Shown one piece after another: positions 1 to 64,000 of a stretch of 64,000 bases of DNA. The notes under the pieces are model-generated. The model was not told the origin of the DNA. It saw nothing but the letters and a program-made list of their open reading frames with translations, and did not search any database. Numbering within the stretch: position 1 is the first letter of the stretch; every line of letters starts with the position of its first letter. Made by a program: the position numbers and the translations under genes. The stretch covers positions 992,001 to 1,056,000 of the forward strand of contig NC_015578.1 of NCBI RefSeq assembly GCF_000214375.1, written 5' to 3'. The stretch is from Treponema primitia ZAS-2 (GTDB lineage Bacteria; Spirochaetota; Spirochaetia; Treponematales; Breznakiellaceae).

Positions 1-747
1 ACGGTCAACTTGGTCCGTATGTCCATCGATGCAGAACTTTCCGGTATCAGCATAAACGGCGCGCCCCTGTCAGGATTTGACCGGACCATTATGAGCTACG
101 GCAGTTCCACAACACCAAAAATTACCACCACTGCTGAAACAATAAATGTGTCCGGCACGCTTTCTGATCCTAATGGGGCGGTGAACGCCCTGGACAATCA
201 TCCCCTGGCCCTGGGATCAAACCGGCTGACCCTGACGGTAAATGCCGAGGACCCCGGATACCGCAATACCTATACTATCTGGGTAAGGCGCAACTCCATC
301 CCCGGCACTGGAAGCGAGCCTGGTGGTGGAACTGACCCCGGTGGTGGAACCGATCCTGGCGGTGGGACTGACCCCGGTGGCGGGACTGACCCTGGCGGTG
401 GAACCGACTCCGGTAGCGGCGGTGCTGCGCCGGCCTTTACCCTTTCTCTGCCTACGGAAATAACGGGTATCACAGGTAGTCCTGCGGATGGAACGGCGCT
501 TATCTATAAACAGGGGACTGTGGGTGATTCCGACAAACCCCGCAGCTTTACGGTAAGCGTACCTACCGGGCAGGGACTTACCGTATATGGCTGGTATGTG
601 GATGGGCTGCAACGAGGCAGTGAATATTCCTTCAATGTGGACGCGGTAAGCTACCCGCTGGGGACTCATAGGGTGAGTGTTATCATCCTTAAGAATGGGA
701 AACACTATTCCTATGAAAAGACCTTTACTGTTCATTATGATAAGTAG
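1..747 (+). CDS. Cadherin-like beta-sandwich surface protein, 3' part
   Basis: The frame is open from base 1, so the true start lies left of the window; 248 codons are visible. Residues about 10-97 match the cadherin-like beta-sandwich pattern: an LSGISINGAPLSGF-type opening, then a GSNRLTLTVNAEDPG stretch closing with Y-T-I-W-V-R-R. A hydrophilic linker of five P-G-G-G-T-D units follows, then a second Ig-like domain of about 105 residues. Such proteins are usually extracytoplasmic. The stop is 12 bp before the next lipoprotein gene, so the two are probably co-transcribed. The exact role is unknown; this is a domain-level call only. Confidence 0.7.
   Translation, partial: TVNLVRMSIDAELSGISINGAPLSGFDRTIMSYGSSTTPKITTTAETINVSGTLSDPNGAVNALDNHPLALGSNRLTLTVNAEDPGYRNTYTIWVRRNSIPGTGSEPGGGTDPGGGTDPGGGTDPGGGTDPGGGTDSGSGGAAPAFTLSLPTEITGITGSPADGTALIYKQGTVGDSDKPRSFTVSVPTGQGLTVYGWYVDGLQRGSEYSFNVDAVSYPLGTHRVSVIILKNGKHYSYEKTFTVHYDK
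319..408 (+). repeat. Five 18-bp tandem repeats encoding P-G-G-G-T-D
   Basis: Five in-frame 18-bp units encode P-G-G-G-T-D and differ only at synonymous third positions. They form a flexible linker between two beta-sandwich domains. Copy number could change by slippage without breaking the frame. Confidence 0.85.
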
Positions 748-759
748 GGGGAGGAAATA

Positions 760-3700
760 ATGAAAAAAGCCAATCGAATAATTATTCTGTGGGCCCTGGT
801 ATGTATCTTTCTCCTCTGGGGATGTTCCGATATATTAAAAGAATCGGTAAATTTTGAGCTGCCTGAAAACAAGGGCCTGGTCCTGGTAATCATCAACGGT
901 TCTGATGGTGCGGGGCGTACCTTGCTGCCCAAAGCCCCGGATTTTGTCCGCTACGATCTGGTCTTTACCAAAGGCGCCGCTGAGGAATCCTATCCGGATT
1001 GGAAAACCACTGATGTAATAAGCCTGAACGTGGGGGAGTGGGCCCTGGAACTTACCGCCTATGTGGCCGGAGCTGCATTGCCCCTGGCTGCCGCCAAGGG
1101 CAATGCCACAGTAACGGTAAGCCCAAGCGCCCCCGCCACAGTAAACGTAAGCCTCTATGCCCTTACCGGCGGACAGGGGACCCTTAGTTACAATATCACG
1201 CTGCCCACAGATTTGAGTTCCGCCCAAATGATTGTGAGCCCCTTTGCCGGGGGAAGCGATCAAACGGTGGATTTACTGCTTAGCGGCGCTTCCGGTTCCC
1301 TGCCCCTAGCATCGGGAGATTATCGTTTAACCCTGACCCTGAATAAGGACGGACTCCCTGCGGGAAAAACCGTTGCCCTGCAGATCTACGACAATCTAGT
1401 GACCGAAGCGACGTATGAATTTAAAGATGCCGACTTTAGTTCCGCAGTAACCATAAGCGGCCCGGTTCCAACAAAAACGGGGTATACGGTAACGGAGATA
1501 TATATTTATAGCAGCGCCGGTCAGAAGATTGATGCAGCAGTTGGGGGTATAAACACGGCAAAAACCGCATGGTCCTTCACGGTGCCATCGGGGTATGAAT
1601 CGGTGTATTTTAAGGTGGAAGTGTGTAAAGATGGAACCCTTGCCCCAAAATTTCTCAGCAAACCCATTGCCCTTGACCAACTGCAAAGCCATGATGGGGA
1701 GGGAGCAATAGCGCTGGACTTTACGTATGCTATTACCATTCCCACAAGTTTAAGCGGCGGCAGTGTTACTGCGGTCCCTGTGGAAGCCTTTGAGGGGCAG
1801 ACCGTTACCCTTACGATGCACCCGGATAGCGGTAAGCAGTTTAAGGGGGGGAGCCTGAAATACAAGGGTATCACCCAGGAAAAGGGTGTCATTCTGGAAA
1901 CACAGACGGTTTCTGGTGATGAAACTGCGTCCTTTGTCATGCCTGCGGAGGATGTGGGCATTGCTGCGGAGTTTAAAACGCCGCTTACGGCAGGGTTGTT
2001 CAAGAAGAATGCTGCTGAAAGCCTTGAAGAAATAACCGGAGACTATACAACGCATTCCCTTGCCAATGCACTGAGTTACATCAAAACATCAGCATCTGTC
2101 AGTCCGGGAGATCGCTTTGTCATAATTTTAGGTGAGACTACGAATGCGACCCTCTCGCCGGCAAGCAGCACTGGTGATAGCACCGGCTATCTTAGCAAAG
2201 CTGTCACCGTTACCTTGCAGGGAAGTGGAGCAGCCCGGGAGGTGAGCCTTGACAATAGCGGCTCTCTTTTTGTTGTTGGTAATAATGCCGAATTGATTTT
2301 AGGTGATAAGATTATCCTGCAAGGACGTAATTCAAACGGCTATAGTTTAGTGCGCGTTGAGGGCACGGGTAAGCTAACCATGCAGAGCGGATCGGAAATT
2401 AAAGGAAATAAAACCTCTGCCAGTGTAAGCGGAGGTGGGGTGTCTGTAACATCCGGTGGAACCTTCACGATGGATGGCGGAACCATAAGTGGTAATTACG
2501 CTGCCAGCAACGGAGGTGGGGTGTATGTAACATCCGGTGGAACCTTCACGATGAATGGCGGAACCATAAGCGATAATACCCACAACGCCTCCTCCTCCTT
2601 CTCCGGTGGAGGGGTATTTGTAGAGACTGCTGGTGAAACAACTTCCAAATTCTTTATGAATGGCGGAGCCATAAATCGTAATACCTCCTCAAGCCGTGGC
2701 GGGGGGGTGAGTGTACTCAGCGGAACCTTCACTATGACTGGTGGAACCATAAGTGGTAATATCTCTGCCACTGCTGCCATTTCAGCCTCTTCCGGTGGGG
2801 GGGTATCTGTATCTGGAGGAACCTTCATTATGGATGGCGGAACCATAAGCGGCAATACCGCCTCTGCCACCGACTCATCTGCCACTACCAGTGGTGGGGG
2901 GGTATCTGTATCTGGAGGAACTTTTACTATGAATGATGGAACTATAAGCGGTAATACCACCACTACCACCACCTACAGTACCTCCTCTGGTGGGGGGGTA
3001 TCTGTATCTAGTGGAGCCTTCGTGATGACTGGCGGAACCATAAGCGGCAATACCGCCACATCACCCAATGATAACAATCCCGCTGCCTACGGCGGGGGGG
3101 TGAATATATCTGGTGGAGCCTTCGAGATGACTGGCGGAGCCATAATCGGTAATGCTACGACATCCTCCCCTACCTCCCCTTCCATTAAGATCAATGGTGG
3201 TGGGGTGTATGTATCTGGTGGAACCTTTACTATGAAAGACGGACTCATCAGCGCTAATACTGCCCCCTTCGGTGGCGGGGTGTACGTGTCCGGCGGAACA
3301 ACCAAGTTTGTTGAGAAAGCATCTCTTAGTGCTAATATTGCTGAAGAAGGCGGCGGGGTGTACGTAAGCGGTGGCTCCTTCACTCTGGCTGGCGGCGCTA
3401 TCAACGGCAATATCGCCAATGGCGGATCTTATTCCAGAGGCGGCGGGGTGTATGTCAAGACCGGTATCTTCACCATAAGCGATGGAACCCTCGACAATAA
3501 CAGCGCCATAGCTTCAGTCGCCTCCTATGGGGGCGGGGTGTATGTCGGCGGCGGAACCGTGAACATGACAAAAGGAACTATCACCGCCAATATCTCCTCA
3601 TGTGAGTCCTATTCCTATGGCGGCGGAGTGTACCTGGACGGCGGAAAATTTACCATAAGCGGAGGTACCTTCAGTAATAATACCGCATCCTCACTTACCC

Positions 3701-4047
3701 CCTCCTATTCCCGAGGCGGCGGAGTTTACGTGTACACCGGAACCTTTGAAATGGCCGAGCTTGGCCGTATAGATACCAATAACCTGGTATGTATTGAGCC
3801 CGGTAAATGGATAACCCTTACCAAGCCGTTTACCGGCGCCGGTCCCATCGCCCTTATCGACCTTTCCGGCAGCTCCAGTAGTTGGCTCCCCCCTATAAAA
3901 GTGCTTAAGAAAGAAACATCATTTGGAACCCAGGATATCCCTCTGGATCGTTTTCTCCTGGGAGATTTTGTGATAGGCCCCCAGCGGAAATCCATTGAAG
4001 CCATGGGGTATTTTCTCAATACCGACGGAACCTTACAGTCATGGTAG
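760..4047 (+). CDS. Large lipoprotein with beta-helix (Pmp-like) repeats
   Basis: The 1095-aa product starts with a lipoprotein signal (L-L-W-G-C, lipidated Cys22), so it is membrane anchored and probably surface exposed. Residues about 325-410 look like a divergent InlB-type B-repeat ending F-V-M-P-A-E-D-V. From about residue 530 to 1020 there are many copies of a 'GGGVYVSGGTFTM-GGTISGN' type unit, the pattern of right-handed beta-helix polymorphic outer-membrane-like proteins. The ATG at 760 follows a GGGGGAGG ribosome site. The gene overlaps the next one by 7 bp. The coding repeats contain several G7 runs. The ligand or adhesive role is not determinable from sequence. Confidence 0.85.
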   Translation: MKKANRIIILWALVCIFLLWGCSDILKESVNFELPENKGLVLVIINGSDGAGRTLLPKAPDFVRYDLVFTKGAAEESYPDWKTTDVISLNVGEWALELTAYVAGAALPLAAAKGNATVTVSPSAPATVNVSLYALTGGQGTLSYNITLPTDLSSAQMIVSPFAGGSDQTVDLLLSGASGSLPLASGDYRLTLTLNKDGLPAGKTVALQIYDNLVTEATYEFKDADFSSAVTISGPVPTKTGYTVTEIYIYSSAGQKIDAAVGGINTAKTAWSFTVPSGYESVYFKVEVCKDGTLAPKFLSKPIALDQLQSHDGEGAIALDFTYAITIPTSLSGGSVTAVPVEAFEGQTVTLTMHPDSGKQFKGGSLKYKGITQEKGVILETQTVSGDETASFVMPAEDVGIAAEFKTPLTAGLFKKNAAESLEEITGDYTTHSLANALSYIKTSASVSPGDRFVIILGETTNATLSPASSTGDSTGYLSKAVTVTLQGSGAAREVSLDNSGSLFVVGNNAELILGDKIILQGRNSNGYSLVRVEGTGKLTMQSGSEIKGNKTSASVSGGGVSVTSGGTFTMDGGTISGNYAASNGGGVYVTSGGTFTMNGGTISDNTHNASSSFSGGGVFVETAGETTSKFFMNGGAINRNTSSSRGGGVSVLSGTFTMTGGTISGNISATAAISASSGGGVSVSGGTFIMDGGTISGNTASATDSSATTSGGGVSVSGGTFTMNDGTISGNTTTTTTYSTSSGGGVSVSSGAFVMTGGTISGNTATSPNDNNPAAYGGGVNISGGAFEMTGGAIIGNATTSSPTSPSIKINGGGVYVSGGTFTMKDGLISANTAPFGGGVYVSGGTTKFVEKASLSANIAEEGGGVYVSGGSFTLAGGAINGNIANGGSYSRGGGVYVKTGIFTISDGTLDNNSAIASVASYGGGVYVGGGTVNMTKGTITANISSCESYSYGGGVYLDGGKFTISGGTFSNNTASSLTPSYSRGGGVYVYTGTFEMAELGRIDTNNLVCIEPGKWITLTKPFTGAGPIALIDLSGSSSSWLPPIKVLKKETSFGTQDIPLDRFLLGDFVIGPQRKSIEAMGYFLNTDGTLQSW
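2400..3740 (+). repeat. Coding beta-helix repeats with G7 tracts
   Basis: Imperfect repeats of roughly 60-130 bp encode the GGGV-(Y/S)-V-S-GG-T-F and GGTISGN strands. Runs of seven G occur at 2701-2707, 2797-2803, 2896-2902, 2992-2998 and 3094-3100, each at the 'GGGV' codons of a repeat. Confidence 0.8.
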
Positions 4048-5330
4048 CTAAACTAACGCTGCCTGTTTATGGCCGGCCCCTGGTTTTGGGGTTTCTCGCT
4101 GCCCTGCTCGCCGCTTCCTGCGATCTGTCCGGGGAGACGGATATCCTGGCAGTGGTGGATCAGAAGGTGTGGGAAGCTTCCGCCCCCCGGATCGCCGTGT
4201 CCTACAGCGTGGAAAATGACAAGGGCTTCACCATTCCTGCGGTGTCCGGGGAGGCTAAGCAGAAGATACCCTTTACCGTGACCTATACTCCCCTGAACCA
4301 GGATTGGGCTTTTACCGGCTGGACCGCCCTTGACCCATCGGGGAAAGTCCTGGCGTCCCGGGATATATACTTTGAGGAACCTAACAACAGTTCTACCCAG
4401 GTGATCATCCTTACGGATACCTACTCCCGGATTACTCTTAAGCCGGTTCTGGCGGAGCGGCCCCTGGTTTGGGACTGGCACCCCAATGGGGGGACCGATA
4501 ACCCGGTGAATATCAATACTCCGGTGGTGGTGCGGTTTACTAAACCGATGCGTGTCGAATCCTTTGTTTTCCGGTACGATGCTAAGGGCGATCCGGTGTG
4601 GCGGAATGAAAGCGGGGAATTCAGAAATATTACCATCCTGGGCAGCCCCGAATTCGGAACCCGGGAACCGGTAAATTACGCCCCCTGGTTTCTCGATCCT
4701 CAGTTAAACGGGGATACCCTGAAGCTGGAAGTGAATTTGGCCTATGCCCGGGAACATTCCCTTGCCTATAGCTATATTTCCGTAACCCTGGGCCAGGAGA
4801 TAAGCTCCGCCGATTATGTTACCCTCTCCGCCCCGGTGCGCTTTCAGTACGCGGTGAATGACGGTTTTGACACCGAAGGCCCGGTGATACGGCGTTTCAG
4901 CGCCGCCCTTCCCGCAGAGGAGGGGGAAGATCCGGTGGAGCTGCCCTATGGGAATCCGGACCACCCTCAGCGCCATCTGGCGCCGGGGGCTCAGTTGGAC
5001 CTTATCATCTCTGCGCTGGATCAGATTTCCCTCGCAGATATCAGACAGATAGAGATTAGCGAAAAAAAGGCCGATGGTTCCGCCGTTTCCGGCCCCATTA
5101 CCTTCTGGTATACTGAAGATTATCAAAAGCCCGAATGGCAGACTCTGATCGCTGATGTGGAAAAAAATTATGGCAATCTGTCGGGGCTTCATATTTTTAG
5201 GTATGAATTTAAAGGGGCCCCCGAATATCAGGGATACATAGATTTACAGGCCGATGTGTACGATCCCCTGGGAAATTTTTCTACCGCCCTGTACAGGATA
5301 TACCAGGAAGGGCCGGAAATTACCGAATAG
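4041..5330 (+). CDS. Lipoprotein with bacterial Ig-like domain
   Basis: The 429-aa product has a signal peptide ending in a lipobox-like L-L-A-A-S-C (Cys27). Residues about 150-270 contain a Big_5/SbsA-like Ig motif (N-I-N-T-P-V-V-V-R-F-T-K-P-M), typical of extracytoplasmic beta proteins. Its ATG overlaps the 3' end of the beta-helix lipoprotein gene by 7 bp, suggesting translational coupling. The next gene follows after 8 bp. I recognise no enzyme motif; a surface or periplasmic structural role in the same complex as its neighbours is an inference. Confidence 0.7.
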   Translation: MVAKLTLPVYGRPLVLGFLAALLAASCDLSGETDILAVVDQKVWEASAPRIAVSYSVENDKGFTIPAVSGEAKQKIPFTVTYTPLNQDWAFTGWTALDPSGKVLASRDIYFEEPNNSSTQVIILTDTYSRITLKPVLAERPLVWDWHPNGGTDNPVNINTPVVVRFTKPMRVESFVFRYDAKGDPVWRNESGEFRNITILGSPEFGTREPVNYAPWFLDPQLNGDTLKLEVNLAYAREHSLAYSYISVTLGQEISSADYVTLSAPVRFQYAVNDGFDTEGPVIRRFSAALPAEEGEDPVELPYGNPDHPQRHLAPGAQLDLIISALDQISLADIRQIEISEKKADGSAVSGPITFWYTEDYQKPEWQTLIADVEKNYGNLSGLHIFRYEFKGAPEYQGYIDLQADVYDPLGNFSTALYRIYQEGPEITE

Positions 5331-5338
5331 GAAAAAGT

Positions 5339-7288
5339 ATGAAAACACGATTGATCCTGACAGTATTCATCCTTGCCATTACCGCCTCCGCCTTTTCGGT
5401 AGAATTTACCCTCCGCCCCCGCTTCTTTGCCCTTTTCCCCCTGGGTGACAAGACCGTAGAACGCTTTGATACGGGCTTTGGGGGGGACCTGCTCTTTGAT
5501 GTGAATATATCCAGCCTCCTCACCAATCCCTGGGGTATCGGCTACTCTGCGGGCCTTGAAGGGGGCGCGGGTTTTACGCCCCTGAAAACCGACGCTGCGG
5601 ACAGTATCAGTTTCCTTTCCGGCGGTCTGGGGCTGGGAGTATTTTACTACCCTATTTCCCGGCTTAACCTGCGGCTGGACGGCGCCCTGGGCCTTTACCA
5701 GGGGAGCCTTTCCTCCGGGGGAAATTCCGCAGAAGGGTCCGAATCCTCCCTGTGGTGGCGGGCCGGAGCCGAGGCGGGGTTCCGGTTTTCACCTCTGATT
5801 ACCCTTTCTGCGAACGTCGGGTACCGTTACTATAATAACCGTTTCAGCGAAAGTACCGGCCCAGCATTCTATTCGGGACTTTACACGGGACTTACCCTGC
5901 AGCTTAATTTTGAAACCCGTTCTTCCTATAGGGGAATTGATGTCCGGCTGGACCAGGACGACGGGATTTACCCCTTGTACCATTCCCTGTACCGGAACAA
6001 CCCTGTAGGGAGCCTTATACTGACAAACCGGGAAAGCGCGGAAATACGGAATGTACGGGTAAGCTTCCAGGCGGGGAGCTACACGTCCTCGGAACTGTTC
6101 TGCGGAAGCGTCCCCCTGCTGGTCCGGGGCAGGAGCACCGAAATTCCCCTGCTGGCGGATTTTTCCCGGGCCCTGATGGATTTTACCGCTGACGGGCGCA
6201 TTATCGGGGAAGTGCTGGTCCGGTATACCCTGCTGGGCGCCGAGCGGACCGCCCTGTTGAGCGTCCCTGTGCAGGTCCATGGGCGCAACAGTTTCCTCTG
6301 GGCCGATCCCTGGGGGCTTGGGGCCTTTGTGTCCCCCACTTCGGCGGATACCCTGGAGTTTTCCAAGCAAATAACCGGCCTGGCCCGGGGGAGCCTGCGG
6401 CCCGAGCTGAACCGGAATATGCAGTTGGGGATCTGGCTCTTTGAGGGTCTCAAAGCTGCGGGTCTGGGCTATGGCGGGCCCCTGGAAACCCCCTATGTGG
6501 AGTACCGCCAGAGCCCTGAGAAAATTGACGATATTCAGTATCCCTTCCAGACCCTGGCCTTCCGTACCGGCGACCTGGACGATCTGGGTCTGCTTTTTGC
6601 GGCGATTCTGGAAGCGGCGGGGATTTCCTCCGCCTATATCCCCCTGGATGACGAATTCATCGTCGCCTGGCCCCTGAACATCAGCGAAGCCCAGGCAGGG
6701 AACTTTTTCAAGGATACGGAGAAACTCCTGGTAGTTAACGGCGAAATCTGGCTGCCCCTGGCCCTATCCGGTTTTAACGATGGGTTCATCGCCGCCTGGG
6801 ACAAGGCGGGGGAACGTTTGAACCGGGCGGAGGCTTCCGGGGAAGGTTTTGAGTTTATCCCCAGCGCCGATGCCTGGACCGTGTATCCCCCGGCTGCGGC
6901 CCCGCCCCTGCGGAACCGGAATACCCGGCCCGATGAAAACGCCGCCGCCGCTGCGGTGGAAAGGGCCCTGAAAAGCTACATTGACCAGGAACTGGCCCCG
7001 GCTATAGTCCGGCTTCAGGAACAGATCCGGGGCGGGGCTACCCCTGCTCTGTACAACCAGTTGGGTCTGCTGCAACTGCGGGCCGGTTCCCACCGGGATG
7101 CCCAAAGGACCTTTGAACAGGCTGCGGGAATGGGGTCCCTTCCCGCCATGCTGAATTTGGGGAACCTGTTTCTCATGGACGATGACTGGAACAATGCGGA
7201 ATCCTGGTTTAACCGGGCCCTGGACACGGACCCTGAGTATGAACCGGCTAAACGGGGATTGGAGAGGGTCAGGGCAGGCCGGGGCTAA
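5339..7288 (+). CDS. Barrel/transglutaminase-like/TPR protein, catalytically degenerate
   Basis: The 649-aa product has a cleavable-looking signal peptide (residues 1-20). Residues about 22-200 resemble an outer-membrane beta-barrel of alternating aromatic strands with G-F-R-F-S-P and Y-R-Y-Y repeats. Residues about 380-470 align with the transglutaminase-like domain of the downstream paralog, but the catalytic Cys is Leu413 (T-G-D-L-D-D instead of G-G-D-C-D-D) and the His region reads D-D-E-F-I-V-A-W. The C-terminus (about 565-640) has two TPR-like helical hairpins. It is the second-last gene of the operon. Probably a non-enzymatic scaffold; family assignment is by internal comparison. Confidence 0.7.
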   Translation: MKTRLILTVFILAITASAFSVEFTLRPRFFALFPLGDKTVERFDTGFGGDLLFDVNISSLLTNPWGIGYSAGLEGGAGFTPLKTDAADSISFLSGGLGLGVFYYPISRLNLRLDGALGLYQGSLSSGGNSAEGSESSLWWRAGAEAGFRFSPLITLSANVGYRYYNNRFSESTGPAFYSGLYTGLTLQLNFETRSSYRGIDVRLDQDDGIYPLYHSLYRNNPVGSLILTNRESAEIRNVRVSFQAGSYTSSELFCGSVPLLVRGRSTEIPLLADFSRALMDFTADGRIIGEVLVRYTLLGAERTALLSVPVQVHGRNSFLWADPWGLGAFVSPTSADTLEFSKQITGLARGSLRPELNRNMQLGIWLFEGLKAAGLGYGGPLETPYVEYRQSPEKIDDIQYPFQTLAFRTGDLDDLGLLFAAILEAAGISSAYIPLDDEFIVAWPLNISEAQAGNFFKDTEKLLVVNGEIWLPLALSGFNDGFIAAWDKAGERLNRAEASGEGFEFIPSADAWTVYPPAAAPPLRNRNTRPDENAAAAAVERALKSYIDQELAPAIVRLQEQIRGGATPALYNQLGLLQLRAGSHRDAQRTFEQAAGMGSLPAMLNLGNLFLMDDDWNNAESWFNRALDTDPEYEPAKRGLERVRAGRG

Positions 7289-7289
7289 T

Positions 7290-8927
7290 ATGAAAAAACG
7301 AAACTCGCCGGTTCTTTTTGCCCTGCTCTTTTTTTTACCTATCCTCTCCATTCATGCTGAACAGGGTCTTGAGTTCCGGCTTGCCCCGGGCGGGGCTTTT
7401 CCCCTTTCTGAAAACCGCTTTGAGCCGGGCTTTGGCCTTTCCGCCGCCCTGGACTGGACCTTCCTGCCCCTGGGCCGCTTGTTCAAGACCGGCCCTTTGC
7501 AGGACCGCCTAAACGCCGGTTTAAGCGGCCAGGGGGGATTAGGCTCCCTGGGCGTAAAGGACGGCTCTTCCCTTTCCCTGCTGGATCTGGGCCTGGGGCC
7601 CCTGGTGCGGCTCGACCTGGGGGAACGGTTTTCCCTGGAAATAACCGGGAACCTGGGCATATACCAGCTCAGCTACGATCAGCTCAAACAGTCCGCCCTG
7701 CGCTGGGGGGGAACCCTCTCAGGCGCTTTCCGGCTGGCCCCCTATTTATCGGTTTTCCTCAACGGGGGCTATCACCGCTATGAATACAACCGGGAACCCC
7801 TGGCCCAAACCCTGAGCATCGGCGCAGGGCTCAGCATAAACCTTCTGGAACTGATCCGGCCTCAGACCCGGATCAAGGCGGAGAAAACCCTGGACAACCC
7901 GGTATTCCCCGTTTCTTTCGCCTGGTACGAGGATAACCCCCTGGCAACGGTCCGGGTGACCAACAATGAGCGGAACACCCTGCGGGATCTGCGGCTGTCC
8001 TTTTTCCTGGAACAGTACATGAACGAACCCTTTCTCCTGCCCGGCATCCCCCAATTAAAGCCCGGCGAATCGGTGGATATCCCCGTAACAGCCCTGTTTA
8101 ACGGGACCATGCTGGACCTGGAGGAAAATACCAACGCCAATGCCCGGATCATCCTGAGTTACCGCAATCTGGGCAGCCGCCGGGAAGCGGATTTTCCCCT
8201 AGAGATACCGGTCTATCACCGGAACGCCATGAACTGGGACGATGACCGCCGGGCTGCTTCTTTCGTATCCCCCCGGGATAGCGCCGCTCAGCTCTTTGCC
8301 CGGTATACCGCCTCGGTGGTGGACCGTCGTCTGCGCCCTGACACTCCCCGAAACATCCAATACGCCCTGGGCCTACTGGCGGCCCTCCAGGAATACGGCA
8401 TTCACTACATCATTGACCCCTCCAGTTCCTACCTGGAGCTTTCGGAAAACGCCTCCGCCCTGGACAACCTTAACTACCCCTACCAGACCCTGCTCTACCA
8501 CGGCGGTGACTGTGACGACCTTTCCATCTTGTTCTGTTCCCTCCTGGAAGTTCTTCGGGTAGATACGGCCTTCATCACCATACCGGGGCATATTTACGCC
8601 GCCTTTGACACGGGCCTGGAAGCCCCAGCCGAAGACCAGGAAAGTGACGGAGGCTTCATTGTGTATGATGACCGGCTCTGGATGCCCGTGGAAATCACCA
8701 TCCCCGAAAAGGGCCTGTACCGGGCCTGGCAAACCGGCATTGAGCAATGGCGAAGCGCCGGTGAAGAGGGAAAATTCTACCCCATGGGTGATTCCTGGGC
8801 CGTCTATCCCCCGGTCAGCGTAGGTGAAGCCGGAAGGGACCCGCCGGCCCTGCCTGGAGAGGATGCCCTCATAGGTGCCTTTGAAAAAGAAATGGAAGGG
8901 AATTTTTCCAAAAAAACAGGTAAATGA
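7290..8927 (+). CDS. Barrel protein with intact transglutaminase-like domain
   Basis: The start at 7290 (M-K-K-R-N-S) gives a 545-aa protein with a signal peptide ending S-I-H-A; it begins 1 bp after the previous stop. The N-terminal 200 residues look like a beta-barrel, as in the upstream paralog. The C-terminal half has a transglutaminase-like core: G-G-D-C-D-D with Cys408, P-G-H-I-Y-A-A-F-D with His434, and W-M-P-V-E-I-T with Glu468, the expected order for the Cys-His-acid triad. The sequence Y-P-Y-Q-T-L-L-Y before the Cys is shared with the paralog, which lost the Cys. The substrate is unknown; envelope protein or peptidoglycan processing is an inference. Confidence 0.75.
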   Translation: MKKRNSPVLFALLFFLPILSIHAEQGLEFRLAPGGAFPLSENRFEPGFGLSAALDWTFLPLGRLFKTGPLQDRLNAGLSGQGGLGSLGVKDGSSLSLLDLGLGPLVRLDLGERFSLEITGNLGIYQLSYDQLKQSALRWGGTLSGAFRLAPYLSVFLNGGYHRYEYNREPLAQTLSIGAGLSINLLELIRPQTRIKAEKTLDNPVFPVSFAWYEDNPLATVRVTNNERNTLRDLRLSFFLEQYMNEPFLLPGIPQLKPGESVDIPVTALFNGTMLDLEENTNANARIILSYRNLGSRREADFPLEIPVYHRNAMNWDDDRRAASFVSPRDSAAQLFARYTASVVDRRLRPDTPRNIQYALGLLAALQEYGIHYIIDPSSSYLELSENASALDNLNYPYQTLLYHGGDCDDLSILFCSLLEVLRVDTAFITIPGHIYAAFDTGLEAPAEDQESDGGFIVYDDRLWMPVEITIPEKGLYRAWQTGIEQWRSAGEEGKFYPMGDSWAVYPPVSVGEAGRDPPALPGEDALIGAFEKEMEGNFSKKTGK

Positions 8928-8931
8928 CCAT

Positions 8932-8972
8932 CGGAAATCTCTAAAAACTCGGTTGGTTTTTAGAGATTTCCG
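8932..8972. terminator. Bidirectional terminator
   Basis: A perfect 17-bp stem (8932-8948 with 8956-8972) encloses a 7-nt loop. The stem contains A5/T5 runs, so it suits termination from both sides. It lies between the convergent genes ending at 8927 (+) and 8976 (-). Confidence 0.85.
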
Positions 8973-8975
8973 ACC

Positions 8976-9635
8976 TTATCTAACAGGCCGCTTTCCCCGG
9001 AGGAATTTTTTCACCGGCTGAGCCAGAAAGTAGCCGCCGAATATGACAATAAACCTGTCCACAATATTTATAGGTATCCGGGACAAAACATCCGCTGCCA
9101 GTAAAGGTACATTATTCCGCAGAAGGCCGAGTTTGAAGGCGTCCTCGGGAGAAAAGAGAATATTTTTTTGCAATAAAACAACGTGAATAACAAAATCAAT
9201 AATGCCCCCAAGAACACTTAGCATGCCGCTATCGGTTATAAATACCAGGAGCAGTATCGCGATTTTGCTGATCGGGGAAGCCGACTCCGGTTCAGTATTT
9301 TCCGCCCAGGACCTGCAGAAACTCCAAATCAGCAGTACTTCCGCAATGCTGCAAAGGATATAATAGTAGGTTGTAACTTGCTCGGTTCTGAGCACGATAA
9401 GAACAGCGGTCAGAATGCCGGTAAGAATCCCCGGTATAGGCCCTGCGGCAAAGCATACAGCGCAGGTAAAGAGGGTGTCCAGAAACAGGGGCAGAAGGAA
9501 GACCTCGCAGATCAGGGTATTCAGGAGAAAATTGCATCCTGTTGCAAAGGCGCACAGAATAATCAGCTTTACAATTTTTCCTGGAGTCAATTTTCTTGCG
9601 CGGGGAACTGCGTTGCAAGATGCGGGCATTACCAT
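8976..9635 (-). CDS. Multi-pass membrane protein, possible ECF S-component-like
   Basis: The 219-aa hydrophobic protein has about six predicted membrane segments. The segment L-F-L-D-T-L-F-T-C-A-V-C-F-A-A-G-P-I-P-G followed by I-L-T-G-I-L-T resembles the 'GP-x-x-G-x-x-x-G' signature of ECF transporter substrate-binding (S) subunits, but the match is weak. The ATG at 9635 overlaps the mtnN stop by 7 bp; a second ATG two codons later (9629) is equally possible. Coupling to mtnN hints at transport of a nucleoside- or thio-compound, which is inference only. It could also be the membrane half of a sensor. Confidence 0.5.
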   Translation of the reverse strand: MVMPASCNAVPRARKLTPGKIVKLIILCAFATGCNFLLNTLICEVFLLPLFLDTLFTCAVCFAAGPIPGILTGILTAVLIVLRTEQVTTYYYILCSIAEVLLIWSFCRSWAENTEPESASPISKIAILLLVFITDSGMLSVLGGIIDFVIHVVLLQKNILFSPEDAFKLGLLRNNVPLLAADVLSRIPINIVDRFIVIFGGYFLAQPVKKFLRGKRPVR

Positions 9636-10339
9636 TCCCGTACAATTCGCCGCACAATCTCCCCGGAATGTTTCGAAGCGATAGGCAGGAATTGGTCATG
9701 GGTAACCGGCGATTCGGTCCCCGCAATGTCCGAAAGGGCCCGGATGATCAGCCCAGGGACCTTAAAAATGTAGCAAGCCTGGGCTATAGCGGCCCCCTCC
9801 ATTTCCACCGCCCGCAAGGTCGGAAACCGTTTACGCAGCTCGTTGATCATTTCAGGCTCGTGCATAAAGATATCCGCCGAACCGATGAGGCCCCTGCAAT
9901 GGTTGAAGTTCTCAGGCAGTATCCCCTCCCGTTTAAGGCTATCCACCGCAGCCTCCGCCCGGCGTATCAAATCCTCGGTCACCGGAAAAATAGGCGGCAT
10001 ACCGGGTATCTGCCCCAGGGCGTAGTTAAAGGCCGTAACATCCGCATCGTAATAGACCAGCCCATCGGAGATGATAGCGTCCCCAAAGCTCAGTGCAGGG
10101 TCAATCCCCCCGGCGGACCCGGTATTGATCACCAGTTCCGGGTGATAATGATCGATGAGCAAAGCGCAGCCCACCGCAGCGCTTACCTTACCGATCCCGC
10201 AGAGCAGAAGCGCCACGGGCTTATTTTCCAGCTTCCCGATATAAAATTTATAGCCCCCGATTGTTTCCAGCCGGGAATCCTCCAGGGCTGAACGGAGAAG
10301 GCTTATCTCCTCCTCCATGGCTCCAATAATACCTATCAT
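9629..10339 (-). CDS. mtnN: 5'-methylthioadenosine/S-adenosylhomocysteine nucleosidase
   Basis: The 236-aa protein matches the usual length of MTA/SAH nucleosidase (about 230). It begins M-I-G-I-I-G-A-M-E-E-E, where Glu11 corresponds to the catalytic acid. It has N-T-G-S-A-G-G for the phosphate/ribose site, V-E-M-E-G-A-A-I-A-Q for ribose binding, and R-A-L-S-D-I-A-G with the catalytic Asp. It cleaves MTA and SAH to adenine plus thioribose products, recycling the by-products of methylation and polyamine synthesis. The start at 10339 has a GTGAGG ribosome site; upstream in-frame codons lack support. A decarboxylase that could feed polyamine synthesis lies at 26.6 kb. Confidence 0.93.
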   Translation of the reverse strand: MIGIIGAMEEEISLLRSALEDSRLETIGGYKFYIGKLENKPVALLLCGIGKVSAAVGCALLIDHYHPELVINTGSAGGIDPALSFGDAIISDGLVYYDADVTAFNYALGQIPGMPPIFPVTEDLIRRAEAAVDSLKREGILPENFNHCRGLIGSADIFMHEPEMINELRKRFPTLRAVEMEGAAIAQACYIFKVPGLIIRALSDIAGTESPVTHDQFLPIASKHSGEIVRRIVREW

Positions 10340-10384
10340 GGTTACCTCACTGGGCTTAGTATACCACAAATCGCCTGTTCGTGC

Positions 10385-10390
10385 TATATT
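10385..10390 (+). promoter_or_regulatory. -10 box six bases before a start codon
   Basis: TATATT ends 6 nt before the ATG at 10397, which would put the transcription start at or next to the A of the ATG. No convincing -35 box or Shine-Dalgarno sequence is visible. On the opposite strand TATACT (10358-10363) could serve mtnN. Confidence 0.5.
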
Positions 10391-10396
10391 TTTCCT

Positions 10397-11638
10397 ATGC
10401 CCCACCGCTTCTTGCAACGAAGTTTCCCGCGCAACAGAGCCGCCATTTTTTTGGCCCTCCTGTGCCGCTGTATAGTTATTGCTCTCCCCATCTTCGGGAC
10501 GGAGTATTCTTCCATCACCGGGGTATTTGCGGATTGGATGGAAGTGGAGAAAGCCCTTTCGGGAAACCCTGCTGAAAACGGCGCTCTTCTGTCTTCGCTC
10601 ATGAAATTCCGGCTGACCCTGGAGGCTTACACCGAATCCCCCCTTTTTATGCAGTATGAGGGGGCGGTTCTTTTTTCTCTGGAACAAAAACAGCAGATGA
10701 TGGAGTTAATCGAAACCTTTGCTGAGTCCGCTGCCAGGGGGAACATGGCTGAGGCTGCAGAAAACGCGGTTGCTATACGCTCCACGCTTGTTTTCTGGCA
10801 GCATTTTGAAGTCACCGTGTCGAATACGGTTTTCGCGAAAACCTTTTCGCTTTTTGTATTTTTTATTTTGATTATTGCGGCTCTTATATATTTTCTCTGG
10901 CACCAGCAGTCCGCCCTGCAGTATTCACGGCGGCAGAATCAGGAAGCTGCGGATCTTTCCCGGAGGATTATACTGGCCCAGGAAGCGGAACGTTCCCGGA
11001 TTTCCATGGAGATCCACGATACGGTGCTGCAGGATCTGGGGCGGCTCATGCAGCTTACCGAAGAGTACGGGGCAAAGACCGGCCAGGGCAGTGAAGCTAT
11101 CCTGGCTATGGAGGACCGGCTGATAACACAACTCAGGATGGTTTGCCGGGTAATAATGCCGCCCAATTTCAGCAGGCTCCTTTTGGCAGATTCCCTGATG
11201 CAGCTGTGTTTTGATTTTGAAAAGCGGACCAGAGTGAAATGCCAAGCCAGTATTAGTGAGGATATTTCTGCAGAGGGGCTTCAGCCGGATATGCAGTTAC
11301 AGTGTTTCCGTATTGTCCAGGAGGCGCTTACTAATATTGAAAAACACGCCCATGCCACGGAAGTATCACTAACCGTGCGGAACAGCCAAAAAGGTGAACG
11401 GCCCACCCTGCTCATAATACTGTCCGATGACGGCTGCGGAATCGAAGATGATAGCCTGATCGGCCCATATCCATTAAGTGCCGCAAACCGGGCCGGGGAA
11501 GATGTCTTTGGCATTCGGGGCATGTATGAACGGACGTCCATTCTTAAAGGGGACCTTGCCTTTATAAACGAAATAGGTCAGGGCCTTACGGTACGGATAG
11601 AGATTCCATTAGGAATTTCTAAAAGCTTCAGTTTTTAG
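10397..11638 (+). CDS. NarL-type sensor histidine kinase
   Basis: The 413-aa membrane kinase has one hydrophobic segment near residues 14-35 and another near 140-163, bracketing an extracytoplasmic sensor of about 105 residues. The HisKA_3 dimerisation box is I-L-A-Q-E-A-E-R-S-R-I-S-M-E-I-H-D with phosphorylatable His207. The ATPase part has Q-E-A-L-T-N-I-E-K-H-A (N box), S-D-D-G-C-G-I (G1) and F-G-I-R-G-M-Y-E-R (G2). This is the DegS/NarX architecture. The response regulator gene follows after 22 bp and is its likely partner. The signal sensed is unknown. Confidence 0.9.
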   Translation: MPHRFLQRSFPRNRAAIFLALLCRCIVIALPIFGTEYSSITGVFADWMEVEKALSGNPAENGALLSSLMKFRLTLEAYTESPLFMQYEGAVLFSLEQKQQMMELIETFAESAARGNMAEAAENAVAIRSTLVFWQHFEVTVSNTVFAKTFSLFVFFILIIAALIYFLWHQQSALQYSRRQNQEAADLSRRIILAQEAERSRISMEIHDTVLQDLGRLMQLTEEYGAKTGQGSEAILAMEDRLITQLRMVCRVIMPPNFSRLLLADSLMQLCFDFEKRTRVKCQASISEDISAEGLQPDMQLQCFRIVQEALTNIEKHAHATEVSLTVRNSQKGERPTLLIILSDDGCGIEDDSLIGPYPLSAANRAGEDVFGIRGMYERTSILKGDLAFINEIGQGLTVRIEIPLGISKSFSF

Positions 11639-11660
11639 TGATGCCCCTGGGAGGAGATGT

Positions 11661-12272
11661 ATGAAAACTCTTGTACTTATTGAAGATCACGACATGATGC
11701 GCCGTGGTCTGGCTTCTTATTTTTCCCAACAGAAACGCTGGGAAGTAGTGGGGGAAGCCGCAACACTGGATGAAGCTTCGGCGCTTTTTGAAACTCTGGT
11801 GAAAACCGGCGTGCCCCTGCCTGATATAGTACTTCTGGACATTGATCTGAACGGCGCCTGGGGTCTCGATCTTGTCCCTAAGCTCCGTGAATGGTACGGT
11901 AAAAAGCCCCCGGTGCTGGTATATTCGGTGTTTGACGACTATGCCCATGTCAAAGCCGCAACCCGCGCCGGTGTCGCAGGATATGTGTGCAAATCCCAGC
12001 GGGAAGCCGAGCTGGAAACCGCCATGGACACGATCCTTCAGGGTGATATTTATTTCACCCCCTACCTGTTCCCCAAAATTTCCGCCGTTTCCGATATCAC
12101 CATATTTCTGACCAAACGAGAGCGACAAATCTTTGAGCTGGTACAGCGTTTGTATTCTAACGATCGGATCGCCGGAGAATTGGGCATCAATATCCGTACC
12201 GTAGAAAACAAACTGAGTATCATCTATGACAAGATCGGTGTTAAATCCCGGGGTGAACTGGAAAAGCTGTAA
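11661..12272 (+). CDS. NarL/FixJ-family response regulator
   Basis: The 203-aa protein has an N-terminal receiver with acidic E8-D9 and the phospho-acceptor Asp60 in D-I-V-L-L-D. The C-terminal LuxR-type HTH reads L-T-K-R-E-R-Q-I-F-E-L-V, with N-D-R-I-A-G-E-L-G-I-N-I-R-T-V-E-N-K as the recognition helices. It is preceded by a GGGAGGAG ribosome site and lies just downstream of the NarX-like kinase, with which it should form a two-component pair. Target genes cannot be identified here. Confidence 0.92.
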   Translation: MKTLVLIEDHDMMRRGLASYFSQQKRWEVVGEAATLDEASALFETLVKTGVPLPDIVLLDIDLNGAWGLDLVPKLREWYGKKPPVLVYSVFDDYAHVKAATRAGVAGYVCKSQREAELETAMDTILQGDIYFTPYLFPKISAVSDITIFLTKRERQIFELVQRLYSNDRIAGELGINIRTVENKLSIIYDKIGVKSRGELEKL

Positions 12273-12308
12273 ACGCGGTTTCGGGTATAATTCTATAACA
12301 TTTTAGGC

Positions 12309-13436
12309 TTAATTTTCTGTGTGCTCAGGCGTCGATGGTTCCCACACCGTAGACCGGTTCCGCCCCTGTTCCTTAGACTGGTACAGAGCCGCATCAGCCC
12401 GCTTGATAATGTCATCTGCGGTGAGGCCCGCTTGCTTGTCAAAAGTCACTATCCCCAGGCTGATGGTTACCTGGGGCAGGGGCGGCTCCCAGGGGACTTC
12501 CATTTCCGCCACCGAATTCCGCAGCCGTTCTGCCACCAGCCAGGCAGCATCCCTGTTGGAACTGGGGAGCAGTATGGTAAACTCCTCGCCCCCGAAGCGG
12601 GAGGGCACATCTTCGGTGCGGACACTTCCTTTTATCGTCTGGGCCAGACATTCCAGAACCCGGTCCCCGGCCAGGTGGCCGTAGGAGTCGTTGAAGTTTT
12701 TGAACTTGTCCACATCAATAACGATAAGGGAAGAGATGTCGTCCCTCCGTCTTGTCCGGGCAATTTCTTCCATGAGCCGGGTCATAAAAAAACCGTGGTT
12801 AAAGAGGCCGGTCTTTACATCCCGCACTGATTGTTCGTAGTGGAGGTGGTTCTGTATGGCCTGGGAGACAAAGGACATGAGCTCTTCCAGGAAGGTCAGC
12901 TCCCGGGGGGTATATTCCTTTTCGAGCATCCTGTGGCCGATGATGATCAGCCCGTAGAGGTTCGAGGGCCCCATGATGGGCGCCACCAGTTCGGGCTTAA
13001 GCTGTTTCAGGGTACTGAAGGTGGTGGCGGCTTCCGTCTGGCTTTCCAGGAGATCAAAGTTGACCGGCTTGGGGTGAGTTTGAAAGAACGCTTCAAAGGG
13101 GGTGATGCTTTCAATCTTCAGGGAAATTTCTACGTTTTTGTAGTTCTGGTAACCTTTGATGGTTATCTCTTCTTTGTTCTGATGGGGTTTCCAGAGGAAC
13201 ACAATAAAGCCCGGTAAAAACTGATCCGAAATCTGGCGCACCGTGGCGTCCATGATCTCTTCAATATTGGTGCGGTTGAAAATATCCATGGCCCCGTCCA
13301 GGAGATCCTTATAGTCCCGGATCTCCTTGTTCAGGGAATCAATATGGGCAAAGACACCAACCTCTTCCAGCAGGGAATAGTGCTCCACGATCTTTGGGTC
13401 GCTTAAAAAATGGTGTAAATCTGGTGTTTCGTTCAT
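12309..13436 (-). CDS. Diguanylate cyclase with GAF-like sensor
   Basis: The 375-aa cytoplasmic protein has a GAF-like region (about 50-190) and a C-terminal GGDEF domain with an intact G-G-E-E-F active site (residues 282-286). An R-T-E-D inhibitory I-site (R273-D276) stands five residues before it. It makes c-di-GMP and should be product inhibited. The start at 13436 shares one base with the upstream TAA (TAATG), suggesting coupling. It is the last gene of the rpsP operon, which also holds an HD-GYP phosphodiesterase. The ligand of the GAF part is unknown. Confidence 0.88.
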   Translation of the reverse strand: MNETPDLHHFLSDPKIVEHYSLLEEVGVFAHIDSLNKEIRDYKDLLDGAMDIFNRTNIEEIMDATVRQISDQFLPGFIVFLWKPHQNKEEITIKGYQNYKNVEISLKIESITPFEAFFQTHPKPVNFDLLESQTEAATTFSTLKQLKPELVAPIMGPSNLYGLIIIGHRMLEKEYTPRELTFLEELMSFVSQAIQNHLHYEQSVRDVKTGLFNHGFFMTRLMEEIARTRRRDDISSLIVIDVDKFKNFNDSYGHLAGDRVLECLAQTIKGSVRTEDVPSRFGGEEFTILLPSSNRDAAWLVAERLRNSVAEMEVPWEPPLPQVTISLGIVTFDKQAGLTADDIIKRADAALYQSKEQGRNRSTVWEPSTPEHTEN

Positions 13437-13903
13437 TAGGTTATGGAATAATGATCCGCCAGGGACCTGCGCCAGTCCGCCCGGTGTTCCTTGTCCTCCC
13501 ATTCAAATATTTTTTTTATGGTGAAGTTCCGGGGATCCTGGGGGTTGCTGAAATGGACCACCCCAAAACGGCCGCCGCCTATATAGGTGACCGTATCCCC
13601 CCGTTCCAGGGTCTCCTTTTCCGCCAGCCGGGCAACGACGCAATCAAAGTGGACCGCCTGGCCTGAGGACTTATCCGTCAGAGCCGCCGCAAGGTCCCGT
13701 ATGGGTTTCCCGCAATAGGGGCATTCCGGAACCGGTATAGGTTCGGCGGATATTTTTGGCGCCGTCCACTTGGGCCGGTCAACCAGGGCCCCCTTGGCTT
13801 TATCGAACCGGACATTGTCCCCGGCTTTCTTTTTGTTATCCTTATCCCGCTCCCGGTGTTTAAAACCCCGGCGGTTATTTCCTCCCCTTCCGCTGCCGCT
13901 CAT
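13436..13903 (-). CDS. Small basic zinc-ribbon-like protein
   Basis: The start at 13903 is chosen because GGGAGGGA stands just upstream, giving 155 aa. The N-terminal 45 residues are very basic and glycine rich (S-G-R-G-G-N-N-R-R-G-F-K-H-R-E-R), suggesting nucleic-acid contact. A C-P-Y-C-G-K-P-I motif followed about 27 residues later by H-F-D-C may bind zinc. I do not recognise a named family. It overlaps the 69-aa gene upstream by 29 bp and shares a base with the GGDEF gene downstream. Confidence 0.65.
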   Translation of the reverse strand: MSGSGRGGNNRRGFKHRERDKDNKKKAGDNVRFDKAKGALVDRPKWTAPKISAEPIPVPECPYCGKPIRDLAAALTDKSSGQAVHFDCVVARLAEKETLERGDTVTYIGGGRFGVVHFSNPQDPRNFTIKKIFEWEDKEHRADWRRSLADHYSIT

Positions 13904-14084
13904 AAAAGGTCCCTCCCTGCGGAATCCCCAGGATCTCATTACTCAGGACCTGCGCCATGCGCTGAATCGCCTCGTAGAGATAATCCTCACTATTGATCTT
14001 GGCTCGTAAAAGCTCAAGTCTTGAGGGTCCTGTCGGGTTCTCCATCGCGTTTACCAATGGAGTTTTCCGCGGTACTGTAATCAT
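13875..14084 (-). CDS. Conserved-looking small protein, 69 aa
   Basis: This 69-aa protein sits in ATGA overlap with yraN upstream and overlaps the zinc-ribbon-like gene downstream, so it is embedded in a tightly packed operon. The mixed charged helical sequence (S-R-L-E-L-L-R-A-K-I-N-S-E-D-Y-L-Y-E-A-I-Q-R-M-A) looks like a real folded or coiled-coil protein. Function unknown. Confidence 0.6.
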   Translation of the reverse strand: MITVPRKTPLVNAMENPTGPSRLELLRAKINSEDYLYEAIQRMAQVLSNEILGIPQGGTFYERQRKGRK

Positions 14085-14437
14085 ACACGCTCCATAAACG
14101 CTGATGCAAGATGGGTAATATCATGGTGGTTTATAAATACCACGTCGAATCTGATACTCATTTCATTATATTCTCGATGTTCTGAGAGGAAATACTTAGC
14201 TGTTTCTATGATGCGCCGTTGCTTTTTTTCGTTTAAACCGATCCGAAGCTCCTCAAACCCAAAGGAAGACCAGGTTTTGACCTCTATAAACACAATTATG
14301 TCCCCATCCCGGGCGATTATATCGATTTCCCCGGTCCGGGAACGGAAATTTCGGGCAATAATCTCCATTCCCTTCTCTTCAAGGGCCGCCGCAGCCCTGG
14401 TTTCGCCCTCCCGACCGGGGTTGTTTTTAGGCGCCAC
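14081..14437 (-). CDS. yraN: YraN-family (UPF0102) putative nuclease
   Basis: The 118-aa protein matches the YraN/UPF0102 length and motif order: G-R-E-G-E-T-R-A-A at the start, R-S-R-T-G-E-I-D-I-I-A-R-D-G with the metal-binding Asp, and I-V-F-I-E-V-K-T with the E-x-K of a PD-(D/E)xK fold. The C-terminal R-F-D-V-V-F-I is also typical. The family is predicted to act on Holliday-junction-like DNA, but its biological role is not settled. It overlaps the HD-GYP gene by 11 bp and the 69-aa gene by 4 bp. Confidence 0.9.
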   Translation of the reverse strand: MAPKNNPGREGETRAAAALEEKGMEIIARNFRSRTGEIDIIARDGDIIVFIEVKTWSSFGFEELRIGLNEKKQRRIIETAKYFLSEHREYNEMSIRFDVVFINHHDITHLASAFMERV

Positions 14438-15758
14438 CCTGGGAAAGCTCCTTAGGGTTAATGGCCCGGACTATAAAAAGAGATTTTTCACTTAATAGGT
14501 CGATAGTTTCCCCCTTGACCTGCTCCCGTATCTGCCCTGTTTCATCTATGAGTATGGCAATTTTTGGTCGAAGGGGAGCATCACCCCGGATTTCCATTAC
14601 CCGGGCCATGGAACCGTTGTTCAGGAGTATGATGGACCCTATGGGGTAGACCCCCATGATCTTGATGAAAGCCTTGATCACATCCGGGTCAAAGCGCAGG
14701 GAATTGTCCGCCAGGAGGCTTTTCATGGCCTGGTAGCCTATCATGGAATTGCGGTAAGGTTTCTGGCTGACCATGGCTTCGAAGGCATCAGCCACCGAGA
14801 TGATCCGGGCGCCCTGGTTAATCTCGTCGCCCTTGAGGCCCTGGGGGTAGCCTCCCCCGTCCCAGCGTTCATGGTGCTGCATCACTAGTTGCCCCAAATC
14901 TTCAGGGTAGTTAAGCTCCTCATGGACGATCTTGTAGGCGTAAAGGGTGTGGCTCTTAATATATTGGAGTTCCTCTTTTGTAAGCTTGCCGGCCTTGTTG
15001 ACCAATTCCTTGGGCAGCCGAAGCATCCCCACGTCATGGAGCAGGGCGCCGGTGATGTATTGCATGATCCGGTGGTTGGGCATCCGCATCTCCTGGGCAA
15101 TATGGGCGCTCAGAATGGCGGTATTCACGGAATTTTTTGCCATTTCATGGCCCTGAACTTCTCCGCCCAGGATGAAGTTGATAAAAACACTCCGGTCTTT
15201 CCTGATTAAATCAAGGATGCGGTTTGTCATGCTGTCTATGAGACGGTTATCCGTGGCAACCTTGGCGGTGATGGTCAGAAATATCCGGTCCAGCCAGGAG
15301 ATAAGGGCGGTATAGTTGCGGTAGGTTCCGCTAGGCTCCTTAACCTCCGCCAGGGACAGGAAGCTTTTGGAGTCATTCCGGAGGGCCGCCCGTTCCGCCC
15401 TGGTTGTGGCGGAAATTTCCTGTTCAAATACCCCGGACGAAACCGGAAAATCCGGCAGCTGGACGCCCGGCGCCGGGGCGCCTGATGCAGCGGACGCTGG
15501 TAATGGGGACGAACCCAACCCAGGAGCTTCAGGGAGCGGAGAAGCCGATGCCGGCGATCCTGCCGCCTCCGGTACCAGAGGCGGCACCACCAGTTCCCCA
15601 TCGGTTTCCACCTCTGTAATGCCCCAGTTATTCAGCCGGTCAATGGAGGATTGCTTGAGTACTACCCCTGAGGTCATGAAAAGGCTATCTCCCTCTATAA
15701 AAGCTGGCTTGGTAAAGACCAGGCCCTCCCGTAATTCCTTTACCGGGATTTTCTTCAT
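14427..15758 (-). CDS. HD-GYP c-di-GMP phosphodiesterase
   Basis: Starting at 15758 (M-K-K-I-P-V-K-E-L) the protein has 443 aa. An N-terminal DUF3391-like segment is followed by an Ala/Pro-rich linker (about 85-120) and a C-terminal HD-GYP domain with A-L-L-H-D-V-G-M-L and H-H-E-R-W-D-G-G-G-Y-P-Q-G. Such enzymes hydrolyse c-di-GMP using a di-metal site. The start overlaps the FlhB-like gene by 4 bp (ATGA). With the GGDEF gene further down the same operon it forms an opposing synthesis/breakdown pair. Confidence 0.9.
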   Translation of the reverse strand: MKKIPVKELREGLVFTKPAFIEGDSLFMTSGVVLKQSSIDRLNNWGITEVETDGELVVPPLVPEAAGSPASASPLPEAPGLGSSPLPASAASGAPAPGVQLPDFPVSSGVFEQEISATTRAERAALRNDSKSFLSLAEVKEPSGTYRNYTALISWLDRIFLTITAKVATDNRLIDSMTNRILDLIRKDRSVFINFILGGEVQGHEMAKNSVNTAILSAHIAQEMRMPNHRIMQYITGALLHDVGMLRLPKELVNKAGKLTKEELQYIKSHTLYAYKIVHEELNYPEDLGQLVMQHHERWDGGGYPQGLKGDEINQGARIISVADAFEAMVSQKPYRNSMIGYQAMKSLLADNSLRFDPDVIKAFIKIMGVYPIGSIILLNNGSMARVMEIRGDAPLRPKIAILIDETGQIREQVKGETIDLLSEKSLFIVRAINPKELSQGGA

Positions 15759-16000
15759 TCTTTTTCCTTCGCAATTACGAAAGCCAAAATTTTTGCCATG
15801 GTATCCCAGCACCATTCGGGGATATAGTCCCCGGTTTTTGCCGCGTCCAGGATCGCCTCCAGTGAAGGGTCCTCCAGCACCGTAACCCCCGCTTCCCGGG
15901 CTATGGCGATGATCTGCTCCGCCTCCCGTCCCTTGCCTGAGGCGAGTATCCGGGGAGCGGGCTGTTCCGGGGCATAGCCGATGGCCGCCGCTTTTTTCAC
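15755..16000 (-). CDS. FlhB C-terminal-domain homolog (export switch-like)
   Basis: I choose the GTG at 16000: a GAGGAGG ribosome site (16010-16016) stands 9 nt upstream, while the ATG at 16018 lies before that site and has none. This gives 81 aa beginning M-K-K-A-A-A-I-G-Y-A-P. The sequence (R-I-L-A-S-G-K-G-R-E-A-E-Q-I-I, V-L-E-D-P-S-L, I-P-E-W-C-W-D) matches stand-alone homologs of the FlhB cytoplasmic domain such as Bacillus YlqH. The ribosome site lies inside the end of the preceding gene, so the two are coupled. A link to flagellar export is likely but unproven. Confidence 0.8.
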   Translation of the reverse strand: MKKAAAIGYAPEQPAPRILASGKGREAEQIIAIAREAGVTVLEDPSLEAILDAAKTGDYIPEWCWDTMAKILAFVIAKEKE

Positions 16001-16004
16001 CGGG

Positions 16005-17033
16005 CTATACCTCCTCATTAACGACTGACAGGGACATATCCAGGTCATCCTCTTCAAACAGGAACCCTTCACCTATGTCTCTGAGAGTTACCTGTTCCGC
16101 AAGCGGTCCCAGCAGGGTCAACAATTCTTTTTCCAGAGAGATACCCCTTCCCGGTTCCAACGAAGGAAAGATCCCGACCACTGCCCGGGAGCCCTTTCCC
16201 CCGGGGTTTTCCAACATAAATGCCCAGCGGCGGCGTTCACTGTATATATCAAGAAAAAGGCGTGACGCTTTCCATGGGATAGTATTGGTATCGGTTAATA
16301 CTATTCGTAACGAGACCTTAAATTCAACACCCTCCGCAGTAAAGGAGAAGGGTAGGGTAACCCAGCGTTTCCCGTCCCTGCCCCTTGCCCGGTTTAGCAG
16401 CCCCAGCAGGGGGGTTTCGGCCTCAACCCTGTCCGCCAGATCCCGAAATTGCCCGGCACCATCTTCGCCCTCGCCGGAATGGTGACTGTCACCTTTTTCG
16501 CCGTCATCATAGGCGGCGGTATAGCGTTCCAGGGCTTCGGTACTCAGGGTGAGGCCCTTGTCGGCGGCGGCTGCGGCGGCCAATGCTGTGGAACGGGGGA
16601 ATTCCCGGGTTTTCAGGTCCCCCTCCTTGCGAGGGAGGCGATTTTTCAGGAACAGAATTTCCTGGCGGAGCTGCTGGATCAGCTTTGTATCCATGGGAAG
16701 GGAAAAAAATTTAAAAAAAGAGAGCAATGAAGATGATAGGGTATCCTGGGGAAGCCCCAGGGTAAGAATCAAGCGTTTCAATGCCCCAGGTTCCGCGGGG
16801 AGATCTCCGGTTGAAGTCGGTACTGAAAGTTCCGGAGGAAGCTTACCGGCTGAAGTCGGTACTGAAAGTTCCGTGGGGAGTTCTCCGGCTGAAGCGGGTA
16901 CTGAAAGTTTCCCAGGGGGCTTACCGGCTAGTGCTGGAATATCCCCAGGGAGCTTGCCGGTTAAAGCCGGTGCTGGAAGTTCCGGGAGAAACCCGGGCCG
17001 CTTACCGATCCCTTCCTGGGCCGCGAGCTTCAT
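16005..17033 (-). CDS. FliK/YlqG-like protein with Pro-rich N-terminal repeats
   Basis: The 342-aa protein begins with about 90 residues of Pro/Gly/Ser-rich sequence containing 13-residue repeats (E-L-S-V-P-T-S-A-G-K-L-P-P). The C-terminal 130 residues are a compact alpha/beta domain (P-F-S-F-T-A-E-G-V-E-F, L-F-L-D-I-Y-S-E-R-R-R-W). Its position directly before an FlhB-like gene parallels the ylqG-ylqH pair in Bacillus, where YlqG resembles a hook-length-control protein. I infer a FliK-like role from context; the sequence alone is not decisive. Confidence 0.55.
   Translation of the reverse strand: MKLAAQEGIGKRPGFLPELPAPALTGKLPGDIPALAGKPPGKLSVPASAGELPTELSVPTSAGKLPPELSVPTSTGDLPAEPGALKRLILTLGLPQDTLSSSLLSFFKFFSLPMDTKLIQQLRQEILFLKNRLPRKEGDLKTREFPRSTALAAAAAADKGLTLSTEALERYTAAYDDGEKGDSHHSGEGEDGAGQFRDLADRVEAETPLLGLLNRARGRDGKRWVTLPFSFTAEGVEFKVSLRIVLTDTNTIPWKASRLFLDIYSERRRWAFMLENPGGKGSRAVVGIFPSLEPGRGISLEKELLTLLGPLAEQVTLRDIGEGFLFEEDDLDMSLSVVNEEV
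16811..16927 (-). repeat. Three 39-bp tandem repeats in a coding region
   Basis: Three consecutive 39-bp units (16811-16849, 16850-16888, 16889-16927) encode 13-residue Pro/Ser-rich repeats in frame; more degenerate copies follow to about 16990. They should act as a variable-length spacer. Confidence 0.8.
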
Positions 17034-17060
17034 TGGGGAACCTGCCCCGCCGGGATCGGC

Positions 17061-17480
17061 CTAGCTCTGGGCGCTTGCCGGAGCTTCAGCGGACGCTTCC
17101 GCAGGGGCGGCGGCAACTGCTGTCTGGGGCTTCTTCCTGATGATAAGTTCCCGGATTTTGGCGGCCTTACCGATCTTGTCACGGATATAGTAGAGTTTGG
17201 CCCGACGCACCCGGCCGGGGCGCATCAGTTCTACCCGGGCGATCCGGGGTGAATGAATGGGAAATATCCGTTCAACCCCGACGCCGTAGGAATTTTTCCT
17301 GACCGTAAAGGTCTTTCCTATCCGGGAATTCTTCATGGCAATGACCAGGCCTTCGTAGACCTGGATCCGTTCGGTTTTTCCTTCAACGATCTTAAAGTGG
17401 ACCTTCACGGTATCCCCTACTTTGAAATCGTCCAGTGTTTCCTTCATCTGGGAGGCTTCAATCGCCCGTATTTCGTTCAT
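17061..17480 (-). CDS. rplS: 50S ribosomal protein L19
   Basis: Starting at 17480 the product has 139 aa. The L19 core is clear: [43 protein letters not shown] and R-A-K-L-Y-Y-I-R. A lineage-specific Ala/Pro-rich tail of about 25 residues makes it longer than the usual 115 aa. The start overlaps trmD by 23 bp, the standard trmD-rplS order. Confidence 0.97.
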
Positions 17481-18282
17481 CCTTTTCTCCCCCGGATTCG
17501 ACGGGCTTTTCATCTGAAAGGCCGCCCAATTCCTGTATAAGTTTACGGGTTTCCCCATCAAACAGGTCCAACGCTTCCCCCCGGCGGATTAAATCCGGCC
17601 GCAGGGTAAGGGTTTTTTCAACCCGCTTTCTAAGGCGCCAACGCCGTATATTTTCATGGTGCCCCGAGAGCAACAGCTCCGGAACCCGTAGTGTATCATA
17701 AACTTCCGGCCGTGTATACTGGGGATACTCCAAAAGACCCCCGGAAAAGCTTTCCTCTTCCAGGGATTCCGGGGTAATCACCCTGTCCACCAGCCTATAG
17801 GTGGCGTCGATTACCGCCAGGGCCGCCACTTCCCCGGAGGAAAGCACATAGTCCCCCACGCAAATCTCATCGTCCACATAGGCGTCGATGATACGCTGGT
17901 CTATTCCCTCGTATCTGCCGCAGAGGAGTATCAGCTCCTCCTCCTGTGCCAGTTCCCGGGCAAGCTCCTGGGTAAAGGGCACACCACCCGGGCTCAAATA
18001 GATTACGCGCCCCGTGTCGGCGGCCTCAAAAAGGTGACTGTCACCTTTTTTGGCAGCGCCCACGGATTCCAGGGCCAGGCCTAAGGGTTCCGGCAGCATC
18101 AGCATACCCGCGCCGCCGCCGTAGGGAGCGTCATCGCAGGTATGGTGCTTATCTTGGGCAAAGTCCCGGATATTTACCGGTTGGTACTCCACAATGCCTC
18201 GGCTGACCGCCTTTGCCATGATGGAGCTGGCAAAGAAGGCGTCGATAATTTCCGGGAACAGGGTGAGCACCGTATACTTCAC
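17458..18282 (-). CDS. trmD: tRNA (guanine-37-N1) methyltransferase
   Basis: The 274-aa protein is a canonical TrmD: L-T-L-F-P-E near the N-terminus, [11 protein letters not shown] for the trefoil-knot active site, [11 protein letters not shown], and D-Y-V-L-S-S-G-E for AdoMet binding. It methylates G37 of tRNAs to prevent +1 frameshifting. It lies 8 bp after rimM. Confidence 0.97.
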
Positions 18283-18290
18283 AGGCCCTT

Positions 18291-18797
18291 CTATTCCAAA
18301 ACCCAGGGTTCCAGGAGCAGGGCCGTACGCTTTTCCATATCAATGGCCCCGAAAAATTCCTTTCTGAAAGGAGCCAGGCGGTGCTCCCCCCCGGTAAGCT
18401 TCACTTCTATCAACTGGCCGCCGCCGCCTTCGATCACATCGTGGACTTCCCCTAGGACTTTGCCGTCCCGATCAAGCACCTCGACGCCCCGCAGGTCCTC
18501 CACATAGTACTCGTCCTCCAAAAGGGGCGCCGCATGGGCCCGGTCAACCACCAATTCCGCCCCGGTGATGGTTTTGGCGGCCTCCGGGGTATCAATACCC
18601 CGGAATTTTATCCCCAGGGAAGGGCCGATCCGGGTGGTTTCTTCTATATGGAAGGGGGTTTCGCGGTTTTCCCGGCGGAGTAGTACAGTTTCAAGCTGCT
18701 CTAGGTGTTCCCTTTCCCCTGAAAAGGGTTTTATCTTCACAAAACCCTTAACGCCGAAGGGTGCGCCCACCAAGGCTGCCACAAATTTGTCGATCAT
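18291..18797 (-). CDS. rimM: 16S rRNA processing protein RimM
   Basis: The 168-aa protein has both RimM parts: the N-terminal beta barrel (G-A-P-F-G-V-K-G-F-V-K) and the PRC-barrel domain (E-Y-Y-V-E-D-L-R-G-V-E-V, L-G-E-V-H-D-V-I-E). It helps assemble the 30S head by binding S19. It lies between khpA and trmD as in most bacteria. Confidence 0.96.
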   Translation of the reverse strand: MIDKFVAALVGAPFGVKGFVKIKPFSGEREHLEQLETVLLRRENRETPFHIEETTRIGPSLGIKFRGIDTPEAAKTITGAELVVDRAHAAPLLEDEYYVEDLRGVEVLDRDGKVLGEVHDVIEGGGGQLIEVKLTGGEHRLAPFRKEFFGAIDMEKRTALLLEPWVLE

Positions 18798-18853
18798 TTT
18801 CCGTTGTTCATTATAAAACTTCCACCCGCCGGGTCGCAGCCCGGGGGTTTCGG

Positions 18854-19087
18854 TCAGTCCAAAATTTCCAGGACCGTGTGTTTCCCGCCCTTGGCGGTGG
18901 CGGCCTGCAAAACGGTCCTGATCGCCTTGGCGATGCGGCCATGTTTACCGATAACCTTACCGATATCGTCCGGCGCCACCCTCAGTTCCAGAATTGTAGA
19001 CTTTTCCCCCTCAATGACCGTAAGTTCCACCGAAGCGGGGTCATCAACCAGGGATTTTACAATATACTCAACCAGATCCTTTTCCAT
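18854..19087 (-). CDS. khpA: KH-domain RNA-binding protein KhpA
   Basis: The 77-aa protein is one KH domain with the G-x-x-G loop in I-G-K-H-G-R-I-A-K-A-I-R, and it matches the YlqC/KhpA family in length. It lies between rpsP and rimM, the usual place. KhpA proteins bind RNA, often as dimers with KhpB. Confidence 0.95.
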   Translation of the reverse strand: MEKDLVEYIVKSLVDDPASVELTVIEGEKSTILELRVAPDDIGKVIGKHGRIAKAIRTVLQAATAKGGKHTVLEILD

Positions 19088-19111
19088 AGGCTCTCCTTTT
19101 GAACGTGAAAA

Positions 19112-19360
19112 TTATAAGGAGATGTTTTTCTTATTCAGGATCCTGCGTACCGTATCGCTTACGGTGGCACCATTTTGGAGCCAAGCCTTTACCTTATCCG
19201 CATCAAAGAGGATTTGCTTGTCCTCTGCTTCAATAGGATGATAATAGCCCAATTCCTCGATGGTCTTACTGTCCCGGGCTGCCCGTTTGTCCATAACCAC
19301 AATGCGGTAATAGGGCCGTTTTTTCGTTCCGAATTTCTTGAGCCTGATTCTGGCGCTCAT
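19112..19360 (-). CDS. rpsP: 30S ribosomal protein S16
   Basis: The 82-aa protein has the S16 signature: M-S-A-R-I-R-L-K-K-F-G, K-K-R-P-Y-Y-R-I-V-V-M-D, R-A-A-R-D-S-K-T-I-E-E-L-G-Y-Y. It is the first gene of a minus-strand operon of about twelve genes running to 12309. An AGGAGG ribosome site precedes the ATG, and a strong promoter lies about 80 bp upstream. Confidence 0.97.
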   Translation of the reverse strand: MSARIRLKKFGTKKRPYYRIVVMDKRAARDSKTIEELGYYHPIEAEDKQILFDADKVKAWLQNGATVSDTVRRILNKKNISL

Positions 19361-19438
19361 GAAGAATCCTCCTGGTATCTACGCTTTTCTGTCCCTCATA
19401 GGTAGCCGCATAAGCGGCATCAAACAGCGTGAAATATC

Positions 19439-19467
19439 ATTATAGAAAATAGATTGTTTTTAGTCAA
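19439..19467 (-). promoter_or_regulatory. Promoter of the rpsP operon
   Basis: Reading the minus strand, TTGACT (19462-19467), a 17-bp spacer and TATAAT (19439-19444) form a near-consensus sigma-70 promoter. The leader to rpsP would be about 70 nt. Facing the other way, TTGACG (19474-19479) with TATCCA or CATAAT could serve the gene at 19514. Confidence 0.85.
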
Positions 19468-19513
19468 TTACGCTTGACGCTTCCTATATTCTAGTCTATC
19501 CATAATATAGCCC

Positions 19514-22447
19514 ATGATACAAATGTTATTTTCCCTACGATTCCAGTCACAGCTTCGCAGGACCAGGTCGGATTTGGTCTCGGCTTTGGAGGGGGCCATT
19601 GTCCGGGCGGCTGAAATCTCCGGGGCCAAGGTTCGGAAAGAACACCACTGTATCACCGCCTCCTTTAAGGAAGAAACCCTGGGGTTCTGGCTGGACATAC
19701 TCATGACCCTGGAGGCTGTCCATGGGGCTCTGCAAAGGGCTGCGCCGGAGCTATACGGCCATGTATGCGTCCTGGGCCGGGATATAGCCGCCGGGGAGTA
19801 TGAAACCGGGGAGGAGGGCTCCGAAGGCGGCCCGGTCTTGCTGCGGCAACTGCCCTGCGAGGCCGGCGCCACCGGGATATGGTGTTCTGAAACGGTACGA
19901 ACGGCCCTGGAACCCTATGCGTTTTTTGAGGCCCCCGGTGAAAACAATGAAGCCTATGGGCAATTAAAAAACTTCAAAGCTCTTGCCGCTTATGATGCCG
20001 GCTTTGCCAAGCTCTTCCCCTTCAGCGAACAGATACAGGAAGCTCTGGGCCAGAGTGACTTAGCAAGCGCCCGCCGGGCGGTTTTGTTGGCCCCGGCCTT
20101 TACAGGTAAACGGGAAGCCCTTTCCCAGTATTGCCGGCGCCTGCTGGGGGAGTTCCCCCCCCTGGTTATCCGGTTTGGGGCCGGCGGGACCGGGCTTGCC
20201 TGCATCACCGATGCCCTGAGCCTGTCTATCCGTTCCCTTTTCACCCGCCCCCGGGACGCTGTACCCTCGCCGGAACTACCGGGGAAGGCGGGGCTCTTGA
20301 CGGAACTCGACAGCATCGGGACTTTCATCTTCAAAGAACGGCTGGGGGATGAGTTTTCCCCCTTTGGGGTGCAGAAAACCCGTCGGTTTTTTCAATCGCT
20401 CCTGGAAAATTACGCTGTTGCAGCAAAGGACCGGTCAATTATCCCGGTTATCCTGCTGGAAAATATAAGCCAAGCCAATCCTTTGGCGGCCCGGCTTGTG
20501 GTAGAGGTCTGTAATGAACTGTTTCCCCCAACGGACCAGGGGGTTTATATACTGGGAACCTGTACCGGTGAAGCGGGATTCCCTGAAGCAAATGCTAACG
20601 AAGCAAACTCAGGCGAAGCAAGCTCCGATTTGGGGGGCGAAGGGAGTCCGGGGGGCAAACCGTCTTTGGGCATCTGGGAAGCCCTCTTTTCCCGGATGCT
20701 GCGTTTCTCCCCATCCCAGGAAACCATGCCGGAAGTTTCGGAATTTTCGAGCCCGGTGGATCCCCGTGGATTATCCCCGGAATTGCCCCGGGACTTATGG
20801 GAGATAGCCTATACCATGGGTCTGCTCAGGCGTTACTTCCCCCCGGCCTTGTTTCTCAGGCTTCTTGAGGAGGAAGGGAAGAATCCGGTAATGATCTCCC
20901 GGGCTCTTGATATGCTGGCCGCCCTGGGGATCATTGATTTTACCGGGGATCCTCTGCCCCGGTTCCGGGATTTTTTTACCCTGGCCGAGGAGCATTTGGG
21001 CCCCCTAAAGGACCGTATCCACTCCTTGGTACGGAACCGTTTGCTGGCCTGGGTGGGGGCGGGCAAACTGCGGCCCAGTTTTAAGCTGCTGGAGGCCCTG
21101 GCAGATCTGGGGGAAATCGGTTCCCCGGAACTGGTCCTGGAAGCCCTGAGCTTGGATCTGTCTAACGGTACCTGTCTGAACCTGCGTCGGGCCATTGAGC
21201 AGTCCCACCTGGAGGAGGTCGCCGGCCCGGACCGGCTCCCTACGCTGCTCTATATCTTCAAAACCCAGGAAAGTCTGCTTCGGGGTGACCGGGCAGCCAT
21301 TATTGCCGCCTTTGGGGATCCGCCTCCTGAAGAGGATTTCCCCCCCTATAAGGTGCGTATCCTCACCAATGAGACCAGCTATAGTTTAAGTGTCCATGCT
21401 ATTGATCAAGCCTCAGAGCTGATCAAAAAGGCCATGCTATTATGCCAGGGCCGATCGGTGGGCAGGGGGCTTGCCCAGGCGTACCGCCTTTTTTCCCTGG
21501 TGAACCTTTCCCGGCGGCGCCTGTCGGATGCCATGGACTACTTTGCCTTTGCCATGGAACAGGCGGAAAAGTCCGAGGATTTTGAGGAATTTACCCTCTC
21601 CGCCTATTATGCGGCCCAAGCCCAGTTCCTGTTCGGCAATATCGCCAAGGCAGAGCGGCTGGCCCGCAAGGCGGAGGAGACCGCCCTGATAGTAGGGCTT
21701 ACCGCTTGGGCGGACCGGAGCCGCTTCCTCCGGGGGAAACTCCGCTTTGAGTCCGGCCTGTATCAGGATGCGTTGGATCTTTTTACGGAACTGCGAAGCC
21801 GGCCCACAGGAACCCTTTCCCCGGATGCCGAGGACACCCTGGAAGCCTGGATATACCGGTCTGCGGTGTACCTGGGAAGTGCCGGTATCCCCAAACCCGC
21901 TCGGGCAAACGGCGACGCCCGGTTTTTCGAAATCGAAGCCTCCTACCTGGCCGGGGACTACCCCCTGACGGCGGTCCTTTCGGAGCGGCTCCTGGAGGAT
22001 CTCCCGGCCTGGGACTTTCTCTTTATTGAGCAGCCCGATTGGCGGAGCGGCTTTGCCCAGGGTGAACTGTACCTGTTTTCACAACGGGAATTCCTAGGCC
22101 CCTTGATCGCCGCCTACCACGCCCTGGCCCTTTGCCGCCTGGACAGGCCCGGCGAGGGTCCCTCCCCAAAGGCAGAAGCCCGCCGCAGCATGGACCAGCT
22201 CTTTCAGGACGAGCAGTTTTCCGATATGGACCCCAACGATGCTTTTTACTATTACGCTTATTACTGCGTACTCGGTGAGTCCGGGGCGGCGGAGGTGGAC
22301 ATGAATACCGCGGTCAGCATGGCCTTCAAACGGCTCCAGCGCCGGGCCAGCCGCATCGACGATATCGAAATTAACAAAGCTTTTCTGAACCGGCATTACT
22401 GGAACCAGGCGCTCTGCCTGGAGGCCAAGGAACACAAGCTGATTTAG
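19514..22447 (+). CDS. Large protein with degenerate AAA and TPR-like helices
   Basis: The 977-aa product has no clear named family. The N-terminal 100 residues are a compact alpha/beta region. Residues about 190-240 (L-L-A-P-A-F-T-G-K-R-E-A-L) look like a worn P-loop lacking the canonical G-x-x-x-x-G-K-(S/T). Residues 620-900 are helical pairs with TPR-like Ala/Leu/Tyr spacing (A-K-A-E-R-L-A-R-K-A-E-E-T-A). This resembles MalT- or cyclase-linked AAA-TPR regulators that lost ATPase residues. No Shine-Dalgarno precedes the ATG and the next ATG is three codons on. Function unknown. Confidence 0.65.
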   Translation: MIQMLFSLRFQSQLRRTRSDLVSALEGAIVRAAEISGAKVRKEHHCITASFKEETLGFWLDILMTLEAVHGALQRAAPELYGHVCVLGRDIAAGEYETGEEGSEGGPVLLRQLPCEAGATGIWCSETVRTALEPYAFFEAPGENNEAYGQLKNFKALAAYDAGFAKLFPFSEQIQEALGQSDLASARRAVLLAPAFTGKREALSQYCRRLLGEFPPLVIRFGAGGTGLACITDALSLSIRSLFTRPRDAVPSPELPGKAGLLTELDSIGTFIFKERLGDEFSPFGVQKTRRFFQSLLENYAVAAKDRSIIPVILLENISQANPLAARLVVEVCNELFPPTDQGVYILGTCTGEAGFPEANANEANSGEASSDLGGEGSPGGKPSLGIWEALFSRMLRFSPSQETMPEVSEFSSPVDPRGLSPELPRDLWEIAYTMGLLRRYFPPALFLRLLEEEGKNPVMISRALDMLAALGIIDFTGDPLPRFRDFFTLAEEHLGPLKDRIHSLVRNRLLAWVGAGKLRPSFKLLEALADLGEIGSPELVLEALSLDLSNGTCLNLRRAIEQSHLEEVAGPDRLPTLLYIFKTQESLLRGDRAAIIAAFGDPPPEEDFPPYKVRILTNETSYSLSVHAIDQASELIKKAMLLCQGRSVGRGLAQAYRLFSLVNLSRRRLSDAMDYFAFAMEQAEKSEDFEEFTLSAYYAAQAQFLFGNIAKAERLARKAEETALIVGLTAWADRSRFLRGKLRFESGLYQDALDLFTELRSRPTGTLSPDAEDTLEAWIYRSAVYLGSAGIPKPARANGDARFFEIEASYLAGDYPLTAVLSERLLEDLPAWDFLFIEQPDWRSGFAQGELYLFSQREFLGPLIAAYHALALCRLDRPGEGPSPKAEARRSMDQLFQDEQFSDMDPNDAFYYYAYYCVLGESGAAEVDMNTAVSMAFKRLQRRASRIDDIEINKAFLNRHYWNQALCLEAKEHKLI

Positions 22448-22466
22448 GGCTGGCACTAAACCTGGC

Positions 22467-25400
22467 TTATTCTGTTTGTTGGCTATCCAGGTAAAGGCGA
22501 ATATCGCTGATTAATTTTTCTGCTGCTTCTATGAAGCTGCTGTTTTTTTTCGTTAGTTTTTGAAAGTCGCCTGCTTTGGCAGCGAATTCCAGTTCTTCGG
22601 CCATATTGCCTATTTCTACGGCATCAATACCCCGGCTTGCCCCTTTTAAGCCGTGAACCGTGATCATATAATCGGAAAGATTTTTTTCATTTGGTTCGCG
22701 GATTGTGTCCAGCATCGCCGGGGCGCTTTTACTATAAGCTGTCAGGATGCGCTTGTATATTTTTTCACTGTTGTAGCGTTTAATGCCCCCTGGTATATCC
22801 AAACCGGGCACGGGTTTTTCGCTTTCATTTTTCTCAGCCTCGGCCGCGCCGGGTCTTTCTTTTTCTGCCTGCGCCAAAGTTTCGGCGCTCTGCTTGGCCT
22901 TTACCCATTTATTGAGCATCTCGTCAAGTTCCATAATATCTATGGGTTTTGACACAAAGCCGTTAAAACCATTTGCCAGAAACATCGCTTCGTTGCCCGT
23001 AAGGGCATTGGCGGTAAGGGCTGCAATCGGAATATTTTTTGCATATTCCGTGCCGATTTCATTTCTGATGATGCGCACTGTTTCTATGCCGTCCATTTCG
23101 GGCATCATGTGGTCCATGAGCACCAGATCGTAGGGGTGTTTTTCGTCTTTAATCATTTCTATGGCTTTCATGCCGCTGGAGGCACATTCAACCCTAAGCC
23201 CGTAAGGTTCAAGCAGGCCCTGGGCTACTTCAAGGTTTATGGCCACATCATCCACCACGAGCACCCTGCCGTAGGGCATCCAGGCCCTTTTCAAATCCTG
23301 GACAGGGTTCCGGGATTCTTCCATAAAGCGCAGGGCCGCGAACATCTCCGCTATTTCTTTCCCTATTACGGAATTTCCTATTGTTTTTTGCGGGAGTGTC
23401 ATGGTAAAAGTACTGCCCTTTCCATATTCGCTTTCCACACTGATAGTACCGTTCATAAGGGTCAAAAGTTTTTTTGTGATCGAAAGCCCCAGGCCAGTGC
23501 CTTCGATTTTCCGGTTTGCCCTGGTGTCAAGCTGGCTGTATTCGGTAAAAAGTTTTTCCCTATCTTCCTGCTTGATCCCGATCCCCGTGTCGGAAACCTT
23601 CAGTATCAAAAGTATTCCGTTTTCAAAAGGCTCGTGGGTTATTTCAAGCCGCACCTTTCCTGCTTTGGTATATTTAATCCCATTGGATAGGATGTTGTTA
23701 AGGATCTGCTTAATCCGCAATTCATCGCCAAAAAGAGTTTCCGGTAAATCGTCGCTCACCGAAAGTTCAAAGCTTATCGGTTTTTCGCCTATGCGCACCA
23801 TATTGAGGCGCACCGATTCGCTTATCAGAGAAGCGGTACTGTATTCTACCGGAATTATTTCAAAATTGCCCGTTTCAATTTTTGAAATATCCAGAATATC
23901 ATTTATGATTCCCAACAGGGTAACTCCCGAAACTCTGATTTTTTCAATGCTGCCGTGGGCAGTTTCGGGCAGAGCTTTTTCCAGCACAATGTTTGAAAGG
24001 CCTATGATGGCATTAAGGGGCGTGCGTATTTCGTGGCTCATGGTCGCAAGGAATTCGCTTTTTGCCCTGGATGCGGATTCGGCAATCTTTACCTGTTCCG
24101 CAAGTTCCCGGGTTCTTTCCCCAACTAAAATTTCAAGCTCCGCTTTTTGCTGATGTACCTGGTTATACGAATCGGTCAGATGTTTTGCCAAAGCGATGGT
24201 CATACCGGTGGTCACAAAAAAGAAACTGTAGCGGGTCAGGAAAATACCGGTATGGATGAATGCCGCATCCAGTGTGTCAACTACGGCGGTCAGGCTCAAA
24301 AAGATAATAACCGTAACGATATTTCCGAACAGGGTCTTGGTAAGGCCGTTCTGTATCACTTTCAGGAGATTCCATTTGGCATAGGCATGTTTTTTCCATT
24401 GGCGGTGAATGTCTTTGCAGAAGGTAAATATTACATCATGTCCCAAAACAAAGATCAACATGAACATGCAGACTACCCGCCAAAGGTTCAATGCGTCGTC
24501 AGCAAATTCAGTGGAGAAAAACGACTGCAGGACAATCAGGACGAAACAGAACAGGCCATACAGCTTTGCAGGCAATAGAATGCGGTTAAAGTTGAGCTGT
24601 TCGATAAAAGACGCCAGAAAGAATACCAGAATATAGAGGGCCGAATATTCAATTTTTTGGGTGATTGCAGAATCGCTGATAAGGTTATGGATGATAGGGC
24701 TCCGGGCAATAAAATAAATCCCCGTCATAACAGAAAAGATGCCGTAATAGAAATTGTACTTTTCCTCTCTCCGCATCAGAAAGAAAAGCATAAGGGTATA
24801 GAGGCCGACAAAAATATACACGGTACAAAAAATCAATGTCCTTTGGTCGGCGCTCTGTCTCATCACGATGCGGTAATCATCAATAAAATGCGGGGCACTG
24901 TAAAAAAGCCCGCCGTAATCGAAACCGGGAGGGCTTATGATCCTGATGGCAAGAATGTTCGTGCCTGTATGAAAAATATCCCGGTACACCGGAATACCCG
25001 CGCCCCGCCGTGTCCGGTGTTTGGTTATTTGGCCCTTTGGGTCCAGGTGGATTTCTGAATGGACTAAAAACCCGTTGAGGTATATTTCCCAGTTATCCCC
25101 GATGCCCGCCAAATAAATGCCCGGGGTTACCGGCGGCGAACTTCTCAGGGCGCGCATCGCGTCGGTATCGACTTCAAAAGGGATGGCCATGGTGAATTCC
25201 TGATCGGCATCTGCCCACGGAGCAAGGAAAGGGCGGCTGCTTTTGAGGCCCAGGATGTCCTTAATAATAAGCGAGGGCTTTCCTTGCTTGGGCAGCGCCA
25301 CCGCCTCCCAGTCAAGGGGAGAAAATTCCCGGATTATATCCTGAAAGGTAAAGCCGTTTTTTGCATAAATAGGGCAGTCGGACAGCGCTACCCTGAAGGG

Positions 25401-25499
25401 GCTTGCAACGGAATTTTTCGGCCTTGGAAAGAAAAGCGCCGCGCCTATGAGAACCGCGGCCAGAAGGAAATATATTGCAAATTGAGCAGGTTTTTTCAT
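22467..25499 (-). CDS. Hybrid sensor histidine kinase with receiver and Hpt
   Basis: The start at 25499 (M-K-K-P-A-Q-F) gives 1010 aa. Order: signal anchor, extracytoplasmic sensor (about 30-215), a seven-segment membrane block (about 225-450) of the 7TM-DISM kind, a coiled coil, HisKA (F-L-A-T-M-S-H-E-I-R-T-P-L-N), HATPase (D-T-G-I-G-I-K, G-T-G-L-G-L-S-I), a receiver (V-L-V-V-D-D-V-A-I, with L-V-L-M-D-H-M-M-P), and a C-terminal Hpt (V-H-G-L-K-G-A-S-R-G). It therefore carries a full BarA-like phosphorelay in one chain. No partner regulator is adjacent. It converges on the 977-aa gene with a 19-bp gap. Confidence 0.9.
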   Translation of the reverse strand: MKKPAQFAIYFLLAAVLIGAALFFPRPKNSVASPFRVALSDCPIYAKNGFTFQDIIREFSPLDWEAVALPKQGKPSLIIKDILGLKSSRPFLAPWADADQEFTMAIPFEVDTDAMRALRSSPPVTPGIYLAGIGDNWEIYLNGFLVHSEIHLDPKGQITKHRTRRGAGIPVYRDIFHTGTNILAIRIISPPGFDYGGLFYSAPHFIDDYRIVMRQSADQRTLIFCTVYIFVGLYTLMLFFLMRREEKYNFYYGIFSVMTGIYFIARSPIIHNLISDSAITQKIEYSALYILVFFLASFIEQLNFNRILLPAKLYGLFCFVLIVLQSFFSTEFADDALNLWRVVCMFMLIFVLGHDVIFTFCKDIHRQWKKHAYAKWNLLKVIQNGLTKTLFGNIVTVIIFLSLTAVVDTLDAAFIHTGIFLTRYSFFFVTTGMTIALAKHLTDSYNQVHQQKAELEILVGERTRELAEQVKIAESASRAKSEFLATMSHEIRTPLNAIIGLSNIVLEKALPETAHGSIEKIRVSGVTLLGIINDILDISKIETGNFEIIPVEYSTASLISESVRLNMVRIGEKPISFELSVSDDLPETLFGDELRIKQILNNILSNGIKYTKAGKVRLEITHEPFENGILLILKVSDTGIGIKQEDREKLFTEYSQLDTRANRKIEGTGLGLSITKKLLTLMNGTISVESEYGKGSTFTMTLPQKTIGNSVIGKEIAEMFAALRFMEESRNPVQDLKRAWMPYGRVLVVDDVAINLEVAQGLLEPYGLRVECASSGMKAIEMIKDEKHPYDLVLMDHMMPEMDGIETVRIIRNEIGTEYAKNIPIAALTANALTGNEAMFLANGFNGFVSKPIDIMELDEMLNKWVKAKQSAETLAQAEKERPGAAEAEKNESEKPVPGLDIPGGIKRYNSEKIYKRILTAYSKSAPAMLDTIREPNEKNLSDYMITVHGLKGASRGIDAVEIGNMAEELEFAAKAGDFQKLTKKNSSFIEAAEKLISDIRLYLDSQQTE

Positions 25500-25634
25500 T
25501 CGGGATAAATGATATAGCAAAGTGATAAATTTATACTACCCGGTGTTAGTTTTGAACCGGGCTGGGGGTGCCAAGTGCCTGATAAGAGCGCCTTCGGCAG
25601 CTCCATTAAAGCATTTTTCCCTTTCAGGTCCCTC

Positions 25635-25668
25635 AAAGGCGGAGCCTGGGGTGCCAGGCTCCGCCTTT
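25635..25668 (-). terminator. 15-bp hairpin downstream of the PIN gene
   Basis: A perfect 15-bp stem (25635-25649 with 25654-25668) around a 4-nt loop lies about 70 bp after the PIN toxin stop on the minus strand. The stem ends in A3/T3, so terminator strength is modest. The rest of 25500-25737 shows no gene. Confidence 0.6.
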
Positions 25669-25737
25669 GGAATCCGTAGCCGGTAAAGCCATGCGTTCTG
25701 TTCGGGTTCCGGGTGAACATTTCCCCTTCCCCGGTGG

Positions 25738-26166
25738 TCAGCCATCAGTGCCATCTGTCCGGGACTTTATGTATTCTTCTGCGGTTTGGACTGCCATGTC
25801 TTTTATGGGATAATCCTTTGTGTTTCTGGTTACTAAAATAGTGATTTTATTTTCTTTTGCGGCAAAATATTGAAGGCTATCTTCAAAATCGCTGAATTTT
25901 GAGGATAGACCGGAATCGACTGTTTTCTCGTTTATAGGTACTATATGAATAATCGAGCGTAATTCGTAAAGCTTCGTTTTTGCCTTGTCGTTTCCGAATG
26001 ATTTTCTGAGCATATAAAACACATTTGCCAATACAACCGGGGTGGTAAACAGCTGAACATTACTATTACTGCCAAGCTCAAATAATTCAGCGGCAGGCAA
26101 GGCAAAAGGATCGCGGTAAAGCAACACATCAAGAATAATGTCCGAATCAATAAAAACTTTTTCCAT
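25738..26166 (-). CDS. PIN-domain toxin (VapC-like)
   Basis: The 142-aa protein has the PIN fold acidic pattern: M-E-K-V-F-I-D-S-D-I-I-L-D-V near the N-terminus, then a mid-protein acidic helix (S-D-F-E-D-S-L-Q-Y-F-A-A), and I-L-V-T-R-N-T-K-D-Y before the C-terminus. PIN toxins are Mg-dependent ribonucleases. The antitoxin gene lies 2 bp upstream, the usual toxin-antitoxin arrangement. Confidence 0.85.
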   Translation of the reverse strand: MEKVFIDSDIILDVLLYRDPFALPAAELFELGSNSNVQLFTTPVVLANVFYMLRKSFGNDKAKTKLYELRSIIHIVPINEKTVDSGLSSKFSDFEDSLQYFAAKENKITILVTRNTKDYPIKDMAVQTAEEYIKSRTDGTDG

Positions 26167-26168
26167 CC

Positions 26169-26426
26169 CTATTTTCCGCCGAGTATCCGTTGCAGCCGCT
26201 CATCGGTCTCCGCCAATTTATACAGCTTTTTCACTTCTTCCTTGGAAACCGCGCCAAGCAGACCTTCGACTACCGGCGAAAATTTCTTTTCAGGAGACGG
26301 TTTTTGGGTAAGATTCCTAAAATAGTTTTCAACAATCTTTGATAAGCTGCGATGGCGGCTATCGGCATATTCCTTTGCCGATAGAATTACGGATTGGTCC
26401 ATTTGCAGGGTTAGCTTTGTTTCCAT
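26169..26426 (-). CDS. Antitoxin, DUF6364-like
   Basis: The 85-aa protein starts M-E-T-K-L-T-L-Q-M-D-Q-S-V-I, a ribbon-helix-helix type opening, continues A-K-E-Y-A-D-S-R-H-R-S-L-S-K-I-V-E-N-Y-F, and ends in a charged helix that would cover the toxin. This is the DUF6364-like antitoxin pattern found with PIN toxins. A palindromic operator overlaps its promoter, so autoregulation is likely. Confidence 0.82.
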   Translation of the reverse strand: METKLTLQMDQSVILSAKEYADSRHRSLSKIVENYFRNLTQKPSPEKKFSPVVEGLLGAVSKEEVKKLYKLAETDERLQRILGGK

Positions 26427-26437
26427 AGGTGACTCCT

Positions 26438-26473
26438 ACGTGTAAATATAATATATTTTACACGTATTGTCAA
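26438..26473 (-). promoter_or_regulatory. Toxin-antitoxin promoter with operator palindrome
   Basis: On the minus strand TTGACA (26468-26473), a 17-bp spacer and TATATT (26445-26450) form a promoter. Inverted 9-bp arms ACGTGTAAA and TTTACACGT (26438-26446, 26457-26465) lie across the spacer and -10 box, an ideal place for a repressor. Confidence 0.82.
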
Positions 26474-26647
26474 TAGCCGCGGACAATGTCAAAAGGCGCC
26501 CGGCGCCTTATTCCCCTGAATCGGCAATCCTATCCCCGGTCGGTCTGATACTTTTTTTTAAAAACCAGTATACACGGATATCCATATTGAATATGCTAAA
26601 ACGCGAAAACTTTTTTCCTAAAAATCTATTTGCAAAGAGGTGTCGTC

Positions 26648-27817
26648 ATGGTAAACAGGGGTGACTATATTTCCGATTCCGAGTGGCAGCGTTTCCAGGA
26701 TTTTTCGAAAGACCGGGAAACTCCCTGCATTATCATGAACCTACAGACCATAAGGGAAAACTACCAGCGTCTGCGGGGCCTTTTCCCCTACAGCGAAATC
26801 TATTACGCCGTCAAGGCCAACCCGGACCCGGAAATTATCTCCATGCTGGCGGAGATGGATTCCTGTTTCGACATCGCCTCCCGGCCCGAGTTGGACAAAG
26901 TCCTCGCCCTGGGGGTTATCCCCGAGCGGATCTCCTACGGCAATACCATTAAAAAAGCCAGGGACATCGCCTACTTTTACGAGAAGGGGGTCCGCATGTT
27001 CGCCACCGACAGCAAGGAGGACCTTAAAAACATAGCCTCCGCTGCACCGGGGGCCAAAATCTACGTCCGTATTCTGGTGGAAAACTCCGTTACCGCCGAC
27101 TGGCCCCTGTCCCGCAAATTCGGCTGCCACCCCGACATGGCCTACGATTTGCTCATCCTCGCCCGGGACCTGGGCTTGGTCCCCTACGGTATCTCCTTCC
27201 ATGTGGGAAGCCAGCAGCGGGATATAGGCCAGTGGGACGATGCCATTGCCAAAACCAAATACCTCTTCTCCTCCCTGGAGGAGGACGAGGGCATACGTCT
27301 TTCGATGATCAACATGGGCGGCGGTTTCCCCGCCTCCTATACCACCCCCACCAACGATCTCAGCGAATACGCCACCGAAATACGGCGTTACCTTGAGGAC
27401 GACTTTGGGGACGATCTCCCCAAAATCATCCTGGAACCCGGCCGCTCCCTGGTGGGCAACGCCGGCATCCTCATGACCGAGGTGGTCCTTGTCTCCCGGA
27501 AGAACAACACCGCTCTGAACCGTTGGGTCTACCTGGACGCGGGCAAATTTAACGGCCTCATAGAAACCCTGGACGAATCCATCAAGTACCCCATCGTCAC
27601 CAGCAAGGACGCACCAGGGGTAAAGGAAGCGGAGGTCATCCTGGCCGGCCCCACCTGCGACAGCATGGACATCCTCTACGAAGACTATAAATACCGCCTG
27701 CCGGTGGATCTTAAGGTTGGGGACAAACTCTACTTCTTATCCACCGGAGCCTACACCGCAAGCTATGCATCCGTGGGCTTCAATGGGTTCCTGCCCATCA
27801 AGACCCATATCATGTAA
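26648..27817 (+). CDS. PLP-dependent ornithine/lysine decarboxylase, fold III
   Basis: The ATG at 26648 follows AGAGGTG and gives 389 aa. The fold-type III signature is complete: Y-Y-A-V-K-A-N-P with PLP Lys56, S-F-H-V-G-S-Q-Q, M-G-G-G-F-P for phosphate binding, E-P-G-R-S-L-V, and G-P-T-C-D-S-M-D with catalytic Cys337. It decarboxylates ornithine and/or lysine to putrescine or cadaverine for polyamines. Substrate preference cannot be set from sequence alone. The gene stands alone. Confidence 0.9.
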   Translation: MVNRGDYISDSEWQRFQDFSKDRETPCIIMNLQTIRENYQRLRGLFPYSEIYYAVKANPDPEIISMLAEMDSCFDIASRPELDKVLALGVIPERISYGNTIKKARDIAYFYEKGVRMFATDSKEDLKNIASAAPGAKIYVRILVENSVTADWPLSRKFGCHPDMAYDLLILARDLGLVPYGISFHVGSQQRDIGQWDDAIAKTKYLFSSLEEDEGIRLSMINMGGGFPASYTTPTNDLSEYATEIRRYLEDDFGDDLPKIILEPGRSLVGNAGILMTEVVLVSRKNNTALNRWVYLDAGKFNGLIETLDESIKYPIVTSKDAPGVKEAEVILAGPTCDSMDILYEDYKYRLPVDLKVGDKLYFLSTGAYTASYASVGFNGFLPIKTHIM

Positions 27818-27866
27818 CAGCCCCGGCACCCTTAGGCCGCTTTAAGGAAAGCGCCGATACTTCCCG

Positions 27867-27897
27867 GGACATGGCAGCGCCTCAACCCGCCATGTCC
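27867..27897. other. Stem-loop downstream of the decarboxylase gene
   Basis: A 9-bp stem (27867-27875 with 27889-27897) with a 13-nt loop lies in the 182-bp gap after the decarboxylase gene. No T-run follows. Nothing else is evident in 27818-27999. Confidence 0.4.
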
Positions 27898-27999
27898 GCA
27901 GTGAGCTCCGGAGCCCAAGGGCGCAGCATAAAATAAGCTCTGGAGCCTTACACCTTTGCGGCTGATTGAAGGAAACTTTCAAACCATTTAGCAAGACAA

Positions 28000-28572
28000 T
28001 CACTGCTTTATTTGAAAGATTAAATTAATCATAAGTTTAGCTAATTCATGTATTGATTTATTCATACCATTATTTACCCAATGATATATAATGCCAATAG
28101 TACCCGTAGCTAAAAACATAAAATAGTATTCCTTGGTTTGCTCATCAGGCAATTTATCAGTTAAAAATTTTGAAAAATTTTTCCGATACATAGAACTGAA
28201 AAGCGTCTTGGAAAAATTAATATTTCCATTTTCGCTAAATAACACATAAATTGATTTATTATTGTCCGCAACATGCTGCAAAATTTCTTCCATCATTTGC
28301 AATGCGCCATGTTTATCATTTTTATAAAATTCATATTTATTAGATATACTATCAATAAAAGCAAGCGTTTCTTCTTCGGTTTTTCGGAGTAAATCATATT
28401 GATCGGCATAATAGGTATAGAATGTTGAACGGCTTATATCGGCAAGCGCACATATCTCTTTGACGGAAATGAGCGAAATTGGTTTTGTTTTCATCAATTC
28501 CATGAGGCTTTCACGTAGAACCATCCTGGTATAACGGGCTTTTCGGTTATCTTTTGCTTGTTTGTTTTCCAT
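28000..28572 (-). CDS. TetR-family transcriptional regulator
   Basis: The 190-aa protein has an N-terminal TetR HTH (residues about 14-60: S-L-I-S-V-K-E-I-C-A-L-A-D-I-S-R-S-T-F-Y-T-Y-Y) and a helical ligand/dimer domain. A GGAGG ribosome site precedes the ATG. The gene is clearly more AT rich than its neighbours. It is divergent from the outer-membrane protein at 28741, with an inverted repeat between them, so it probably controls itself and that gene. The ligand is unknown. Confidence 0.88.
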   Translation of the reverse strand: MENKQAKDNRKARYTRMVLRESLMELMKTKPISLISVKEICALADISRSTFYTYYADQYDLLRKTEEETLAFIDSISNKYEFYKNDKHGALQMMEEILQHVADNNKSIYVLFSENGNINFSKTLFSSMYRKNFSKFLTDKLPDEQTKEYYFMFLATGTIGIIYHWVNNGMNKSIHELAKLMINLIFQIKQ

Positions 28573-28607
28573 GAATTAACAATTCCTCCGTTTCTTTACC
28601 TTGACAT

Positions 28608-28629
28608 TTTCTGGAATTTTGTCCAGAAA
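28608..28629. promoter_or_regulatory. Candidate TetR operator
   Basis: Perfect 8-bp arms TTTCTGGA (28608-28615) and TCCAGAAA (28622-28629) flank a 6-bp spacer in the divergent intergenic region. Size and position suit a TetR dimer. A weak minus-strand promoter (TTGTGT, 17 bp, CAAAAT) overlaps it. Confidence 0.55.
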
Positions 28630-28740
28630 TAGACATAAACACAACGTAGTGTTTCATTCAGTTTGTATTATATTGAACTCCATGTTAGGTTTTAGCATAC
28701 CAAGGCTTTTAAGTCAATTATTTTTTGGGGAGCCATAAAG

Positions 28741-29403
28741 ATGAAAGCTGGTATAGTTATTTATATTCTGCTTTTTACAACGGGAAATATTTTTGCACAA
28801 TCCCCGCGGCTCTATTTTGGCGGAAAGTTTGGCCTTGGCCCAATCCTGGGGCAGGATGGAGTTGTTTTGGGGGGCAATCTCAATCCCATACAGCTTGACT
28901 GGCAGATGGCTAAATTTTTTGCCCTTGGAACCGGGATGGGGTTTTATTTTGCCCCGCAAACAAAGGTAGAAGCCCCGAAGCAAACAGATCCCAGTTCCGG
29001 CATAATGGAAACCTATGCCGGCATGGAAACACACATGGTTTTCCCGCTGCTTTTGAAGGCAACTATCAACCCAAGTATCTTTTCCGTTGAATTTGGCGGA
29101 GGTCTATATGTTGCCCCGGTACTAATGAATACAACAGTCGAAAGATCCAATGACAATGGATACACCGTTTCAGAAGCCTATGGCAAGAAACTTTTTTCAG
29201 TTGATCATCCTAATCCGTTAGGGCTCATTGTTTCCAGCAGTTTTGGAGTTAAAATTGGCAATGGAATCATTTTTTTAGATTTAGGTTATTTGAGAGATTT
29301 TTCCGAAGTTACCGTCAAATTCAACGATAAAAAGGTTGGGAATCATCTTTGGAATATGCTTGCTGTTAACATCGGCTATAAACATGGATTTTTATCCAAA
29401 TAA
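28741..29403 (+). CDS. Outer-membrane beta-barrel protein
   Basis: The 220-aa protein has a signal peptide (cleavage after N-I-F-A) and alternating hydrophobic strands with aromatic girdles (Y-F-G-G-K-F-G-L-G-P-I-L-G, A-L-G-T-G-M-G-F-Y-F), as in small outer-membrane barrels. A GGGGAG ribosome site precedes the ATG. A small lipoprotein follows 21 bp later, probably in the same transcript and under the divergent TetR. No specific family recognised. Confidence 0.7.
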   Translation: MKAGIVIYILLFTTGNIFAQSPRLYFGGKFGLGPILGQDGVVLGGNLNPIQLDWQMAKFFALGTGMGFYFAPQTKVEAPKQTDPSSGIMETYAGMETHMVFPLLLKATINPSIFSVEFGGGLYVAPVLMNTTVERSNDNGYTVSEAYGKKLFSVDHPNPLGLIVSSSFGVKIGNGIIFLDLGYLRDFSEVTVKFNDKKVGNHLWNMLAVNIGYKHGFLSK

Positions 29404-29424
29404 AATCGGAAGGAGATTAAAAGT

Positions 29425-29751
29425 ATGAAGACAAAATTTGGAATGTTTTTTTTGCTTGTATTGGTCGTCATATCTGTTTCATGTGCAACCGGGCAATACA
29501 TGGAAATGAAATCAAAGGAAAATGCGGAAGTACTCGGGTTAGTTCAAAGTACATTTTTGGTGAGTGGTTCTTTCAGATACCGAAGCACCATTAATACGCA
29601 AGCCTATATCACCCTATTGGCTGAAGCGCAAAATAAATACCCCGATATAAATATTGATATACGGGATATTTCATGGGCAATTGGGCAAGGAGATGCTGCT
29701 AATAATAACTATGAGTACACTGCTATTGGAAAAGTAATTAAACAACAGTAG
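29425..29751 (+). CDS. Small lipoprotein, 108 aa
   Basis: The signal peptide ends V-I-S-V-S-C with a lipobox-like Cys. The mature part is about 88 residues (N-I-D-I-R-D-I-S-W-A-I-G) with no recognised domain. It follows the barrel protein closely, preceded by a GGAAGGAG ribosome site, so they are likely partners. AT rich like its neighbours. Confidence 0.7.
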   Translation: MKTKFGMFFLLVLVVISVSCATGQYMEMKSKENAEVLGLVQSTFLVSGSFRYRSTINTQAYITLLAEAQNKYPDINIDIRDISWAIGQGDAANNNYEYTAIGKVIKQQ

Positions 29752-29804
29752 CCAAAAATGTATAGTAGGCATAGAGGTATCTGGAGGGCCCCGTTTTCTT
29801 GTGC

Positions 29805-31097
29805 TTATTCCCGGAGCCCCACCAGCACAAACCCCGCGGCGCCCACGTTCCACCCGTCCTGTTCCTCCCAGCTTGCCAGTACGGTCCGGGGAAATTTCTC
29901 TCCCGGAGACCCGCTCATGACCCCCAGGCCGGTATAGACAAAACCGGCCGGAAGGGCGGGTAGGCTCAGTTCCTGAATTTCCGTAAGCCCATTCCGGTTT
30001 ATCCCAATAAACCCTTTTCCGCTTGGGCTGATCACCAGGGCAAGGGGTTTTTTGACATAGCCGCCGGAATTTTCCGGGGATACCGGATATTCCGTTTGAT
30101 AAAACCCGGGGAATATCAGAATATCATTCTGGGTGTTGCCTAAAACTGAGTCATCGGCATAATACCGGAGGCTGGTGAATTCCGGGGAAACCACCGCTGC
30201 AATCCCCGGAGCTTCGGGGGATGCAGACAGCTTCGATGGGATCATCTTTTCCAAGACCTGGCGCAGCAGGTCCGGCGCCTGTTCCAGGGGGCGGGGTTGG
30301 GATGCGTTTTGCAGGGCCCCCGGGCTTGATTGCGTTCCGGGCGCCGATAAAGCCGCAGTATGGAAATACCCGATGCCCCGACCGGTTCCGGCCTTTTTTA
30401 CCGCCCGGTAATACCAGGCGTCATCGGGGCCTTCCCGCAGGTCTTCCAAATCCCAGCCTTCCTCAGGGGGAAGATCCCTAAAAGCGGGGATGTCCAGTTC
30501 CTCAAGGCCCCCGGCTCTGGTTCCGGCGGCGGCCTGTAAGCCCCAGACCTGGGGCGAAGGGGGGGGCAGGTTTGTATCGATAAAGTAATCGTCCCGGTAC
30601 AGCAGGGCTGCCGGGGTTTGCCCATAGATGAAAAGGGTATCCACCGAATAGTCCTTCCAATACCGGCCCATATCCGCCTGGTACAGGGCTATCCCGGCAT
30701 TAGTGGCGGGGGTAACTCCCTCGCTCCCGTCGGCAGAACCTGCCCAGGGGGCGAAGGCCAGGAAGCCTTCACGGTTTATACCCAGGAAGAGCCGGTCCTC
30801 CCGGGCCAGGATGCCTGCAATACGCTGGGCAAGGGGCCAAGGTATATAGGGGGTCAGGGATGCCTCATCAGGGGAGGGGATCAGCGCCGGGCCATCCTCT
30901 CCAAGCTCAAACCACAGGGGGTTTTCCCCACTTTGCAGGATCGCCCGGGGAAGCTGCCCGTATTCTACCGGGGGCATTTTCGGGATCGCCGCTTCACCGG
31001 CTGGAAGTTCTGCAGGAAACTGCGCTGGAAGATCCGTGTTTTTTCCAGTGCATGAAAACAGGGAAAGCAGGCATATCAAGGATAAGACAGAGACCAT
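29805..31097 (-). CDS. Lipoprotein of unknown function, 430 aa
   Basis: The N-terminus V-L-S-L-I-C-L-L-S-L-F-S-C is a lipoprotein signal. The mature protein has recurring beta motifs such as F-L-G-I-N-R-E-G-F-L-A-F and F-I-G-I-N-R-N-G-L-T-E-I, suggesting a repetitive, perhaps propeller-like, beta structure. No Shine-Dalgarno is visible before the ATG. The gene follows another lipoprotein gene by 96 bp on the same strand. Function unknown. Confidence 0.65.
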   Translation of the reverse strand: MVSVLSLICLLSLFSCTGKNTDLPAQFPAELPAGEAAIPKMPPVEYGQLPRAILQSGENPLWFELGEDGPALIPSPDEASLTPYIPWPLAQRIAGILAREDRLFLGINREGFLAFAPWAGSADGSEGVTPATNAGIALYQADMGRYWKDYSVDTLFIYGQTPAALLYRDDYFIDTNLPPPSPQVWGLQAAAGTRAGGLEELDIPAFRDLPPEEGWDLEDLREGPDDAWYYRAVKKAGTGRGIGYFHTAALSAPGTQSSPGALQNASQPRPLEQAPDLLRQVLEKMIPSKLSASPEAPGIAAVVSPEFTSLRYYADDSVLGNTQNDILIFPGFYQTEYPVSPENSGGYVKKPLALVISPSGKGFIGINRNGLTEIQELSLPALPAGFVYTGLGVMSGSPGEKFPRTVLASWEEQDGWNVGAAGFVLVGLRE

Positions 31098-31193
31098 AGT
31101 TTAATGTCGGAATGTAGACGCCAGGGAATGACTGGAATAAAGAGAAGATTTACCACAGGCGCCCACAAAGGGGTTCCTCCGCTCTCCCCCGGC

Positions 31194-32009
31194 CTAGTTC
31201 CCCGCCTTCACCCACATCCACCCGCTCCGGCTGACCCGGAGCAAGCCCCCGGCTGAAACATAGGTATCCGTCTCTGCACCGACCCTGAACCGGAACCCCA
31301 CCCCAGGTTCGGCTATTACCGGTTTAGCAAAGGGGGATGGCCCGATAAAGGGCCCAATTGTTTCCCCTGGCTGCCCCGGCCCTTCCCTGAGCAGGGCTTC
31401 CCGGGATACCGGTAGTTCCACTTCTTTCCGAAGGGATATACGCCGTCGATCAAACCCGGACTTTACCGTGCGGACCGCGATGTCCGTCCAGTCCGCGCGC
31501 CAGGGGTCGGCCTGTATCTCCGGGGGGACTGAGGAACTTGCCAAAAGTGAGCGGAAACGGGGCCAATCGAAGTACTCGGGCCGCCGTTTCCCCGGATCCG
31601 CCGATGCTTCCGTTGCGGCGGCCATTTCCCGGTAGAACCAGGCCTCCGGGCCGCCCTGCCAGCTGAGGTAGATACTGCCTTCTTTAGCGTCGAAGGGGAA
31701 AATACCCCCGGCAGGACGCATTTCCCCGGGAAGTACCCCCCTGCTTGGCCAGTAGGGGAAGGCCAGGATGCCGGTCGCCCATTCCTGGACCACCGAAACA
31801 GCTGCCTTTCCCCCGGCGGTTTCCGCAGTTTGATAGACCCCCTCCTGGTTTAACCAGATAAGCCGCCAATGGGCTTGTCCCAGGGTCTCCTCCCAGAGGG
31901 AGGGCAGGGATGGCATTACCACGGTGTATTCCTGGGGAATAACCGGATCTCCGCAGGCCCCTAGGGCCATGATTAACAGAAAAACCAAAAATACACAATT
32001 TCCTTTCAT
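31194..32009 (-). CDS. Lipoprotein of unknown function, 271 aa
   Basis: The signal peptide ends I-M-A-L-G-A-C-G with a lipid-acceptor Cys. The rest is rich in W, P and beta-strand segments (W-R-L-I-W-L-N-Q-E-G-V-Y, A-W-F-Y-R-E-M-A) with an SH3-like C-terminal stretch (T-Y-V-S-A-G-G-L-L-R-V-S-R-S-G-W). It is upstream of the 430-aa lipoprotein gene and divergent from the 479-aa coiled-coil gene. Not recognised. Confidence 0.65.
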   Translation of the reverse strand: MKGNCVFLVFLLIMALGACGDPVIPQEYTVVMPSLPSLWEETLGQAHWRLIWLNQEGVYQTAETAGGKAAVSVVQEWATGILAFPYWPSRGVLPGEMRPAGGIFPFDAKEGSIYLSWQGGPEAWFYREMAAATEASADPGKRRPEYFDWPRFRSLLASSSVPPEIQADPWRADWTDIAVRTVKSGFDRRRISLRKEVELPVSREALLREGPGQPGETIGPFIGPSPFAKPVIAEPGVGFRFRVGAETDTYVSAGGLLRVSRSGWMWVKAGN

Positions 32010-32029
32010 ACATAAGGTAGGTATATGGT

Positions 32030-33469
32030 ATGAAGATTGCTTTAATTTCTTTTTTGTTGCATACTATTTTTATAATGGCTGAAATTGAAGATTATCAAAA
32101 ACAGCTCACTGAAGTCCTGGAAGCCCGGGCCGCCTGGTTTGAGAAATCAGAACTGGCCAAGCTAAAGGAAGAATTTCGTACCTTTCATACCGCCTTTGCG
32201 GGGCTTTACAATTTATTTTTAAAAAAAGGGTTGATCATCGCGGATGTTTACAAAAATGAAGTAAAGATCAGCGAACTGGAAGTACCGGAAACCGGCCCGT
32301 TTGAGGAAGGGGACTGGAAGGATCAGTACAGTCTGCGCTTATCCAACTATGATAATCAGCTTGACTTCCTGGTTAACTTCTACCAATTCAGCGTTGATTT
32401 TCTGAGCATGGAGAAGATAAAAACCATTCTGGGCTTGGTACGGTTTATTGACTGGACCAAACTTTCCAGTAACAGCGAGGCCCCCAATAACAAGGCTACC
32501 ATGGAGGTTATAAATCAGGCCAAAGCCGGAGCAGATCCCCTGTCTGCCAGTATTATCAATGAGGGGCTCTCCAAATTATCCAGGACCACCGGCAGCATCC
32601 TTTCATACCTAAAGATGCTCTCTGATTATAACCGGGAAGCCTATAAGGGAACCCTGAGGACCAAGGTTCTCGGCAGCCTGAACCCGGGGGAAGCCTCGTC
32701 CATACCGCTTTTAAAGAAAAAAATTGCCGCAGAAATGCCCGGCCAGCCTTTTTACCCGGAGCTGTTGGAGGAGATCAACAAAGAAAATTCCAAGGCCGGC
32801 AAAGCCCTGCGGGACAAGGTCCTGAAACAGCTTGTGGTGCCCGAGGATAAGTCCAAGATGGAGGCGCCCCAGATATCATTTAAGGGAATACTCATCGAAG
32901 GGCTCAACGCCATAGGCTCCTCCAATACTTCTATTAACGAAATTGCAGCCAAGTTGGATGAAAACGCCGAATTCCTGGAAGGGCGGAAAAACGGCTTCTG
33001 GGATAAACTCAAGCGTGTAATCCAGCAGATGCTGAACAAGGAACCGGACCCAACCATTTTCGATGTGGAGTACATAGACCCCATTAAGGGAGTACCGATC
33101 AAGGAAAAGGTAGATTTTTCCAACTTCAGGAGCGAAATGGACCGCAAGTGCCGTACCCTGATCGCCCTGTCCTCCCGAACCGGCGCCGCCTTCAACAAGA
33201 TGCAGTCCATGAGTGAAAGCCAGCTTGTGGTGCTCCTGGAAAAAAATATCCGGGACATACAAACCATGCACAAGATCCTGGGCGCCCTGGATGATTTTTT
33301 CAAACTTGAGGCGGGCAGGGAAGACCGGGATAAGGTAAAGGGAATCAAACCGGAATTGGCGACCATGAAAAACGCCATTGTCAAAGCAAATCAAAGACGT
33401 CATGAATATAGCGCCCAGAAGGAAGAGGAAGAACAACTTAAGAAGCTTGGCATTACGTCCGGAACTTAA
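32030..33469 (+). CDS. Helical/coiled-coil protein, 479 aa
   Basis: The product is strongly helical and charged, with long coiled-coil-like stretches (K-S-E-L-A-K-L-K-E-E-F, R-R-H-E-Y-S-A-Q-K-E-E-E-E). The first 15 residues (M-K-I-A-L-I-S-F-L-L-H-T-I-F-I) are hydrophobic; if they are not a real signal, the start is the ATG at 32075 (M-A-E-I-E-D-Y). Neither start has a strong ribosome site. No family recognised. It precedes a peptide-binding protein gene by 11 bp. Confidence 0.6.
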   Translation: MKIALISFLLHTIFIMAEIEDYQKQLTEVLEARAAWFEKSELAKLKEEFRTFHTAFAGLYNLFLKKGLIIADVYKNEVKISELEVPETGPFEEGDWKDQYSLRLSNYDNQLDFLVNFYQFSVDFLSMEKIKTILGLVRFIDWTKLSSNSEAPNNKATMEVINQAKAGADPLSASIINEGLSKLSRTTGSILSYLKMLSDYNREAYKGTLRTKVLGSLNPGEASSIPLLKKKIAAEMPGQPFYPELLEEINKENSKAGKALRDKVLKQLVVPEDKSKMEAPQISFKGILIEGLNAIGSSNTSINEIAAKLDENAEFLEGRKNGFWDKLKRVIQQMLNKEPDPTIFDVEYIDPIKGVPIKEKVDFSNFRSEMDRKCRTLIALSSRTGAAFNKMQSMSESQLVVLLEKNIRDIQTMHKILGALDDFFKLEAGREDRDKVKGIKPELATMKNAIVKANQRRHEYSAQKEEEEQLKKLGITSGT

Positions 33470-33480
33470 AGGGGAAAATT

Positions 33481-35451
33481 ATGTATACACTTTGTGTATC
33501 TCAATCGGAAGCAAATCTGAAAGGTTTGCATACACCTTGTAAATTTCAATCGGAAGCAAACCTGAAGGGTTTGCCAAAGGCCTTTAAAGGGTATTCAGTT
33601 TTGTTAACAAAATGCGGGGCTGTACTTGTGGTACTGTGCCTTTTCTTCGCCGGCGTGCCCGGCGCCTTTGCTCAGCCCATGCAGGACCAATCGGGTCCCC
33701 AGCCGGGACAGACTGCTCCAGCTGCGTCCCCAGCGCCGGGTACTGCCCCAGCAGCGGACGCCCCTGCTTCCCCTGCGCCTGAGTCCCCCGGACAGCGCCC
33801 ACTAGCGCCTCCATCTGCGGCGGATGCCCCGGCTTCCCCCTCGCCTGAATCCCCCGGGCAGCTAGTACCGCCCCCAACAGCGGAAACCCCCGTGCCCGGC
33901 GAAGTTCCTACAGCGCCGGACTTTGCCGAATCCCGGCCCCAGATTGCGAACCGGGAAGAGCTGACCATAGTGATTTCCCGGGACGAGGTGGAGCTGGATT
34001 TTCGGAAATCCTACCTTGCCAGCGAAGCCCAGCTATTTACCGCCCTTTACGAGGGGCTGTTCTCCTACCATCCCTATACCATGGAACCGGTACCTGCCGC
34101 AGCCAGCGCCTGGGAGGTCTCGGAGGATAAAAAAGAGTGGACCTTCACCATCCGGGAAACCGCCCGGTTTTGGAACGGGGACCCCCTCAGGGCGGAGGAT
34201 TTCCGGGCCGCCTGGATTTCCCTGCTGGACCCCAAGCGGCAGTCCCCCTATTCGTCCCTCTTTGACATCATCGAAGGCGCCCGGGATTACCGGCTGGGTA
34301 ATATCAGCGATCCCGCCGAGGTAGGCATTTCAGCCCCCGAACCCCGCAAACTGGTGGTAAAACTCAACTCCCCGGCCTCCTTCTTCCCCAGTATGCTCTG
34401 CCATCACTCCTTCAGCCCCATACATTCCGCCATGCTGGAAAATGAAGACTGGTCCCGGTTTCCACCGGTTTCCAACGGCCCTTTTTATATCTTGGAAAAT
34501 ACCGAGGACTCCATAGTGCTTACCCGGAATGAACTCTACTGGGATGTGGGCCGGGTAGCCTTGAAGAAGATCGTGGTCAAATATTCGGAAGACGCAGATG
34601 AAGCCTCGGCGTTCTGGAATTCCGGGGAAGCCCGGTGGATCGCCGGGGATGTGAATATGGAAACCCTGACGGATCGCAGCGGCATCGTGGTTAACCCCAT
34701 GTTTGCCACCCACTACTACTTTATCCGCTCCTCCCTCAAACCCTGGTCGGATCCCCGGGTCCGGCGAGCCCTGGCCATAGCCCTGCCCTGGGAGCAGGTC
34801 CGGCAAGGCCATTTCCTCCCCGCCAAGACCCTCATCTACCCCATATCGGGCTACCCGGAAGTTGAAGGCCTGGATACCACGGACATTGACGAGGCCAAGC
34901 GGCTCCTGAGCGAAGCAGGATACCCCGATGGGATGGGCCTGCCCCAACTGGTGATACGCCTGACCCCCTCCCCGGAAGCCGCCCGTATCGGAGGCCTCAT
35001 GGCCTCCACCTGGAAAGACGAACTGGGGATCCAGGTAAAGGTAGAGGTGGTTCCTTACAGGCGGTATTTTGAAACCCTGAAAGAGGATAACTACCAGGTA
35101 GGCTTTTCAACCTGGATAGGCGATTTCCCGGACCCCTATACCTTCCTCCAGATGTGGCGCCGGGACTCCAACCTGAATGACGCCCGGTACGACGATGCGG
35201 ATTACGAAGACCTGATGGAAAAGTCCATGTCCGAAGACGGAACTGCCCGCTTGGAAACCCTGGCAGCGGCAGAAAAACTCCTCCTGTCCCGCGGGGCAGT
35301 ACTCCCCATTTCCTTCAGCCCCGCTGTGAACGTGGTAGACACCGACGAACTGGAAGGCTGGTTCCCCAATGCCCTGGACATACACCCGGTCAAGTATTTT
35401 TCGTTTAAGGCCTTCCGGCCCCTGCCGGGGGTAACGATGCTGACTCATTGA
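33481..35451 (+). CDS. OppA-like peptide-binding protein
   Basis: Residues about 150-650 form an SBP_bac_5 (OppA/DppA) solute-binding domain: Y-E-G-L-F-S-Y-H-P, W-E-V-S-E-D-K-K-E-W-T-F-T-I-R, A-R-F-W-N-G-D-P-L, D-P-Y-T-F-L-Q-M-W. The hydrophobic signal (V-L-V-V-L-C-L-F-F-A-G-V-P-G-A-F-A) lies unusually late, at residues 47-64, because a 45-bp tandem duplication precedes it. The TTG at 33601 just before the signal is a possible true start. A Pro/Ala-rich linker follows the signal. No permease genes are adjacent. Confidence 0.85.
   Translation: MYTLCVSQSEANLKGLHTPCKFQSEANLKGLPKAFKGYSVLLTKCGAVLVVLCLFFAGVPGAFAQPMQDQSGPQPGQTAPAASPAPGTAPAADAPASPAPESPGQRPLAPPSAADAPASPSPESPGQLVPPPTAETPVPGEVPTAPDFAESRPQIANREELTIVISRDEVELDFRKSYLASEAQLFTALYEGLFSYHPYTMEPVPAAASAWEVSEDKKEWTFTIRETARFWNGDPLRAEDFRAAWISLLDPKRQSPYSSLFDIIEGARDYRLGNISDPAEVGISAPEPRKLVVKLNSPASFFPSMLCHHSFSPIHSAMLENEDWSRFPPVSNGPFYILENTEDSIVLTRNELYWDVGRVALKKIVVKYSEDADEASAFWNSGEARWIAGDVNMETLTDRSGIVVNPMFATHYYFIRSSLKPWSDPRVRRALAIALPWEQVRQGHFLPAKTLIYPISGYPEVEGLDTTDIDEAKRLLSEAGYPDGMGLPQLVIRLTPSPEAARIGGLMASTWKDELGIQVKVEVVPYRRYFETLKEDNYQVGFSTWIGDFPDPYTFLQMWRRDSNLNDARYDDADYEDLMEKSMSEDGTARLETLAAAEKLLLSRGAVLPISFSPAVNVVDTDELEGWFPNALDIHPVKYFSFKAFRPLPGVTMLTH
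33485..33574 (+). repeat. 45-bp tandem duplication
   Basis: Two 45-bp units (33485-33529, 33530-33574) differ at only a few bases and both read S-E-A-N-L-K-G-L in the frame of the peptide-binding protein. Confidence 0.85.
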
Positions 35452-35472
35452 GCTTGGGAGGATGTGAACAAT

Positions 35473-35512
35473 AAAAGAGGCTATCCGGGACATCCCCGAA
35501 TAGCCTCTTTTC
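35473..35512. terminator. Bidirectional terminator
   Basis: A stem of about 17 bp with one mismatch (AAAAGAGGCTAT at 35473-35484 pairing with 35501-35512) around a short loop, A-rich on the left and T-rich on the right. It separates the convergent peptide-binding and SPOR genes. Confidence 0.85.
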
Positions 35513-35528
35513 TATTTTGTTTTCTTAT

Positions 35529-36272
35529 TTATTTAGCGGGACTTTTCCACACCTGGCTTTCTTCAAAGCCGTTAATGGATTTGATCAGGGCCAGCCAGTA
35601 GTCGGCTTCGTTTTTGGAGGTGTAGGGGCCTACCCGTACCCGGAAATAGGTTTTCCCTTCTACCTCGCGATTTTCTATCAACGAGGTAATGCCCTTGCCG
35701 GAGAGAGTTTCTCTGACCCCTTCGGCCCGGACCTTGGTGGAGAAGGAGCCGGTCTGTACCCAGTAATTGTCCCGGGCTTTGGACGGGGACGGGACCGAGG
35801 CGACAGTGCTGGGCGCCGCAGTGGGCTGCCGGGCCGGGGCGGCAGCAGGAGCTGAAGTCCTTGCGGCAGGGCGGGGCGCATTGGGAACCGCCGCAGTTGT
35901 AGGACGGGGCACGTCAACGATCAGCCGATTGCCGCTTGTGGTGGTGCTTCGATCCACGGTCACCGTCTCATTGGGATTTTCGCCGTAAATGTAAAAGACA
36001 TTTTCCTGCTGTTTGCCCGCCTCAGGCGGGGTCTGAAGCCCGGTGATGTCAATAGAATTCTTAACCAGCTCCACCGCATTGACCGATGCCGGCAACAGGG
36101 CCGTGTCTTCCGGCTCCCCCACAGGGATCGGGCGCACCTGGGGTTTAACCGATACCGCAGCCGCAGCAGGGGAGGGCCCCTTGGGTGCAACCACCAATAT
36201 ACAAGCTCCTATCACAATGACCAGGAAAACACCCACCGAAACCGCAATGAGGAGTAATTTTTTCTTTTCCAT
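35529..36272 (-). CDS. SPOR-domain membrane protein
   Basis: The 247-aa protein has one N-terminal membrane anchor (L-L-L-I-A-V-S-V-G-V-F-L-V-I-V-I-G), a Pro/Ala-rich periplasmic linker (about 130-165) and a C-terminal SPOR domain (Y-W-V-Q-T-G-S-F-S, F-R-V-R-V-G-P-Y-T-S). SPOR domains bind denuded septal peptidoglycan, so a cell-division or envelope role is likely. It begins 5 bp after coaE, so the pair is co-transcribed. Confidence 0.88.
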   Translation of the reverse strand: MEKKKLLLIAVSVGVFLVIVIGACILVVAPKGPSPAAAAVSVKPQVRPIPVGEPEDTALLPASVNAVELVKNSIDITGLQTPPEAGKQQENVFYIYGENPNETVTVDRSTTTSGNRLIVDVPRPTTAAVPNAPRPAARTSAPAAAPARQPTAAPSTVASVPSPSKARDNYWVQTGSFSTKVRAEGVRETLSGKGITSLIENREVEGKTYFRVRVGPYTSKNEADYWLALIKSINGFEESQVWKSPAK

Positions 36273-36277
36273 ACTAT

Positions 36278-36919
36278 TTATGCCGTCCCCTCCCGGGAGA
36301 GTATTTCGTTAAGCCTGGTTTCTATACGCCGCCTATCCAGGGGAGCGCAGAAACCAAAATATCCCGGGTTTTCTATTATATAAATATCGACCTTTTTTTC
36401 TAAATATTGAGAGGTGAAATCCTTTTGACTTTTAAATCGGCGCAGTACCTGTCCCAGGGGGAGCCCATCCCGTTTCCGGGCCCGGAGGAGCCGGACCAGG
36501 AAGGGCGCCTGCACCAGGAATATGCAGTCCAGCCTTTTAAAGACCGAAGATCGGTGAAGCAGCGCCGCGTTGATCACACAGGGCCGGTCCCCCTGTTCTG
36601 CAATCCACTCATCGGTCATGCGGTTAGCCAGAGGGTGGACTATCCCCTCCAATGCGGCCAATTCCGCCGGGCTGCCGAAAACCTTCTGCCCTAAAAGCCG
36701 CCGGTCTATAGCCCCCGCCTCGTCCAGAATATCCACCCCGAAGCGCTCCAGGATGGCCGCCTTCCCGGCCTCAATGGCCTGGTGCCCTAGTTTGTCCACA
36801 TCCAGCACCGGCAGCCCCCGTTCCTCCAGAAGCCGGCCTATGAAGTTTTTTCCCGCGCAGTAGGGCCCGGTTAGACCGATGATCTTTTTCTGATTTGTAC
36901 TATGTTCCACAGTCTGCAT
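36278..36919 (-). CDS. coaE: Dephospho-CoA kinase
   Basis: The 213-aa protein has the P-loop G-L-T-G-P-Y-C-A-G-K-N, then V-L-D-V-D-K-L-G-H for the substrate pocket, and I-V-H-P-L in the CoA-kinase lid region. It phosphorylates dephospho-CoA in the last step of CoA synthesis. Its overall identity to textbook CoaE seems low (C-A-G-K-N rather than S-G-K-S), but motif order fits. It precedes the SPOR gene. Confidence 0.82.
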   Translation of the reverse strand: MQTVEHSTNQKKIIGLTGPYCAGKNFIGRLLEERGLPVLDVDKLGHQAIEAGKAAILERFGVDILDEAGAIDRRLLGQKVFGSPAELAALEGIVHPLANRMTDEWIAEQGDRPCVINAALLHRSSVFKRLDCIFLVQAPFLVRLLRARKRDGLPLGQVLRRFKSQKDFTSQYLEKKVDIYIIENPGYFGFCAPLDRRRIETRLNEILSREGTA

Positions 36920-36961
36920 ATATTACTGTATATATCTATAAAATGGAATGCCTTATTTTTC

Positions 36962-36990
36962 TTGTTTTTCCGCATCATCCGTGTTATATT
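36962..36990 (+). promoter_or_regulatory. Promoter of the MFS gene
   Basis: TTGTTT (36962-36967), 17-bp spacer, TATATT (36985-36990). A transcript starting near 36997 excludes the longer upstream reading frame and fits the TTG start at 37030. Confidence 0.65.
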
Positions 36991-37029
36991 ATAAGCTCCA
37001 ATACTGCATACAATTTAGGAGAAACACCT

Positions 37030-38271
37030 TTGGAGAAAAATTGGAAAAAAAATGTCGCCTGGTTTTTGTCCGGGCAAACCATATCTCTGTTCGGATCCAT
37101 GTTGGTTCAGTATGCTATTATGTGGCATATTACCCTTAAAACCCAATCCGGGTCGATGATGACCCTGTTTGTTATCGTAGGAATGCTCCCGACCTTTTTC
37201 ATTTCCCCCTTTGCCGGCGTCTGGGCGGATCGGCATAATCGAAAATACCTTATTAATGGTGCGGACAGTATCATTGCTCTTGCCTCGCTCCTGGTAGCGA
37301 TTCTATTTTTGGCTGGTTTTGAGCAGTTGTGGATCCTGTTCGCCTGTGCAACCGTCAGAGCCTTAGGGCAAGGGGTACAGACACCGGCAGTTGGCGCCTT
37401 CATTCCCCAATTAGTTCCGGAAGAGCATCTGACAAAAGTTAACGGTATAAATGCATCTATCCAGTCCTGTATAATGCTTGTTTCTCCCATGGCAAGCGGA
37501 GCCTTATTAACCTTTGCTTCCATAGAATACCTTTTTTTTATCGATGTAATCACTGCGGCGATAGGAATCGGTTTTGTGTCTTTTTTGGTAAAAGTTCCTT
37601 CTGTACCGAAAACTGTTGAGACAGGAGAATCTGAGAACAGTAATGCTGCAAGTTATTTTCATGACCTTAAAAAAGGATTCTCCTATATCTCAAAGCACAA
37701 GTTTATTTTGCGTCTCATAATTCTTTCCGGTGTTTTTCTGTTTTTTGCCGCGCCCCCTGCGATGCTGACACCCTTGCAGGCAACCAGAAATTTTGGCGCA
37801 GAAGTATGGCGGCTTACGGCAATAGAAATTACCTTTTCTGCTGGTATGTTGGGGGGTGGGCTCCTAATGACTCTCTGGGGCGGTTTTAAAAATAAAATAC
37901 ACACCATAATACTTTCCTGCGTATTCTTCGGTATTGAGTCCATTGTGTTCGGCCTGGTGGCTAATTTCCCGGTGTATCTGGCAGTTATGGTAATTTGCGG
38001 CGTAACCATGCCGCTGTATAACACCACCAGCACCGTTTTAATACAAACAAAGGTGGATCCCGCCTACATGGGCAGGGTGTTCAGTGTTTTTGCCATGATG
38101 TCAACGATTTGCATGCCCTTGGGAATGCTGCTGTTCGGACCCCTGGCGGATCATATTTCCATAGATTGGATATTAATCGGCAGCGGCATGGTAACCGTTT
38201 TATTGGCGATCCCCTTTATGGCCAACCGGGAACTGCGGGAAGGCGGGAAAGCTCCGGCAACGAGCCCCTAA
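37030..38271 (+). CDS. MFS efflux transporter (MefA-like)
   Basis: A TTG start at 37030 is chosen: TAGGAG stands about 8 nt upstream, and it removes 45 non-membrane residues encoded before the likely transcription start. The product has 413 aa and about 12 membrane segments, with the MFS loop motif G-V-W-A-D-R-H-N-R-K-Y and M-G-R-V-F-S-V-F in the C-half. Overall it resembles the macrolide/multidrug exporters of the MefA type. Substrate unknown. An N-acetyltransferase follows, so a detoxification role is plausible. Confidence 0.85.
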   Translation: MEKNWKKNVAWFLSGQTISLFGSMLVQYAIMWHITLKTQSGSMMTLFVIVGMLPTFFISPFAGVWADRHNRKYLINGADSIIALASLLVAILFLAGFEQLWILFACATVRALGQGVQTPAVGAFIPQLVPEEHLTKVNGINASIQSCIMLVSPMASGALLTFASIEYLFFIDVITAAIGIGFVSFLVKVPSVPKTVETGESENSNAASYFHDLKKGFSYISKHKFILRLIILSGVFLFFAAPPAMLTPLQATRNFGAEVWRLTAIEITFSAGMLGGGLLMTLWGGFKNKIHTIILSCVFFGIESIVFGLVANFPVYLAVMVICGVTMPLYNTTSTVLIQTKVDPAYMGRVFSVFAMMSTICMPLGMLLFGPLADHISIDWILIGSGMVTVLLAIPFMANRELREGGKAPATSP

Positions 38272-38296
38272 TCCCGCCCTTCATAGGGCAAAAAAC

Positions 38297-38326
38297 TGGA
38301 CAATTTTCGCATTCCTGTGATAAAAT
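38297..38326 (+). promoter_or_regulatory. Candidate promoter of the acetyltransferase gene
   Basis: TGGACA (38297-38302), 18-bp spacer, TAAAAT (38321-38326), about 20 nt before the chosen ATG. Confidence 0.5.
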
Positions 38327-38346
38327 CACCAGAGGTTTTAACACAT

Positions 38347-39228
38347 ATGGATTATACGATTATGTCTCCCGAATATTTTGCCCCCCTGCCGGACCTTGAT
38401 ATGGCTCTGGCCCGTATTGGCCTCCGCCGGAGTGATGTTTCGTCTCCCGGTTTAGAAAATCTCCGCACCCTGATGGATTCCTGCCTGATGACCGTGCCCT
38501 TTGAGAATCTGGATATCTATGATTATAAAAGGCAGATAGATTTCTGCCTTCCCCATCTGTTTGAAAAATTTGTCATAAACCGGCGCGGCGGGTATTGCTA
38601 TGAAAGCAATGGTTTTTTTATGGGAATTCTGGAAGCCCTGGGCTATACCTGTTCCGCCTGCCAGGCCCGTATTTTATTCGGCGGAAACATTATGACCCCC
38701 GTGGCCCACCGCATAACTATTGTTACTCTTGGGAACACACGGTATCTGTGCGATGTGGGCTTCGGCGGCGCAGGCTGCGCTGAAGGGCCGGTCAACCTTG
38801 ATGATCCGGGCATTCAGGAAATAGGGGGACATCAATTCTCCATACGCCGCCATGAAGGTGATATCCTTGGCGATATGACCCTGGTTACCCATACACCGCG
38901 GGAAGCTTCGTCGGGAGTTCCGGAAGGGGAGTCGGGTTTTTATACTTTTTATACCCGGCCCCAGTCTCCTTTGGAATTTATCGCCCTGAATAACAGTATG
39001 GCAACTAATCCTGTTTCGATGTTTTCCCTAAACCGAGTGGTCCGTATGCGTACCCCCACGGGAACTTTAGTCATCGACAATAAAATATTCAGAAAAACGG
39101 TGAACAGTGAAGTTGTGGAAGAAGAAATTACCACCAACAAAAGGCTCTACGAGATTCTTACCGGTGAATTTAAGATGATTGTGCCTAAAATGAGTTACAG
39201 TACTGATTTTCCCAGGGAATGGTTTTAA
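38347..39228 (+). CDS. nat: Arylamine N-acetyltransferase
   Basis: The ATG at 38347 has an upstream AGAGG and gives 293 aa, close to the family's usual 280. The catalytic triad is visible: R-R-G-G-Y-C-Y-E (Cys84), V-A-H-R-I (His121) and L-C-D-V-G-F-G-G (Asp136). It transfers acetyl from acetyl-CoA to arylamines or hydrazines. It lies downstream of an exporter and converges on fliM with a 10-bp gap. Confidence 0.93.
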   Translation: MDYTIMSPEYFAPLPDLDMALARIGLRRSDVSSPGLENLRTLMDSCLMTVPFENLDIYDYKRQIDFCLPHLFEKFVINRRGGYCYESNGFFMGILEALGYTCSACQARILFGGNIMTPVAHRITIVTLGNTRYLCDVGFGGAGCAEGPVNLDDPGIQEIGGHQFSIRRHEGDILGDMTLVTHTPREASSGVPEGESGFYTFYTRPQSPLEFIALNNSMATNPVSMFSLNRVVRMRTPTGTLVIDNKIFRKTVNSEVVEEEITTNKRLYEILTGEFKMIVPKMSYSTDFPREWF

Positions 39229-39238
39229 AGGTATAGAA

Positions 39239-40267
39239 TTACAACTCTTCTTCTTCGGTGGTAAGTTCCTCAAACTCTTCTTTTTCAAGCTCTTCTGTTT
39301 TGCTGATGATCTGGACCGCTATCTTCTTCCCGATAACCCCGGGCCGGCAGAGGTACTTCTTTTTATTGCCAATGTTGAGGGAAAAGGTGTCCCCAACTTT
39401 GACATTGTAGAGCCGGACTACATCCCCGGCCCGCAGGGCAAGCACATCCTTGATAGGAACCTGTATTCTCCCAATTTCGGCCACCACGTCAATATCCACG
39501 GTGGAAAGTTTTTCCTTGAGGGTGTTGAGGTTTTCATTGGTGGCCGCCCGACGTGCCGAAGAATACCAAAACTGGGCGGACAGTTTTCCGATAATGGGCT
39601 CTATGGTCAGGTAGGGGATGCAGAAGTTCATCATCCCTTCCACTTCCCCCAGTTTGGTTTCCAGGGTGACCAGAACCACCATGTCCGTAGGGGGTACGAT
39701 CTGGGCAAACTGAGGGTTGGTTTCGATCTGCCCCAGCCGGGGCCTGAGGTCGATCACCTGTGCCCAGGCTTCCCGCAAATTCCCCAGGATGCGGACTATC
39801 ATCCCCTCCATGACCGCAGCCTCAATGTCGGTCAACTCGTGCTGGGACTTGGTCCCCTCCCCGGTGCCGCCGAAAAGACGCTCAATAATGGAAAAGGTGA
39901 TGGCCGGGTCTATTTCCAGGATGGCATTCCCCTTCAGGGGGTCCATGTTGATAACCGCCAGGGTAGTGGGGGTGGGGATAGACCGGATAAATTCTTCATA
40001 AGTCAGCTGGTCCACCGAAGCCACGTGGACATGGGCCATGGACCGGAGCTGGGCGGACAGGGCGGTGGTGGTAAGCCGGGCAAAGGTCTCGTGCATGATA
40101 GAGATGGTCCGGATCTGTTCCTTGGAGAATTTGTCAGGCCGCTTGAAGTCATAAATTTTGATCTTCCGGGTATCCGCGGCAGGCTTAAAATCCTCCGGTT
40201 CCGTGTCTCCGGCGTTGATAGCGGTGAGCAGCTGGTCTATTTCATCCTGGGACAGAACTTCCGTCAT
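39239..40267 (-). CDS. fliM: Flagellar motor switch protein FliM
   Basis: The 342-aa protein starts M-T-E-V-L-S-Q-D-E-I-D-Q-L-L, the CheY-P-binding FliM N-terminus. It has the CheC-like middle domain (E-L-T-D-I-E, E-A-W, P-F-N-related I-P-Y-L-T-I-E-P) and a SpoA C-terminal domain (V-P-I-K-D-V-L-A-L-R-A-G-D-V-V-R-L). The tail is very acidic. It stands alone, outside any flagellar operon in view, with its own promoter and structured leader. A second copy may exist elsewhere. Confidence 0.95.
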   Translation of the reverse strand: MTEVLSQDEIDQLLTAINAGDTEPEDFKPAADTRKIKIYDFKRPDKFSKEQIRTISIMHETFARLTTTALSAQLRSMAHVHVASVDQLTYEEFIRSIPTPTTLAVINMDPLKGNAILEIDPAITFSIIERLFGGTGEGTKSQHELTDIEAAVMEGMIVRILGNLREAWAQVIDLRPRLGQIETNPQFAQIVPPTDMVVLVTLETKLGEVEGMMNFCIPYLTIEPIIGKLSAQFWYSSARRAATNENLNTLKEKLSTVDIDVVAEIGRIQVPIKDVLALRAGDVVRLYNVKVGDTFSLNIGNKKKYLCRPGVIGKKIAVQIISKTEELEKEEFEELTTEEEEL

Positions 40268-40272
40268 TGAAT

Positions 40273-40324
40273 AAAAAACCTCCGGTTTTTTATTTTGGAG
40301 TTTTCACCTGGGGCGAAAACTCCA
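40273..40324 (-). promoter_or_regulatory. fliM leader hairpins
   Basis: A 10-bp stem (40296-40305 with 40315-40324) lies upstream, and an 8-bp A/T-rich stem (40273-40280 with 40284-40291) has the GGAGG ribosome site of fliM at its apex. Both are in the transcribed leader on the minus strand and could tune translation. Confidence 0.6.
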
Positions 40325-40391
40325 TACTGCATTCCGAATAACCGTTTTTCGGGTAAATCGGTTAAAAAACCCTAAAATCTCACCTTTCCCC

Positions 40392-40420
40392 AGTATAACA
40401 GAGGTGGGTAAATAAATCAA
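40392..40420 (-). promoter_or_regulatory. fliM promoter
   Basis: Minus strand: TTGATT (40415-40420), 17-bp spacer, TATACT (40392-40397). It gives a leader of about 115 nt before fliM. Confidence 0.7.
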
Positions 40421-40457
40421 TACGTAACCACCCAATGGGGCAATGGGTAAGGGCCGC

Positions 40458-41861
40458 TTAGACCTGCCCCCGTATCTCCGCCGCCAGGTAGAAGGACCCG
40501 GTCCCCAGAACCGGTAGCCCCGCCTTTCGGCTTTCTGTCAGAATGTACTGTATGGCCTTTTCCGTTTCCGGGATAAACAGCAGTTCCGGCGCCGTTTGCG
40601 CAGCCCCGGCCTTCTCCTTTATACGTTGCACTTCTTTTTCAAAGACCCCGTTTATCCTACCCGGGTCACTCACCTTGAAGTTTCCCGGGGTGGTGATAAT
40701 GATCCTGGAAAAGGCCGGGGCCAGGATCGCCGCCATGGCCTCTACATTTTTTCCGGCAGCGCAGCCGAAGATGAGCATCCCCCCCGTTCCGTAAAGCGCA
40801 GTAAAAGTGTTTACACAAAGTTCCACACTTTTTTCAGTATGCGCCCCGTCAATGATCACCGGCGTATCCTCCCGCAGTTTTTCAAACCGGGCGGGGATTT
40901 TAAAGCCCCTGAGACCCCGTTGCAGGGTTTCCCCATCCAGGGAGGGGAAGGCTGTTTTCAGGGTTATTGCAGCCAGGGCGGCGTTCAAGGCCTGCACGGC
41001 CCCGGGTATGCTTACCGAAAGTTTCAGCGGCGCCGGGAAAAAGCCTTCCTTTTTAAAGCTCAGGGTAAAATTGGTGCCCTCTTCACTGACCGTGAGATCC
41101 CTGATTTCGGCGATCTCCGGTAAGTAGAGCAGGGGCGAATGTTTCTCCGCTGCAGTTTTTCTGAACAGCTCCAGGGCCTCTTCGCACTGTTCCGCCAGAA
41201 CAACCGGTTTTCCGGGTTTGATGATCCCCGCCTTTTCGCCGGCCACTTCCGTAATGGTGTTGCCCAGGAATTCCGTATGCTCCAGTTCAATAACCGTAAT
41301 CACCGAAACGATGCTCTCCACAATGTTGGTGGGGTCCAGCCGCCCTCCCATGCCGGTTTCCACCGCCAGGGTATCGCAGTGTATCATCCGGGCGCAGAGA
41401 AAGTAGTACAGAGTCAGGAGCTCAAAGTAGGTGGGGGGCCCCTCGTTGGCATTGTTCCCGGAAAAGATACGGTATTCGGGCTTTGAAAAGTCCTTCAGGG
41501 CCTCTTCCAGATTCCGCAGTTCGTTTCCCGCTTCAATATAGATGCGCTCATCAAGAAAACGGTGGCCCTCTGTTATCCGTTCCCGGTAGTCCATTATATG
41601 GGGGGAAACGTACTGGGCAGTTCTGAGCCCCATGGCTTCCAGAACCGATGTTATCATCCCTGTAACGGAACCCTTGCCCTTGGAGCCCGCCACATGAATA
41701 GAGGGGGCGCACAGTTCCGGATGCCCCGCCGCTGCTGCGATGGTATCCATCCGTTCGGGGCGGAAGCTGCTGGGCTGGACTGTTTCCGGATTTACAAACT
41801 GGTTGAGCCAGTCGAATACTTCCTGAGATGTTTTAAATGAAGGAAAAGATTTTTTTTCCAT
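40458..41861 (-). CDS. folC: Folylpolyglutamate/dihydrofolate synthase
   Basis: The 467-aa protein has the Mur-ligase fold signatures of FolC: H-V-A-G-S-K-G-K-G-S-V-T (ATP loop), Y-V-S-P-H-I (folate loop), E-T-G-M-G-G-R-L-D-P-T-N (omega loop) and I-D-G-A-H-T-E-K-S near the C-domain. It adds glutamates to folates, keeping them in the cell. It is divergent from the CooC/folate-transport/one-carbon genes, which fits a shared folate role. A GGGAG ribosome site precedes the ATG. Confidence 0.95.
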   Translation of the reverse strand: MEKKSFPSFKTSQEVFDWLNQFVNPETVQPSSFRPERMDTIAAAAGHPELCAPSIHVAGSKGKGSVTGMITSVLEAMGLRTAQYVSPHIMDYRERITEGHRFLDERIYIEAGNELRNLEEALKDFSKPEYRIFSGNNANEGPPTYFELLTLYYFLCARMIHCDTLAVETGMGGRLDPTNIVESIVSVITVIELEHTEFLGNTITEVAGEKAGIIKPGKPVVLAEQCEEALELFRKTAAEKHSPLLYLPEIAEIRDLTVSEEGTNFTLSFKKEGFFPAPLKLSVSIPGAVQALNAALAAITLKTAFPSLDGETLQRGLRGFKIPARFEKLREDTPVIIDGAHTEKSVELCVNTFTALYGTGGMLIFGCAAGKNVEAMAAILAPAFSRIIITTPGNFKVSDPGRINGVFEKEVQRIKEKAGAAQTAPELLFIPETEKAIQYILTESRKAGLPVLGTGSFYLAAEIRGQV

Positions 41862-41895
41862 TACTCCCGCCTAAGCATAATTTGAACATCAATTA

Positions 41896-41924
41896 TAGAT
41901 AAACCCTAAAAGGGCTGCCGTCAA
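41896..41924 (-). promoter_or_regulatory. folC promoter
   Basis: Minus strand: TTGACG (41919-41924), 17-bp spacer, TATCTA (41896-41901); a TATAAT overlaps slightly downstream (41892-41897). It begins just outside the structured element at 41935. Confidence 0.7.
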
Positions 41925-41934
41925 GTCCTAAACT

Positions 41935-42169
41935 ACAGCAATTTCTCAGTTTATGATGACTTTATTAGGGTAGTGACCGGGAGGGGAGGGCGATTCGCTA
42001 CTCCCCCTAACCTGTGGAGTCTGCTTACGGAGCCCGCTACACTCTTTTACGCGGTCTCCTCCAGCAGGGAATTCCAGAAAGAACCCACTTGCGTGGGGGA
42101 GGGGGGAGCAGCGAATCGCCCTCCCCTCCCTGCCGTTATCCCATATAGTTACCTTAAAGCGATTGCTGT
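41935..42169 (-). repeat. Structured repeat element, copy 1
   Basis: Outer 8-bp inverted repeats ACAGCAAT/ATTGCTGT (41935-41942, 42162-42169) bound a 235-bp unit. Inside are 29-bp arms 41979-42007 and 42102-42130 (28 of 29 paired). Between them is a core with TCTGGAATTCC and ACAGGTTA (minus strand) plus a C-C-C-A-C/G-T-G-G-G hairpin capped by GCAA. The core and flanks recur in inverted orientation at 42248-42452. The single arm mismatch becomes a G-U pair if the minus strand is the RNA. No open frame spans it. Identity unknown: structured RNA or palindromic mobile element. Confidence 0.75.
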
Positions 42170-42200
42170 GTTTTTGGTACGCAATGCCTTTTTCCCCCGA

Positions 42201-42237
42201 GGGGGGCCTGACGGCCAATTTTTCAACCAGGCCCCCC
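42201..42237. other. Hairpin between the two structured elements
   Basis: A 10-bp GC-rich stem (42201-42210 with 42228-42237) with a 17-nt loop sits in the 78 bp that separate the two inverted elements. No T-run follows on either strand, so it is not a typical terminator. Confidence 0.55.
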
Positions 42238-42247
42238 TGATCTGTTT

Positions 42248-42452
42248 ACAGCAATTCTCCTAAGGTAAATGCATGGGGATAGAGGCAGGGGCGGGCGGGT
42301 ACTACCCCCGCTCCCCGTCTCTGGAATTCCCCGCCGTAGCAGACCCGAAGGGGCTGACGGAGGCGGATTCTACAGGTTAGGGGAGTGGGGGTAGTACCCG
42401 CCCGCCCCGGTCAGTAACCCAATACAGCTATCATTAACAGAGAATAGCAGTA
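42248..42452 (+). repeat. Structured repeat element, copy 2
   Basis: This is an inverted, diverged copy of the element at 41935-42169. Arms 42288-42316 and 42380-42408 pair over 29 bp, with one G-T (G-U in RNA) at the position equivalent to copy 1. The core keeps TCTGGAATTCC, AGACC, GGGCT and TACAGGTTA; flanks keep TAAGGTAA, GGGATA and GGTCA. It lacks the GCAA-capped hairpin of copy 1, and its right outer repeat is worn. It ends 10 bp before the -35 box of the CooC-like gene. Confidence 0.75.
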
Positions 42453-42461
42453 AAACAGCCG

Positions 42462-42490
42462 TTGACGTATGCCCCAAAGGGCAGTATATT
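42462..42490 (+). promoter_or_regulatory. Promoter of the CooC-like gene (leaderless)
   Basis: TTGACG (42462-42467), 17-bp spacer, TATATT (42485-42490), then exactly 6 nt to the ATG at 42497. No Shine-Dalgarno fits between, so the mRNA probably starts at the ATG. Confidence 0.78.
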
Positions 42491-42496
42491 GTAATT

Positions 42497-43270
42497 ATGA
42501 CGTACAGTATTGCCATGGCCGGAAAAGGCGGTGTGGGAAAAACCACCCTCTGCGGTTTGTTTTTGAATTACCTGGCCCAAACGGGAAAGGGTCCCATCCT
42601 TGCAGTGGATGCGGACGCTAATTCTAACCTGAATGAAGTCCTGGGGGTGGAAAAAACCATCACCCTGGGGGATATTCGGGAGGAGATTGCCAAATCGGAA
42701 TATGCGGAGAAAAACCCTATTCCCACCGGGATGTCCAAGCAGGACTACGCCAATTTCCGTTTCAGCGCCGCGGTTACGGAAATGGACAATTACGATTTGC
42801 TGGCCATGGGGCGGACCCAGGGTAAGGGCTGTTATTGTTTTGTCAATGACCTGCTCCGGGATCAGCTTGAGAAGTACTACCAGAATTATAACTATCTAAT
42901 AGTAGATAACGAAGCGGGGTTGGAGCATATCAGCCGGGGTATACTGCCTCCGGTGGACCTGATCCTCCTGGTGAGCGACTGTTCCCGCCGGGGTGTAGAG
43001 GCTGCAGGACGTATCGCCGAAATGATAGGCCAGTTGGACTTTAAGGCGAACAAGGTGTGCCTTATCGTGAACCGCGCCCCGGGTGGGAAACTGGAACAGG
43101 GGCTCCTGGACGAAATTGCCGAGCAAAAGCTTAACCTTATCGGTGTGATACCTTCGGATGATTCGGTCTATAAATTTGATGCTGAGGGGAAGCCCCTGGT
43201 TGACCTGCCCGATGATTCCCCCATTAAAAAAGCCCTGGGTGAGATCATCAAAAAATTGGAGTTAAAATAA
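42497..43270 (+). CDS. cooC: CooC-type metal-insertion ATPase
   Basis: The 257-aa protein is a MinD/CooC-type P-loop ATPase: A-M-A-G-K-G-G-V-G-K-T-T (deviant Walker A), V-D-A-D-A-N-S-N-L, and a G-C-Y-C-F-V-N motif (Cys112, Cys114) that forms the inter-subunit metal site in CooC/AcsF. D-N-E-A-G-L-E-H-I-S also fits CooC. It loads nickel into CO dehydrogenase/acetyl-CoA synthase. The CODH/ACS genes are not in this window, but the next genes serve the same acetogenic pathway. Confidence 0.88.
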   Translation: MTYSIAMAGKGGVGKTTLCGLFLNYLAQTGKGPILAVDADANSNLNEVLGVEKTITLGDIREEIAKSEYAEKNPIPTGMSKQDYANFRFSAAVTEMDNYDLLAMGRTQGKGCYCFVNDLLRDQLEKYYQNYNYLIVDNEAGLEHISRGILPPVDLILLVSDCSRRGVEAAGRIAEMIGQLDFKANKVCLIVNRAPGGKLEQGLLDEIAEQKLNLIGVIPSDDSVYKFDAEGKPLVDLPDDSPIKKALGEIIKKLELK

Positions 43271-43273
43271 CGC

Positions 43274-43302
43274 TTGACAGCCCACAATAGTGCATTTATA
43301 CT
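43274..43302 (+). promoter_or_regulatory. Promoter of the folT-ecf operon
   Basis: TTGACA (43274-43279), 17-bp spacer, TATACT (43297-43302): near consensus, 3 bp after the CooC-like stop. Transcription should start near 43309, leaving a leader of about 120 nt. Confidence 0.8.
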
Positions 43303-43308
43303 GTGACT

Positions 43309-43430
43309 GTATATGCGGCTCTCCGTAAAGTAATGTACAGGTAAACATACCTGCGACCCTTTTTACGGTTGAGTTTTGGGAATGGTTACCCCTTGGGGGT
43401 AAATCCGGTCCCGATTTTGAGAGGGTTATT
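43309..43430 (+). promoter_or_regulatory. Structured 5' leader of folT, candidate riboswitch
   Basis: Stems: CCGTAAA/TTTACGG (43323-43329 with 43362-43368) enclosing CAGGTA/TACCTG (43338-43343 with 43348-43353), then TTACCCC/GGGGTAA (43386-43392 with 43396-43402). The ribosome site GAGAGGG follows. I cannot match it to the known THF riboswitch consensus, so the ligand is open. Confidence 0.5.
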
Positions 43431-43985
43431 ATGTCCAAAACAAAGAAACTTGTCCTTGCCAGTTTATTACTGGCCATCCTGATCGTTGTTGAAAGACTTC
43501 TAAGCGTTCAAACCCCTATACTCCGAATCAGTTTCGCCTTTGTCCCAGTTACCCTGAGCGCCTTGCTCCTGGGGCCGGTCTGGAGCGCCCTGGTGGCGGG
43601 CTTGGGGGACGTGATTGGGGCCCTCCTTTTTCCCAAGGGGGTCTTTTTCCCGGGCTTTACCCTGAGTTCCCTGGTCACCGGTTTAATCTACGGCTTGTGC
43701 ATCTACAACCCCAAATCCAACAAAAAATTCCTCCAGGGCCTGATCCTCGCCAATGTCCTTATCCTGATCTTTGTCCGCATGGGGCTTACCAGTATCTGGG
43801 TGGCTATTACCACCGGCAGGGCCTGGACCTTCTTTGTGGCAACCCGGCTCACCGCAGCCCTGATCATGATGCCCATACAGGTGGGGATCATGTACCTGCT
43901 GAAAGTGTTTCTGGATAAACCTATAAACCGATACCTGATGGATAACCGGGATCAGGATCCCCAAACTGTCCCGGAAGCGCAGTAA
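43431..43985 (+). CDS. folT: Folate-specific ECF transporter S component
   Basis: The 184-aa protein with six membrane segments closely follows the FolT pattern: L-S-V-Q-T-P-I-L-R-I-S-F-A-F-V-P, L-L-L-G-P-V-W-S-A-L-V-A-G-L-G-D, and K-G-V-F-F-P-G-F-T-L-S-S. It binds folate outside and passes it to the EcfA/EcfT motor encoded next. Import of folate fits the THF-dependent pathway downstream. A GAGAGGG ribosome site precedes the ATG. Confidence 0.9.
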   Translation: MSKTKKLVLASLLLAILIVVERLLSVQTPILRISFAFVPVTLSALLLGPVWSALVAGLGDVIGALLFPKGVFFPGFTLSSLVTGLIYGLCIYNPKSNKKFLQGLILANVLILIFVRMGLTSIWVAITTGRAWTFFVATRLTAALIMMPIQVGIMYLLKVFLDKPINRYLMDNRDQDPQTVPEAQ

Positions 43986-43987
43986 TC

Positions 43988-44815
43988 TTGTCCGCGCCTT
44001 CTCTGATAGAAATTAAGGGGCTGGAGTATGCCTATCATTCCGGCGCCAGGGTATTGCATGATATCAATCTTTCTGTTTGCAAAGGGGAATTTGTCGCCAT
44101 TGTCGGGCAGAACGGTTCAGGCAAATCAACCCTGGCCCGGCTTATGGCGGGTATAGATTTCCCCAGCGCCGGACAGGTTCTGGCAGGGGGGATCAATACC
44201 AGGGACAAAAAGCTGGCCCTGGATTTGCGGAAAACTATTGGCATCGTGTTTCAGAACCCGGAAAACCAGATCGTCTTTGAGAAGGTGGCCGACGATATGG
44301 CCTTTGCCCTGGGCAACCTGGGGCTTGATAAGGATGAAATCGCTGTCCGCATTCGGGAAACCGCCGCCATGATGGGCATCGAAAACTTTACCGACGGCTT
44401 TGAACTGTCCATGGGGCAGAAACAGCGGGTTGCTATTGCAGGGGTGCTTGCCATGCGGCCTGAGTGTATCATCTTTGACGAACCCACCGCCATGCTGGAT
44501 CCCCGGGGAAAGAAGGATATCCACAGTATCATTGTGGATCAGCATAAGCGGGGCCTCACGGTGGTTTATGTCACCAATGTTATTGACGAGGTACTTTCAG
44601 CGGACCGGATAATCATCCTCAGCGGGGGCAGTGTAAAATACGAATTTGAAAAAAAGGACCTGTTTCGCAATATCGATAAACTAAAGGAACTGGGTCTGGA
44701 AACCCCCTTCATTTTTGAAAGTGTGGACAAACTGAAAAGCCGGGGCATTGACATTGAACTGGAAGACTATACCCTGGACGATTTAACAGAAAAAATAGCA
44801 GAAAAGGTAAAATGA
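43988..44815 (+). CDS. ecfA: ECF transporter ATPase
   Basis: The 275-aa ABC ATPase starts at TTG 43988, 2 bp after folT. Motifs: G-Q-N-G-S-G-K-S-T (Walker A), F-Q-N-P-E-N-Q-I-V (Q-loop), L-S-M-G-Q-K-Q-R-V-A (signature), C-I-I-F-D-E-P-T (Walker B). The switch residue after V-Y-V-T is Asn, where ABC ATPases normally have His. Only one ATPase gene is present, so it should form a homodimer. It overlaps ecfT by 4 bp. Confidence 0.9.
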   Translation: MSAPSLIEIKGLEYAYHSGARVLHDINLSVCKGEFVAIVGQNGSGKSTLARLMAGIDFPSAGQVLAGGINTRDKKLALDLRKTIGIVFQNPENQIVFEKVADDMAFALGNLGLDKDEIAVRIRETAAMMGIENFTDGFELSMGQKQRVAIAGVLAMRPECIIFDEPTAMLDPRGKKDIHSIIVDQHKRGLTVVYVTNVIDEVLSADRIIILSGGSVKYEFEKKDLFRNIDKLKELGLETPFIFESVDKLKSRGIDIELEDYTLDDLTEKIAEKVK

Positions 44816-45375
44816 AGAACCTGCTTATACTATTGCTATTTTTAGGTTACACCTTTATTGTATTTTTTACCTCAAACTACTATATCCTGGGGGCGTATTG
44901 CCTCATCAATATCTTTGTCATGATCCTTGTCCATGTAAAGGTTAAACCTGCTCTCCGCTATACCGCAGGTATCCTGCCTTTTATCATTTTTGCGGCGGCC
45001 ATCAATTTCTTTCTGGAGGATACAAACACGGCGCTGCTTTTTTTTATACGCCTTTTGGTAGTCTGCAATGTTACCCACAGCTTTAAGTACATCCTCTCCA
45101 CCACCCAACTTGCCAATGCCATAGAAACCTTGTTCTACCCCCTGAAACTATTCCGGGTGAATCCCAAGGATATAAGCCTCATGATCTGCATCTGTATCGC
45201 CTTTATCCCGGTGCTTTCCCGGGAGCTGGAACAGATCAAGCAGGGCTTGCAGGCCAAGGGCATGGAAATGCGTATAAAAAATGTCAAGTATGTACTGAAA
45301 CCCTTCCTCTACGGTGTTTTTAAGCGGACCGATGAAATTTCGGACGCCCTCAGAGCCAAAGCATATATGGAATAG
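44812..45375 (+). CDS. ecfT: ECF transporter transmembrane subunit
   Basis: The 187-aa membrane protein has four to five membrane segments and an extended cytoplasmic coupling region containing Q-G-L-Q-A-K-G-M-E and L-R-A-K-A-Y-M-E, which stand where the two A-R-G coupling motifs lie in EcfT. It links FolT to the ATPase. It is shorter than standard EcfT (about 265 aa), as in dedicated group I modules. ATGA overlap with ecfA. Confidence 0.85.
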   Translation: MKNLLILLLFLGYTFIVFFTSNYYILGAYCLINIFVMILVHVKVKPALRYTAGILPFIIFAAAINFFLEDTNTALLFFIRLLVVCNVTHSFKYILSTTQLANAIETLFYPLKLFRVNPKDISLMICICIAFIPVLSRELEQIKQGLQAKGMEMRIKNVKYVLKPFLYGVFKRTDEISDALRAKAYME

Positions 45376-45416
45376 CCTTAGAACATAGCATTATTTATAT
45401 ATATAGCAAATTTTGC

Positions 45417-45445
45417 TTGACAAACCGCTGATTTGCCCGTATCAT
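45417..45445 (+). promoter_or_regulatory. Promoter of the metF-fhs-fchA-folD operon
   Basis: TTGACA (45417-45422), 17-bp spacer, TATCAT (45440-45445). It heads the one-carbon operon and gives a leader of about 110 nt. Confidence 0.82.
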
Positions 45446-45451
45446 AAAAGG

Positions 45452-45562
45452 GCATTCGATAAATAGTTATATATATATAATTATCTATATCTATAACTAT
45501 ATCAGTAAGCAACAGGATTTTTTTCCTGTTATAACAAGCATAAACCAGAGAGGAGGTAAGGG
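45452..45562 (+). promoter_or_regulatory. AT-rich structured leader of metF
   Basis: The leader holds an AT-rich stem TAGTTATA/TATAACTA (45464-45471 with 45492-45499), then AACAGGA/TCCTGTT (45511-45517 with 45524-45530) with a T6 loop. The metF ribosome site GAGGAGG follows. Possible attenuator or mRNA stabiliser. Confidence 0.5.
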
Positions 45563-46507
45563 ATGAAAGTTTCAGAAATTCTGAAAACCAAGAAGACGTT
45601 TTCCTTTGAGGTGTTTCCCCCCAAGGAAAAAGATGGTGTTCCCAAGCTGCAAAAAGAATTGGATCAATTGTTTCAAATGAAGCCGGATTTTATTAGCTGT
45701 ACCTATGGCGCCATGGGCACCAACGTAGGGGAGTCTAAGGAAATCTGCAAATACATCGTGGATCACAAGGTCAACTGTGTAACCCACTTTACATGTATTG
45801 GGAAAACAGCCGCCGAATTAAAGGCAATTTTTGCGGAATATGTGGCCATGGGGCTTGAAAACGGCCTTGCCATGCGCGGCGATTTTCAGAAAGATCCGGT
45901 CACCGGGGACATCAAGTCTTCCACAGGCGGCGAATTTGAACATGCAAACCAGCTTATCAGCTTTTTGCACAAAGAATTCCCCCAGGTGTGTTTTGCCGCT
46001 GCGGGTTATCCCGAAAGGCACCTCCTCGCCTCCAGCCTTGAAAGTGATATCAATTACCTCAAGGCGAAACAGGATGCAGGGGCCGAGCTTATTATGTGTC
46101 AGACCTGTCATGATATCCCCGCCTATGAGAAGTGGGTCGCCCAGTGCCGCAAGGCCGGTATCAAACTTCCCATTGTTATTGGCATTATGCCGATTCTTTC
46201 CCGCAGAAACGCCATCGACATGACCATTCCCGGCGCCGTTCCTGTGGAACTGTCACGGATCGTGGGCCAATACAGCCCCCCGCCCCCTCCGCCCAAGAGT
46301 GCTTCCGAGGAAACCCTCAAGCAGTACGATGATCTGGTCAAAAAATACGCAGGGGAATTTGAAAAATACGGCATGGAATACACCATCAACGAAGTAAAGA
46401 ACTACCTGAAGACCGATCTTCAGGGCGTGCACTTCTATGCGCTCAACAAAGCTGAAAAAGTTATCAAAATTGTTAATGACGGCAACCTGATCGCACTGTG
46501 TAAGTAA
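45563..46507 (+). CDS. metF: Methylenetetrahydrofolate reductase
   Basis: The 314-aa protein has the MetF TIM-barrel signatures: F-S-F-E-V-F-P-P-K at the N-terminus, T-Y-G-A-M-G-T-N, A-M-R-G-D-F for flavin/folate binding, and A-A-G-Y-P-E-R-H. It reduces 5,10-methylene-THF to 5-methyl-THF, the last step of the methyl branch. No metV (zinc subunit) or electron-transfer partner is adjacent, so the electron donor is unclear. A proline run (P6, about residue 238) lies on a loop. It is the first gene of the operon. Confidence 0.93.
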   Translation: MKVSEILKTKKTFSFEVFPPKEKDGVPKLQKELDQLFQMKPDFISCTYGAMGTNVGESKEICKYIVDHKVNCVTHFTCIGKTAAELKAIFAEYVAMGLENGLAMRGDFQKDPVTGDIKSSTGGEFEHANQLISFLHKEFPQVCFAAAGYPERHLLASSLESDINYLKAKQDAGAELIMCQTCHDIPAYEKWVAQCRKAGIKLPIVIGIMPILSRRNAIDMTIPGAVPVELSRIVGQYSPPPPPPKSASEETLKQYDDLVKKYAGEFEKYGMEYTINEVKNYLKTDLQGVHFYALNKAEKVIKIVNDGNLIALCK

Positions 46508-46519
46508 TTACCGGGAGTT

Positions 46520-46556
46520 TTGGCGGGGGATAGGCTTGTGCTTGTTCCCCCGCCAA
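46520..46556 (+). terminator. Hairpin between metF and fhs
   Basis: Perfect 11-bp GC-rich stem (46520-46530 with 46546-46556), 15-nt loop, followed by a weak T/A-rich stretch. A partial terminator or RNA-processing/stability site. Confidence 0.65.
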
Positions 46557-46587
46557 TTAATATTTTCAAACCATATAGGAGATTATT

Positions 46588-48321
46588 ATGGCTAAAGGTT
46601 CAGATGCGGTGAAAAAATTCATCGGTTCAGATATTGACATTGCCCAGGCGGTTTATCCTGAACACGCTTATGATGTCAATGAGATCGCAGCAAAATTAAG
46701 CATTCCTGAAAAATATATTGAGCAATACGGAAAATACAAAGCTAAGATAGACTACAATTACCTGAACAACGAGCTGAAGAGCAAACCTGATGGCAAGCTC
46801 ATCCTGGTAACCGCCATCACCCCCACTCCGGCTGGTGAAGGCAAGACCACCACCACGGTTGGTGTGGCGGACGGTCTTTCCAAGATCGGCAAAAAAGTCG
46901 TAGTAGCCCTGCGCGAACCCTCCCTGGGGCCGGTATTCGGCGTCAAGGGCGGCGCGGCCGGCGGTGGCTGGGCTCAGGTCATCCCCATGGAAGACATTAA
47001 CCTGCACTTTACCGGAGACTTCCACGCCATCGGCGCTGCGAACAACCTCCTGGCAGCCATGATTGATAACCATATCTATCAGGGCAACAAGTGCAATATC
47101 GACCCCCGCAAGATCATTTGGCACCGCTGCGTTGACATGAACGACCGCCAGCTCCGCTTCATCGTGGACGGCCTGGGCGGCAAGGCCAACGGCGCCTCCC
47201 GTGAAGACTGGTTCGACATCACCGTAGCCTCGGAAGTTATGGCCATACTCTGCCTTTCCAAGGACATCGACGATCTGAAAGCCCGGCTGGGCCGCATCAT
47301 CGTTGGGTACACCTACGGCAAGCAGTCCGATAATACCGAAAAACCGGTTACCGCCGGCCAGATCAATGCCCAGGGCGCCATGGCTGCCTTGCTCAAAGAT
47401 GCCCTGAAACCGAACCTGGTCCAGACCCTGGAAGGTACCCCCGCGTTTATCCACGGCGGCCCCTTTGCCAACATCGCCCACGGTTGTAACTCCATCATGG
47501 CCACCCGGCTTGCCCTCAAAATGGGCGACTATGTGGTAACCGAAGGCGGCTTCGGCGCTGACCTGGGCGCAGAAAAATTCCTGGACATCAAGTGCCGCTT
47601 CGCCGGGCTCAAGCCCTCCGCAGTAGTTATCGTTGCCACCGTCCGGGCCCTCAAGTCCCACGGCGGGGTAGCCAAGGCTGACCTTGAAAAAGAAAACCTT
47701 GACGCCCTGGAGAAAGGCCTTCCCAACCTGCTCCAGCACGTAGAAAACATCACCAAGGTGTACAACCTTCCGGCGGTGGTTGCCATCAACGCCTTCCCGA
47801 AAGACACCAAGGCTGAACTGGACCTGGTGGAGAAGAAGTGCAAGGAACTGGGCGTCAATGTCGCGCTTTCCGAAGTGTGGGCAAAAGGCGGCGAAGGCGG
47901 CCAGAAATTGGCCGAAGAAGTCGTAAAACTGTGCGAACTGCCCAACAAGTTCACCTTCAGCTATGACGAAAAATCTTCCATCAAAGATAAGATCGAAGCC
48001 ATTGCGAAGAAGATCTACCATGCCGACGGCATAAACATTCTTCCTGTGGCGCAAAAGCAGATTGCCCAGCTCGAAAAACTCGGCATGGACAAGGTGCCGA
48101 TTTGCATGGCCAAGACCCAATACAGCTTCTCCGACAACCCGGACCTCAAAGGTGCGCCGAAAGGCTGGACCCTCACGGTTCGTAACATCAAGATTTCCGC
48201 CGGCGCGGGCTTCATTGTAGCCCTTACCGGTGACATCATGACCATGCCCGGTCTCCCCCCTGTGCCCTCCGCCGAAAAAATCGACGTGGACAACACCGGG
48301 AAAATTTCCGGCTTGTTCTGA
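46588..48321 (+). CDS. fhs: Formate-tetrahydrofolate ligase
   Basis: The 577-aa protein is a full-length [18 protein letters not shown] (ATP loop), [41 protein letters not shown], and the C-terminal P-G-L-P-P-V-P-S-A. It activates formate on THF with ATP, the entry to the methyl branch and the classic acetogen marker gene. It is strongly biased to highly expressed codons; this produces a long spurious open frame on the opposite strand. Confidence 0.98.
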
Positions 48322-48336
48322 TTCAGTAACACTGAA

Positions 48337-48374
48337 GAACGGGTAGTGAGTATTTCTCATTACCCGTTCTTTTA
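48337..48374 (+). terminator. Terminator-like hairpin between fhs and fchA
   Basis: A 14-bp stem with one G-U pair (48337-48350 with 48356-48369), 5-nt loop, then TTTT. It looks like a genuine rho-independent terminator inside the operon, so read-through must supply fchA and folD. Confidence 0.8.
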
Positions 48375-48389
48375 TTAAGGAAGGAAAGA

Positions 48390-49019
48390 ATGGGTTTTGC
48401 TGAGAAAAGCTGCGTTGATTTTGTTACCGTGTTGGCAAGCAAGGAACCGGTGCCCGGCGGTGGCGGCGCGTCCGCCCTGGTGGGCGCCGTAGGGACCGCT
48501 CTGGGCAACATGGTGGGCTCCCTTACGGTGGGCAAGAAAAAATATGCCGATGTGGAAGCGGACATCATCAGGCTGAAAAAAGATTCTGACCGTATCCAGG
48601 CGGATTTTATCGCCCTGATTCAGCGGGATGCCGAGGTCTTTGCACCCCTGGCCAAGGCTTACGGGCTACCCAAGGAAACCGAGGCTGAAAAGGCGGAGAA
48701 GACCCGGGTTATGGAAGCGGCCCTGAAAGAGGCGTGCAGTGTTCCTGTGGCGATCATGAAGAAGTGCGGCGAGGCTATCAAGGTTATTGAAGAATTTGCC
48801 GCCAAGGGCAGCAAGCTTGCCCTGAGTGACGCCGGGGTAGGGGTACTGTTCTGCAAAGCTGCCCTGTCCGGGGCCAGCCTCAACGTGTTCATCAATACCG
48901 CTGCCATGACCGACCGGGCCTATGCGGAAGACATCAATCGTCAGGCTAACGCACTCCTTAACGAGTACGAACCCCTGGCGGATAAGATTTTCAAAGGCGT
49001 AAAAGATCAGTTGAAATGA
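48390..49019 (+). CDS. fchA: Methenyltetrahydrofolate cyclohydrolase
   Basis: The 209-aa helical protein matches the FchA/FTCD cyclodeaminase family: P-V-P-G-G-G-G-A-S-A-L-V-G-A near the N-terminus, L-K-K-D-S-D-R-I-Q-A-D-F, and S-D-A-G-V-G-V-L-F-C-K-A-A. It interconverts methenyl-THF and 10-formyl-THF after FTHFS. FolD-type proteins often also do this step, so the pair may split the work. Confidence 0.93.
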   Translation: MGFAEKSCVDFVTVLASKEPVPGGGGASALVGAVGTALGNMVGSLTVGKKKYADVEADIIRLKKDSDRIQADFIALIQRDAEVFAPLAKAYGLPKETEAEKAEKTRVMEAALKEACSVPVAIMKKCGEAIKVIEEFAAKGSKLALSDAGVGVLFCKAALSGASLNVFINTAAMTDRAYAEDINRQANALLNEYEPLADKIFKGVKDQLK

Positions 49020-49032
49020 TCGAAACTTAGGG

Positions 49033-49061
49033 AATCCCTGAAACTTTAGTTTTTAGGGATT
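49033..49061 (+). other. Hairpin between fchA and folD
   Basis: An 11-bp stem including one G-U pair (49033-49043 with 49051-49061) in the 68-bp gap. No T-run follows; a processing or stability element is possible. Confidence 0.5.
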
Positions 49062-49087
49062 TACATCAAAATTAATCGAGGTAAAGT

Positions 49088-49939
49088 ATGGCTCAATTAT
49101 TAGACGGGAAAGTAGTTGCCGCCGCATTGGCGGAGTCTCTTAAGAAAGATGTGGAAGCTCTCAAGGCAAAGGGTGTTACACCCACCCTGGGGATTATCCG
49201 TTTGGGTGAAAAAGGCCCGGACATTTCCTATGAAAAGGGCGCGACCAAGCGGGCCGAAGAAGTGGGCGCGGCGGTAAAAAATTACATACTCCCGGAAGAT
49301 ACAACCCAGGAAGCCCTGCTCAAGGTTATTAAAGAAGCGAATGATGATAAGGGTGTCCATGGCATCCTGCTCTTCCGCCCCCTGCCCAAGCACATTGATG
49401 ACAATGTAGCCCGGGCAGCCCTGCTTCCCCAAAAGGACATGGACGGCATCACCGATGGTTCCATGGCGGGAATCTATTCCGATTCAAACCAGGGCTATGC
49501 CCCCTGTACCGCCGAATCGGTTATCAAGATCCTTGATCATTACAAGATCGACCCTTCGGGAAAGAAAGTGGTCGTTCTGGGCCGCAGTACGGTTATCGGA
49601 AAACCCGTATCAATGCTGCTGCTTAAAAAGAACGGAACCGTGACTGTCTGCCATTCCAAGACCCAGAACCTTCCTGCAATAACCCAGGAAGCGGACATTG
49701 TGGTGGTTGCCATGGGACGCGCTCTGAGCGTGGGCAAGGAAAGCTTTAAGGCCGGCCAGTATGTAGTTGACGTGGGCGTCAATCCCAAGCCTAACGGCGA
49801 AAAGGGAACCTGCGGTGACGTAAAATTTGACGAAGTGGAACCCATTGTGGCCGGTATCAGCCCGGTACCCGGGGGTGTAGGATCGGTTACCAACTGTATC
49901 CTCATCTCCCACGTGGTGGATGCTGCAAAGAAAGCGTAG
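49088..49939 (+). CDS. folD: Methylene-THF dehydrogenase/methenyl-THF cyclohydrolase
   Basis: The 283-aa protein has the FolD motifs: S-Y-E-K-G-A-T-K with the catalytic Tyr/Lys, D-M-D-G-I-T, P-C-T-A-E-S-V, G-R-S-T-V-I-G-K-P-V-S-M-L-L for NAD(P), and the C-terminal P-V-P-G-G-V-G. It oxidises or reduces methylene-THF. The usual P-C-T-P is P-C-T-A here. It ends the one-carbon operon. Confidence 0.95.
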   Translation: MAQLLDGKVVAAALAESLKKDVEALKAKGVTPTLGIIRLGEKGPDISYEKGATKRAEEVGAAVKNYILPEDTTQEALLKVIKEANDDKGVHGILLFRPLPKHIDDNVARAALLPQKDMDGITDGSMAGIYSDSNQGYAPCTAESVIKILDHYKIDPSGKKVVVLGRSTVIGKPVSMLLLKKNGTVTVCHSKTQNLPAITQEADIVVVAMGRALSVGKESFKAGQYVVDVGVNPKPNGEKGTCGDVKFDEVEPIVAGISPVPGGVGSVTNCILISHVVDAAKKA

Positions 49940-49945
49940 TTTTTG

Positions 49946-49976
49946 TTTTAGGGCTATGCAATACATAGCCCTAAAA
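49946..49976. terminator. Bidirectional terminator after folD
   Basis: A perfect 13-bp stem (49946-49958 with 49964-49976) with T4/A4 ends and a 5-nt loop between the convergent genes folD and the SpoIIE-type phosphatase. Confidence 0.85.
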
Positions 49977-49978
49977 TT

Positions 49979-51199
49979 TCACACGTATTGAATGTGTACT
50001 TCCTTGAGGAAATTTTCCTCAAGGAGGGCCGCAATTTTTTTGACAACGTTTCTGCGGATTTCAAGTTCTTCAGGCATAGTCGGGTCCTGGTGGGCCTCGT
50101 TAATCTTTGTACCCACTAAAAAAACAATCCTATCGCTGTTCAGTAAATATTCCGTCATACGATGGGCGGGTGAATCCTTCCTATTTTTTACTTTCTTGTT
50201 TTCTTCCAGCAGTTCCGCTGTTGCCCCCAGAGTCAGTATTCCTTCGCATACCAAGTCAACCCCTTCTATTTTAGAAAGGGGCGGCCCTCCCCCGGACAGA
50301 AGATTGCCTCTTTCGATTTTCTTTCCCAGTTCCCGGGAGATTATCTGCGCGCTGGTCCCCCCGGAAACAATTTTTTTGCCCTTAAAGGCAACAAAGGTTT
50401 CCGCAATTTCCTTATCGCTTTCAGGGTGATAGGGCGGCCCGGTAAATACCAGTAAATCCCGGGGCTCCCTGAAATAAACCACCGCGCAGGTAATATCGTC
50501 CTTTGCGCCGGTCATATCCTTGTACTCCGCTTCGGTTACCAGGTTTTCTGAAAGTTCCCTGGCGCTTATAAGCGGGGTGGTTTCTATTTGTTTAAGGATA
50601 AAGTTTTTCGCATTTTCTATCCCCCAGCCCGGGGGGTAGGCTTCTGACCCCATGCCCGCCTGGGTAACCCCGTCTGAAAAAAAGACAATCCTGTCCCCGG
50701 GATATGCGGTCCATGTGGAAAAGGAAACGATTTCCTTTTCCGGCCCTGTTTTTTTATTTTTCCGTTCGATAGGGATTCTGTCTTTTTCAAGTTCTATTAT
50801 TTTATCGTTTTGTACGATGATGGCAGGGGGATTATCATATTCCAGTATCTTCAGGGAACAGCTATCTTTGCTTGAGTGATTTATATCAAGCAGGGTAAAG
50901 GTGGCATAACTTAAATCCCGCACACTGCAAACAGGAAGGCTGTTGATTATTAATTCTGCTGAACGCTTTATGGGTATGTCAAAGGATACAAATTTATTTA
51001 ACATTGTTGCGGTCAGGGAAGCCAGCACATTTGCCTTAATGCCGCTTCCCAGGCCGTCAGAAAGGGTGGTGATTATCCTGCCACCTGAGGGGCTCCGCTG
51101 GTAAAGAAAGATATCCCCCGCAGCGGTCTGCCCGGCCTTTTTTACCTGAAAATAATCCACCTCAACAAAAATGACCCCCGGGGCCAGCAGTTCGGTCAT
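49979..51199 (-). CDS. SpoIIE-type PP2C protein phosphatase
   Basis: The 406-aa protein has a SpoIIE/PP2C domain in residues about 20-240: A-G-Q-T-A-A-G-D-I-F, L-S-D-G-L-G-S-G, V-F-F-S-D-G-V-T-Q, G-A-K-D-D-I-T-C-A-V with metal-binding aspartates. A C-terminal domain of about 160 residues is not recognised. It overlaps the hydrogenase-like sensor gene by 4 bp (ATGA). Sensory group-C [FeFe] hydrogenases are known to be encoded with such phosphatases, so it is probably the output of an H2-signalling pair. Confidence 0.88.
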   Translation of the reverse strand: MTELLAPGVIFVEVDYFQVKKAGQTAAGDIFLYQRSPSGGRIITTLSDGLGSGIKANVLASLTATMLNKFVSFDIPIKRSAELIINSLPVCSVRDLSYATFTLLDINHSSKDSCSLKILEYDNPPAIIVQNDKIIELEKDRIPIERKNKKTGPEKEIVSFSTWTAYPGDRIVFFSDGVTQAGMGSEAYPPGWGIENAKNFILKQIETTPLISARELSENLVTEAEYKDMTGAKDDITCAVVYFREPRDLLVFTGPPYHPESDKEIAETFVAFKGKKIVSGGTSAQIISRELGKKIERGNLLSGGGPPLSKIEGVDLVCEGILTLGATAELLEENKKVKNRKDSPAHRMTEYLLNSDRIVFLVGTKINEAHQDPTMPEELEIRRNVVKKIAALLEENFLKEVHIQYV

Positions 51200-52947
51200 T
51201 TATTTTTTGCTCCCCTTTTTTCGGTTTCACCCTGGCTATGGGATTCTATGATTGTGTTTAATATGGCCTCGGTTTCTGCGGCATTTTCCCCGAGCAGAAA
51301 CGCTATTTTCTGGACTGCCTGAACATTTTTTTCGATAATTTTCCGTGCCTTATTCACTGTCTTATCCCGCCTGATTTGCGGGACCGTGATGTCATCGATT
51401 ACCCCGGCGACCACTTCTCCTTTTTCTATCACATAAATATTCAGATGAAGCACCTTCTTGTCATACCGAATATCGTAATCAAAGCTCGATGCGGTTTCCG
51501 CAGAAAAGGCATCTACAAAATAATCTGAAAAATCAATAATTTTGGTAAGGTTCAGTTCGATTAATTCCGGGACTAGCTCATAGAGTTCTTCGATTTCCTT
51601 CCCCATTAAGTGTGCAAAGTTTCTGTTCGCCTCCAGAATGTGAAGGTCCTTGTCGACGATCAATATCCCGCTAGGGCTGGCCTTAATCAGGGCATTGGCT
51701 TTTCTCTGTGCCATGTTCCGCATATAGGTGGCGCACATAGTTTTTTCCGCCCGCTTTTCCAGCAAGGCCGCAGCAAAGGTCCGGCAGTTATCATACCCGC
51801 ACCTTCCGCAGTTAAGCTCGTCATCATCTCCGTATTTACCGATGGTTCTGAGGGCGGTCCGCAGTTCTGAAACCGAATGTTCCACATGGGGGCTTTTTAT
51901 AAGGGTCAAGGTCGCCTTGGGCACAAAGCCGTCCTGCAGGGTTTTATCGTCAAGCTGTTTTTCGGCGGTCGCCGCATATTGCAGCAGATATGCCCGGCGC
52001 ATAATCTCCGATGTGTCCCGTGTAGTGCAGGGGCCGTTAACACAGCCCCCGGGGCAGGCCAGCAGTTCAAGAAACAGGGGCGCGGGAAGATCCCCGGGCG
52101 AAAAATCGTTCTTTAACAGTTTTGCTATTGCATTGATCCCCGACACAGACATCCTTGACACCCCGGAAAAAGACTTGTAGTTTTCCAGCGAATGGGTCAT
52201 CCCGCCGTCAACGGGATAGTAGACGCCCTTGGCAGCCCTACAAGGTACAAAGCCGTCCTCCCCGGCTTCGATATCCTCAGGGCTAATGCCTTCCTGGGCG
52301 AACCAGTTTCTCAGCTCATCAAAGGTAAGGGCAGCGTTTATCTCCCGCATCTGGTCAGCTTCCCTTTTTTTTGCAATACAGGGGCCAATAAAAACCACGG
52401 CAATTTTATCGCCATACAGTTTCCGCAGATATACTGCGTGGGACAGCAGGGGCGATGCCCGGTCATTAAGGTAGGGAACAAAGGCCGGGGCATTCTGCTT
52501 GACATACATAACAACGCTGGGGCAGGCAGAGGACAGAAAAAGCCGTTGGTTGTTTTCAGGCTCCTTTTCCAAATCCGCCGCGATATCCGCAGAGACAAAG
52601 TCGGCCCCCAGGGCGGTTTCGGAAACCCCAAAAAACCCCAGCTTTTTCAGGGCCCCGATAAATTTCGCCTGGGGAAGCCCATGAAACTCCGAAGCATAGG
52701 CGGGTGCAATTGAGGCATAGACCTTGACCCCCCGGCTTATCAGTTTTTTGACCTGATCCACATCGTTTCGGACGCGCTTGGCCCTGGCGGGGCAACTGAT
52801 AACGCAATTCCCACAGTAGATGCAGATCTTTGGTATTATTTCAGCGTGTCCGTCCTTAACCTGGATTGACTTCACCGGGCAGCGGCTGATGCACTTGAAG
52901 CAATCCTGGCATTCTGATCGTTCTGTATAAATGGGGTATTGAATCAT
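51196..52947 (-). CDS. Sensory [FeFe]-hydrogenase-like protein with PAS (HydS-like)
   Basis: The 583-aa protein has two N-terminal 4Fe-4S clusters (Cys13/16/19/23; Cys42/45/48/52). An H-cluster domain follows with the four ligands in order: S-A-C-P-S (Cys142), I-G-P-C-I-A-K-K (Cys190) and A-C-P-G-G-C (Cys298, Cys302). Next is an extra Fe-S motif C-G-R-C-G-Y-D-N-C with a later Cys (380, 383, 388, 405), and a PAS domain (about 415-520). This matches putative H2 sensors rather than catalytic enzymes. The partner phosphatase overlaps by 4 bp. Confidence 0.9.
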   Translation of the reverse strand: MIQYPIYTERSECQDCFKCISRCPVKSIQVKDGHAEIIPKICIYCGNCVISCPARAKRVRNDVDQVKKLISRGVKVYASIAPAYASEFHGLPQAKFIGALKKLGFFGVSETALGADFVSADIAADLEKEPENNQRLFLSSACPSVVMYVKQNAPAFVPYLNDRASPLLSHAVYLRKLYGDKIAVVFIGPCIAKKREADQMREINAALTFDELRNWFAQEGISPEDIEAGEDGFVPCRAAKGVYYPVDGGMTHSLENYKSFSGVSRMSVSGINAIAKLLKNDFSPGDLPAPLFLELLACPGGCVNGPCTTRDTSEIMRRAYLLQYAATAEKQLDDKTLQDGFVPKATLTLIKSPHVEHSVSELRTALRTIGKYGDDDELNCGRCGYDNCRTFAAALLEKRAEKTMCATYMRNMAQRKANALIKASPSGILIVDKDLHILEANRNFAHLMGKEIEELYELVPELIELNLTKIIDFSDYFVDAFSAETASSFDYDIRYDKKVLHLNIYVIEKGEVVAGVIDDITVPQIRRDKTVNKARKIIEKNVQAVQKIAFLLGENAAETEAILNTIIESHSQGETEKRGAKNK

Positions 52948-52953
52948 GGGGGA

Positions 52954-52982
52954 ATTATAGCAGTATCAGGGGGCGGTTTCAA
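52954..52982 (-). promoter_or_regulatory. Promoter of the H2-sensor gene (leaderless)
   Basis: Minus strand: TTGAAA (52977-52982), 17-bp spacer, TATAAT (52954-52959), then exactly 6 nt to the ATG at 52947. No Shine-Dalgarno site can fit. Confidence 0.8.
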
Positions 52983-53233
52983 CTGGTGGGATGGTTTAGC
53001 GCGATTCTCAGGGTTAAGCCATGGTGGCTCATTCTCCGGGAGAGGCATCCCCGCCCCTCCCGGAGGCTTGGGTCAATATGGGAAAACGGGTATTGCGTCA
53101 TACCGTTATTTGTAACAAAGGGCTGAAGTATTCTGTTATATTTTGCAATGGTTTGAGGCTCTTTTTTATGTAAGTTCTTTACTTCGGTCTTGATCCTATA
53201 CTTACCAAAAGCAATGACAGTATTTATAACTGC
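52983..53233. other. Intergenic region with one hairpin
   Basis: No credible gene lies here. A 9-bp stem CTCCGGGAG/CTCCCGGAG (53034-53042 with 53057-53065) is the only clear structure. Base composition falls sharply in G+C after about 53100, marking the edge of the accessory island. Confidence 0.5.
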
Positions 53234-53262
53234 TTGAGTAATTTTTACCAATATTTTATACT
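53234..53262 (+). promoter_or_regulatory. Promoter of the ASCH gene (leaderless)
   Basis: TTGAGT (53234-53239), 17-bp spacer, TATACT (53257-53262), then exactly 6 nt to the ATG at 53269. Confidence 0.75.
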
Positions 53263-53268
53263 TTTTCT

Positions 53269-53787
53269 ATGAAAACTATATCGATACGACAGCCGTATGC
53301 TACACTTGTTTGTAAAGGGATAAAAGCTGTTGAAAATAGGGCTTGGGATACTAAATATCGGGGGAAGCTGCTTATTCACGCTTCCGGCAAGCCGCTTGCA
53401 TGGCCAGAATTAAAATATATGCCGGATATTTTTACTAAATACCATCTTAAATATTATGGGTATGACCCTCTGCCTAAAGATGCCCCGGATTCTTTTAGAG
53501 GGTATATTCAATTTTTAAATGAGATAGTTAAGCTGTATGGTTTGGGCGAGAAACTTACTTATAAAATGCCTGTAGACGAAGCAAAAAATGCTGCCAAGAA
53601 ATATGGGTTTATTATGCCTAGTCAATGTATTGTCGGGGAGGCTGAGCTGGTCGATATTATCGATGATTCGCAAGATGAATTTGCTGAGCCTTCTTGCTTG
53701 CACTGGATTTTTGACAAGGCTGTTTTGTATGAAAAACCGATTATGAATGTGATGGGGAAATTGCGGTTATGGGAGTATGAAAAATAG
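53269..53787 (+). CDS. ASCH-domain protein
   Basis: The 172-aa protein begins with the ASCH signature: S-I-R-Q-P-Y-A-T-L-V-C-K-G-I-K, V-E-N-R-A-W-D-T-K-Y-R-G, L-L-I-H-A-S. ASCH folds resemble PUA and bind RNA or modified nucleotides; some act as N4-acetylcytidine amidohydrolases. The gene is AT rich and marks the start of the accessory island. The specific role is unknown. Confidence 0.85.
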   Translation: MKTISIRQPYATLVCKGIKAVENRAWDTKYRGKLLIHASGKPLAWPELKYMPDIFTKYHLKYYGYDPLPKDAPDSFRGYIQFLNEIVKLYGLGEKLTYKMPVDEAKNAAKKYGFIMPSQCIVGEAELVDIIDDSQDEFAEPSCLHWIFDKAVLYEKPIMNVMGKLRLWEYEK

Positions 53788-53798
53788 TTCTGCCCTTT

Positions 53799-54398
53799 TC
53801 ATTTTAGCAATTTCCTGTTTTCGACAGATACCAGTATAGTCATTTGCTGGATAGCGATTTTGTTCAACCGTTTGAGGCGTTCGTGCTGTTCTATTCCGTC
53901 ATTTATCAGGACGGCGTTGATATTTTCCGTGTTTGAAAGGCATATCAGTTCATTAATATCGGCGTAATCCCGGATATTTCCTTTTTGATTGGGGTTTTTG
54001 TCCCGCCATTCTTTGGCGGTAAGACCAAAGAGGGCGACGTTCAGGACATCGGCTTCATTGGCATAGATAATGGAGGTCTGCTTTTTGGTTAATTCGGGAG
54101 GTATAAGGTTTTGTTTTATGGCATCGGTGGTATCAATCCATTTTTGAGGGGACAGGGTAAAGGCGTTTAATCCGGCTTGTTTTCTAAACCCCTCGAATTC
54201 GAGGGGTTTAAAGCTGGGGTTATAAAGGGTTTCCTAAATTCCCAGATACTCTATGGTGTTCCGGTTGCGTAGCCAGTTGGCTATGACTGCCGTAGGGTCA
54301 TCAGATTTGAACCTGGCAATATCGGTTAAGGAGATATAGTCGTTTTCATTGTTTTGGATGATGGTTACATCGGTATTTTTTACAGTGATTTTTTCCAT
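53799..54398 (-). pseudogene. KilA-N protein, broken by amber stop and deletion
   Basis: From ATG 54398 the minus strand reads M-E-K-I-T-V-K-N-T-D-V-T-I-I-Q, a KilA-N start, but codon 55 is TAG (54234-54236). The neighbouring paralog has TGG (Trp) there (L-G-I-W-E versus L-G-I-stop-E). The frame then continues open to 53799 with the usual family C-terminus (N-L-I-P-P-E-L-T, A-D-V-L-N-V-A-L-F-G-L-T-A-K-E-W-R-D). The middle of the family, including the G-R-Y-G-G-T region, is missing between T-T-D-A-I and K-Q-N-L. So both a nonsense change and an internal deletion are inferred. Confidence 0.8.
54185..54210. repeat. 26-bp perfect palindrome inside KilA-N pseudogene
   Basis: A perfect 26-bp palindrome centred on GAATTC (54195-54200), with arms beginning TAAACCCCTC. 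It encodes F-K-P-L-E-F-E-G-F in the KilA-N frame. Confidence 0.9.
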
Positions 54399-54436
54399 GA
54401 TAACTCCTTTGGGTTATTCCGACATTTGGAAGCGTT

Positions 54437-54784
54437 TCATTTGCCAATAACCCTATCGGAACCTAGGTTCTTGGTGCCACCATATCTGCCCGTCTTTGGC
54501 TGTAGGCTTATGACGGTGGTTAGCTCTACCAGCTCTTTGAAGCTGACTTTGAAACTGTTCAAACCGGACTTCCCTTTAATTATGGCGAATTCGCCATAAT
54601 TAAAATCGGGGTTATGTATCTGTTCCCATATCCCTATATATTCCAGGGTATTACGATTTCGAAGCCAATCGGTAACAAAAAAGTCGCCGTCTTTGACTTT
54701 TAACATATCAGTGATACAGATATAGTCTTGATCGGCAATCTGCATTACGGTAATTTCTGTGTTCTGTACTGTGATTTTAGCCAT
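54437..54784 (-). CDS. KilA-N domain protein, C-terminally truncated
   Basis: The 115-aa product (M-A-K-I-T-V-Q-N-T-E-I-T-V) follows the KilA-N family: D-W-L-R-N-R-N-T-L-E-Y-I-G-I-W-E, N-P-D-F-N-Y-G-E-F-A-I-I-K, L-Q-P-K-T-G-R-Y-G-G-T. Family members continue after Y-G-G-T with an A-H-K-D-I-A type region and a long C-terminal domain; here it ends 11 residues later, so the gene is probably decayed. KilA-N proteins are phage or virus-type DNA-binding modules. It lies downstream of DUF1016. Confidence 0.8.
   Translation of the reverse strand: MAKITVQNTEITVMQIADQDYICITDMLKVKDGDFFVTDWLRNRNTLEYIGIWEQIHNPDFNYGEFAIIKGKSGLNSFKVSFKELVELTTVISLQPKTGRYGGTKNLGSDRVIGK
54575..54604. repeat. 30-bp perfect palindrome inside KilA-N gene
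   Basis: A perfect 30-bp palindrome centred on GAATTC (54587-54592), with arms beginning TTTAATTATGGC. It encodes F-N-Y-G-E-F-A-I-I-K, at the same codons as the different palindrome in the paralog at 54185-54210. Confidence 0.92.
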
Positions 54785-54843
54785 ATAGATACTCCTTTCA
54801 GATTTAATTTGTAAAGCTGGACACTTTTTGACTAAGTTCAGGC

Positions 54844-55842
54844 TTATGTATTTGTTCCCTCGCTTTCAGAAATTTCCGTCAATTCAGCTAGCTTTTTCCT
54901 AAGGATTTTTTTGTCAGGAAGTTTAAGAGTGTATTCAGCAATAAGAGCCGGGGTTAGGCTTCTGCTGAGGGCGTATTCTACGACGGTGTCGTCTTTGGAG
55001 GCACAAAGGATTAGGCCGACACTCGGATTTTCGTGGGGTTTTTTTATATCCCGGTCCAGGGCTTCAAGATAAAAGTTGAGCTGCCCTAAATGCTCGGGGC
55101 TGAATTTGCCTACTTTTAATTCGATGGCTACAAGGCAGGTTAATTCACGGTTATAAAAGAGCAAATCGATGTAGAAATCCTGATTACCAACTTGTACCCG
55201 GTATTCTTCACCAATAAGGGAGAAATCCTTACCGAATTCCAGGATAAACTTTTTCAGATTGGCAAGGATTGAGTGTTGCAAATCTTTTTCATGGTGTTTT
55301 TCAGGGAGATTGATAAATTCCAGGGTGTAATTATCACGAAGCACTGCAAGGCCATTACTTTTCTCTATAAGGCTTTTATTCTTCTTATTTGAGATCATGG
55401 TCCGTTCAAATAACATACTGTCTATCTGCCGTTCAAGTTCCCGTTTTGAATAGTTGTGCTTTATGCATAATCTGATATAAAATTCCATTGATTCATCGCT
55501 TTTTGCGCCGGCCATTATGAGGAGATTATTAGACCAGGTAATTTCTCTCACCAGTGGTGAGAGTTTTGACTTGTCTTTATAAATCTCATAAAATTGTTTC
55601 ATTCTCCAGACGTTTTGAGGGGAAAACCCGTTAATGTCCGGATATTTGGATTGAACAAATTGTGAAAATTCCCGGATTGTGCCTTTTCCCCAACCGTTTT
55701 CAAGGACTTTCTGGCTTATATATTCGCCGACATCCCAATACATATCGATAAAAGCTTTGTTTACCGATTTATATATTTTAGCCTTGGCTTTTTCGATAAT
55801 GGAGACTATTTCGGTAAAATGAGCGGTTAATTCATTTGGCAT
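54844..55842 (-). CDS. DUF1016/YhcG-family PDDEXK nuclease
   Basis: The 332-aa protein has the DUF1016 N-terminal winged-helix region (Y-W-D-V-G-E-Y-I-S, G-W-G-K-G-T-I-R-E-F-S, F-S-P-Q-N-V-W-R-M-K-Q-F-Y) and the C-terminal nuclease domain with F-Y-I-D-L-L-F-Y-N and V-A-I-E-L-K-V-G-K-F (D...E-x-K). Such genes are frequent next to restriction systems; their target is not firmly known. Here it lies between KilA-N genes and a zinc-hook ATPase. Confidence 0.9.
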   Translation of the reverse strand: MPNELTAHFTEIVSIIEKAKAKIYKSVNKAFIDMYWDVGEYISQKVLENGWGKGTIREFSQFVQSKYPDINGFSPQNVWRMKQFYEIYKDKSKLSPLVREITWSNNLLIMAGAKSDESMEFYIRLCIKHNYSKRELERQIDSMLFERTMISNKKNKSLIEKSNGLAVLRDNYTLEFINLPEKHHEKDLQHSILANLKKFILEFGKDFSLIGEEYRVQVGNQDFYIDLLFYNRELTCLVAIELKVGKFSPEHLGQLNFYLEALDRDIKKPHENPSVGLILCASKDDTVVEYALSRSLTPALIAEYTLKLPDKKILRKKLAELTEISESEGTNT

Positions 55843-55887
55843 TGTTAAGCAAATCCTCCAATATAGTATTGGTTTATGGCGGTATTT

Positions 55888-55980
55888 TCAAGCATTTTGA
55901 TTTACCTTGGGAAGGGGAAGGTTATATCCGGCAATATACCCTACGGTGATTTTTATATTCTGTACCGTTATTTTAACCAT
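55888..55980 (-). pseudogene. KilA-N N-terminal remnant
   Basis: From an ATG at 55980 the minus strand reads M-V-K-I-T-V-Q-N-I-K-I-T-V, very close to the intact N-terminus at 54784, then soon loses similarity and stops; the left end is approximate. The upstream bases (AAGGAGTGACATAT) also resemble the leader of the 54784 gene. It is a third decayed KilA-N copy. Confidence 0.6.
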
Positions 55981-56067
55981 ATATGTCACTCCTTTCGTAT
56001 TTAATTTATAGTATCAAAGACATTTCATATTAATAAACGTATGAACCCTCATATACAATAAATGATT

Positions 56068-58731
56068 TTATCCTGTCTTTATTCTTGTGGTAATATCAAA
56101 TGAAATAACATTTGTTTCAATTGATTTCACAAGATCAAGAAGATTGGAAATGTCTGTCAATTCAAATTCTGGTAAATCATCTTCCTCATGCGTTCCCTTG
56201 TTAAGTAAATTCCACATATATTGTCCTTTCAACTTTTCAAACAAATTATAGATATCCGATTTATTATCTATTTTTTTTAATTTTTCTTTAAGTGCATCAA
56301 TAAGACTAGATAAATCTGGTTTAGAGTTAGGAGAACGCATTGATACAGAGAGATCGCTTTTCATTTTTTTCCCGATTTTTTTCCAAAGATTTTCTGCAAT
56401 ACTTTCAACTGCTTGGCGGCACTTTGAGGCCACATCTTTTAGTTCGTTTTTTTCAAAATGCTTTTGGGCCTGCACTAAATAATGAGATGAATCACCGATG
56501 GAGAATTTGATACCACGAACAGAATTTAATTCAGTGGGATAAAAGTAATATTGCGTTACTTCTTTTTGCGTTCTTTTTACACCTAGTTTATTTTCCAATA
56601 TTCTAATAAACATTTCACCATGACATGTAATAATCAGTTCCCTATTTTTAAAATCAGAGTTGTTCATTAATAGTTCTGCTATTCCACTTCTATGATCATC
56701 GTCAATGGCATTAACAATATCATCAAAAATAATAAAACCAATATTTTCACTAATTACCTTTGCCAACAATATTGAAAGTCCCAAGACTCTTATATGCCCT
56801 TCGCTTAAAATATGCAGAGCGTCATAGCTATCGGTAGAACTAAAAAACTTTATCATGATTTTTTCACCTGATCCGGAAGGCAGTATTATGTTTTCAAGTT
56901 TTTCAAAATCTGAATCATGATCGTTTATAATATTGTAATAGTTTCTTACTTTTTCGGAAAGCCCAGCAGCAAATAATGATGGTAAACCATTGCGATATTT
57001 CTTTAATTGCGATATAATATTATTGTACGCATTTATATATTTTTTATATTCCATAACTTGATTGTTTTCATTTTCGATTTCTTTAAACATCGGTTCATTT
57101 ATTTTTTCAAAATTTTCCAATGACAAATTAATACGATCTATTTCATCATTAACTAATTTCTCATTTGCAGTTAATTCGGATAACCTATTATTAAATATAT
57201 GATATTTCTGTATTTCACTATCACTGGTTTCTTTTTCTTTTCGTTTCTGATTTAACAAATCATTATGTTTTTGTATCAATGATTTAATCTCTGGATATTT
57301 TTTAGATTCATTTTCCACTATAGTAATTTCATTTGAAATAATAGAAAGGTTAAGAAAAATTGAAGCAATGTCTGTAAATGTCTGCTCGGTTAATTTGCTT
57401 AAAAATCCATCGTAATCTATAACTCCCAAATATTCATTTATTTCCTGAATGTTTTTGTCCAGCTCGCGTATTTGACGTTCAACACTTTTTGCCACGTTAG
57501 GAATTTTGCTTTGTAGCTCTGTTAAGCTTTTTAGTTTATTAATCTCTGATCGTGCATTTATAAATGGATTGGAAATAGTCTGTGTAATTGGAGTTTTGCA
57601 TGCTGGACAAATAGATTTGTCTGAATCGGCAATATTTTCAATTGCAACAATGGCTGAATATAGTTCCTTATAATTTAAATCAGAAGATAGTTCGTATAGA
57701 CATCTAATATCTGTGTTTAATTTTGAAGTGTCGGAATGCAATTCAATTGTTTTTTTTGATACATTATCAATCGTTTCCGTTTTTATATCTTCCGATATTT
57801 GCTGTGCTTTCTGTTTTTGTAATTCTTCAATTTTCCCACCAGTTCCATTAGTCCCATTCAAAAATATATATAATTCGTCTCTGTTTTTAATATCTTTATT
57901 TCCGACTTCATCTATAAGTGTATTTACATTAGTTGAAATTTCTTCAAATTTTTTCTTATTCTCTACAAGTCTTTGTTTCTCCGATTCATTTTTTTCAATT
58001 TCAATTTTAAATAAATCTGCTTTAGGTGTATTTGTAGGAAGATATTGAAAATTATCTGTAAATCCATCTACAAAATCGCTAAAGGCATCAAGGCCAAATA
58101 AAGCCGCGATACGATTTTTTTGCTCATTGGGGGTATTTGCGGATATACGAGCAAATCCATCTATACGATTTTTTTCTATAAATGCAAAACGAAATCTTTC
58201 CTGATTTTTTATTATATTTTTCTTTTGCCCTGCGGAATCAATATAATAGACAATTGGAACTTCTGATATTTTCCTGCCAACATTTTGTATATAAAAATCA
58301 AGAGGTATTCGTTTTGCTTCAGCTTCTGAAATTTCGCCAAGAAGGGCGTATTCAAGGCCCTCACAAAAACTTGATTTACCAGAACCATTGGGCCCGTAAA
58401 GAAATGTATATTTTTTGTCAAATATGAAATGTTCCTGTGAGGTAAAACCTCGAAACGGACCTATCTCTAATTCATATATTCTTTCACATGAATCAATTTT
58501 AGCAGCATCTTTTTCTCCATTTATTGATAGTATTCCGGGTATAGTATCTTTTTCTTTTAGGATTAATTCCGAAATTTTTTTCGCCCGCTGGCCTGATGCC
58601 GTACCAAGAGAGGAAAGTAAATCAAAATTAGAAATGATTATATTGAGTAGTTTTATATCCATATCGGATAATGATTGTATATTTAATAGCCTAATCCAAT
58701 TTAATAACTCCCTTTTTGCAATTTCATTCAT
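56068..58731 (-). CDS. Rad50/SbcC-like zinc-hook ATPase (RloC-like)
   Basis: The 887-aa protein has Walker A Y-G-P-N-G-S-G-K-S-S (residues 113-121), two long coiled coils around a C-P-A-C zinc hook (about 380), an ABC-type signature L-S-E-G-H-I-R-V-L, and Walker B I-I-F-D-D-I-V-N-A-I-D-D. About 150 C-terminal residues follow the ATPase and look like a helical HEPN/DUF4145-type domain, but I see no clear R-x4-6-H. It is co-directional with the Type ISP gene (43-bp gap), like RloC, which guards restriction systems. Whether it has nuclease activity is not shown. Confidence 0.8.
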   Translation of the reverse strand: MNEIAKRELLNWIRLLNIQSLSDMDIKLLNIIISNFDLLSSLGTASGQRAKKISELILKEKDTIPGILSINGEKDAAKIDSCERIYELEIGPFRGFTSQEHFIFDKKYTFLYGPNGSGKSSFCEGLEYALLGEISEAEAKRIPLDFYIQNVGRKISEVPIVYYIDSAGQKKNIIKNQERFRFAFIEKNRIDGFARISANTPNEQKNRIAALFGLDAFSDFVDGFTDNFQYLPTNTPKADLFKIEIEKNESEKQRLVENKKKFEEISTNVNTLIDEVGNKDIKNRDELYIFLNGTNGTGGKIEELQKQKAQQISEDIKTETIDNVSKKTIELHSDTSKLNTDIRCLYELSSDLNYKELYSAIVAIENIADSDKSICPACKTPITQTISNPFINARSEINKLKSLTELQSKIPNVAKSVERQIRELDKNIQEINEYLGVIDYDGFLSKLTEQTFTDIASIFLNLSIISNEITIVENESKKYPEIKSLIQKHNDLLNQKRKEKETSDSEIQKYHIFNNRLSELTANEKLVNDEIDRINLSLENFEKINEPMFKEIENENNQVMEYKKYINAYNNIISQLKKYRNGLPSLFAAGLSEKVRNYYNIINDHDSDFEKLENIILPSGSGEKIMIKFFSSTDSYDALHILSEGHIRVLGLSILLAKVISENIGFIIFDDIVNAIDDDHRSGIAELLMNNSDFKNRELIITCHGEMFIRILENKLGVKRTQKEVTQYYFYPTELNSVRGIKFSIGDSSHYLVQAQKHFEKNELKDVASKCRQAVESIAENLWKKIGKKMKSDLSVSMRSPNSKPDLSSLIDALKEKLKKIDNKSDIYNLFEKLKGQYMWNLLNKGTHEEDDLPEFELTDISNLLDLVKSIETNVISFDITTRIKTG

Positions 58732-58774
58732 AATTGTACTCGCTCATTCGTAAGAAATGTATTGCCTATCATTT

Positions 58775-61700
58775 CTATTCAACCTTTGGCAATCTATTTA
58801 CAATATCAACCGTTTTCACACTTAGGCTTATGACTGACAGCAATAAGTCCAGTATATACCGTGGATCCCCATGTTCCGCAGCCCAATCATTGGGATTATT
58901 GGTTATACCGCTTTCTTTGTGGGTGGTTACAGCGTAACGTTCCATAATCCATTCGATGGCAGATTTTCCGTTTACCACATATTCATAGGCTTTAGCGGGG
59001 ATGTTAGAAATTGTTATTTGGGCATTATAGATAATAGTATCTTTCTGTTCCTTCTTATCCTTTTTAGCGAATTCCATTTTATTAACTACAAAATCTTTTT
59101 TCTCTACCCCTGTTACTTTAACCTCGGCAGGTTTCTTCTGATCCTCATAAGTTAGATGAAGATCCGCAAGTTTTTTTCCGGCTTCGCTAAATTCCCAAAA
59201 ATCATGAGGCTTTTCTACTAATGGAAGGCGGGGGAGCATTTTTTTAAGGTCGTTGGCGAAGGTTTTGCGATACTCCGGGCTATGGAGAATACCGTAGACA
59301 TAATAAAAAATGTCTTCTTTTGTCACACGGTTCCCATAACGGGTTCTGGCCTGTTCAAAAATAAAATCTGAAATAGCGTCATGGCGAATATATTCATCAT
59401 CTACATTTTCAAATAATCCACCCTGAACCTTATCTTTCTTTTCATACCAATACAGAGGAAAACATTGGGATTTTCCAATTACTTCAAGGTCTGGTAAAAC
59501 ATCGGTAATTATACAAGAAAATTCTTTTGTAACACCTACGCCAGAAACACAAATTAAATGATTTTTATATTCTGCTGTTGGAAATAACTTTTGTTGTTGA
59601 TATGTTCTTTGGATGAATTGTTTTTCATAGCAAAATGTTTGCTTTACAAAAGGGCGGTATAAAGACACACATAATGAATTATTGTCGAAATTATATTTGA
59701 TGTTATTTTCAAGATCTTTAAGAAACATATCTGTCCAAGTTATTTTACTTGTATCATAAGTTACCCAATTTTTAGAATAAATCTCATTCTCTGATTTTTG
59801 GTAATCAACTCTTTGCGAATTATAAAAGTTAACCATAGCCTTAATGTTTTTTGTAAGTAGGATTTCAGAAAAATTATAAAGCCATGCATCTTTATTAGTG
59901 GCTATACCTAATGAATGCGCTGTAAAATATGAATGTGAATTACTATCGAATTTATTTTCAGCCTCTATTGGTATAAATTCATTAAACCTGCTATTACGTT
60001 TATTTATCCAGTCCCCATGTTTATTTGGTTTGATCTGCGTCATTTTTATTGAAGGGTTAAGTATACTTTGCGCCGTGCTAACAATATTGAGTTTTTCCTC
60101 TCTACTTAAATAATCCCCAATGTCTTTATAAAAAATTTCATCTTTATTTTCAATTTCATTTGGTTTCTTAACAATTATGGAAATTGATACTGGCGTTCTG
60201 GAACCAGAACCAAATATTTTACCGCCTTCTTTTCGACTTAGTTCTCCACTTGTGCGTTGATTTCCTCGTAAATTATAAACATAAATTGTTGAAAATTCTT
60301 TTTCAAGAGCCATACGGAAACCGTCAAGACCATTGCTGTCAAGCCATGAACCGTTAGAAACAAAGCCAATAATACCACCATTATTGGGGTCTAAACGGTC
60401 AGAAGCCCACCGAAATGCCTTAATATAACTATCATAAGCCGCTTTATTCAAATTAGCATTGGAAGTTTCAACATAAGTTTGTGCAATTCGAGCTTCTAGT
60501 CTAGGATATACCTGATTCTGCGCATTATCATTTGCCGATTTCTGTCCTACAGAATAAGGCGGATTACCAATAATTACCCTGAGGGGCATTTTCTGCTGTT
60601 CCTGCACCCGGCGGGAGTTTTGGGGGAATATCTCGCTAAAAAGATTTTCTCCTTCTTTAGTCTCCCCTAACTGGAAAGTATCGGTAAGACAAATACCATT
60701 AAAAGCTGTATACCCATGATTAGCCGCTTTCTTTGGGAACTTCTTAATTTTAGCTTTTGCCCCGGAATCTGCAACGGCTAATTCCTTAATAGGCTCTAAA
60801 AATATTTCGTTATAGGGGTCAAGAGATTTTAATAAATCATGGTATACGTTCTCAATGTTAATCGAAGCGATATAATAAGCCAGCAACATTATTTCGTTGG
60901 CGTGGATTTCTTTGTTATACTTCCGTTCTAAATCTTCCGGGCGGATTATGCCGCTTTGGAGCAGGCGGGTTATAAAGGTCCCGGTCCCCGTGAAGGGGTC
61001 AAGGATATGGACATTCTCATCGGATAAGCTGCGGGAGAATTCCTTTTGTAAAACATCTTCAACGCTGTGAATAATAAAATCTACAATTTCCACCGGAGTA
61101 TACACTATCCCCAATTTTTCCGTTACCAGCGGGAAAGCAGTGCGGAAAAATTTATCGTAAAGGTCGCTGATTACCCTTTGTTTGGCTTCTCCGTTGTCTA
61201 AACCTTCGGCACGTTTGCGGACCGATACATAGAAGCGGTCAAGCTGCTCGCTGTCCTCTTTGGTGGTTTTTTCATTAAGGACATTGATAATACCCTGCAT
61301 GGATTGGGATACGGGGTTGTTTTTGACGAAAGAATAATCCTCAAAAAGGGCTTCAAATACAGGCTGGGTAATGATGTGCTGGGCCAGCATTTCTATTGCG
61401 TCTTTCTGTGATACGGAAGGGTTTATGTTTTTCTGTAAGCCCGATAGATAGCGGGTGAATTCGTCCTTGGGTTTTCCTTCCTGCGAGACAATGGCGGTGA
61501 TTTGTTCGATATGACGCTCGGCAATTTTAGCAACATCGGCGGCCCATTGTTCCCAGTATAAACGGTTGCCGCATTTCTGTACCATCTTGGCATAAATGTA
61601 GCCCTGGAATTGGGCGAATTCCAGTTCCATTTGTTTCTGGAATTCGGATTTTAGTTTTCGGTCCTTTGCGGCGCCGCTTCCGCTGTCATCGTCTCCATCG

Positions 61701-63754
61701 GCGGCAGCCCCGCCTATACTGGTTCCGGTTACTTTAATTTTATCGGGCTTCTTTTTATTGAGTTCTATTTTATTGATGGTAGCGTTAAAACGGTCATCGT
61801 GGGCGCGGAGGGCATTAAGGACGGTCCATACTACATTAAAGCGGTCGGATGCAAGGATTTTTTCCGGTTCCGCTGTACTCGGTACAACCACAGGGATTAT
61901 GATATAGCCGTATTTTTTATTGGGGGCTTTACGCATTACCCGGCCTACGGACTGGACTACATCAATCTGGCTGTTCCGGGCGGACAGGAACATAACGGCG
62001 TCCAGGGATGGAACATCTACACCCTCGGAAAGACAGCGGACATTATTAAGGATATGGCAATCCTGCTTTCCGGTATCCGCCGATTTAAGCCATTGCAATT
62101 TCCGTTCCCTGGTCTGCGCTCCCATGGTACCGTCTACATGTTTGGATTCTACGGTAACAATTTCCTTGCGCTGTTCTTCGGTGAGGCTTTCAAAATAGGC
62201 TTCCCGAACATCATTAAAAGCTTCGGCTGTTGCCTTTGATATGGCGATATTCTGACAAAAAGCAACGGCGCTGTGCATGGGCTGGGGGTCTATGTTTTCA
62301 AAGATTTCTTTGTCGGTTAAGGATTTTTTGGAAAGGGCATTGATACAACCGATAATTTTTAATGCATCCTCTACTTCGATTTCCTTGTTTTCATTTGAAT
62401 TATGCTTTTCTATAGCGGCTTTTAATTTTTCGTTTAATTGCTCTGTTTCGATGGTTAAGACAATGACTTTATAATCGGATAATAATTCTTTATCTACGGC
62501 CTCGCCAAAACCAATACGGTACATTTCTTCACCGTATAATTTGGTATCATCCATGGAGCATAAAAGAGCATCCGCCTCTTTTGCCTTTTTCTGCGCCGAT
62601 TCGGAATAGAGCCGGGGGGTGGCGGTCATGTAGATTCGTTTTTTGCTTTTGAGGAATTTGTCGTCGTGGACTTTTACAAAGGCCGATTCATCCTGGCCGG
62701 AAATAGTTACACCGGTGGTGCGGTGAGCTTCGTCGCATATTATAAGGTCAAATAGAAATGAGCCTTGTTTCTGCTTGTTTATGGATTTTTGTACCTGGCT
62801 GATTACGTCTATGGATTGGTAGGTTGAAAATACTACCACTAAGCCGCCTGACTTCTTTTGTGAAGCTATGGCACGGTCGTATTGCTGGGTAATGTTCTTA
62901 ATGTTGGTGGAAGCTGGCAAGGCTAAATCAACGACAGAATCATCGTCCTTGGTTTTTGACACTTGGGCATCTGAACAAATACAGATGGGGTATAGGGGTT
63001 CCTGTGCCTGGGCGGACCATTCCCGGAGGGTTTGGCCTAAAAGGGCGATAGAGGGGACAAGGAAAAGGGCAAAGCCTTCCCCCCCGGTTTCGTTCTCGAG
63101 TATGCGAAGGCTGGTAAAGGTCTTGCCGGTTCCGCAGGCCATTATCAGTTTGCCCCGGTCGCTGGTTTTAAGGTAGTTATGGGTAGCATCTATGGCAGTC
63201 TGCTGGTGGGGTTTGGGGCTGTACCGCTTTTTTACGGCCTGTTCGCCGGAACTTCCTTTGTCCAGTTTGGCCCAATCTACGGGGGCGTCAACTAAATCTA
63301 AATACCCCCGCCGTATGACTTCCGGGGTTTGGCCTTTTATGGTGTTTTCAGCTTCGGGGTTAAACCCGGCTATGGTGGTATCAAGCCATAAGCGGCATGA
63401 GAAACGGACTTTTTTACCCGGCTCCAGAACATCGTAAAAGGATTTGCCGGAGGTAGACAGAAAGGTGTCTACCATTGGTTTGTTGATCCGGGTATCTTCT
63501 TTGAAACATTTACATTGGATAGCCCAATAATCGCCGTGGATAGTCCGGGCAACGAGGTCTATTCCGGTATCTTTGCCAGAAAAGTCCTTCCGTGAGGGGA
63601 AATCGCCCCATAGCCAGACATTGCTCCACTGAGCAGCATAGAGGGGATCGGATTTGAGGTATTCCTGCATGAGTTTTTCAAAGCGGTAGCCTTTGTCCCG
63701 TTCGGAGAAGGCGGTGTCACGGTATTTTTGGATTACGGTTTCAAAGGGGTTCAT
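58775..63754 (-). CDS. Type ISP restriction-modification enzyme
   Basis: The 1659-aa single chain holds all activities. N-terminal Mrr-like nuclease: G-I-D-L-V-A-R (Asp66) and W-A-I-Q-C-K (Gln80, Lys82). SF2 helicase: M-A-C-G-T-G-K-T, C-D-E-A-H-R-T-T, M-T-A-T-P-R, V-G-R-V-M-R-K-A. N6-adenine methyltransferase: D-P-F-T-G-T-G-T-F and G-N-P-P-Y-S-V-G. About 500 C-terminal residues should be the target-recognition part. This is the LlaGI/LlaBIII plan, at a similar length. All motifs look intact. It overlaps the partial upstream gene by 4 bp. Confidence 0.93.
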   Translation of the reverse strand: MNPFETVIQKYRDTAFSERDKGYRFEKLMQEYLKSDPLYAAQWSNVWLWGDFPSRKDFSGKDTGIDLVARTIHGDYWAIQCKCFKEDTRINKPMVDTFLSTSGKSFYDVLEPGKKVRFSCRLWLDTTIAGFNPEAENTIKGQTPEVIRRGYLDLVDAPVDWAKLDKGSSGEQAVKKRYSPKPHQQTAIDATHNYLKTSDRGKLIMACGTGKTFTSLRILENETGGEGFALFLVPSIALLGQTLREWSAQAQEPLYPICICSDAQVSKTKDDDSVVDLALPASTNIKNITQQYDRAIASQKKSGGLVVVFSTYQSIDVISQVQKSINKQKQGSFLFDLIICDEAHRTTGVTISGQDESAFVKVHDDKFLKSKKRIYMTATPRLYSESAQKKAKEADALLCSMDDTKLYGEEMYRIGFGEAVDKELLSDYKVIVLTIETEQLNEKLKAAIEKHNSNENKEIEVEDALKIIGCINALSKKSLTDKEIFENIDPQPMHSAVAFCQNIAISKATAEAFNDVREAYFESLTEEQRKEIVTVESKHVDGTMGAQTRERKLQWLKSADTGKQDCHILNNVRCLSEGVDVPSLDAVMFLSARNSQIDVVQSVGRVMRKAPNKKYGYIIIPVVVPSTAEPEKILASDRFNVVWTVLNALRAHDDRFNATINKIELNKKKPDKIKVTGTSIGGAAADGDDDSGSGAAKDRKLKSEFQKQMELEFAQFQGYIYAKMVQKCGNRLYWEQWAADVAKIAERHIEQITAIVSQEGKPKDEFTRYLSGLQKNINPSVSQKDAIEMLAQHIITQPVFEALFEDYSFVKNNPVSQSMQGIINVLNEKTTKEDSEQLDRFYVSVRKRAEGLDNGEAKQRVISDLYDKFFRTAFPLVTEKLGIVYTPVEIVDFIIHSVEDVLQKEFSRSLSDENVHILDPFTGTGTFITRLLQSGIIRPEDLERKYNKEIHANEIMLLAYYIASINIENVYHDLLKSLDPYNEIFLEPIKELAVADSGAKAKIKKFPKKAANHGYTAFNGICLTDTFQLGETKEGENLFSEIFPQNSRRVQEQQKMPLRVIIGNPPYSVGQKSANDNAQNQVYPRLEARIAQTYVETSNANLNKAAYDSYIKAFRWASDRLDPNNGGIIGFVSNGSWLDSNGLDGFRMALEKEFSTIYVYNLRGNQRTSGELSRKEGGKIFGSGSRTPVSISIIVKKPNEIENKDEIFYKDIGDYLSREEKLNIVSTAQSILNPSIKMTQIKPNKHGDWINKRNSRFNEFIPIEAENKFDSNSHSYFTAHSLGIATNKDAWLYNFSEILLTKNIKAMVNFYNSQRVDYQKSENEIYSKNWVTYDTSKITWTDMFLKDLENNIKYNFDNNSLCVSLYRPFVKQTFCYEKQFIQRTYQQQKLFPTAEYKNHLICVSGVGVTKEFSCIITDVLPDLEVIGKSQCFPLYWYEKKDKVQGGLFENVDDEYIRHDAISDFIFEQARTRYGNRVTKEDIFYYVYGILHSPEYRKTFANDLKKMLPRLPLVEKPHDFWEFSEAGKKLADLHLTYEDQKKPAEVKVTGVEKKDFVVNKMEFAKKDKKEQKDTIIYNAQITISNIPAKAYEYVVNGKSAIEWIMERYAVTTHKESGITNNPNDWAAEHGDPRYILDLLLSVISLSVKTVDIVNRLPKVE

Positions 63755-64000
63755 GCTGTCGCCTCTTTTGAGTTTATTTTATAGGAATTAATTCTATCAA
63801 CTAATTGTAGGTTCTTGAAATATGGCAAGCCAATACAATATTCAAAATTAGAATTTCTATCCGCAATATAAATACCACCAAGTTTTAAGGACATTTTGCT
63901 ATTTTCCTCTGCTATAAAAATATCTTGTTGGCTATTTTTAAGAAGAGTGAGCATTTTATCAATTTGAATATCAAGTTTTTTTAGAATGGTAATTAAAATA
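63751..64000 (-). CDS. Partial gene upstream of the restriction enzyme
   Basis: The frame is open to the window edge, so the start is missing; 82 C-terminal residues plus the stop are visible (K-K-L-D-I-Q-I-D-K-M-L-T-L-L-K-N-S, then L-K-L-G-G-I-Y-I-A-D-R-N-S). It ends in ATGA overlap with the Type ISP gene, so it belongs to the same operon. Composition is AT rich. No family recognised from this fragment. Confidence 0.65.
   Translation of the reverse strand, partial: ILITILKKLDIQIDKMLTLLKNSQQDIFIAEENSKMSLKLGGIYIADRNSNFEYCIGLPYFKNLQLVDRINSYKINSKEATA

What the first reader, a model, noticed from the sequence alone, without database searches (positions are those of the whole stretch)
41935..42452. 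Two inverted structured elements with conserved core but covarying long arms
Seen directly: 41935-42169 and 42248-42452 are inverted homologs. Their cores share TCTGGAATTCC, AGACC, GGGCT and ACAGGTTA, and their flanks share TAAGGTAA and GGTCA. Yet the 29-bp arms that enclose the core differ at about 10 of the first 21 positions, and every change is matched on the opposite arm. The one imperfect pair in each copy becomes G-U only if both are read in the same element orientation (copy 1 minus, copy 2 plus). This is what selection on RNA base pairing leaves. No known RNA or repeat family comes to mind. They sit between divergent folC and the CooC-like gene in an acetogenesis locus.
Basis: partly seen in the sequence, partly recalled or inferred. 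Interest (0 to 1): 0.85.

Follow-up and report, generated by a model that had tools for sequence, protein, structure and literature searches.

The report
Mobile hairpin repeats with interchangeable stems
The two elements belong to a previously undescribed family of small mobile DNA repeats, found only in termite-gut spirochetes, whose long hairpin stem keeps changing sequence while staying perfectly paired under a fixed cap, which suggests that the folded single strand (probably RNA) matters to the element.

Summary
In detail: two inverted copies, each with a 29-bp stem that differs between copies but stays paired. The interpretation needs widening. This is not a locus-specific acetogenesis RNA. 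It is a dispersed repeat: 46 copies with a recognisable core in the complete 4.06-Mb genome, none inside a gene, and absent from the same site in a congener. Covariance models find relatives only in the same family of termite/cockroach-gut treponemes (none outside it in 393 phylum genomes). In two relatives the hairpin sits inside elements with inverted ends (CTAAACTTGACCC) and 9-bp target duplications, i.e. non-autonomous transposons (MITEs). Across 39 copies here the first 25 stem positions are 94% Watson-Crick plus 4.5% G.T (53% Watson-Crick when partners are swapped between copies). Read in element orientation, G.T exceeds A.C 46 to 7, on both DNA strands. Across lineages the cap covaries (0/500 shuffles). 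So a single strand of fixed orientation is folded, most likely RNA. Two cautions: double changes are often transversions, and outside this genome the G.T excess is weak or absent. DNA hairpin correction may therefore contribute. No transcript, transposase or cap-binding partner has been shown. Best filed as a new variant of a known kind: a structured MITE.

The parts
41935..42169 (-). Hairpin element, copy 1 (read on minus)
   Evidence: Homologous to copy 2 and to 44 other copies in the genome; fold z -9.8
42102..42130 (-). Copy 1, 5' stem arm (29 nt)
   Evidence: Inverted repeat I3; paired in the minimum-energy fold
42077..42101 (-). Copy 1, extra small hairpin module (CTCCCCCACGCAAGTGGGTTCTTTC) between 5' arm and core; also in copies at 940685 and 1498127, reversed in the 3' arm at 2256192
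   Evidence: Sequence; an analogous GGACCTGCAAGCAGGTCC hairpin at the same place in relative G025
42008..42076 (-). AGACC[loop]GGGCT ... CTCCACAGGTTA
   Evidence: Core anchors found genome-wide; covariation
41979..42007 (-). Copy 1, 3' stem arm (29 nt)
   Evidence: Inverted repeat I3; fold
42170..42247 (.). Spacer between the two divergent hairpins; holds an 11-bp G+C-rich inverted repeat (42200-42210/42228-42238)
   Evidence: I12
42248..42452 (+). Hairpin element, copy 2
42288..42316 (+). Copy 2, 5' stem arm (29 nt)
   Evidence: I1; fold
42317..42379 (+). Copy 2, conserved core: GTCTC + TGGAATTCCCCGCCGTAGCAGACC..GGGGCTGACGGAGGCGGATTCTACAGGTTA
   Evidence: Core search; alignments A1 and A2; pair counts
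42380..42408 (+). Copy 2, 3' stem arm (29 nt)
   Evidence: I1; fold
41935..41990 (.). Left outer inverted end of the divergent pair (TACAGCAATTTCTCAGTTTATGA...)
   Evidence: I2 (41943-41990 with 42397-42444, 77%)
42397..42452 (.). Right outer inverted end of the divergent pair (...TCATTAACAGAGAATAGCAGTA)
   Evidence: I2; AAAC adjoins both outer ends, a possible but unproven 4-bp target duplication

Best explanation
The two elements are copies of a non-autonomous mobile repeat (a MITE-type element). Its body is one hairpin module: a ~29-bp stem of almost free sequence carrying a conserved ~60-nt cap. Supported by data: it is dispersed in 46 copies, intergenic, present or absent between species, and in related species framed by inverted ends and 9-bp target duplications. 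Also supported: in this genome the module is kept able to fold as a single strand in one fixed orientation. Inferred: copies are moved in trans by transposases of resident insertion sequences. Also inferred: the folded strand is RNA read through the element. My best guess for the benefit is that the cap is bound by a protein while the long stem isolates it, or lets RNase III trim it out, so that insertions between genes are tolerated. Stem sequences turn over fast because only pairing matters, probably helped by occasional hairpin-templated repair that changes both arms at once. Confidence: mobile repeat 0.9, orientation-specific single-strand folding 0.8, that strand being RNA 0.6, the insulation role about 0.25.
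For: 105 BLAST matches to the region in the own genome, 52 covariance-model hits and 46 copies with anchored core, 0 of 46 inside a codon-scored gene. Congener G005 has no element between folC and CooC. Nine perfect 9-bp duplications around CTAAACTTGACCC ends, 8 of them with the hairpin; >=7 of 9 matches in 21% of candidate elements vs 1.3% shuffled. One element with the same ends and a 9-bp duplication lacks the hairpin (L304), so ends and hairpin are separable. Stem: 39 copies, first 25 positions, 94.2% Watson-Crick and 4.5% G.T vs 53.3% Watson-Crick with swapped partners. G.T 46 vs A.C 7; plus-strand copies 28:2, minus-strand copies 18:5, both genome halves. Cap across 32 sequences from 11 or more genomes: 99.6% of cells paired, 6 of 8 pairs change on both sides, 0 of 500 shuffles reach this. 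Found only in one bacterial family.
Against: No transcript evidence is available and no strong element-borne promoter was seen. No transposase with matching ends was found. The ends in this genome gave no clear target duplication. Double changes include many transversions (19 other transversions and 12 swaps vs 17 transitions on edges of <=6 differences), more than evolution through G.U intermediates predicts. The nearest-neighbour tree behind that count is only a proxy. The G.T excess is weak or absent in other lineages (G021 19:16; G025 27:8 but 9:6 by distinct sites).
Confidence: 0.75

Rival explanations
1. The compensated changes come from DNA hairpin correction: during replication or repair one arm is copied from the other, so both arms change together without any function in RNA.
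For: Double changes are as often transversions as transitions. In most other lineages mismatches are near 1:1 G.T:A.C. Long perfect inverted repeats are expected to form hairpins.
Against: Strand-blind correction predicts equal G.T and A.C; here 46:7, on both genomic strands and in both genome halves. The cap covaries too, including a next-to-loop pair of three types (UA 15, CG 13, AU 3), beside an invariant T opposite an invariant G.
Confidence: 0.3
2. The fold is needed as single-stranded DNA during transposition, as with HUH (Y1) transposases of IS200/IS605 or REP elements, which read one strand only.
For: Fixed orientation of folding. Three Y1_Tnp genes in the own genome.
Against: No copy lies near those genes. 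G021, with 33 model hits, has no Y1_Tnp detected, though it is 66% complete. Related elements have inverted ends and 9-bp target duplications, as made by DDE transposases.
Confidence: 0.1
3. A locus-specific regulatory RNA pair controlling folC and the CooC-like gene.
For: The 3' end of each copy lies just upstream of a TTGACG -35 box of its neighbouring gene.
Against: 46 copies next to unrelated genes with no orientation preference. Congener G005 keeps both genes and -35 boxes without the element.
Confidence: 0.05
4. An RNA-copied (retro) element or a guide/scaffold RNA of the HEARO, retron or intron type.
For: Structured body, fixed orientation, high copy number.
Against: No reverse transcriptase (PF00078) in the complete own genome. 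No Rfam match. Target duplications with inverted ends in relatives.
Confidence: 0.05

Closest known systems
BOX elements of Streptococcus pneumoniae (PMC3049150)
   Same: Short intergenic non-coding repeats, modular, non-autonomous, with a tightly folded transcript that includes the inverted ends
   Different: G+C-rich here; stem sequence is free while the cap is fixed; the same cap occurs in elements whose ends differ between species; different lineage
Correia/NEMIS and ERIC-type MITEs (PMC2229807)
   Same: About 100-200 bp, inverted ends, long stem-loop transcripts; NEMIS hairpins proposed as RNase III targets
   Different: Those have conserved sequence arms; here the arms differ between copies yet stay paired, and a separate cap carries the conservation
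QMITE2 of Coxiella burnetii (PMC10969869)
   Same: Inverted ends, 7-9 bp target duplications, body of about 113-145 bp, very stable fold
   Different: No conserved cap or compensated hypervariable stem described; unrelated sequence
REP/BIME with RAYT transposases
   Same: Hairpin repeats in divergent pairs and mosaics
   Different: Much longer stem, conserved cap, no RAYT gene near any copy

Membership tests
MITE (non-autonomous DNA transposon) | Many dispersed copies in one genome | tested here: met
   46 anchored copies, 52 model hits
MITE (non-autonomous DNA transposon) | Short and without a conserved coding gene | tested here: met
   About 165-260 bp in relatives, 205-235 bp in the window; no gene called over any of 46 cores
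MITE (non-autonomous DNA transposon) | Terminal inverted repeats | tested here: met
   CTAAACTTGACCC ends in G025 and the Gsp477 genome; outer ends of the window pair 77% inverted over 48 nt
MITE (non-autonomous DNA transposon) | Target-site duplication | tested here: met
   Nine perfect 9-bp duplications in two relatives. In the own genome not clear; only AAAC flanks the window pair
MITE (non-autonomous DNA transposon) | Presence/absence polymorphism at orthologous sites | tested here: met
   folC-CooC spacer of G005 is empty
MITE (non-autonomous DNA transposon) | Autonomous insertion sequence with matching ends | tested here: inconclusive
   IS4-type genes (PF01609) in G000, G025 and G059 had no matching inward-facing ends; relatives are fragmented drafts
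MITE (non-autonomous DNA transposon) | A+T-rich (typical, not required) | tested here: not met
   Stem-plus-core stretch 42293-42403 is 68% G+C
REP/BIME mobilised by RAYT | Linked Y1_Tnp (RAYT) gene | tested here: not met
   Three Y1_Tnp genes, none near a copy
Known Rfam RNA (including HEARO, Termite-flg, Termite-leu) | Match at curated threshold | tested here: not met
   No family reached its threshold on the hairpins; only sub-threshold chance matches, mostly eukaryotic miRNA or lncRNA models
Retroelement RNA (retron, group II intron) | Reverse transcriptase in the genome | tested here: not met
   No PF00078 match in the complete genome
Functional RNA | Covariation in excess of chance | tested here: met
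Functional RNA | Transcript of defined ends | not testable with these tools
   No expression data held

The most novel reading that the evidence does not exclude
A selfish element of bacteria whose spread depends on a folded RNA (or one specific single strand) with a fixed, protein-recognised cap on a sequence-free stem. The cap module has been captured by transposons with unrelated ends in different termite-gut spirochetes: a parasite-of-transposons RNA module with no reverse transcriptase involved.
Probability: 0.2. Interest if true: 0.85.

Novelty: new variant of a known kind. Interest (0 to 1): 0.62.

Why it matters
Short bacterial repeats are usually thought of as passive DNA with incidental RNA folds. 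Here dozens of paralogous copies in one genome form a natural test of whether a mobile repeat is selected as RNA. The strand-specific G.T excess says the folded strand has mattered, and the same cap recurs on unrelated stems and, as it appears, between unrelated transposon ends. If a cap-binding protein or an RNA-dependent step in movement were found, it would be a new way for a transposable element to use RNA. The set also allows a direct test of how compensated changes arise: selection through G.U, or hairpin-templated repair.

Tried and rejected
Rfam at permissive thresholds on the window and 10 related loci: only chance-level matches on the hairpins, plus a true SRP RNA elsewhere in L072. 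Reverse transcriptase as driver: none in the own genome. Y1/RAYT transposase as driver: present but not linked. IS4-type transposase with matching ends: not found. Cis-regulation of neighbours: gene orientations mixed (16 --, 14 ++, 10 -+, 6 +-). A first count of mismatches over 55-nt flanks gave 80:78 G.T:A.C because it ran past the stem into the outer flanks; restricting to the stem gave 48:7 and 47:4 at two stringencies. Replication-strand bias as the cause of the G.T excess: rejected, since plus and minus copies and both genome halves agree. Viral contigs: no match. Literature on repeats in T. primitia or termite spirochetes: nothing found in the open library searched.

Full report
What is in the window. 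Copy 1 (41935-42169, minus) and copy 2 (42248-42452, plus) are inverted homologs separated by 78 bp. Each is one long hairpin: outer inverted flanks, a 29-bp stem, and a cap of about 60 nt. Folding energies are -124.2 and -124.9 kcal/mol (z -9.8 and -10.9). I count 11 differences in the first 21 stem positions, all compensated; each stem has one wobble that is G.T only in a common element orientation. Copy 1 also has an extra small hairpin (42077-42101) between its 5' arm and the cap.

A genome-wide family. A DNA search of the own genome (one contig, 4,059,867 bp; from memory the size of Treponema primitia ZAS-2, not checked with a tool) gave 105 matches. A covariance model (R1, from 23 copies) gave 52 hits at E<=0.1, 39 of them at E<2e-18. 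Anchoring on the core gave 46 copies, 23 on each strand. None of the 46 lies inside a codon-scored gene, and neighbouring genes show no clear orientation preference. There are ten close pairs of copies and all ten are minus-then-plus, like the window pair; pairs in other genomes are partly divergent (e.g. three in G012) and partly tandem.

Mobility. In congener G005 (CooC 88% identical) the folC-CooC spacer is about 110 bp with both TTGAC(G/A) -35 boxes and no element. In two related genomes (G025 = Roe453_bin134, and Gsp477_bin179) the hairpin sits between CTAAACTTGACCC inverted ends. Nine elements have perfect 9-bp duplications, for example CCCTAGGCT (L182), GTTCAGAAT (L185), CTCCCCGAT (L248) and CCCTTTAGG (L298). 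One element with the same ends and a perfect duplication (CATAAGGAG, L304) lacks the hairpin. The ends in the own genome (TACAGCAATTCTCAG-type) and in G021 (AAAGACATNCAAGGTAA) look different; I could not establish their duplications, so the claim that the cap rides in transposons with unrelated ends is likely rather than proven.

The stem. In 39 copies over the first 25 stem positions, 94.2% are Watson-Crick and 4.5% G.T; re-pairing arms between copies gives 53.3% Watson-Crick (maximum 60.3% in 200 shuffles). Most positions take three or four pair types. Read in element orientation, mismatches are G.T 46, A.C 7, other 8. By distinct position and pair the strict count is 21:4 (p about 0.001). 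By copy, 28 have more G.T and 3 more A.C (p 5e-6). The excess holds for plus copies (28:2), minus copies (18:5) and both genome halves, which rules out a replication-strand effect. A strand-blind process on a palindrome cannot give this, because a G.T on one strand is an A.C on the other.

The cap. An alignment of 32 caps from 11 or more genomes keeps TGGAATTC and TCTACA-type strands nearly fixed. Eight tested pairs are standard in 99.6% of cells. Six change on both sides (35 cells vs 8.7 expected), with 0 of 500 shuffles reaching the observed paired percentage, number of pairs with two-sided change, cells or covariation score; the number of further pair types is not exceptional (185/500). The pair before TGG is U-A, C-G or A-U and covaries with the base after ACA. 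Outside it lie an invariant T and an invariant G facing each other, a wobble only in this orientation.

Distribution. Model R2 hits 17 of 244 genomes of the order and 4 of 393 of the phylum, all in the same family. An exact-pattern scan of 84,980 genomes found 112 stretches; every record title shown is a Treponema, Spirochaetaceae or Spirochaetia bacterium, mostly MAGs that I recognise as termite/cockroach-gut isolates. Presence is patchy: G000 46 copies, G005 two, G003 none.

Interpretation. By tested features this is a MITE-type element, with a G+C-rich body unlike typical MITEs. What is unusual is a fixed cap on a stem of free sequence. The orientation-specific G.T excess supports selection on a folded single strand, most simply RNA. 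Two results temper this. Double changes between similar copies include at least as many transversions as transitions, which hairpin-templated repair would give directly; the tree used is crude and hypervariable positions may be saturated. In other lineages the G.T excess is weak or absent, so the constraint may be active only here, or those copies may be too young. I therefore think both processes act: repair renews the stem, selection removes what does not fold.

Known relatives. BOX repeats of pneumococcus (PMC3049150), Correia/NEMIS and ERIC (PMC2229807) and QMITE2 (PMC10969869) are the nearest in kind. The passages I read in those papers do not mention compensated stems. They were keyword passages, not full readings, and most subscription papers are outside the library, so novelty of the family is likely but not certain.

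Not done. No expression data, no complete genome of the relatives, no transposase identified; function of the cap is inferred only.

Noticed in passing
G000 3.17-4.06 Mb and 0-0.11 Mb: None of the 46 anchored copies lies here although it is about a quarter of the genome (rough chance 4e-5 if the ten pairs count once); a core-less remnant hairpin sits at 3614384. Possibly a younger or differently organised chromosome arm.
   Followed up: partly
G000:C1 114388 (L021) and 2822099 (L038): One stem arm of each of these copies holds a long homopolymer run (about 21 G and about 37 C), breaking the stem.
   Followed up: no
L304 47-273 (G025 contig C232): Element with CTAAACTTGACCC ends and perfect CATAAGGAG duplication carrying a different, A+T-richer cargo with its own inverted repeats (AAGTCGAAAAAGTCGAA / TTCGACTTATTCGAC).
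   Followed up: no
window 42077-42101; L029; L298; L303: A small hairpin with GCAAG loop (CTCCC..CGCAAG..TTCTT, or GGACCTGCAAGCAGGTCC in G025) occurs as an optional extra module, once reversed in the 3' arm.
   Followed up: partly
G000 upstream of copies 169874, 802339, 1411590, 2605651: Truncated copies (5' halves ending in the core) lie directly upstream of intact copies, giving BIME-like mosaics.
   Followed up: no
L330 (G060 C1:163928), L333, L331: In genus g48 the element is low-copy with longer, unrelated, nearly perfect stems; in L330 it follows a class II fructose-bisphosphate aldolase-like gene.
   Followed up: partly
G000:C1 1498127 (L026): The cap is flipped relative to its flanks: the 5' flank is the reverse complement of a type A 3' flank while the 3' flank is type B.
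   Followed up: no
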